NCBI GenBank assembly: GCA_020849375.1
Contig: JADLGJ010000036.1
Coordinates: forward strand, 1-34,986
Length of the DNA stretch: 34,986 bases
Reading direction: 5' to 3'
Source: Candidatus Omnitrophota bacterium
GTDB taxonomy: Bacteria; Omnitrophota; Gorgyraeia; Zapsychrales; JANLHA01
Made by a program: the position numbers and the translations under genes. Under the pieces are notes generated by a model, which had not been told where the DNA came from, searched no databases, and saw only the letters and a list, made by a program, of their open reading frames with translations. This document shows, one piece after another, positions 1-34,986 of this stretch (positions are counted from its first letter, which is position 1; each line of letters opens with the position of its first letter).

Positions 1-534
1 AAAATACAATACCGCTGCAAAGAAATAAACGGTCCCGCCGGGCAAATAGAAATTGAACCCATTGAAAGCTACTAAAAATAGATTGTGGATCTTATGGCTG
101 GGCAAGAAATAAAGCTGTAAAAGATTCGGATTATTTGTTACATGGCTCAAAGGGATCGCCCCGAATTTCATGAAACCGATAACGAGGATCATGAGCGAAA
201 CATGCAGCCAAAGCGCCAAGGAAACGCAGAATTTTGTTAAAACCGCACGCTGCAACAAGAACATTCCGGCAAGAATATAAAAGACCGCCGTAAAGACCTC
301 GATGACGGTGATCGCCCGGAACAAAAGGTCATGATAAAGTTTAGCGTGCGGGGACCGCACTTTCTTAACCACCTCAACTTCGGCGGTAGAAGAACCGCTG
401 GCTGATACCGCGGACGAAAAAGCCACCCGGGGAGCAATTTCATAACAACGGGACTGAATGAAACTGAACCACACCGCTCCCAAAATAATAAAAAAAACCG
501 CCAACGCGTTCATCGCCACCGAAGGTGATCTCAT
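1..534 (-). CDS. Partial multi-TM membrane protein of unknown function, running off the left edge (C-terminus missing)
   Basis: Not in the ORF track because it has no stop inside the window. Reverse-strand ATG at 534 opens a frame uninterrupted to base 1: MRSPSVAMNALAVFFIILGAVWFSFIQSRCYEIAPRVAFSS...VIEVFTAVFYILAGMFLLQRAVLTKFCVSLALWLHVSLMILVIGFMKFG... with several hydrophobic segments. Starts 9 nt after the deaminase stop. Confidence 0.75.
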   Translation of the reverse strand, partial: MRSPSVAMNALAVFFIILGAVWFSFIQSRCYEIAPRVAFSSAVSASGSSTAEVEVVKKVRSPHAKLYHDLLFRAITVIEVFTAVFYILAGMFLLQRAVLTKFCVSLALWLHVSLMILVIGFMKFGAIPLSHVTNNPNLLQLYFLPSHKIHNLFLVAFNGFNFYLPGGTVYFFAAVLYF

Positions 535-543
535 ATCCGCCTC

Positions 544-1032
544 CTAATATGTTTTTTTACCTTTGCTCCGGCCCCATTGATGCAATAAGGCCGCATTTTC
601 TTTTTTCAACAAACCGCCGCAAACATGGACAGAACTTTTTCCGGCCGACTTCATTTTCTTGGCAGAAATAAAAAGCTCATTGAATCCCGCCAATTTTGCA
701 TCTTGGATCGATGCGCCATAGTAGACCGTTTTTAATCCCGCCCAATGACAGGCGCTAAAACACATCGGGCACGGTTCACACGTCGAATAGATCACACAAT
801 CTTTCAATGAAACCATTTTAAGCTTACGGCAGGCACTGCGGATCGCTTGCACTTCAGCGTGGGCGGTAATATCTGTTGTTTGCCAAACGCGGTTGTGCTC
901 AACAGCGACCACAACCCCTTTTCTGACAATGCAAGCACCAAAAGGTGCCTGGCCGTTCGCGGTTCCCGCAAGGGCTTTCTCCATGGCTAAACGCATAAAA
1001 CCTTCGTCGCCTTTTTTAAATAACGTGCTCAT
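544..1032 (-). CDS. Nucleoside/guanine deaminase-like cytidine-deaminase-fold zinc hydrolase
   Basis: HAEVQAIR and CEPCPMC zinc motifs; overall resembles the GuaD/TadA family (HAEV-x-AIR-x-AC ... YSTCEPCPMCFSACHWAGLKTVYYGAS). Confidence 0.88.
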   Translation of the reverse strand: MSTLFKKGDEGFMRLAMEKALAGTANGQAPFGACIVRKGVVVAVEHNRVWQTTDITAHAEVQAIRSACRKLKMVSLKDCVIYSTCEPCPMCFSACHWAGLKTVYYGASIQDAKLAGFNELFISAKKMKSAGKSSVHVCGGLLKKENAALLHQWGRSKGKKTY

Positions 1033-4000
1033 TTGACGACGATCTTACGGCCCGCGGCTCCCTGTTGGGATTCCGCAGGAATATTATTCTTAGAATAGAG
1101 CTCTTTGAGCTTGGCTTCGATCACTTCTTTCTCGTCCAAAAGATTGTAATAATCTTTTTCCGAAGCCCCGGCTTCATCTAAAAGTTTCGCGATCTGCGCT
1201 TCGTTCTGTTTGACATTGTCTTCCGCTGCAGACAATTTTTCGACGAGATAACGGTTCTTCTCCTGTAATTCTTTAACGATCGCATCCGAATCCGTACCAT
1301 TGGCCTGGCGCTTAACATCTTCCAGCTTTTTACTCAGGAAAATATTCTCCTGCTGCGCAGATGATAATGACAAAGTGGCCTTATCCATTTCTTTGAGCAA
1401 TCCTTCGACCTTGCTTTGTTTATCGATCAAAGCTGCAGCTTTCTGCTGCGATTCTTTTTCCAAAGCGCTGATCTTCTCGTCGCGCGTTTTGATCTCCGCC
1501 GCGATACGCTGTGCGACCGATGCATTGGTCTTTTCTAAAAGGTCATTGAGAGCACGTATCTTTTCTTCTAACGGCGCGGCCGCAGCAGCGATCTGTTGTA
1601 CCGCATCTTTCTGCAACTGCGCACTTTGTGCTGTGAGCTGCTGGATCTTATCTTGCAGCGATTTTTGTTCCTGCGCTAAACGCTGATCAATAGAACTTTC
1701 AGAAGCGCGAAGCTTATCCTGCAACTGCGCATTCTTTTGTGCCCAATTTTTATTATCCTGCACAACCGCCGCAAAATCCGCAGCGCCTTTTTGATTAGCT
1801 TGCGTTAAAGCGTTGATCTTTTGTTCCTGGCCGGCCAACTGCTTTTGCAGGTCAGCCGCGGCTTTATCTTTTTCGGCTAACTTTTGCGAATCGGCATCAA
1901 CGGTCTTTTTAACATCCGTTTGCAAAGCCTGGATCTGATCGAGCAAAGGTTGTTTAGCGGCCGCAACCTGGCCGGGAACAGAATCGCGGACATTCTTGAT
2001 CTCACCGATCAACGTATTGATCTTTTCCTGCAACGGCCCTTTAGCGGCACTGACCTGAACATCAACGCTCTTTGCACTTTCAGCAAGCTGGGCTTGTAAG
2101 TTCTTGATATTATCTTGCAGCGGGGCTAAAGCTTTCGCCAACTTCTCATTGCTGGAACGTTCGCTGTCTGCCAGTTTTTGTTGATATTGCGCGATCGTTT
2201 TTTCATACGCGGCTTTTGTTTCTTCCAAACGTGCCGTCCAGGACTTGTCGGCAGTTTTTGTTTTCTCGGCAAGGGCACGGGCTTGGGCATCAAGATCCGC
2301 ACGTGCGCTGGCCACTGCCTGGCTTGCTTCTGCACGGGCGGCTTCAAGCTGCGTTTTTTGAAGGGCAAGGTTTTGATCAAACTTAGCCGCCTGCGCTTGC
2401 GCTGCCGCTAACATTTTAGCGGCCTCTGCTCTTTCCTGCTGGAGACGAACGATCGCATTATCCTTTTGCTCGAGCGTTGCTTGCGCGGTATCTAACGTCT
2501 TACGTACCGACGTGCTTTGTTCTTTTTCAGCCGCAACAGCTTGTGCCAAACGGGCCGCTGACGCAGCGTCATTGGCTTGAATTTGTTTTTCTAAACTGTT
2601 GATCTTCTCGGCGAGCGGAGCTTTCGCCAATTCAATATTCTTGGCTTGTTGGTCCTGCGCCGCCTTCATTTGATTTTTCAAAGTATTGATCTGGTCGTTC
2701 AACGGCTTACTGGCGTCCGCGACTTTAACTGAGACTAAGTTCTGCGCTTCGCGTAACTGCGCCTGCAATCCTTCGATCTGCTTTAAAAGCGGGGCCTTCG
2801 CTTCTTCGACCTTTGGTGCGACCGCATCTCGACTGGCCTGCACTTCGCGGTCCAAAGACTGCAAAGCTTTTTCCAGCGGAGCACGCGCCGTGTTGATCCG
2901 ATCATGAACCGAAGCCTCGGCCGCTTTCACCTGTTCATTCAAACTTTTAATCTTTTCTTCCTGCGCTTTTTGCGCTTGCGCAACTTTTTGATCTGACAAA
3001 GCTGCTTGCTCGCTCAATTGTTTTTGTAAAGCTTTGATCTGGTTTTCCAGCGGGAGCTTGGCCTGGTCAATACGCGCCGGCAAAACTTGCTCTGCCGCCT
3101 TTAACCGCAACTCCAACTCCTGGAGGTCATCTGTCAGGGATTTGCGGGCCTCGGCGATCTTTTGCGGGACCGCATCTTCAGCGTTCTTCAAGCGGACCTG
3201 AAGGTCTTCAATTTGTTTTAGCAACGGTGCCTTTGCTTCATTGACCTTTTGCGGCTGAGCATCTTGCTGAGCTTTCATTTGAACCTGCAGATTCTCGATC
3301 TGCTTTTGCAAAGGAGCCCTGGCTTCTTCAATTTGTCCGGGAACACTCGCCTGCCCGGCTTGCAAACGCGCTTCCAGCGAAGAGATCTTCTTGGCAAGTT
3401 CTACATTTTCACTATTCTTACTCGCCAAGTTTTGCGCCGTTTTGTTCTTCTCGGCGGACAAAGCGGCAAGAGCAGCATCTTTTTGATCTAATAAATTCTT
3501 TGTTTCTTTTAATTGAGCGCGTGCCTGACTCAAATCTTGTTCCAGCGGAGCTTTAGCTTTCGCGGATTCCGTTGAAACAGCACCTTGTGCTTCTTTCAAA
3601 CTTGCCTGTAAAGCCGCGATCTGATCCTGCAAAGGTTTGGTCGCTTGTTTGACCTGCTCCTGGGCCTGCGTATCACTGGACTTCATTTTCTCAACCAAAA
3701 AATTGATCTTCTCGAGAAGAGGCGCCTTGGCTTGTTCGATCTGGGCGGGAACGCCTTCCTGCCCGGCTTTTAATCTTGCTTCAAGCTCATCAATTTGCTT
3801 TTGCAATGGCGCTGTCGCTGCGGCGATCTGCTCGGGCTGTTTGCTTTGCGCAACCTTCAACTTCTGTTGCAAATCAGCGATCTGTCCAGCCTGCTGATCA
3901 CCGGCATTTTTTAGTTTTTGTTGAAGGTCGGTGATCTGCGCAAGAAGCGGTTTGCGCGCTTCTTCAATTTGTCCGGGAACACTCGCCTGTCCGGCTTGCA

Positions 4001-6281
4001 GACGGGCTTCTAATTCTTTGATCTTATTTTCTAACGGAGCTTTCTCAGCGGCGATCTGTTCAGGTTGTTTGCTTTGGGCAACTTTCAATTTTTGCTGAAG
4101 GTCAGTAACCTGCGCTAGCAAGGGTTTGCGCGCTTCTTCAATATGTCCGGGAACGCTCGCCTCTCCGGCTTGCAGACGGGCTTCTAGTTCTTTGATCTTA
4201 TTTTCTAAGGGAGCTTTCTCAGCGGCGATCTGCTCAGGTTGCTTGCTTTGTGCAACCTTCAACTTTTGCTGTAATTCAGCAATTTGCCCGGACTGCTGAT
4301 CCCCTGCATTTTTTATTTTCTGTTGCAGGTCCGTGATCTGGGCAAGAAGCGGTTTGCGCGCTTCTTCAATTTGTCCGGGAACGCTCGCCTGTCCAGCCTG
4401 TAATCTTAATTCGAGTTCGTCAATCTTCTTTTGTAATGGCGCTGTCGCTGCGGCGATCTGGTCGGGTTGTTTACTTTGAGCAACTTTCAACTTCTGCTGG
4501 AGGTCAGTAACCTGCGCTAGCAAGGGTTTGCGCGCTTCTTCGATTTGTCCGGGAACGCTCGCCTGCCCGGCTTGCAATCTCGATTCAAGTTCAGCGATCT
4601 GAGCCACAAGCGGTTTGCGGGCTTGTTCAACTTGCGCGGACGTAGCATCCTGGTTGGCTTTCAATTGATCAGCAAGTTCAAAGATCTTATTTGCCAATGG
4701 AGCTTTAGCTTGCTCGACCTGGGTGGCAACGCTATCCTGGATAACTTTTTGTTGAGCTTCTAATTCCTTGATCCGGAGCTGTAATGGTGTCGTGGCTTCA
4801 GCGATCTTTTCCGACGGGTCAACTTCCTGCACCTTCGGCCGGCTTTCCCATTCTTTCAAACGGGCTTCCAGGCGGGCCACATCAGTTTTAAGCGTAGCCT
4901 GGGCTTCTAAAGAAACTTTCAGCGCGGCTTCTTTTTCGCCGGAGTTATCGGCTTTTGTTTTGACCTGCTGTTCCAGAGACTGGATACGGTCTAAAAGCGG
5001 CGTTTTGGCAGCGGCAATTTTTTCGGCCGCAGCTTTATCGGACTGCGCCAGGCGCTCCTGAAGCTCGGTGACGCGGGCATCAACTAATTTTGCCGCCATC
5101 AATTTGTCTTTTTGGCCGGCAAGTTCTTTCGTTAAAGAATCCACCCGCTGTTGCAAAAGCCGGTTCTGGTCGTTGGCGGCGGAAAGGGTCGCGGTCTTTT
5201 CTTTTAAAGCACTGATCTCATTTTCAAGGGGACGCTTGGCTTCGATCGCCTTTTGTAACTCAGCACCCGTTTGGGCAAGATCATCTTTTATGGCTCTTAA
5301 TTTCTTTTCCCAATTTTTATCCAGAGATGAAGACTGTTGATCGGCATGGCTTTGCGCATCTTTAAGCTGTTTTTGCAAATCATTGATCTGCTCGCGTAAA
5401 GTTTTTTGCGCCTCTTCGATCTCAGAAGCCATCATCGCCTTTGTTTCACGCAACTGCGCTTCTAAGGACTGCACTTTTTCTTCAAGAGGCTTCTTGACCT
5501 CTTCAATGCTTGGCCCAGCCGGCTCTTTTTTAGCCTTGCTCTTATCTTTAGCGGCGAGCTGGGCTTGGGCTAAACTTTTCTCAAGTTTTACCTTTTCCTC
5601 GTTCAAAGCATCGATCTTAGTATTGCCGTCTTTAATAAACGACCCCTTGATCTGCAAATCCTGCTTCAAGCTGGCGAGCTGTTGACGCAATTCTTCAACT
5701 TGTGCACTTTGTGCACCGCCACTCTTCTTTTGCGAATACTTCTTCTCGGCTTCCTGTAAGCGGTCCTGAAGTTTGATCAATTCCTGCTTCAGCGCAGTGA
5801 CCTGGCTATTATCAGTGGGTTTTTTTGCGGCCTGGGCCTTGGCGGCGGCTAACTCGCTTTGTAAATTCGCGATCTGCTCTTTAAGAGCGGCGGTGGCGTT
5901 ATCAATCTCTTCTTGCGGAACAACGGCAGGCTTTTGTAATTCCGCCGTCAAGTTCGCGACTTTTTCGTTGAGAGCGACTTTTTCTTTGGCGAGGACCGCT
6001 TGCCGTTCTTTTGCGGCGGACAGGTCCTGTTCAAGATTTGTTATCTTTTGTTGATCGGCTACGCTCGGCCCCTGCGAGGGTGCGGGTGCCGGTGCGGGCG
6101 ACTGGCTCAATTTTTCTTTTAGTTCTTTATTCTCGGCCACGATCGCATCATAACGCTGGATCAGCATGTCCAATTTTTGTGTGACGTTCGCCGCTTTCGG
6201 AGGCGCCGACTCTTGGGCCCAACTGTTAGTCCCGGAAAGCAAAAGTGTGGCGACAATTAAATAGAGAAAATGAACACGCAT
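1029..6281 (-). CDS. 1750-aa exported giant coiled-coil repeat protein
   Basis: N-terminal signal peptide (MRVHFLYLIVATLLLSGTNSWA-QES), Pro/Ala linker (PAPAPAPSQGPS), then E/Q/K/A-rich helical sequence with many xxxAxxPLxxxIxxLxxxL repeats. AAGGAG-type RBS upstream of ATG 6281; ATGA overlap with the downstream deaminase. Confidence 0.92.
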   Translation of the reverse strand: MRVHFLYLIVATLLLSGTNSWAQESAPPKAANVTQKLDMLIQRYDAIVAENKELKEKLSQSPAPAPAPSQGPSVADQQKITNLEQDLSAAKERQAVLAKEKVALNEKVANLTAELQKPAVVPQEEIDNATAALKEQIANLQSELAAAKAQAAKKPTDNSQVTALKQELIKLQDRLQEAEKKYSQKKSGGAQSAQVEELRQQLASLKQDLQIKGSFIKDGNTKIDALNEEKVKLEKSLAQAQLAAKDKSKAKKEPAGPSIEEVKKPLEEKVQSLEAQLRETKAMMASEIEEAQKTLREQINDLQKQLKDAQSHADQQSSSLDKNWEKKLRAIKDDLAQTGAELQKAIEAKRPLENEISALKEKTATLSAANDQNRLLQQRVDSLTKELAGQKDKLMAAKLVDARVTELQERLAQSDKAAAEKIAAAKTPLLDRIQSLEQQVKTKADNSGEKEAALKVSLEAQATLKTDVARLEARLKEWESRPKVQEVDPSEKIAEATTPLQLRIKELEAQQKVIQDSVATQVEQAKAPLANKIFELADQLKANQDATSAQVEQARKPLVAQIAELESRLQAGQASVPGQIEEARKPLLAQVTDLQQKLKVAQSKQPDQIAAATAPLQKKIDELELRLQAGQASVPGQIEEARKPLLAQITDLQQKIKNAGDQQSGQIAELQQKLKVAQSKQPEQIAAEKAPLENKIKELEARLQAGEASVPGHIEEARKPLLAQVTDLQQKLKVAQSKQPEQIAAEKAPLENKIKELEARLQAGQASVPGQIEEARKPLLAQITDLQQKLKNAGDQQAGQIADLQQKLKVAQSKQPEQIAAATAPLQKQIDELEARLKAGQEGVPAQIEQAKAPLLEKINFLVEKMKSSDTQAQEQVKQATKPLQDQIAALQASLKEAQGAVSTESAKAKAPLEQDLSQARAQLKETKNLLDQKDAALAALSAEKNKTAQNLASKNSENVELAKKISSLEARLQAGQASVPGQIEEARAPLQKQIENLQVQMKAQQDAQPQKVNEAKAPLLKQIEDLQVRLKNAEDAVPQKIAEARKSLTDDLQELELRLKAAEQVLPARIDQAKLPLENQIKALQKQLSEQAALSDQKVAQAQKAQEEKIKSLNEQVKAAEASVHDRINTARAPLEKALQSLDREVQASRDAVAPKVEEAKAPLLKQIEGLQAQLREAQNLVSVKVADASKPLNDQINTLKNQMKAAQDQQAKNIELAKAPLAEKINSLEKQIQANDAASAARLAQAVAAEKEQSTSVRKTLDTAQATLEQKDNAIVRLQQERAEAAKMLAAAQAQAAKFDQNLALQKTQLEAARAEASQAVASARADLDAQARALAEKTKTADKSWTARLEETKAAYEKTIAQYQQKLADSERSSNEKLAKALAPLQDNIKNLQAQLAESAKSVDVQVSAAKGPLQEKINTLIGEIKNVRDSVPGQVAAAKQPLLDQIQALQTDVKKTVDADSQKLAEKDKAAADLQKQLAGQEQKINALTQANQKGAADFAAVVQDNKNWAQKNAQLQDKLRASESSIDQRLAQEQKSLQDKIQQLTAQSAQLQKDAVQQIAAAAAPLEEKIRALNDLLEKTNASVAQRIAAEIKTRDEKISALEKESQQKAAALIDKQSKVEGLLKEMDKATLSLSSAQQENIFLSKKLEDVKRQANGTDSDAIVKELQEKNRYLVEKLSAAEDNVKQNEAQIAKLLDEAGASEKDYYNLLDEKEVIEAKLKELYSKNNIPAESQQGAAGRKIVVK
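2550..4805 (-). repeat. Uninterrupted protein repeat block: 23 units, 20 of 29 aa (87 nt), two of 47 aa, one of 78 aa
   Basis: Manual alignment from IAEATTPL... to ...ANDAASAAR: 20x29 + 2x47 + 78 = 752 residues = 2256 nt, matching coordinates 2550-4805 exactly. Higher-order repeats: 58 aa (gacgggcttc at 4001 and 4175, 174 nt apart) and 134 aa (gtgatctg at 3931 and 4333, 402 nt apart). Confidence 0.92.
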
Positions 6282-6333
6282 GGCTTCTCCTTATGATTTG
6301 AACACGAAGTGAAAATTCATAAATACGGATTTT

Positions 6334-6361
6334 ATTATATTATGAAAGACGGAAAGGTAAA
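6334..6361 (-). promoter_or_regulatory. Candidate sigma70-type promoter for the coiled-coil gene
   Basis: On the minus strand: TTTACC (6361-6356), 16-nt spacer, TATAAT (6339-6334), about 50 nt upstream of the ATG. Confidence 0.45.
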
Positions 6362-6411
6362 ATAAAAACGGGGAAAAATAAAACTTTTCCGCACGCGGAC
6401 AATCAAGATTT

Positions 6412-6419
6412 GCTATACT
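6412..6419 (+). promoter_or_regulatory. Candidate extended -10 promoter for the plus-strand gene at 6454
   Basis: tgctatactc includes an extended -10-like TGC-TATACT; no clear -35. Confidence 0.35.
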
Positions 6420-6453
6420 CGAAACGATAACAAAACAAAAACATGGGGGCAAA

Positions 6454-7161
6454 ATGGGGTCGGATGTTTGGCGCAATTTTATCAATAAGCCAAAGCTAAG
6501 TAATTACATCACGAACATGGCGGAAGTCGGTTACAGCCATTACGGGCCGACGTTCGCTGTCGCCGGAACGCTGGGTTCGCTCAACGCCGTGATCCTCGTC
6601 CACAATATTTGCGCGGAGGTCACGTCCCAAAAAAGCAAAGTGTCCCACTTTATGGATTGGTTCGCTTTCCGGCCGGCGCATTATGTGATGGGGAACTTTT
6701 CCGGTATGGACCTGACCATGGCTTCAAAATTTTCAATTGCCCCCAATCATTCTCACGAACACAACACGCTATTTATTGACGCCAATCGTTTTTCCGAAAT
6801 GAAATCGGCTTTGACAGTTATCAAGAATTCTTGGGAAGAGGCCCTCTTCGTAGCGGCAAAAGACGGAAAAACGATCAACACCGCGAGCCTGTTCGCCGAA
6901 TTTAAAGAGCTTAGGATCGTCGCCGGCGCAACAGAACGCTTAAAAACGATGAATTATTGGGAACCGGGGGAATACAACGTCAAGGTCCGGGTGACGACGG
7001 AAAACCCAAAACAATTCTTTGATATCAAGAGAGATTTTGTCCTGACGGACGCTGATACCCAAAAGCTGCTCAACAATGTGCCGCTCATTATCTCCAACAT
7101 CTGCCAGCAGCCGCATATGAACTATGCCTGCACAACGCCCGCGCTCATCATCAAAAAATAA
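6454..7161 (+). CDS. Hypothetical protein, unknown family
   Basis: 235-aa ORF, Shine-Dalgarno-like ggggg upstream, possible single hydrophobic segment (FAVAGTLGSLNAVILVHNIC) and a soluble C-terminal part (EPGEYNVKVRVTTENPKQFFDIKRDFVL). Not recognised. Confidence 0.75.
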   Translation: MGSDVWRNFINKPKLSNYITNMAEVGYSHYGPTFAVAGTLGSLNAVILVHNICAEVTSQKSKVSHFMDWFAFRPAHYVMGNFSGMDLTMASKFSIAPNHSHEHNTLFIDANRFSEMKSALTVIKNSWEEALFVAAKDGKTINTASLFAEFKELRIVAGATERLKTMNYWEPGEYNVKVRVTTENPKQFFDIKRDFVLTDADTQKLLNNVPLIISNICQQPHMNYACTTPALIIKK

Positions 7162-7164
7162 TGG

Positions 7165-8019
7165 CTACTCTTCGCGCAGTATCCCGCCGGTCGTCATATA
7201 GTAACTCTTTTTGCCGCGACCTTTCCATCCTTGCGGCTGAGCTTTCACATAATATCCAAAGCCGCGAAAATCACAAATGAACACATAGTTATGCAGCGTT
7301 TGCCCGCAATAATCTTCAACAAGATATTTTTCCGGCCCGCTGACCAAGCTCACACTGTCCGTCGGGAAATAGCCGTTGTGCTTAAGGGCATAATTTTCCG
7401 CCGCGACCCCGAGAGCCGCAAGCACCTTCTGCGCTTCAAGCTGCGAGTTGACCGGCGGATGGAGGGCCTGCCAATCCTGCGCAAAGCGCACCGTTCCGAA
7501 CGGGATCAAAACGACCAACGGGACCAAGATCAGCCCCAGAAAGATCTTCCCAAAATTAAACTGATAAACAGTCGTGAATCCGATCCCTGCCAACATGGTA
7601 AACGCGCCCGCCGCAAACCAGTATCCAACACCGGGAACATAGGCCAGAACGAAAGCCGGCGATGAAAAAGCAAGAACATAAACCGTCGTTTTGAGATCCG
7701 CTGTCTCGCCTAAAAGGGCAAGGATCCTTTGAAAAAGAAAAGCGACCAAATAAAGCAAAGCCGGCGTGATCATTAAAATAAGAATGACCGCCATAAACGG
7801 AACCACGTAAAGCATTTGCGGGATGAGCGGGCCAGCCAAATAAAAAGCGTTGTAAAAATTGAAGGTAAGAGGTTCCTGATAATCTTCGCGCACTTCGAGC
7901 TTTTCGAAATAATCGACCGGCCTGGCCATCGCCTCAAAAAGGGTCATAAAAAAAGCTTGGGAGCCGCCGATACGCTCACGCTCCTGCCAGGGGATCATTT
8001 TCTTAGGGACAACCGTCAC
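7165..8019 (-). CDS. Yip1-like multi-TM protein with a C-terminal pseudopilin-like globular domain
   Basis: N-terminal region resembles Yip1-type bacterial membrane proteins. C-terminal LEAQKVLAALGVAAENYALKHNGYFPTDSVSLV...KYLVEDYC...YVFICDFRGFGYYVKAQP...YYMTTGGILRE follows the pattern of type IV/II pseudopilin head domains. Confidence 0.7.
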   Translation of the reverse strand: MTVVPKKMIPWQERERIGGSQAFFMTLFEAMARPVDYFEKLEVREDYQEPLTFNFYNAFYLAGPLIPQMLYVVPFMAVILILMITPALLYLVAFLFQRILALLGETADLKTTVYVLAFSSPAFVLAYVPGVGYWFAAGAFTMLAGIGFTTVYQFNFGKIFLGLILVPLVVLIPFGTVRFAQDWQALHPPVNSQLEAQKVLAALGVAAENYALKHNGYFPTDSVSLVSGPEKYLVEDYCGQTLHNYVFICDFRGFGYYVKAQPQGWKGRGKKSYYMTTGGILREE

Positions 8020-8026
8020 GATAACC

Positions 8027-9904
8027 TCACTTTAATTTTAATGATGATTTGCCGGTGATCTCCATCTTCTGCAAATACGCCTCTTTGTAGTTCGGGTCCA
8101 GGCGTAAGGCCTGATCAAAATCAGCGATCGCCAAATCATACTTGCCGCTTTGAGAATACGCAAGCCCACGGTTAAAATAAACTGACGGGTTCGTCGGGTC
8201 CAAACGGATCGACCGCGAAAAATCATAAACCGCTTTGTCGAACTTACCCTGCTTTGCAAAAATTACCGCACGGTTGTTCGTCGCATTGATCGAGCGAGGA
8301 TTAAACCTGACCGCGAAATTAAAATCTGCAAGGGCAGCAGGTTCATTATCGCTCAAAAAATACGCTGTGCCACGATTTTCATAAGCTTCGGCATAGCCGG
8401 GCAAGATCTTCAAAACCTTTGTATAATCTGCGATAGCTAACGGGTACTTGCCGATCTCCCGGTAAAGGTTGCCGCGGTCAAAATAAGCGCCCCAGAAGGC
8501 CGGGGTCGTTTCGATCGATCTCGTGTATTCCGCGATGGCATCCTGATAGCGCCCCGCTTCTTTAAAGATCATGGCCAAATTACTGCGCGCATAGGGGTCG
8601 TTCTTCAGCTCGATCGCTTTACGGTAATCCGCAACGGCCGCCAACAACTCGCCTTTCTCATGGTATTCCGCCCCGCGGTGGACATAAGCCATTGCTAAAT
8701 TGGGCGAATGTTTAATGACCGCACTCCACAGCGTAGACGCATTGCGCCACAGCCGGCACTGCATAAAAGTTTTGGCTGTCAGAAGAAACCCTAAGCAGAC
8801 CAACAACACGAGGGCGATCTTCTTATTCTTGTCTTCCTCCAGAAATTTCGCGAACCAAAAACCGATGAGCGCACAAAACCCGACACTCGGTAAATACATA
8901 AAACGGTCGGAAACCGGATTAATATTCTCAAGATCATCGAACCGAAAAAGAAAAAAAATGGAAAGAAAATAAAACAGCACTGAAAATACAAAAAGTTTGT
9001 TCCGGCGGAAATAAAACACGAGGGCCACAACAAAAAGAAAAAGCAAACCCGAGGCGATGAATTCCAGATTGGCCCACGACAGCGGTTTCGGATATTGATA
9101 AAAAACGATCAACTCTCCGGGGAAAATAAACTTACGGATATAAAAAACACCGCACCACATCCACAACATCATCGCTTCGCCGACGGAATTCCAGGGAACA
9201 CGCACATTATAGGCATAGGTAATACCTGCGATAGGGATGACAATAATGAAATAAAGGACTTTTTCGAAAATGATACTCAGCGACCACGTGCGCCCCATCC
9301 ACCAATCACACAACAACAGGATCAGTGGCAAACTTAAAGCCATCGGCTTAGCAAGCACGCTGAGAAAACAACACATCACGCTGACCCAATAGTAGCGGCG
9401 GTCAGAACTTTTGACATAGCGCCAGTACTGATGGACCGCTAACATATAGAAGAACGCGTAAAGGACGTCTTTACGTTCCGTGACCCAAGCGACGGATTCA
9501 ACGTGCAGAGGATGAATGCCAAAGAAAAAAGCCCCGATCGCCGCGGCCACTTCCGACAAACCCATCTTCCTAAAAAAGAAAAAAACAAGAGCCGTCACGG
9601 CTAAATGCAGCAACAAATTATCGAGATGATAAACAAAAGGATTGTAACCGAGAAAATTATACTCAAGGGCAAAGGAGAACGTCGTGAGCGGAATATAGGT
9701 GGTATTGATGATGTCCAAAAACATCGCGCGGATATTTTCCGGTGACAAAGAGCGCAGGGTAGGGTTTTCCAGCAAATGCCCGGGGTCATCGTTCTTGATA
9801 AAACCATTGAACAAAGACGGCGAGTACGCGACCGCGACCAGCGCGAGTACAACCCAGAAAAGAAAATTTTTCAAGCGATGCGGCATTTTCAAAGAATGGC
9901 CCAA
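8027..9904 (-). CDS. TPR-containing membrane protein, TMTC/PMT-like (putative glycosyltransferase)
   Basis: Multi-TM N-terminus with FNGFIKNDDPGHLLENPTLRSLSPENI and HPLHVESVAWVTERKDVLYAFFY (typical of TMTC-type proteins), followed by at least five TPRs (e.g. AYFDRGNLYREIGKYPLAIADYTKVLKILPGY). Confidence 0.85.
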   Translation of the reverse strand: MGHSLKMPHRLKNFLFWVVLALVAVAYSPSLFNGFIKNDDPGHLLENPTLRSLSPENIRAMFLDIINTTYIPLTTFSFALEYNFLGYNPFVYHLDNLLLHLAVTALVFFFFRKMGLSEVAAAIGAFFFGIHPLHVESVAWVTERKDVLYAFFYMLAVHQYWRYVKSSDRRYYWVSVMCCFLSVLAKPMALSLPLILLLCDWWMGRTWSLSIIFEKVLYFIIVIPIAGITYAYNVRVPWNSVGEAMMLWMWCGVFYIRKFIFPGELIVFYQYPKPLSWANLEFIASGLLFLFVVALVFYFRRNKLFVFSVLFYFLSIFFLFRFDDLENINPVSDRFMYLPSVGFCALIGFWFAKFLEEDKNKKIALVLLVCLGFLLTAKTFMQCRLWRNASTLWSAVIKHSPNLAMAYVHRGAEYHEKGELLAAVADYRKAIELKNDPYARSNLAMIFKEAGRYQDAIAEYTRSIETTPAFWGAYFDRGNLYREIGKYPLAIADYTKVLKILPGYAEAYENRGTAYFLSDNEPAALADFNFAVRFNPRSINATNNRAVIFAKQGKFDKAVYDFSRSIRLDPTNPSVYFNRGLAYSQSGKYDLAIADFDQALRLDPNYKEAYLQKMEITGKSSLKLK

Positions 9905-9919
9905 AGCGGGCCCCCAGCG

Positions 9920-10972
9920 TTAAGTTCTCTGACCTAAGAATAACATATTTACAAGCGGATGTTTCCGGATCAATCCTTTTGAGAGCGCAATGCATAATGC
10001 GACGGCAATGAGGACAATGGCCGGCGCAAAGGCCAACAGGAACAACGGTGAATGGGTATCCCACACGATACCCGTCCGCGGCCACAGGCGCGAGAACAAA
10101 CCTTCGACCAGATACCGCTGTAACAAATAAATATCTAAGGAGTAAATGCCGGCCATCTCGAACCACCGCGCAGCGGGAGTCTTCATTAAATACACGCCGG
10201 CAAAAACCGCGAGCCCTATACCAAGAAAGCTGACGAGATACCGATAAACAAAACGAAATATTTCAAAACAATACTCCGTGGCCATAAAATTCATTTTATT
10301 GACGTAAATATAATCGTTTGTTGTCCAGGTAGGGGCTAAAAAAACAAATAAGACCAGGCAAGCTGCCAGTACGGCTTTATTATTGAGTTTCTGGATCAGT
10401 GCGCCGCCGTATTGATTAACAAAATATCCCGCCGCGTAGAACACATAAAACCATTTAATATAATACAGCGCCCCGTATTCATTGTACGGGATCACGAGAA
10501 GCAAAAAATAGACCGCAACGAAAGCCGCTATCCGGAAACGTTCCTGCAATTTAACCGAGAACAGAAGCAAAGCCGCACAGAAAAACAGGGTCGAGAGAAA
10601 CCATATTTCGGGATCAATGATCAGCTGGTCGATCCATTGACCGAAAAAGTTGAAGCCAGCTCCTTTACCGTCCAGAACATCAAGCGCATAAAAAGTCATG
10701 ACGCCCAGCGTCCCCCAGACAATATAGGGGATCAACAGACTTTTACACCGTATTTTGAAAACCTCGCCGATGCTCCGGCGGCTCAAACTCCAGGCCATCA
10801 AATATCCGCTGATAAAAACGAACAACGGCATATGGAACGTATAAATGGCCTTAAAGACCGGGTGGCTAAAAAAATCTTCGCCGTTCAAAACCATAATGCG
10901 TTGGAGCACATGGCCATAAACGACCAGAACGATCGCCAAGCCCTTAAGGACGTTGAGTGTCGAGTTTTTCAT
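9920..10972 (-). CDS. Acyltransferase family 3 membrane protein
   Basis: LKGLAIVLVVYGHVLQRI...FHMPLFVFISGYL motif plus about 10 TM segments. Confidence 0.88.
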   Translation of the reverse strand: MKNSTLNVLKGLAIVLVVYGHVLQRIMVLNGEDFFSHPVFKAIYTFHMPLFVFISGYLMAWSLSRRSIGEVFKIRCKSLLIPYIVWGTLGVMTFYALDVLDGKGAGFNFFGQWIDQLIIDPEIWFLSTLFFCAALLLFSVKLQERFRIAAFVAVYFLLLVIPYNEYGALYYIKWFYVFYAAGYFVNQYGGALIQKLNNKAVLAACLVLFVFLAPTWTTNDYIYVNKMNFMATEYCFEIFRFVYRYLVSFLGIGLAVFAGVYLMKTPAARWFEMAGIYSLDIYLLQRYLVEGLFSRLWPRTGIVWDTHSPLFLLAFAPAIVLIAVALCIALSKGLIRKHPLVNMLFLGQRT

Positions 10973-11227
10973 TATTCTAAAAACGGTTCAGCTTTCTACG
11001 TTGTGGATTTCATTGATAAAATAATACAGGATTTTCCCCGATCTTTCGAATATTTTGGTCATTTCCTCAGGACTTTCGTGGGATTTTAGCATGCGCAAGC
11101 CGCGAAGTGGATAAAGAAAAGAACTTGTATAGCTACGCATTTTATGGAGTATGAGTTTGGAAGGAAAACAACCAGCCGATTTTAACGAACCGACACTGAT
11201 CATTGATATGCAGAAGATAAATGAAAA

Positions 11228-11301
11228 TAGCCCCAACGGGATTTGAACCCGTGCTTGAAGACTGAGAATCTCCCGTCCTGACCAGGCTAGACGATGGGGC
11301 C
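11228..11301 (-). tRNA. tRNA-Glu(CTC)
   Basis: Reverse complement GGCCCCATCGTCTAGCCTGGTCAGGACGGGAGATTCTCAGTCTTCAAGCACGGGTTCAAATCCCGTTGGGGCTA: 7-bp acceptor (G1:T72 wobble), anticodon stem GGAGA/TCTTC, loop TTCTCAG, T arm CGGGTTCAAATCCCG. CCA not encoded. Confidence 0.92.
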
Positions 11302-11478
11302 GCGACTTGAAATGTCGGCGAACTGATTGCCAATATTAGCATATATCCCCCGACGGTCAATAAAAAACCTCGGCGCGCCCCAACCCTTGCCAGAATAAAT
11401 TCAGACAATATTTTTACCCGCCCTCAAGCTATGGTATATTTATACTATTATTAATGACTCATCGCTGAGGAGCTCTTT

Positions 11479-12666
11479 GTGTCCACATATATCGGGATCG
11501 GTTTTAGCAGGGACCCTGACGCCGCCAAGGCCGCGCAGGATGCCGCCGACCAAGCGAAACAAAACCTCCATGCCAGCAGCATTGATATCGCGATCGTCCT
11601 GAACACTTCCCACTACAATCCGGCTGATTTCCTCCCCATCATTTACAATCAACTCAAAAAAACGCGCCTGATCGGTTCCTCGACCGCCGCGATCCTCCTC
11701 GGAGAAAGGATCGAAGAACGCGGCATCGCGATCCTTTTGCTGTACTCAGATGATATCCGCTTTGAAACGGGCGGCGTGGAAAACATGCACCTGCAAGACC
11801 TGGCCGCAGCAGGATCACAACTAGCGGCCAGCTGCATCAGCAGCGATTACGGACAAGACCACCGAAAACTTTTATTATTTTTTGCGGACGGCCTCATCCA
11901 AGACCTTTCACGCTTTATTTCCGGGATGAGCAAAACTTTAAAAGGAACATTCCCCGTCATCGGCGCCGGAAGCAGCGACAACTTCCAATTTAAAAAAACT
12001 CATCAATACTTCAATAACACCGTCCTTACTTTTGGCGCTTGCGGCGTCCTTCTCGGCGGACGGCTGCAGGTCGGCACCAGTTGCCGGCATGGCTGGCGCC
12101 CCCTGGGCAAACCGCGTTTCGTCAATCAATTCGAGAACAATCTCATTAAAGAGATAGACCATAAACCGGCGGCGATGATCTATCAGGAATATTTCGAGGA
12201 CACCACGGAAACGCTGAAAGCGAGCAGCTTAGCGCATCTCAATGCCCGCTATCCTCTCGGGACTCCCCTCGGGGCTGGCCGGGAATATCTTTTACGGAAC
12301 ATTATCAACACTCTCGAGGACGACAGCATTGTCCTTCAGGATTCGATCCCCGATGGAAAACCGATCCATTTGATGATCGGCAACAAAGAATCCTGCCTGC
12401 AAGCCGCTGAACTCGCGGCACTCGAGGTCAAATCACAATTACAAGGACGGACGCCCAAATTGATCTTTGTTTTTGAATCAATGGCGCGTTATCGCATCCT
12501 GGGGCGCTCCGCGAACACAGAATTGCAGAATATCCGAAAGATCCTGGGCCCGGAGGTCCCTCTCTACGGCATGTATTCATTCGGAGAGATCTTTACTCAT
12601 TCGTCGGCCAATGGGCAGGAAACACTTTTACAGAACGAGAGTATTATCATCACGGCAATATGTTAA
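11479..12666 (+). CDS. FIST domain signal-transduction sensor protein
   Basis: GTG start after gaggag RBS. FIST_N-like segment (IDIAIVLNTSHYNPADFLPIIYNQLKKTRLIGSSTAAILL) and FIST_C-like segment (PKLIFVFESMARYRILGRSANTELQNIRKILGPEVPLYGMYSFGEI). Confidence 0.87.
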   Translation: MSTYIGIGFSRDPDAAKAAQDAADQAKQNLHASSIDIAIVLNTSHYNPADFLPIIYNQLKKTRLIGSSTAAILLGERIEERGIAILLLYSDDIRFETGGVENMHLQDLAAAGSQLAASCISSDYGQDHRKLLLFFADGLIQDLSRFISGMSKTLKGTFPVIGAGSSDNFQFKKTHQYFNNTVLTFGACGVLLGGRLQVGTSCRHGWRPLGKPRFVNQFENNLIKEIDHKPAAMIYQEYFEDTTETLKASSLAHLNARYPLGTPLGAGREYLLRNIINTLEDDSIVLQDSIPDGKPIHLMIGNKESCLQAAELAALEVKSQLQGRTPKLIFVFESMARYRILGRSANTELQNIRKILGPEVPLYGMYSFGEIFTHSSANGQETLLQNESIIITAIC

Positions 12667-12678
12667 AATAATTTTCTT

Positions 12679-14172
12679 ATGGATAACCCGATCGAAATGA
12701 TCCTTGAATTCTTTATCCTTTTTCTGCTCATCGGCGGAGGAGTGCTCAGTTATTTCTTCTACAACGCTGTTCAGGAGATCAAAGTCCTGCGCAACGCATT
12801 AGGAAAACTCAGTGATTCTTTTGCTGAGCTTGACGAACAAGCGAAAATGATCGTCAAAACCGACCTCGAGTTGAACAAAACCCAGGAAGAACTCGATAAA
12901 CGGCTTAACGGGCTTGACGCACTGCAAAAAACATCGCGCCTCATCAGCACAACTCTCGACGAGAACGAAGTGTTCCGCCGGCTGAACCAATTTCCGCTCA
13001 ACGAACTCGGGTTTGAAAAGATCCTCGTTTATACTCTCGATGAAAATAACCAGCTGTTTCCGCGCATCTATTTAGGTTACAGCAAGGCCGAACATACAGA
13101 CATCACCACCAAGGTGGGAACCAACGCCAAACTCATGGAACTTCTTGGCGATGGGAATATGGTCTCGTCTTATAAAAGCGCACCGGAACTGCAAACCGAG
13201 ATCTTTGAAATGACGAATGTCCGCCATTTTGTACTGACCCCGATCCTGGCGCAGGACAAAATGATCGGGATCATCTTTGTCGGGAACCCGGGCGATGCGT
13301 TTGCGGTCACGGAAGGCGATACTGAGCTTATTTCCATTCTTGCCGACCAAATCGGTCAGGCCGTCGAGAATGCCCGGCTTTTTGAACAGGCCTTCCGCGC
13401 ACAACAGGAATCAGAAGCCAAGGTTCAGGAGCGCACCAAACAACTTTCGCGCGCCTTGACAGACGTCCAGGAGGTCAGCCGCAACAAAAGCGAATTTATT
13501 TCCGCCGTCTCTCACGAACTGCGGACTCCTTTGACATCCATCAAAGGCTACGCGGCTCTGCTCATCGCCGGGCAGATCGGGGATATTCCCGACAAGGTCA
13601 AAGACCGGCTCGAGAAGATCAATAAACATTCCGACAACCTGGTCAAATTGATCAACGATCTTTTGGACATCTCCAAGATCGAGTCGGGCAAGATCGAGAT
13701 GAAGCTGACGCCGCATCAAATTCCGCCGATGGTGGAAAATGTGCACGACCTTTTGACGCCGCAGATGAAAGAGAAAAATATAAACTTTATCAATGAAGTT
13801 CCGGCCAGCTGTCCTCCCCTGCCTACCGACATGAACCAGATCGAAAGAGTCTTCATCAACCTGATCAATAATGCGATCAAATTCACGCCGGTCGAGGGCA
13901 CTATCAAGGTCAGCGCGGTCGTAGACACTGACGAAGTGACTTTTGCGGTCTCTGACAGCGGTATCGGTATTAAAAAAGAAGATCTTCCGAGATTATTCAA
14001 CGAATTTTACCGCATCGAGAATGAGATCAATCAGAATGTCAAAGGGACCGGGCTTGGCTTAGCGCTCTGCAAAAAGATCATTGAGGCGCATAAAGGCCGG
14101 ATCTGGATCGAGAGTGAATTTGAGCACGGCGCAACGTTTTATTTCACCTTGCCCCGAAACATAAAAAAATAA
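12679..14172 (+). CDS. GAF-domain sensor histidine kinase
   Basis: N-terminal TM, coiled coil, GAF-like region, HisKA SHELRTPLTSIKGYAALL, HATPase N/G boxes (NLINNAIKF, DSGIGI, GTGLGLALCKKI). Confidence 0.95.
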   Translation: MDNPIEMILEFFILFLLIGGGVLSYFFYNAVQEIKVLRNALGKLSDSFAELDEQAKMIVKTDLELNKTQEELDKRLNGLDALQKTSRLISTTLDENEVFRRLNQFPLNELGFEKILVYTLDENNQLFPRIYLGYSKAEHTDITTKVGTNAKLMELLGDGNMVSSYKSAPELQTEIFEMTNVRHFVLTPILAQDKMIGIIFVGNPGDAFAVTEGDTELISILADQIGQAVENARLFEQAFRAQQESEAKVQERTKQLSRALTDVQEVSRNKSEFISAVSHELRTPLTSIKGYAALLIAGQIGDIPDKVKDRLEKINKHSDNLVKLINDLLDISKIESGKIEMKLTPHQIPPMVENVHDLLTPQMKEKNINFINEVPASCPPLPTDMNQIERVFINLINNAIKFTPVEGTIKVSAVVDTDEVTFAVSDSGIGIKKEDLPRLFNEFYRIENEINQNVKGTGLGLALCKKIIEAHKGRIWIESEFEHGATFYFTLPRNIKK

Positions 14173-14220
14173 AGGCGCCCTTTAGCATCTTGACGGTTGG
14201 CATGCTAAACTTAACTAGCT

Positions 14221-15153
14221 ATGAACAAAGAACGCATCCTCACAATTGACGACGACCCGGACATCCTCGATGTCCTCGACCTGACCCTGTCCGAATTTTA
14301 TGAAGTGATCCAGGCTCCCAACGGACAAGAAGGACTCAAGATGGTCCAGACCAAAAATCCTAATTTGGTCATCTGCGACTATATGATGCCGATCATGACC
14401 GGCAAAGAATTCTGCAAGGCCATGAAAAAGGATATTCTCCTCGAACACATTCCCGTGATCATGTTGACCGGCAAAGGCGAGACCAAAGACATGGTCGTCG
14501 GCATTGAAGCCGGCGCCGATGACTATCTCGTCAAACCTTTCGAACCGAGCATGCTTTTGGCCCGTATCAAAATGATCCTGCGCCGCACGAGCCGCAGCCT
14601 TGACGCGAACCCTCTCACCCATTTGCCCGGCAACACTTCGATCATGGAAGAATTACAGAACAAGATCGCCAGCGGCAAAACGTTCGCAGTCGGTTACGCC
14701 GACCTCGATAAATTTAAGATCTACAACGATAAATATGGTTTTGAAAAAGGCGATGAGGTCATCAAAGAACTCGCCCGGCTCTTAGTCCGCGTTGTTCGTT
14801 CCATTGGCGGGCCGGACGCCTTTATCGGGCATATCGGCGGGGACGATTTTGTTTTCGTAACAACGGACGAACTTGTCGAAGACGTTTGTAAAGGGGTCAT
14901 TACGGAATTCGATAAAACCGCACCACAATTTTATAACGAAGAAGACCGCACCGCAGGTTACATCATGGGCAAGGACCGGCTCGGCAACGAGATCAAGACC
15001 GGCCTGCTCTCCATCTCCATCGGCATTGTCTCAAATGCCAACCAACCTATCACCCACGTCGCGCAGATCAGTGAAAAAGGCGCCGAACTCAAAAAATACG
15101 CCAAAAGCTTCCAAGAAAGCATTTACGTGCGAGACCAGCGCAAAGCGAAGTAG
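14221..15153 (+). CDS. Response regulator with C-terminal GGDEF-type domain (GGDDF variant)
   Basis: Receiver domain (DDDPDILDVLD, LVICDYMMPIMTG, VIMLTGKGE, DDYLVKPF), then DPLTHLPGN-like start, YADLDKFKIYNDKYGFEKGDEV and GHIGGDDFVFV. Confidence 0.93.
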   Translation: MNKERILTIDDDPDILDVLDLTLSEFYEVIQAPNGQEGLKMVQTKNPNLVICDYMMPIMTGKEFCKAMKKDILLEHIPVIMLTGKGETKDMVVGIEAGADDYLVKPFEPSMLLARIKMILRRTSRSLDANPLTHLPGNTSIMEELQNKIASGKTFAVGYADLDKFKIYNDKYGFEKGDEVIKELARLLVRVVRSIGGPDAFIGHIGGDDFVFVTTDELVEDVCKGVITEFDKTAPQFYNEEDRTAGYIMGKDRLGNEIKTGLLSISIGIVSNANQPITHVAQISEKGAELKKYAKSFQESIYVRDQRKAK

Positions 15154-15230
15154 TCGAGCAGAGATCAACGAAAAGCTAGATAATTAAGAAGAGATCGCGA
15201 AGGGACCAGCGCAAAGCTAAATAAAGAATA

Positions 15231-15455
15231 TTAGTATTGACTATCGTCGAAAGGCCACGGGCCGTTGACCGAAGTCTTATTAACGGCCGGTTCGCCCACA
15301 ATGCTAGCGAAAGCGCCATTAAAAGCGGCATTGGTTTCGACTTGAGCTCCGGGAAGTAAATTGCGGAAAGCGGTCAAAGCAATAATGACCATGAGGGCTA
15401 ACAAAAGTAGGTATTCAATTGCGACCTGGCCTGAATTTTTTGAAACTTGTTTCAT
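15231..15455 (-). CDS. Small type IV pilin-like protein with a class III-type signal (Flp/archaeal-style)
   Basis: Start set to the internal Met (MKQVSKNSGQVAIEYLLLLALMVIIALTAF...); G|QVAIE gives Glu at +5 of the mature pilin, followed by a hydrophobic helix. The ORF-track start at 15521 adds a 22-aa segment that does not look like a prepilin leader. Confidence 0.75.
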   Translation of the reverse strand: MKQVSKNSGQVAIEYLLLLALMVIIALTAFRNLLPGAQVETNAAFNGAFASIVGEPAVNKTSVNGPWPFDDSQY

Positions 15456-15530
15456 AGGACAACTATAGCACGCGCGGTTAGGTATTTCAAACTCTTGAAT
15501 ATAATCATTTATATTGAACAATTTTACACA

Positions 15531-17522
15531 TTATTCAAAAGAAAACCGAGGAGGATAGAACTTCTTTTGTAAAGATGTGTCACTGTAATATTTGAGTTGA
15601 GCGTTACGCCAAACCATCAACTGGTATAAAAGTTCTTGGGCCTTTTTCGGTTCTACATCAATGAGATTCTGGCTTTCCTGAGGGTCATGGGCCAAATCGA
15701 ACAAAAAAAGACGGTCATTGCGCTTGTCGGCGATCATCTTCCAGCCATTATCAACAATAGCATCTTGCTCAGAGACCGGAGAATTCACCGTGATAAAGAC
15801 AGGACGCGACGGGTAGGCGTCATCTAAACTTTGGCCCTGGAAAGACGGATGCGGGGACAACTTTAAAAGTTTTAAGATCGTGGGCGCAATATCTATCAAC
15901 TCGGGAATTTTATTGATCGCTAGCGGTGCCAGTTCTTTAGAATTCTTGTAGAAAAGCAAGGTGGCAGCTGTTTCATTAAAAAGATCATTGCCGTGACATG
16001 TCTGGCCATGCTCATAAAATGCTTCCCCATGATCCCCCATGATAAAGATCAAGCTTTTTTCATAAAGCCCTCTCTCTTTTAGCGCTTTGATGACCCGTCC
16101 GACCTGTTCATCAACATAGCGCAAAGAATTCCAATAACGATAACGCATCATTTCAACATCTAATTCCGGATAATACCACCGGCTTGGCTCTGCAAATGGA
16201 AAAGGCGGTGAAAAGGATTCCGGCCAGGTATATGGAAAATGTGATCTTTGGAAATTCATGGCGATAAAAAATCCGTGGTCTTGTTGTGTTGATAACCATT
16301 GCAAAGCTTTATCAACGACCAAAGCGTCATCAAGCTTTCCGGCGGTTTTAAAATTCTTAGAGAACGCCGCAAACCCAACATCACTATCCTGAACATAATT
16401 CTCATCTTCACTGTATTCCGAACTAAAGAACACATCGAGCGACTTCGTATTAAGAGCATTATTCATCCCGCCCCAATGTTCATTTTGTGCTGAAAAAATG
16501 GCCGTACGATAACCAACCTGTTTGAGAACATCATAGACGGTTACTCGCGGAGAATCCGATGTCGCCGGATAAAAGTACTGATGCTGTGAACGGATAGGAT
16601 ATTGTGAAGTAAAAATAGCAGGCCAGGAATAATTAGTAACATTGCTGGGAGCGAAGGCCTTGAGCGGAATAAAATCTTTCTGTAATTCATACAAATGGGG
16701 CATCACATCCAGGGTGTCTAGAATGTCACTACGCAGCGATTCAATGACGATCATGATAACGGGTGTTGGGGCGAGATCCAGCTGGGGCTGTTCACTGCGA
16801 CGCTGTTCCTGATATAGCACATTGAGTTTTTTCATGTCCGATCCGTACGGGGCAGAACGCTCGGGAAGTTTCTGGTCAAACAACAAGGTTAGTTGAGGCG
16901 AAGACCTGTAGCGCAACGCATTTTCCACCTCGGAGATGATATTTTCTCCGTGCGAAAATATTAAGAGCATCATCGCAACAAGGACCATGATCGCGAATTG
17001 AAAAAGGATCGCACGAATGTTCAGATAATAGGTGGCCCGGAAGGAAAAATATCTTGAAATGGGCCGGCTCAAGGCATAAATGACCAACGGGGCCAACAAT
17101 AAGCAGAAAAGGATAACACAATAAAGCTTCGAGATCTGGCTAATGATCCAAAGGAGCTGCTGAAAGTTTTCGTAAACGAACTTAATACTGTCCAGTCCGA
17201 GGAAATCGCCAACGATCAAAAATGTCGCCCAGCTGACCAGATAAATGGCCGAGCATACGATCATCAATGGGACAAAGATGATGGTTCTTAATAAATTCCG
17301 AAAGAACAGAAAGACGGAAAGGATCCCGAAGCTGACAAGGGCATCAATGCAAATAATAACCAATTTTTCGTCAAGCGCGTGGCGGCCGATGTAAAAGAAA
17401 CTTCTTGGGCTTATCACGCAAAAAACAATATCGAGCATGATGACCAATAACGTCACAGCTAGCGCTATCAAGGTATTATTGACGATGTTGTTATGCGACC
17501 CCTGGGAGGCAAACTTGTTCAT
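15531..17522 (-). CDS. Membrane-anchored alkaline phosphatase-superfamily protein (sulfatase/LtaS-like phosphotransferase)
   Basis: Five N-terminal TM segments, then PVIMIVIESLRSDILD...SNVTNYSWPAIFTSQYPIRS...FIMGDHGEAFYEHGQ...FYEHGQTCHGNDLFNETAATLLF. Start moved to the internal Met at 17522 (MNKFASQ), giving an ATGA overlap with the upstream gene. Confidence 0.88.
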   Translation of the reverse strand: MNKFASQGSHNNIVNNTLIALAVTLLVIMLDIVFCVISPRSFFYIGRHALDEKLVIICIDALVSFGILSVFLFFRNLLRTIIFVPLMIVCSAIYLVSWATFLIVGDFLGLDSIKFVYENFQQLLWIISQISKLYCVILFCLLLAPLVIYALSRPISRYFSFRATYYLNIRAILFQFAIMVLVAMMLLIFSHGENIISEVENALRYRSSPQLTLLFDQKLPERSAPYGSDMKKLNVLYQEQRRSEQPQLDLAPTPVIMIVIESLRSDILDTLDVMPHLYELQKDFIPLKAFAPSNVTNYSWPAIFTSQYPIRSQHQYFYPATSDSPRVTVYDVLKQVGYRTAIFSAQNEHWGGMNNALNTKSLDVFFSSEYSEDENYVQDSDVGFAAFSKNFKTAGKLDDALVVDKALQWLSTQQDHGFFIAMNFQRSHFPYTWPESFSPPFPFAEPSRWYYPELDVEMMRYRYWNSLRYVDEQVGRVIKALKERGLYEKSLIFIMGDHGEAFYEHGQTCHGNDLFNETAATLLFYKNSKELAPLAINKIPELIDIAPTILKLLKLSPHPSFQGQSLDDAYPSRPVFITVNSPVSEQDAIVDNGWKMIADKRNDRLFLFDLAHDPQESQNLIDVEPKKAQELLYQLMVWRNAQLKYYSDTSLQKKFYPPRFSFE

Positions 17523-19327
17523 GAGATCTTCTTGAAGACTTTTATTGCGAAGCCTTGTTCCGTTATATTGTCTTTTACTATCCAGACTTCCCGGTAATTC
17601 TTCTGGATCCATTGATCAATAAAATACCCATAATCCTCTCCCACCATACGAAACCCGTAAGAGGTCATGTCCCGGTAAACGAATATAAAATAATCGGGCG
17701 GATGTTGGACTAAAGATTCCAGCATGGACTCCTCCGAATAGGTCGCCCTTTCCGCTGGCATAAAACTGACATGGCTCCCGCTCATCCTGTTCTTCGTCAG
17801 AAAGTTGAGCATGCTCCCTTCCGGGAATGCCACATAGGTCTCCTCTGGCTTTATATTCTGTCGCGCCCAGGATAAAAACTGTTCGACTTCGCTCCCGAAC
17901 CCGAAATACGCTATCCGGTCAAAAGTCCATATCGTGTTGGCCCCACTGGAGATCTTTTTCGTTTTGGCATTGAACCAGGATAGCGAGAACGTCGAGAAGA
18001 CCGCCCCGGAAATAAGAAGCATCGTCAAAACAAAGCTTTGGACCAACCAGCCTAAGCGGTATTTCTGCTCAGCTTGGGTGGGTAAAAAATGGGTCAAGAA
18101 TGCAATACTCAAAAGTGTCGCCGGTAGCCAATAGACCAAAGAGTAATGGGCAAAGCGAGAAATGAGCGGGGCTTTCATCGTCAGAATAATGCTCAGGCTG
18201 CAAAAGATTAAAATGCACAATGATCTTGAAAATACTGACGGAGAAGGCTCTGCTCGGAATTGCTTGAAGTAGTGCAGGGTTATGACCAGAAGGAACAGAT
18301 ATTGTGCCCGGAAAATATCATGCACGGTCCGGTCATTTATTTGAGAAACAATAAAGATCAACGTGAAAGCCAATGGTAGGATAAAAAGATATTTCCTTGG
18401 GGGAGCGTTCTTTGTCAACGGCGCAGCTGCTCCAAGACTATAAATATTAAAAGCGCAATATGTGAGGAGATATATACACAACACCTTCCCGATCGCAAAG
18501 ATATTAGATTGCCACCAGAAACAGCCGGACATTCTTTTATAAAAGATAAGCTGGGACACAAGCTTCCATTGAGGGTTATAACCGATCACATGCGCAAGGG
18601 CTTGCTGCCAGGGGAAGTATTGGGAAAAATAAACGACAAAACCCACGGGGATCAAGATGAGGCTGCAGATAAAAAGCAGAAAGAAATTCCTCACCTCAGG
18701 GATGCGTGTCTTACTTTTTTGGAAATAAACAATAAGGCCGCAGACCAAAGGGATAATAAATGCGATAAAAATCTCAAGCCGACTGAGCAGTATTAATCCT
18801 GTCGCAATCCCCAAAAAGATAATTGTTCTTTTGCCGGGCCGGGAGAAGAACATTTCAACAAGATTGAGAGAACATAATGTAAAAAAGATCGCATAAAAAT
18901 AGCTGTGAGAATAAGGAGCAATGTAATAGGTGTTGGAATTGACATAGTATTGATTAAAAACGAAGAAAATCAAGAAACTGGCCGCAGTGGCAAACGCGGT
19001 CAAACGGCCGAATGTTCGATAAAAGAAACGGTAGATCAGGGCGGTATTGAGTGACGAGATGAAGATATTAAAAATAGTGAGCGTAAGGAGCGACGGGCCA
19101 ATGACCTTAAAGAGCAGTGCGTTCCAGTACGGAGGGAAAGCACCGAATAAAAAATTGAGGTCCTTATAAAGGACCTCCCCTTCATTGATGCGCCACGGAA
19201 TATAAACTTCTCTTCCAAAATCGACGATCGGATTGGCCCATTTTTGCCATGTTCGGCTCAAAAAAAATGCACCGATCGCGCTAAGAATAAAAGCATCGGC
19301 CAATATACTTTTTTTGATCCTTAACAT
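17519..19327 (-). CDS. GT39/ArnT-like multi-TM glycosyltransferase
   Basis: Many TM segments, N-terminal IVDFGREVYIPWRINEGEVLYKDLNFLFGAFPPYWNALLF typical of dolichyl-phosphate-mannosyltransferase-like membrane proteins. Confidence 0.75.
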   Translation of the reverse strand: MLRIKKSILADAFILSAIGAFFLSRTWQKWANPIVDFGREVYIPWRINEGEVLYKDLNFLFGAFPPYWNALLFKVIGPSLLTLTIFNIFISSLNTALIYRFFYRTFGRLTAFATAASFLIFFVFNQYYVNSNTYYIAPYSHSYFYAIFFTLCSLNLVEMFFSRPGKRTIIFLGIATGLILLSRLEIFIAFIIPLVCGLIVYFQKSKTRIPEVRNFFLLFICSLILIPVGFVVYFSQYFPWQQALAHVIGYNPQWKLVSQLIFYKRMSGCFWWQSNIFAIGKVLCIYLLTYCAFNIYSLGAAAPLTKNAPPRKYLFILPLAFTLIFIVSQINDRTVHDIFRAQYLFLLVITLHYFKQFRAEPSPSVFSRSLCILIFCSLSIILTMKAPLISRFAHYSLVYWLPATLLSIAFLTHFLPTQAEQKYRLGWLVQSFVLTMLLISGAVFSTFSLSWFNAKTKKISSGANTIWTFDRIAYFGFGSEVEQFLSWARQNIKPEETYVAFPEGSMLNFLTKNRMSGSHVSFMPAERATYSEESMLESLVQHPPDYFIFVYRDMTSYGFRMVGEDYGYFIDQWIQKNYREVWIVKDNITEQGFAIKVFKKIS

Positions 19328-19372
19328 CGGGCATCGATCCAGGTTTTTAATAACCTTCGCGACATGATAAAA

Positions 19373-20083
19373 CTACGCCGGTAAACTTTTGAGGAATTTG
19401 ACAACGTCTTCGGGGTTGGGGGAACCGAAGAAGTAACTCGCTGAAACTACAAGATTGGCGCCTGCCTTGATCACATCCGGCGCGGTCTGAGCGTTGACAC
19501 CGCCATCAACCTCGATGTCACCTTTAAAACGGCTGCGCAAACTGCGGATCTTTTCTAAAACCTCGGGCATGAATTTCTGCTTCGCAAAACCCGGATTGAC
19601 CGACATGACCAGAACACCGTCGATCTCTTTGAGCACTTCATCAAAACACAACGGCGTCGCAGGATTAGAGACGAGGAAGACTTTTTTGCCCCTGGCTTTG
19701 ACCTTGGCAATATCCACACGGGCGGCTTGCGCGTCAAAACTTTCCGACACTTTAGGATATTGTCCGAAGCCGCGCGATTCTTTTGTGCGGGTGCCATAAC
19801 ATTCAACCTGTAGAGAAATGATATCGGTACCGGCATTGATGAAATCATCAATGTACAAACCCGGATTCTCGATCATCAGGTGAGCTTCAATGGGAAGTTT
19901 CGTGGTCTTGCGGATGGCCTCGACAATGACTGGGCCGATGGTGATATTGGGGACAAAGTGCCCGTCCATAACATCGACGTGGATCATTTCGGCGCCGGCG
20001 TCCTCACACATCTTGATCTGGCTTTCAAGCTTGGTGAAATCGGCGCAAAGAACGCTGGCATTAACTTTGATGGAGTTGGACAT
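19373..20083 (-). CDS. Ribulose-phosphate 3-epimerase family protein (divergent)
   Basis: IHVDVMDGHFVPNITIGP, EAHLMIENP, LVSNPATPL, VLVMSVNPGF, IEVDGGVN. Family clear; function assignment less so because of motif changes. Confidence 0.85.
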   Translation of the reverse strand: MSNSIKVNASVLCADFTKLESQIKMCEDAGAEMIHVDVMDGHFVPNITIGPVIVEAIRKTTKLPIEAHLMIENPGLYIDDFINAGTDIISLQVECYGTRTKESRGFGQYPKVSESFDAQAARVDIAKVKARGKKVFLVSNPATPLCFDEVLKEIDGVLVMSVNPGFAKQKFMPEVLEKIRSLRSRFKGDIEVDGGVNAQTAPDVIKAGANLVVSASYFFGSPNPEDVVKFLKSLPA

Positions 20084-20092
20084 AAATTAAAA

Positions 20093-20173
20093 TGCGCGGG
20101 GAGGGACTCGAACCCTCATGGGTTACCCCACACGCCCCTCAAACGTGCGCGTCTACCATTTCGCCACCCGCGC
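20093..20173 (-). tRNA. tRNA-Leu(GAG)
   Basis: Reverse complement GCGCGGGTGGCGAAATGGTAGACGCGCACGTTTGAGGGGCGTGTGGGGTAACCCATGAGGGTTCGAGTCCCTCCCCGCGCA: acceptor GCGCGGG/CCCGCGC, loop TTGAGGG, long variable arm TGGG-GTAA-CCCA, T arm GAGGGTTCGAGTCCCTC. Confidence 0.95.
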
Positions 20174-20191
20174 GCATAAATTTTTAAAGGA

Positions 20192-21790
20192 TCAGCTGGC
20201 AACAGCCGCTGCGATAAATTCTCTAAACAGCGGATGTGCCTTTTCCGGCTTGGATTTGAACTCCGGATGGAACTGGCAGGCCACAAACCACGGATGGTCT
20301 TTCATCTCGATGATCTCGACTAAACCGGTTTGTGGATTTTTGCCGGCGATAATCATACCACTTTTCTCAAAAGTTTTCTTAAATTTATTATTGAACTCGT
20401 AACGGTGGCGGTGGCGCTCGGAAATCGTGTCTTTTTTGTAAGCTTTCGCGCTTTGAGTGCCTTTTTCCAGCTTACAGGCGTAAGCGCCTAAACGCATCGT
20501 CGCTCCCATACTTGTGACATGTTCCTGTTCTTCCAAAAGGCTGATGACCGGGTGCTTGGTTTCCTTCTCAAACTCGGTCGAATCGGCATCTTTGAAACCG
20601 CAAACGTTACGGGCAAATTCGATCGTCGCGACCTGCATCCCCAAACAAATACCAAAGAACGGGATCTTCTTTTCGCGGGCGAATTGGACGGCTTGGACTT
20701 TTCCAAGGATGCCACGGCTGCCGAAACCACCGGGAACCAGGATCCCCTTAGAATCACCGAGCAATTTCTCAATATTCCCGGGCTCTAATGTTTCGGAATC
20801 GATCTTATTGATAATAACCCGGCAATCATTAGCGATCCCGCCGTGGACTAAAGCTTCATAAATGGACTTGTAGGCATCAGGCAAAGCGATGTACTTCCCG
20901 ACAACCGAGATCTTAACTTCCTTTTTTGGATTGCGTAAACGCTCGACGACATAATTCTTCCACTCACTGAGGTCGTGATCTTCTTTTTTAATGTTCAATT
21001 TCTTTAGAATAAGATCATCGATCCCTTCTTTCTTAAAGCAAAGAGGGACTTCGTAAATATGTTTAACGTCGACCGCTTCGATAACCGCTTCGCGGTCCAC
21101 GTTACAAAATAAAGCGATCTTCTCTTTTTGTTCTTTAGGGATCGGGCGTTCCGTACGGCAAAGCAAAACGTCCGGTTGGATCCCGATCTCGCGCATTTTA
21201 TTGACAGAGTGCTGGGTCGGCTTTGTCTTTTGTTCGCCGGCGGCTTTAATATACGGAAGCAATGTCACGTGAATGAACATGGCGTAATGTTCACCCAATT
21301 CCCAGCGCATCTGGCGGATCGCCTCCAGGAACGGCAAGCTTTCAATATCGCCGACGGTCCCACCGATCTCAATGATCGCGATATCAACGTCACCTTCGCG
21401 CGCGCCCTTTTTGATACAGCGCTTGATCTCGTCGGTGATGTGCGGAATGATCTGAACGGTCTTCCCTAAATAATCACCGCGGCGCTCTTTGGTGATGACC
21501 GAATAATAGATCTTTCCCGTCGTGATGTTGCTATCTTTGCTGATGATCGAATTAGAAAAACGTTCATAATGGCCAAGGTCAAGGTCCGCCTCCGCGCCAT
21601 CGTCCGTCACGTAAACTTCTCCGTGTTGAAAAGGATTCATCGTTCCCGGATCAACGTTCAAATAAGGGTCACATTTGATCATGGAAACCGTGAGGCCGCG
21701 CGCTTCAAGAAGTTTCGCGATCGAAGCTGCCGCCAACCCTTTTCCTAAGCTCGAAACAACACCACCTGTTACGAAAATAAATTTTGTCAT
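20192..21790 (-). CDS. pyrG: CTP synthase
   Basis: [32 protein letters not shown]...[40 protein letters not shown]; GATase FFGICLGMQ. Confidence 0.98.
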
Positions 21791-21794
21791 AAGA

Positions 21795-23198
21795 TTACCT
21801 GCCCGCTTGGCCTTCTAAAAGATATTTACTCGTATTCCCCGGGATCTTGACCGGATACTTTCCGTTAAAACACGCCGCGCAAAAATCTTTGCCGCTTTTC
21901 ATAACACCGAGCATGCCTTCCAAACTTAAATATTCGAGCGAATCAACTTGAATAAAATCCGCGACTTCTTTAACAGTTTTGTTGGCGGCGATCAGCTCTT
22001 TTTTGTCCGGAAAATCAATACCGTAATAGCACGGTGAAACGATCGGCGGACAGCTGATACGCAAATGGATCTCTTTAACACCCGCTTCACGCAAAACCTC
22101 GATACGGTTACGGCTGGTCGTTCCGCGGACAATAGAATCCTCGACGACAACGACCTTCTTGCCCTTAAGAATATCACGAATGGGGTTCAGTTTCACGCGA
22201 ACCCGGAAATCACGGATGAATTGCGTCGGTTGAATAAAAGTACGGCCGATATAGTGGTTGCGGATCAAGCCGATCTCAAAAGGAAGGTCAAGTTTCTGTG
22301 CATAACCGAGCGCCGCGTACATCCCGGAATCAGGGATCGGCATAACAAAATCTGCGTCCTTAACCGGATGCTCGATCGCCAATTGCTCGCCTAAACGTTT
22401 GCGCACCGAGTAAACATTGTCATTAAAAATATGGCTGTCCGGGCGGGCAAAATAAACATTCTCAAAAACACAATGCGCTTTATTTTCTTCTTTTTCACTT
22501 TGCGCCGACGGCGCAGCAAAAAATGCGGATTCGATCTGGTCGCCTTTAATGATCACAATTTCACCAGGCTCGATCTCGCGGATAAACTTTGCTTTGATAA
22601 TATCGAGAGCGGAACTCTCGCTGGATAGCACGTAACTGTCTTCAAATTTTCCTAAACACAACGGACGGAAACCTTTGCGGTCACGCGCACCGACCATCGT
22701 TTCTCCGACGAGAAAGACCGCAGAAAAAGACCCCTCCAGCTGCGAAAGGACCTTGCTGAACCATTCTTTATAATCGCCGTTCTTCGTCCGCGCCAAAAGA
22801 TGGATGATCAGCTCAGAGTCCATCGTCGTCTGGAAGATCGCGCCTTCATCTTCAAGTTTAGCGTATAATTCTGCGGTATTGGTCAAATTCCCGTTATGGG
22901 CGATGGCGAGCGGTTTACTGCGGTGCGTGACGAGGAACGGTTGGATATTCTTTAAATTGCTGGAGCCGGTTGTTGAGTAGCGGCAATGGCCGATTGCGGT
23001 CGTGCCGTTCAACTCTTCGAGCGCGGGGACAGTTATCGCATCTGCCACCAGGCCGCGGTTCTTGACCAGATGGATGTCCTTGCCGTCGTAAGTCGCGATA
23101 CCAGCCGCTTCTTCGCCGCGATGCTGTAACGCGTACAAACCCAAAAAAGCGATCTTCGCGGCATCTTTATGATTGGAAATACCAATAATACCGCACAT
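21795..23198 (-). CDS. purF: Amidophosphoribosyltransferase
   Basis: MCGIIGI N-terminal Cys nucleophile, [27 protein letters not shown] loop. Cys residues in [25 protein letters not shown] and CAACF match the Fe-S ligands of the B. subtilis-type enzyme. Confidence 0.97.
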
Positions 23199-23247
23199 GG
23201 TTATTTGAACCCTCTCTTAACTATTTTGCTTCCTTGTGCAAATAATC

Positions 23248-23277
23248 ATCCCGCGTTTCCGCATGGAAACGCGGGAT
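23248..23277. repeat. Perfect 13-bp inverted repeat with 4-nt loop between carB and purF
   Basis: atcccgcgtttcc-gcat-ggaaacgcgggat. No T-run on either side, so not a canonical intrinsic terminator. Confidence 0.85.
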
Positions 23278-23332
23278 CTATCAAAATGATCTGTTATATT
23301 GAAACAGCTGTTATCCAGCCGAAAAAGAATTG

Positions 23333-26300
23333 CTATTTAAAAGTAACGGTGTTTCTTGCCCCTTTGGGGCCGCTGTAATAATCTTGCAAAGACCGCACGG
23401 TCATCTGCTTGGCGATGATCGCCTCGATCCCGTTGACCGCGGCCAAGGCGGCCTGCAACGTCGTGATACACGGAACATTATGCAAGATCGCTTCCGCCCG
23501 GATCGAACGCATATCGGACTGGCTCTTCTGTCCGGACGGTGTATTGATAATCAAGTTTATCTCATTTTTTCGGATCAATGTCAATAAATTGTTTTTGCCC
23601 TCGTCGTGCTTATCAACGGTTTCCGCGTCGACGCCGCTGGACTTGAGCGCTTTGGCCGTGCCCCGGGTTGCGATGATCGAGAACTTCATATCAACCAATT
23701 TTTTCGCTAAAAAGGCGATATTGCGCTTATCCTCATCCTTGACGCTGATGAACACCTTGCCACGCTTAGGAAGAGCTTGATAGGCGCAGATCTGCGACTT
23801 AGCAAAGGCCTCTCCAAAGGTCGAAGCGATGCCCATGACCTCGCCGGTGGACTTCATTTCCGGCCCTAGAACAATATCCACGCCGGAAAAACGGGAAAAC
23901 GGCAAGACCGATTCCTTAACGGCAAAATGATCAATATCTTCACAGTTCGCCGGGAGTTCAAAATCCTTGATCTTCTTCCCTGCCATGATCTGGCTGGCGA
24001 TCTTCGCGACCGGCAAACCAGTGGCTTTGCTCACGAACGGCACGGTCCGCGAAGCGCGCGGATTAACTTCCAAAACCATGATCTTGCTGCCCTTGATCGC
24101 AAATTGAATATTACAAAGCCCGACGACCTTCAAGCCTTCGGCAATTTTGCAGGTATAATTCTTGATAGTACGGACCAGGTCTTCGCTCAAGGTATGAGGA
24201 GGCAAAACGCATGCGGAATCGCCAGAGTGAATACCAGCGTTCTCGATATGTTCCATGATCCCGGGAACATAGGTGCGGGTCCCGTCACAGATCGCGTCTA
24301 CGTCCACCTCGATCGCGTCCTCGACGAATTTATCAATAAGGATCGGATGGCCGTCAGAAACTTCCTTGGCTTCTTCAATAAAAGACAAGAGCGCTTCACG
24401 GTCGTAAACAATACGCATCGCCCGCCCGCCGAGAACGTAAGACGGCCGCGCCAGAACCGGATAACCGATCTGCTGTGCGACCGCGATAGCTTCTTCGACG
24501 GACTTCGCAGAACCGTTCGCTGGCTGACTAATACCTAATTTTGTAATGAACGCAGAGAACCGTTCACGGTTTTCGGCCAGGTCGATCGAGTCAACGCTGG
24601 TACCGATAATAGGAACGCCCGCGTCATTTAAACGCTTTGCCAAATTGAGCGGTGTTTGCCCGCCATACTGGACGATAACGCCGTCGGGCTCTTCTACGTC
24701 AACGATATTCATGACATCTTCGAACGTGAGCGGCTCAAAATACAAGCGGTCGGACGTATCATAGTCCGTCGAAACCGTTTCCGGGTTCGAATTGACCATG
24801 ATCGTTTCAAAACCCATCTCTTTGAGCGCGAACGCCGCATGGCAGCAGCAATAATCAAATTCGATCCCCTGGCCGATACGGTTGGGGCCGCCGCCTAAGA
24901 TCATGATCTTTTTACGCGCTTTTTTGCCTGCTCCCGCGGAGCCTGCATTGACTTTTTGGTCGAACAAAATCGCTTCATCTTCCGACTCATACGTCGAATA
25001 ATAATACGGCGTGTATGCCTCAAATTCAGCCGCGCAGGTGTCCACTTGTTTAAAGGTCGCGACAATGCCGGACTTTTTGCGCCAGCTACGGATCTCTAAA
25101 TCTGTCTTACCCGTGATTTGCGCTAATTGCGGATCGCTGAAACCATATTCCTTGGCCTTGCGCAATAATGCATCGCTCAGCGTCTTGGTTCTCGCATAAG
25201 TCGCGGTCAACTCATTCTCCAGATCAATGATCTGCTGGATCTGGGCGAGGAACCACGGGTCAATAAAGCTGATCTTATAGATCTCGTCGATGGTGAGACC
25301 TTTTTGCAAAGCGTATTTCACATAGAAAATACGGGACGCGTTCGGCTCTTTCAAGCGCAGGCGAAGTTTTTCATCGGGGATCTCATTAAATTTTTGCTTA
25401 TTGTCCAAACCGATATGTTTGATCTCTAAACCGCGCAAGGCTTTCTGCAGAGCTTCCTTGAACGTACGGCCGATGGCCATGGTTTCGCCGACGCTTTTCA
25501 TCTGCACGCCTAAAATGTCTTTCGCTTCCGGAAATTTCTCGAATGTAAAACGCGGCGCTTTGACCACGCAATAATCAATGGTCGGCTCAAATGACGCAGG
25601 AGTTTCGCGGGTGATATCGTTCTGGATCTCATCGAGCGAATAACCAACAGCGAGTTTTGCCGCAAATTTGGCGATCGGAAACCCGGTGGCCTTGCTGGCC
25701 AAAGCCGAACTGCGTGACACGCGCGGGTTCATTTCGATAACGATCATGCGGCCGCTCTTGGGATCGATCGCATATTGAATATTCGACCCGCCGGTCTCGA
25801 CGCCAATTTCGCGGATCAACTTGAGCGAAGCATCACGCATATGCTGATATTCACGGTCGGTCAAAGTTTGCGCCGGAGCGACCGTGATACTGTCACCCGT
25901 GTGAACGCCCATCGCATCCAAATTTTCGATCGAACAAACGATAACGACATTGTCTTTGCTGTCGCGCATGACTTCAAGTTCATATTCCTTCCACCCTTCG
26001 ATGGATTCTTCGATCAAAACTTCGTGGATCATGGAACTTTCGATGCCGAGCGCAACGATCTTCTCAAATTCCTCCTGATTGCGCGCGATCCCGCCGCCGG
26101 TGCCGCCGAGTGTGTACGACGGACGGACGATCAACGGAAAGCCGATCTCTTTGGCGGCAATATGCGCCTCACCCATATTATGTGCGAACGTACTAGCCGG
26201 AACATCAAGGCCGACTTTCAAGACCGCTTTCTTAAATTCCTGCCGGTCTTCCGCTTTTTTGATGACGTCGTAATTGGCACCGAGCATTTTCACATTGTAT

Positions 26301-26629
26301 TTTTGCAGAACACCGTTCTCCCACAATTTCATGGCGAGATTGAGCGCGGTCTGGCCGCCCAAGGTCGGCAGAATAGCGTCGGGGCGTTCGGCCTGGATAA
26401 TATATTCGATAAATTCGGGGGTCAACGGCTCAACATAAGTTGCATCGGATAATTCCGGGTCGGTCATGATCGTCGCCGGGTTGGAATTGGCAAGGACGAT
26501 CTCGTAACCTTCTTCGCGCAAAGCTTTGCATGCCTGCGTTCCGGAATAGTCGAACTCGCACGCCTGGCCTATGACGATCGGGCCGGAGCCAAGAAGTAAG
26601 ATTTTTTTGATATCAGTACGTTTTGGCAT
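23333..26629 (-). CDS. carB: Carbamoyl-phosphate synthase large subunit
   Basis: [58 protein letters not shown]; two ATP-grasp halves. Confidence 0.98.
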
Positions 26630-27732
26630 TACTTTTTATTGTCTTTCATTGATTCGATGAACGGGTCGAATAAATATTGTGCGTCATGAGGGCCCGGGCA
26701 CGATTCCGGATGATACTGAATCGAATAGACCGGGAACTTTTTATGTTTCAAACCCTCGACGGTACGATCATTTAAATTGACGTCGATCATTTCCACTTCG
26801 TCCACGTTCAAGCTGTCCATATCAACGCAATAATTATGGTTCTGCGAGGTGATGCTGACACGGTTGCCGACGATATCGCGGACCGGATGGTTCGATCCGT
26901 GATGGCCGAACTTTAATTTGTATGTCTTTCCGCCTAAGGCGAGGCCCAAAATTTGATGACCTAAACAAATCCCGAACGTCGGAATTTTCCCCAGCGATTG
27001 CTGGACGGTTTTGATGACGTACGGCACCGCTGCCGGATCACCGGGACCGTTGGAGAGGAAAAGCCCGTCGGGCTTGACCGCCATGATCTGTTCAAAGGTC
27101 GAGTTAGCCGGAAAAACGTGAACATCGCACCCGCGCGCCGCTAAGATCCGTAAAATATTGGTTTTGATCCCGCAATCAATGGCCGCGACGGTGTAAAGTG
27201 GCGCCCCTTGAAAATCCCCGGTCGCCGAGAAAAAATATGGCTTGGGGCTTGTAACGGTCTTAACCCAATCGGTATTCGACATGTCGGGAGCGGCTTTGAG
27301 TTTCGCAGCGAGGCTCTTTTCATCAAAATCTTCCGTCGAGATGATGCCGCGCATAACGCCTTTGACACGCAAATGGCGGGTCAAGGCACGGGTATCAAAC
27401 CCTTCCATGGCAATGACTTTATTATCTTCTAAATATTGTGTGAGACTTTTAGTGGCGCGGTAATTGGAGTGGGTGCGGCAAAATTCTTTGGCGATGAAAC
27501 CTTTGACGTGGACTTTGGAGGATTCGACGTCTTCGTCATTGACGCCGTAGTTGCCGATCAAAGGATAGGTCATGACCACGATCTGACCGGCGTACGATGG
27601 GTCGGTGAGGACTTCCTGATACCCGCTCATCGCGGTGTTAAAGACAACTTCTCCTATCGTTTCGCCGCTCACCGTTAAAGACTGGCCGCGAAAAACCTTG
27701 CCGTCTTCGAGATATAATATTGCGTCTTTCAT
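26629..27732 (-). CDS. carA: Carbamoyl-phosphate synthase small subunit
   Basis: [13 protein letters not shown]...[26 protein letters not shown]...[18 protein letters not shown] overlap with carB. Confidence 0.98.
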
Positions 27733-27789
27733 CCCTACGGGCCACCAAACTGCAAGAGAAGTTAAAAAAGTGAGGATTTAATTTGAATT

Positions 27790-27817
27790 AATATAGCACT
27801 GAACCGTTGAAAGTCAA
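27790..27817 (-). promoter_or_regulatory. Candidate sigma70-type promoter for carA
   Basis: Minus strand TTGACT (27817-27812), 16-nt spacer, TATATT (27795-27790), about 58 nt upstream of the carA ATG. Confidence 0.55.
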
Positions 27818-27822
27818 CACCC

Positions 27823-28665
27823 TCACCGCTTGCTAATAGCGGCGCGGATGACCGGGAAATTACGCTCTGAGGACAGTACATAAAAGTCACGCAAACGCCA
27901 CGTTTTGTCCCCTTTTCCCTGAAATAAGCTAATGTCCAACCGGTCAACGACCTTACCGCTGTTCAAATGGCGCAGATCAAGCCCTGCGGAACGGAAGATC
28001 GGCCATGCCCCGGCATAATCCCAAATATGAGCGTTAAAGAACGCGCCTGCTCCCCTGCCGAGCGCCGGCCAGCAAAGGTCGAGCACAGCGCAGGACGGCA
28101 GCATGATCTGGCAAAGGTCAAAATTCCAGTCAAAAAATTTAAAGAACTTATCGCTCCCGTAAAAAATGGACTGATGCGAGATCGGCTGGTCAACACGCTT
28201 GATGACAGACTTCTGGGGCCTCCTAGACGTTGCCGCTTTGACGAAATATGACTTGTTGCCGTCAGAATAAAACAGTTCATCGAGCATCGGAAAATAAATA
28301 ACACCAAGCCACGGCTTGAGATCCTTGAGCAATCCCAGCGAAACGCCGTACATCGGCATGCGGTTGGCAAAATTCCGCGTCCCGTCAATCGGGTCCGCGA
28401 CCCAAATGTACGGGATCTTTGCCAGCGCCGCCTGGTCAAAATAACGGCTGCTATTTTTATCTTCCTCGTCGATCAAAATGTGGTCGGATGTTTTCAAATA
28501 TTTCGCGAGATTCTTCCGGACGAGCTTAGACACGGCCAAGTCCGCTTTTGTCAGCACGGAATTGTCCGGCTTCAAGGTCGGCTTGCTGTTTTGCATAATT
28601 TTAAGCGACATTTTCCCGCCGTCGAGGGCGGTCTTGATCATTAAAGCTAAGAACTTTTTAGTCAT
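27823..28665 (-). CDS. Inositol monophosphatase family protein (IMPase/HisN/CysQ superfamily)
   Basis: ILIDEED...YIWVADPIDGTRNFANRMPMYGVSLGL and C-terminal WDYAGAWPIFRSAG. Confidence 0.92.
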   Translation of the reverse strand: MTKKFLALMIKTALDGGKMSLKIMQNSKPTLKPDNSVLTKADLAVSKLVRKNLAKYLKTSDHILIDEEDKNSSRYFDQAALAKIPYIWVADPIDGTRNFANRMPMYGVSLGLLKDLKPWLGVIYFPMLDELFYSDGNKSYFVKAATSRRPQKSVIKRVDQPISHQSIFYGSDKFFKFFDWNFDLCQIMLPSCAVLDLCWPALGRGAGAFFNAHIWDYAGAWPIFRSAGLDLRHLNSGKVVDRLDISLFQGKGDKTWRLRDFYVLSSERNFPVIRAAISKR

Positions 28666-28712
28666 AAATATCTTTCGGCAGGGCTACTCGAGGGATCAAA
28701 GCAGTTAAACGC

Positions 28713-29540
28713 CTAGATCTTTCTCAAAAATTTTCGTAAAAAATACAACAAACAAAGCATTTGCAGGGCGGAGTAGACCACGAACAACTTTAAAAGGACT
28801 TTCGACCGGGCATGAAAATGTTCGATCGCGACCGAGTCAACAGCAGCGACGATCGCCAAAAGCGGTGACCGTCCCCAGTCATCAACCTGGATCACAAAGG
28901 CATCCTTACGGCCGAGGAATTTTACCGCGTCCTGCGCCGGGACTACCGAAACATCGCAATCAGCTAATTGCGACAGAATTTTCAAATATTCATTATTCCA
29001 TAACTTGCCGACAAAGAAATATCCCTGAGCCCGGGTTTTGCGGTCGCTGTCATTCGAGGGATGGACGGTAGCCCCCTGAACCTCTAAATAACCGGCCGGT
29101 GTCTCAAGATAAAAATGGACCAACGACTGTCCGTTAAAGATCTGTGTAACCTGTTCCTTGGTCAAAGGGAGGTCTTTGAGGCGCTCGTCGGAAAAACGGT
29201 TAACAGAATAGACCCGCTTAAAATCCATGTTAAAAACCCATGCCGCATCAGCCTCATAGGTCTTGATCCCGGAATCAATATTGAACGCCGCCCACTCAAC
29301 ATCTTCATTTTTGATCGCGCTGACCAATTCATCCCAATAGGAATAATCTTTAGCGAGGACAAAAATGGCCTGACGGTTCAAGGTAAGGATCTTTTCGAAG
29401 CTGACCTGATGGCTTTGGACTTCATTTTGCTGGATCTTTTGCAGTTGGGCATTCCCCATACGGGAATAAAGGCCCAACCCGACCAGGAAAAGGAAGAAAA
29501 GCAGGAAAAAGATGACCAATAGTCTTTGGGTGACTTTCAT
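28713..29540 (-). CDS. Orphan CHASE4-type extracytoplasmic sensor, no cytoplasmic output domain
   Basis: TM1 (LLVIFFLLFFLFLVGLGLY), CHASE4-like KDYSYWDELVSAI and FNMDFKRVYSV, TM2 (LLKLFVVYSALQMLCLLYFL), then only RKFLRKI before the stop. Confidence 0.75.
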   Translation of the reverse strand: MKVTQRLLVIFFLLFFLFLVGLGLYSRMGNAQLQKIQQNEVQSHQVSFEKILTLNRQAIFVLAKDYSYWDELVSAIKNEDVEWAAFNIDSGIKTYEADAAWVFNMDFKRVYSVNRFSDERLKDLPLTKEQVTQIFNGQSLVHFYLETPAGYLEVQGATVHPSNDSDRKTRAQGYFFVGKLWNNEYLKILSQLADCDVSVVPAQDAVKFLGRKDAFVIQVDDWGRSPLLAIVAAVDSVAIEHFHARSKVLLKLFVVYSALQMLCLLYFLRKFLRKI

Positions 29541-29619
29541 ATCTCTTTTAGATTACATCTCTTTACAGTTTTGTCCAAGCTTCAAAAAGTTTTTTATCCT
29601 AAAGGATTCCGCTACCCGG

Positions 29620-31110
29620 CTACCGCCGGCTAGCTTCACAATATTCTTCAATGACTTTACGGCACTGACGGGAAGCACAAAACACATAACCGATCCCCAG
29701 CCGCCGCCAGATAATGTCGTCGGCCGTGACCGCCATTTCATTTTGCAAAGCGTAAACGACCTGGGCCTTGATCGCCGGCGAACAGGTACACAAAGGCTCG
29801 GCGAGTTGCTTATCTTTTTCAACAAGCTTTAAAACATCTTCCGCCTTATAGCCGTATTTTGAAAACAAGTATTGATAAACCTGGTCCGGAAGGCCGCGAT
29901 GTTCTTTCCGTTGACCTTGACTGCCGTAAAGCGAATAGTCCGTTCCAAGATCGAGTTTCTTACCGAGAACTTTCTCCACGCATTGTTGGGCGATCGCACG
30001 GTAGGTCGTATATTTGCCACCCATGACATACCAAACCCCGCTTTCATTCTTCTCGATCACGTGATTGCGGGAAATCTTCGAAGGATCGCCTTGCGCAAAA
30101 ACCAGCGGCCGCAAGCCTGCGAAACTGGTCACAATATTTTCACGGCGCAATTTGGCAGAAGGCAAAAATTTCGCGGTCTCGACCAATAAATATTCAATAT
30201 CTTCCTTTTCACTCTCAACATGGTCAGGTGAAGCCGTATAATCCGTATCCGTAGTCCCGATAAGCGTATGTTCGCCAAAAGGGATCGCGAAAAAAACACG
30301 GTTATCTTTGCCCGCTTGCAACAACAAAGCGGTGTCGGAGATCTTTTCCTTATAAACAATATGGACGCCCTTGGTCAAGCGTATCTTATCTGCGGATGAA
30401 GGCGAATCAAGGCGCAAGATCTCATTGGTCCACGGCCCCGCCGCGCAAACAACATGATGCGCTTTGATCGTCATCTCCTGCCCGGTCAAAAGGTCTTTGA
30501 CATTCGCCCCGGCGGTCAATTGCGTCGCGACCTTTAAAAACGATCCCGCCTGGACATAATTCGCAATGTGCGCACCCTTTTCGCGGGCACTTAAAATATT
30601 CTCCAAGCATAAACGCGCATCGTCCATTCGGCAATCACTGTAAGCGACGCCGCCGACAAGCCCTTCGCGCTTGATCCCGGGAATAGCAGCCACCACTTGC
30701 TCGGCGGTTAAACCGGCGTGCTTCTCGACAACATATTTTCCGCTCAACAGATCATAAAGAAAAACCCCCAGCTTCATCATCCATAACGGCCGGCGGTCGC
30801 CTTTATAAACCGGGATGACAAAACGCAATGGCTGGACAAGATGCGGAACGCTTTTCCATTGGATGTAACGCTCACGCAACGATTCCTTCACGAGGTCGAA
30901 TTCAAAGTTCTCTAAATACCGCAATCCGCCATGCACGAGTTTTGTCGAACGGCTGGACGTGCCGCTGGCAAAATCTTCTTTTTCAACAAGCGCGACACTC
31001 AGGCCTTGCTGAGAAGCGATATTAGCAATAGCTGCGCCGTTGATGCCGCCGCCGATGATGAGCAAGTCATATTCTTTATTGGTAAAAATATTTTGAAGGT
31101 CGCGCTTCAT
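29620..31110 (-). CDS. glpD: Glycerol-3-phosphate dehydrogenase (FAD-dependent)
   Basis: YDLLIIGGGINGAAIANIASQQGLSVALVEKEDFASGTSSRSTKLVHGGLRYLE. Start set to the internal Met (MKRDLQNIF), which makes an ATGA overlap with glpK. Confidence 0.96.
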   Translation of the reverse strand: MKRDLQNIFTNKEYDLLIIGGGINGAAIANIASQQGLSVALVEKEDFASGTSSRSTKLVHGGLRYLENFEFDLVKESLRERYIQWKSVPHLVQPLRFVIPVYKGDRRPLWMMKLGVFLYDLLSGKYVVEKHAGLTAEQVVAAIPGIKREGLVGGVAYSDCRMDDARLCLENILSAREKGAHIANYVQAGSFLKVATQLTAGANVKDLLTGQEMTIKAHHVVCAAGPWTNEILRLDSPSSADKIRLTKGVHIVYKEKISDTALLLQAGKDNRVFFAIPFGEHTLIGTTDTDYTASPDHVESEKEDIEYLLVETAKFLPSAKLRRENIVTSFAGLRPLVFAQGDPSKISRNHVIEKNESGVWYVMGGKYTTYRAIAQQCVEKVLGKKLDLGTDYSLYGSQGQRKEHRGLPDQVYQYLFSKYGYKAEDVLKLVEKDKQLAEPLCTCSPAIKAQVVYALQNEMAVTADDIIWRRLGIGYVFCASRQCRKVIEEYCEASRR

Positions 31111-32594
31111 AAGGCTCTCGCCTGACGGACGGCCTTCTGCCAACCGGAATAAAGTTCTTTGGTTTTTGCTGCAGAAGATCTCGGAGAAAAAACTTTTTCG
31201 ATCTTTTGTAATTTCTTAAGGTCTTTCTTGAGATTCCATAAACCTACTGTGACACCAGCGAGCAATGCGGCGCCTTTGGCTGTTGTATCTATCATTCTCG
31301 GACGGACAATGCGCCGGCCTAAAATGTCCGCCTGAAATTGCATCAAAAAATCATTTTGGCACGCGCCGCCATCCACATTCAGGAACAGTGCTTGATGCCC
31401 GAATTCTTTTTCAAAAAGGTCAAAAACATCTTTCGTCTGATAAGCGATCGCCTCCAATGCTGCGCGGACGATATGAGCACGATTGGCTCCGCGCGTGAGG
31501 CCAGTGACAATTCCGCGTGCGCTGCTGTCCCAGTATGGCGCGCCGAGCCCGGCAAATGCGGGAACGACATAACCACCGTTCGTATCTTTTAATCCCTTAA
31601 TAACTTTTTCTGTCTCCGACGATGTTTTGATCACTTGTAGCTCATCGCGCAGCCACTGGACGACCGCTCCGGCAATAAAGACCGATCCTTCAAGGGCATA
31701 GACCGGATTGCCGCGGTCATCGCAAGCCAAGGTCGTAAGCAAACCTTTATTAGAAAGAACGAAACGGTTCGCGGTATTTAAAACCAAAAAACATCCCGTG
31801 CCGTAAGTATTCTTGCTCGTTCCGGCGGTGTGGCAGCCCTGCCCATATAGCGCCGCCTGCTGATCACCCATGACGCCGGTGATCGGAATATCAAATAAAC
31901 CGGTTTCTTTATTGTTCGCGTGGCCGAAGACTGACCCGGACTTCTGCACCGACGGGAGAATCTCGCCTGGGATATCAAAAACTTTTAACAGCTCTTGGTC
32001 CCATTTCTTTTCGCGGATGTTAAAGATCAATGTCCTCGACGCATTGGTCATGTCGCTGACATGCGCCTGCCCGCCGGTCAATTTCCAAATGAGCCAGCTG
32101 TCGATCGTCCCAAAACATAGCTCGCCATTTTTCGCGCGACGGCGCAAAGATTTATCGTGGTCGAGCATCCATTTGATCTTGGTGCCGGAAAAGTAAGCAT
32201 CAAGGACCAGGCCGGTTTTCTTGCGGATCGCTGGAATATATTTTTTGAATTGTGGGCTTTCGCAAATGGAAGCGGTGCGGCGGCATTGCCAAACGATAGC
32301 ACGCCCGACGGGTTTGGACGTTTTACGGTCCCAGAGAACGGTTGTTTCACGTTGATTGGTAATGCCGATCGCGCTGATCTGTTGCGGAGAGATATTAGCT
32401 TTGCGGATCGTACCGCGGATAACATTAACGCATGACCGCCAGATCTCGTCAGCATCATGCTCGACCCAGCCGGGCTTAGGGTAGTATTGTTTGAATTCCT
32501 GATAAGCGCTCGCAACGACATCGGCTTTTTCATTGAAAATAAAAGCCCGCGAACCCGTCGTGCCCTGGTCGATCGCTAAAATAAATTTCTTCAT
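31107..32594 (-). CDS. glpK: Glycerol kinase
   Basis: FILAIDQGTTGSRAFIF...GWVEHDADEIW...AIGITNQRETTVLWD. Confidence 0.98.
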   Translation of the reverse strand: MKKFILAIDQGTTGSRAFIFNEKADVVASAYQEFKQYYPKPGWVEHDADEIWRSCVNVIRGTIRKANISPQQISAIGITNQRETTVLWDRKTSKPVGRAIVWQCRRTASICESPQFKKYIPAIRKKTGLVLDAYFSGTKIKWMLDHDKSLRRRAKNGELCFGTIDSWLIWKLTGGQAHVSDMTNASRTLIFNIREKKWDQELLKVFDIPGEILPSVQKSGSVFGHANNKETGLFDIPITGVMGDQQAALYGQGCHTAGTSKNTYGTGCFLVLNTANRFVLSNKGLLTTLACDDRGNPVYALEGSVFIAGAVVQWLRDELQVIKTSSETEKVIKGLKDTNGGYVVPAFAGLGAPYWDSSARGIVTGLTRGANRAHIVRAALEAIAYQTKDVFDLFEKEFGHQALFLNVDGGACQNDFLMQFQADILGRRIVRPRMIDTTAKGAALLAGVTVGLWNLKKDLKKLQKIEKVFSPRSSAAKTKELYSGWQKAVRQARAL

Positions 32595-32595
32595 A

Positions 32596-33186
32596 TTATT
32601 GATGCATTGGCCCCTGAGGCTGGGACTGCGCCATCAGGCGCTGTTTGTTCTTTTCGTAAACTTGCGGCCCCAGGATCTTTTGTGCGAGCAGATCAGGATT
32701 CTGGCCATTACCAAAATCATATTCCATCACCGCTGCGACCTGCAAAACCCGCTCGAACGGCATCGCGAGCATATCGGCGCTGGCGACCGCCATTTGGTCG
32801 ATCATGGCAACATAATAATCTGCCGGCTTCTGGATCGTGACCCCTTGATCAGCGTATTGCTTAATAAATTCACCGACAACAACTTCCTTATCTTCTTTAT
32901 TGATGATCAATTCCCAGGCTTCGCTTGATTCCTGCAAGGACTCTTTCAGCTGGTCTAGCCCAACAATATCTTTAACCTCGACGGGCTCGGCGGGTTCTTC
33001 CTCTTGCGGCGGCTCTGGGACTTTCTTGATCCCCTCAGGCGTCATGACATATCCGGGAGGAAGCTGTTGAGGCATCGGGGGCCCCTTAGGGCCACCCCCC
33101 TTAGCTTTCGCGACTGCCGCGCCAGCGTGCGCCGGGGCTTGAACCGCGAGAATAAAACACACTATCAGGATGATGATCCTTATCAT
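32596..33186 (-). CDS. Small secreted protein of unknown function
   Basis: Start set to the internal Met (MIRIIILIVCFILAVQAPAHAGAAVAKAKGGG, clear signal peptide), giving ATGA overlap with lnt. Pro/Gly-rich linker, then a helical C-terminus. Confidence 0.75.
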   Translation of the reverse strand: MIRIIILIVCFILAVQAPAHAGAAVAKAKGGGPKGPPMPQQLPPGYVMTPEGIKKVPEPPQEEEPAEPVEVKDIVGLDQLKESLQESSEAWELIINKEDKEVVVGEFIKQYADQGVTIQKPADYYVAMIDQMAVASADMLAMPFERVLQVAAVMEYDFGNGQNPDLLAQKILGPQVYEKNKQRLMAQSQPQGPMHQ

Positions 33187-34682
33187 TTTTTCACCTTTAT
33201 CGTTGTGATCAATTGTATCAGTATAACAAAGCCCACACAGAGGAAGCAAAAGGTATCGCCAAGATTATTGTAAGGGCTTTTTTTTCTACCAGAGGCCAGC
33301 TCGTAATTAAAGAACCGTTTTTCACCAAGCGATTGCATGGTGTCTTCTTTTGTGCCGCCAACCTCGTCGATCAATCCCGACCAGCCATGATTCGCCGAGC
33401 GGATCACGGGGAAACGGTTTTCCGCGGCCCGGACCATAGAGTGCTGGGCATGCATGACAAAGCCGGCCTTTTGCGTGAACCAACCATTATTCAAAAGCAC
33501 GACCACAAATTGCGCACCCTTGCGGTAATATTCACGGAACACTGTATCAATATTGTCTTCGGAGCAGATAGCGACCCCGAAACGGACAGTACGGCCATCG
33601 CGCAAACGAAGTTCCATTATCCCGGCATTATTTTCTTTCCCTTCGACCAAAGCAGGAGCCTCCACCTGGAAAATGTTTGCAAACATTTTCCAAAACCAGG
33701 TACCCGGCACAAATTCTGTTAAAGGGATCAGATGGCGTTTATGATAGATCTGCTGCACCTCACCGCCGCGATCCAATAAAACAGCACTGTTATGCTGTCC
33801 GGCTTCATCGCGGATGGCCGCACCGACGAGGAAATAGCTTCCGGTTTCTTGGGCCAGGGCAGCCATTTTCATTCTCAGCTCCGGGTCTTGCAAGAAATCC
33901 GTCGGGATGGCCGTTTCCGGCCAAACAATAAGGTCCGGCTTTTCACGGGCCGCAGCAACGGCCTCCCCTGTCAAAACGATATTCGCATCAACGATCTTCG
34001 AAACTCTGTCATCGGTCAGGTCACCATGATAATCCTGGTCGGTTTGCAGGACACAAATGTTCACCGGCTTCATCGTCACGACATTGGTCACCAGCTTCAT
34101 AAAACCATATCCATAGACCACCGCCAAAAGGACAACGGCGGCCAGCATGGCCCTCACATTCATCTTTAGATCTTGAGGCCTGCGCAGGACGATATAAAGA
34201 GCATAATTCACCACGATCAATAAAAAGGAAACAGCCGACGACCCCAACACGCCGGTTATCTGCAACAGCGGGACATCGAACGTCTGCGTGTGTGCCAAAT
34301 TCCATGATTCGCCGAGCATTAAAAGTTTCCGGAAATATTCGGAAACGACCCACGCTCCGGCGACATAAAGAACACTGAGGGCCGGCCGGTTCTTTAACGG
34401 ATGATACAATGCCGCAAAAATAACGCCTTGGCTGGCCAAGACTAAGCTTAGCAAAAGATAGCCCGGCAAACTATAAGGGATCATCCAGTTTACAGCGACG
34501 AGATTTGCAGCAAGTCCAAAGATAAAACCGCCCCTAAGCCGGCTCAACAAATCTTTATCCTGGAGAGCAAAAAAGAACGGGATCGCAAAGACCCACGCTA
34601 ACCAGGAGAAACCATACAATGAAATAACATTAGGAAAAGAAAGATAATAAAGAACTGCGGAGATGAGGATCGATAAGATCAT
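33183..34682 (-). CDS. lnt: Apolipoprotein N-acyltransferase
   Basis: Multi-TM N-terminus (YYLSFPNVISLYGFSWLAWVFAIPFFFAL) plus nitrilase domain: LIVWPETAIPTDFL, YHKRHLIPLTEFVPG, VAICSEDNIDTVFREY. Confidence 0.95.
   Translation of the reverse strand: MILSILISAVLYYLSFPNVISLYGFSWLAWVFAIPFFFALQDKDLLSRLRGGFIFGLAANLVAVNWMIPYSLPGYLLLSLVLASQGVIFAALYHPLKNRPALSVLYVAGAWVVSEYFRKLLMLGESWNLAHTQTFDVPLLQITGVLGSSAVSFLLIVVNYALYIVLRRPQDLKMNVRAMLAAVVLLAVVYGYGFMKLVTNVVTMKPVNICVLQTDQDYHGDLTDDRVSKIVDANIVLTGEAVAAAREKPDLIVWPETAIPTDFLQDPELRMKMAALAQETGSYFLVGAAIRDEAGQHNSAVLLDRGGEVQQIYHKRHLIPLTEFVPGTWFWKMFANIFQVEAPALVEGKENNAGIMELRLRDGRTVRFGVAICSEDNIDTVFREYYRKGAQFVVVLLNNGWFTQKAGFVMHAQHSMVRAAENRFPVIRSANHGWSGLIDEVGGTKEDTMQSLGEKRFFNYELASGRKKSPYNNLGDTFCFLCVGFVILIQLITTIKVKK
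33668..33691. repeat. 24-bp perfect palindrome inside lnt
   Basis: ggaaaatgtttgcaaacattttcc equals its own reverse complement. Confidence 0.95.
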
Positions 34683-34691
34683 GAAAAAGAA

Positions 34692-34727
34692 AACGGCTCA
34701 TGCAGAAATATTATCTGATGAGCCGTT
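34692..34727 (-). terminator. Candidate intrinsic terminator after the TPR gene, directly upstream of lnt
   Basis: aacggctcat...atgagccgtt, 10-bp stem extendable by CAGA/TCTG across a bulge; on the minus strand it is followed by TTTTCTTTTTC. Confidence 0.7.
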
Positions 34728-34736
34728 ATTGTGAAA

Positions 34737-34986
34737 TTATTTTTGTGTTTGCGGCGCAGCTTGAGGCCTGTCCGCGACAGCGGGCAATCCCTGTAAAAGG
34801 GCGACCGAACGCTTAAAATTATCTTCGTCTTTGGTCCGACGAAAGATCTCGACACATTTTTGTGCCTGCAAGCGGGCCATTTCATAATTGCCGGCTAAAC
34901 CGAAGTTCGTCGCCAACAAGTAATGGGCTTCGCCGTTCTCCGGCTCAACGCGAGTGGCTACCATAAAAGTATCAATAGCGCGATTA
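34737..34986 (-). CDS. TPR-type protein, C-terminal fragment running off the right edge
   Basis: Frame stays open to base 34986 (NRAIDTFMVATRVEPENGEAHYLLATNFGLAGNYEMARLQAQKCVEIFRR), so the ORF-track start at 34964 is probably an internal Met. Confidence 0.7.
   Translation of the reverse strand, partial: NRAIDTFMVATRVEPENGEAHYLLATNFGLAGNYEMARLQAQKCVEIFRRTKDEDNFKRSVALLQGLPAVADRPQAAPQTQK

Follow-up and report, generated by a model that had tools for sequence, protein, structure and literature searches.

A 29-residue, proline-marked coiled-coil repeat in a giant exported protein of Omnitrophota

What does a bacterium build with an exported protein of 1750 residues, in which a 29-residue unit recurs through a block of 752 residues? 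The protein, P0001, is encoded in a 34,986-nucleotide stretch of DNA from a Candidatus Omnitrophota bacterium; this whole stretch is referred to below as the window.

A repeat of two hendecads and one heptad

The gene and the parts of its product are located as follows, with residue numbers of P0001 in brackets.

1029..6281, minus strand: P0001, giant exported repeat protein, open reading frame of 1750 aa
6216..6281, minus strand: Sec-type signal peptide MRVHFLYLIVATLLLSGTNSWA, read directly from the sequence
6108..6185, minus strand: conserved N-terminal motif TxKxDxLLxxYExL (aa 33-58), present near the N-terminus of six 29-type proteins
5421..5507, minus strand: outlying unit upstream of the block (aa 259-287, IEEVKKPL...)
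2550..4805, minus strand: 29-residue repeat block of 23 units (aa 493-1244)
3741..4544, minus strand: tandem duplication of 134 aa (aa 580-713 / 714-847), 84% identical in protein and 80% in DNA
4230..4370, minus strand: 47-residue unit, 29+18 (aa 638-684)
3828..3968, minus strand: 47-residue unit, 29+18 (aa 772-818)
3333..3566, minus strand: 78-residue unit (aa 906-983), equal in length to the main period of families f4 and f7
1881..2141, minus strand: three more 29-residue units (aa 1381-1467)
1506..1592, minus strand: last unit (aa 1564-1592, IAAAAAPL...)
1083..1172, minus strand: conserved C-terminal motif KDYYNLLDEK (aa about 1704-1733), present in all seven C-termini compared; its family form is KDYFxxLDENxxL

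The gene is immediately preceded by AAGGAG, which resembles a ribosome-binding site. As read from the sequence, the signal peptide is likely to be cleaved after SWA and has no lipobox cysteine. P0001 contains no cysteine at all, and its 262 Lys and Arg residues face 256 Asp and Glu. A second copy was searched for in the same genome, and none was found.

A parse anchored on "PL" agreed with the division of the block into 23 units given in a preliminary description of this DNA: 20 units are exactly 29 aa long, and the rest measure 47, 47 and 78 (20 × 29 + 172 = 752). The 29-residue period was also borne out by an unbiased periodicity analysis, a check named beforehand. Within the block, identity autocorrelation gave z = 22.9 at lag 58, z = 18.8 at lag 134 and z = 16.6 at lag 29; the observed values at lags 29 and 58 (0.284 and 0.353) compare with a maximum of 0.145 over 100 shuffles and lie 17-23 SD above chance. 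P0001 contains 25 copies of the Pro-Leu cassette motif; 200 shuffled sequences contained 0.07 on average and at most 2. Units are indeed present outside the block, where about eight had been counted, but "PL" anchors number seven, at aa 265, 351, 428, 1387, 1416, 1445 and 1570.

The regularity of the block in P0001 owes part to the 134-aa duplication; most units have diverged, with a mean identity of 35% over the 27 units compared. The extra 18 residues of each 47-residue unit fit one hendecad and one heptad. The proposed period of 3.625 residues per turn was found in runs that stay in register, but over the whole block the hydrophobic peak splits into 3.611 and 3.636, as is to be expected when the 18 extra residues (11+7) of each 47-mer shift the phase.

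The hydrophobic positions had been placed at 1, 4, 8, 12, 15, 19, 23 and 26. All but one of these stand: position 23 is hydrophobic in none of the 23 units and in 2% of 325 family units. The core is formed by positions 1 (Ile/Val), 4 (Ala, 76%), 8 (Leu), 12 (Ile), 15 (Leu), 19 (Leu), 22 (weak) and 26 (Ile/Leu/Val), position 22 being mostly Ala or Gly in P0001 and weakly hydrophobic in the family (24%). The resulting spacings, 3-4-4 / 3-4 / 3-4-4, therefore describe a hendecad (1-11), a heptad (12-18) and a second hendecad (19-29), so that the earlier composition of 11+11+7 and its ratio of 29/8 = 3.625 were correct, while the order is hendecad-heptad-hendecad and not hendecad-hendecad-heptad. 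The core positions span about 90 degrees, which makes for a narrow hydrophobic stripe. Proline at position 7 is near-invariant, as described (21 of 23 units); proline at position 27, which had been called frequent, is found in only 10 of 23. The two prolines flank the stripe on opposite sides, at an angle of 186 degrees to each other, and any kinks that they introduce might therefore cancel. In the charge profile, the strongest harmonic was at 7.25 residues and the 29/3 harmonic was weak.

Relatives, register and gene neighbourhood

Relatives were searched for in 54 genomes, the window's own included, and matches were found in 21. Across 285 genomes of the phylum, a nine-unit profile at 1e-10 matched 17, only one of which belongs to another order. 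In a profile made from the whole length of the protein, no stretch was conserved enough to scan the collection with. When 84,980 species genomes were scanned with a pattern, eight loci were confirmed, all in Omnitrophota. The repeat is thus likely to be restricted to this phylum, within the limited sensitivity of the scans. Spread by phages was rejected, as no confirmed relative was found among viral contigs. Several of the relatives' contigs end inside the giant gene (L043, L044/L045, L034/L048, L046 and L053), and metagenome assemblies therefore probably under-report the family.

Complete proteins of the family range from 1604 to 5134 aa, contain either no cysteine or one, and have signal-like N-termini. 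Those with the 29-residue period (29-type) have short N- and C-terminal motifs in common and measure 1604-2276 aa, and the complete genes of other families of the same order encode 3115-5134 aa. The longest run examined here, that of L053, comprises 61 consecutive units (1769 aa), and its hydrophobicity peaks at exactly 3.6250 (power 267); its units have a mean identity of 35%, and adjacent pairs are no closer than distant ones. A further relative, L052, stays in register over 957 aa, and one register is common to 17 segments of five proteins, gap-free across 261 columns. The register of L053 and L052 has thus been kept while the sequence drifted, and this speaks for a structural constraint.

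The proline-marked double hendecad, with its Pro-Leu, is also found in families f4 and f7, where it recurs every 78 aa (22 + 8 heptads), and the hydrophobic peaks fall at 3.540-3.559, near 78/22 (about 3.545). Spacings between adjacent anchors in both types follow 22+7n (n = 1 or 8): 77% of those in the 29-type and 72% of those in the 78-type equal 1 mod 7, and the remainder mostly equal 2.

Other giant coils of the phylum were seen alongside these. L065 (3538-8799) and L067 (2037-7703) encode giant exported coils with a weak 78-residue lag and few Pro-Leu cassettes, possibly degenerate members of the family. G092 and G047, which gave weak profile matches, were set aside: they belong to a different family of giant coiled coils, in which the C-terminal domain is conserved and the 29-residue spacing is missing. 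A second giant exported coiled-coil family, at L047 (4628-8137), L064 (3940-11949) and L066 (6248-14050), ends in a conserved, non-helical-looking C-terminal domain, FELFSNGxxKxxPxFxGTxDxxLxxLxxxCFxxxLPFPxFP; by eye it resembles the C-termini of TonB and TolA, and in L064 and L066 it had no Pfam match.

The neighbours of P0001 and the RNA genes of the window are:

544..1032, minus strand: TadA-like deaminase, whose ATG overlaps the stop of P0001 (ATGA)
6454..7161, plus strand: divergent gene of 235 aa, function unassigned; within family f1 it occurs nowhere but beside the giant gene, in three genomes including the window's
11228-11301, minus strand: tRNA-Glu (CTC)
20093-20173, minus strand: tRNA-Leu (GAG)

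The ATGA overlap makes translational coupling of P0001 and the deaminase likely, and in L036, L040 and L046, too, a TadA-like deaminase gene adjoins the giant gene or is close to it. Envelope-acting neighbours were found elsewhere, namely a D-Ala-D-Ala carboxypeptidase and a DsbA-like thioredoxin in L032, and a WecA-like transferase and a PEP-CTERM-type ATPase in L038. Since neighbours vary between families, genomic context carries little weight. No structured RNA was found at the P0001 locus, the two tRNAs being the only ones in the window.

Some further arrangements were observed. Directly before the giant gene of f4 and f7 genomes, and often overlapping it, is the gene for a small exported protein (IININYKYKIAFTDL...) whose C-terminal part is a coil (L039 1275-2246, L042 5008-5931, L048 48-788 and L049 4776-5588); its N-terminal domain had no Pfam match. 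The window carries, in succession at 11479-15153, genes for a FIST sensor protein, a histidine kinase and a response regulator with a GGDEF-like domain; a kinase and FIST lie near the giant gene in L033, and a kinase, a regulator and rpe in L044. A membrane protein with many C-terminal TPR repeats is encoded at 8027-9904 of the window, and the one adjoining the giant gene in L033 (5920-7263) is similar to it by eye.

Predicted structure and possible roles

AlphaFold2 modelled aa 984-1244 as one unbroken helix (residues 2-260) running through all prolines, with a mean pLDDT of 79. For aa 493-912 the mean pLDDT was 62, and the model was helical past nearly all prolines, with a sole, weak break at aa 708-713 (ASVPGH). 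Single chains were modelled, and the low pTM values of the two models (0.28 and 0.22) are uninformative for a lone helix. That the repeat region of P0001 is a long helix is well supported, and the helix is predicted to be continuous over the chain. A straight helix has about 3.63 residues per turn, heptads twist to the left and hendecads slightly to the right (PMC4786415). In the 29/8 rod the opposite twists of the hendecads and the heptad would nearly cancel, and it should therefore be nearly straight. With its 3-4 spacings, and with hydrophobic peaks in the range of 3.5-3.7, the repeat agrees in these respects with a long alpha-helical coiled coil. The original suggestion of a long helical rod near the period of an undistorted helix is thus upheld, both by the 3.625 peak over the 61 units of L053 and by the AlphaFold2 helix of aa 984-1244. 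The stripe and the residues of the core suggest that such helices may pair; a dimer, its parallel orientation and the formation of filaments are likewise inferred.

We consider the chances about even that helical rods of P0001, straight and probably paired, form a filament in the envelope or on the surface. P0001 would then be an exported structural protein. Its unit combines a double hendecad of 22 residues, marked by proline (positions 19-29 and 1-11), with a heptad (12-18) and makes 8 turns per 29 residues. Chains would pair side by side, probably as parallel dimers, with Ile at heptad position a, Leu at d and Ala in the hendecad core. The paired rod would be nearly straight, a single chain reaching about 260 nm if fully extended, and a periplasmic or cell-surface filament or mesh may arise as chains join through their constant ends and the 43-angstrom repeat. 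By gain or loss of whole units the rod could become longer or shorter, the hydrophobic stripe staying in register. Fully extended rods of 260 nm in P0001, and up to 762 nm in relatives, far exceed the width of the periplasm; a chain of 260 nm is too long to cross it and would therefore have to run along the envelope, be folded back or point outward. As the ends are conserved and the length of the rod varies strongly, a filament fits better than a spacer of fixed length.

In the other families, eight heptads between cassettes would give 78 residues and a mildly left-handed coil. Tentatively, this may be extended to an exported filament system of the one Omnitrophota order, in which the supercoil is set in modular fashion by the whole number of heptads that follow each double hendecad (22+7n), with constant ends and freely evolving length. 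If true, one heptad yields a straight rod (29 residues, 3.625) and eight a mildly left-handed coil (78, about 3.545), and the system would constitute a new class of structural filament in bacteria.

A possible but doubtful reading is that P0001 is an extracellular fibre or coat protein for attachment to other cells, its rod crossing the outer membrane and projecting outward. The signal peptide and a rod longer than any periplasm agree with this, as do the coat and adhesion roles proposed for giant Omnitrophota ORFs of over 20 kb (PMC10066038). Those ORFs, however, exceed 20 kb and many encode predicted transmembrane helices, while the P0001 gene measures 5.25 kb and the repeat region is its sole domain; a beta-barrel, lipobox, surface anchor or adhesion domain was looked for in P0001, and none was found.

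We think it unlikely that P0001 is a periplasmic tether or spacer that joins the outer membrane to the inner membrane or the cell wall, its rod being folded at proline/glycine sites into a bundle of shorter helices. VPG(Q/H) sites are frequent, the sole predicted break lies at one of them, and the separate family of L047, L064 and L066 carries a conserved end domain that looks non-helical; but the model of aa 984-1244 is one helix through all its prolines, phase is held past prolines over as much as 1769 aa, a regularity that hairpins would not require, and length varies several-fold among relatives.

The 29-residue period could be a mere by-product of recent tandem duplication in a generic low-complexity coiled coil, given the 84% identity of the 134-aa duplication and the chance that common registers were inherited. 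This appears highly improbable, as the register is common to proteins of different families and the 29-residue peak is missing in four other giant coils of the phylum, and recent duplication as the whole explanation was rejected on the diverged, in-register units of L053. A lipid- or membrane-binding role is hardly credible. P0001 would then be an amphipathic helix like those of apolipoproteins, which have 22-residue repeats punctuated by proline that are similar to the cassette. PF01442 matched all 17 segments and PDB apolipoprotein A-IV was also matched, each weakly, but the P0001 block scored 49 against a cut-off of 90 bits, its reversed sequence 38.9, and the stripe is narrow where lipid-binding class A helices have a broad face.

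Coiled coils with the period of an unstrained alpha-helix are expected to be straight. To our knowledge, long natural coiled coils in perfect register at this period are rare. With up to 61 in-register units and two cassette spacings, the family lends itself to a natural experiment in which the effects of hendecads, heptads and prolines on supercoil can be compared. It is also an expressible target for studying the envelope of an uncultured phylum, most of whose large proteins still await explanation.

Comparison with known coiled-coil families

The coiled-coil repeat is real, conserved and apparently uncatalogued. It had not been recognised as a named repeat family, and in line with this no Pfam or NCBIfam family describes the 29-mer, several helical families giving weak summed scores; no account of this particular repeat was found in the literature library searched. 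The myosin-, SMC-, apolipoprotein-, Baculo_PEP_C- and SF-assemblin-like matches were not taken as evidence of family membership, being either under curated cut-offs or merely sums of weak stretches. The block exceeds the cut-offs of Baculo_PEP_C and SF-assemblin as sums, no single stretch qualifying for either. For Baculo_PEP_C (PF04513) it scored 44.9 against 38 bits; the reversed block still scored 32.8 here and 38.9 for the apolipoprotein family, so the signal is partly one of composition, and the Baculo_PEP_C score is judged largely compositional. For PF01442, L053 alone reached 94.5, as a sum. NCBIfam models of bacterial and archaeal SMC gave 53-57 bits against cut-offs of 567-729, confined to the coil, and SMC/Rad50 proteins, which require ATPase heads and a hinge, were rejected.

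Apolipoprotein A1, A4 and E repeats are proline-punctuated 22-residue double hendecads. P0001 differs from them in its narrow stripe and in the one heptad between cassettes. The myosin tail is matched by profile A3 in the PDB (3.7e-15), and the P0001 block scores 23.8 for PF01576 against a cut-off of 38.1. Myosin skips are isolated within a heptad rod, and proline is not repeated. Such a skip residue makes four heptads a 29-residue motif, and skips matter for filament assembly (PMC5958240). A myosin-like charge stagger was rejected for P0001, since the 29/3 harmonic does not dominate its charge profile.

Scy and FilP of Streptomyces are cytoplasmic, whereas P0001 has a signal peptide. These actinobacterial proteins, with DivIVA-like N-terminal similarity, are long, hendecad-rich coiled coils with alanine-rich cores (PMC9858780), and no Pfam match to a DivIVA-like N-terminal motif was found in P0001. 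Within the phylum, giant ORFs of over 20 kb are common, some of them with adhesion domains (PMC10066038). P0001 is likewise large and of unclear function, but its gene is shorter and has no domain beyond the repeat region.

The nearest described repeat of equal length is that of SF-assemblin / beta-giardin (PF06705), of eukaryotic striated rootlet fibres. SF-assemblin consists of consecutive 29-residue motifs of four heptads and a skip residue behind a non-helical head and forms 2-nm protofilaments (PMC8435291). The summed score of the P0001 block was 32.2 bits, the cut-off being 30.6, with no stretch passing alone, and the reversed block had no match listed. Its spacing of 3-4-4/3-4/3-4-4 is not that of four heptads and one skip residue. 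In P0001, a long bacterial protein that is exported, the 29 residues are made up of two hendecads and a heptad, and one proline is near-invariant.
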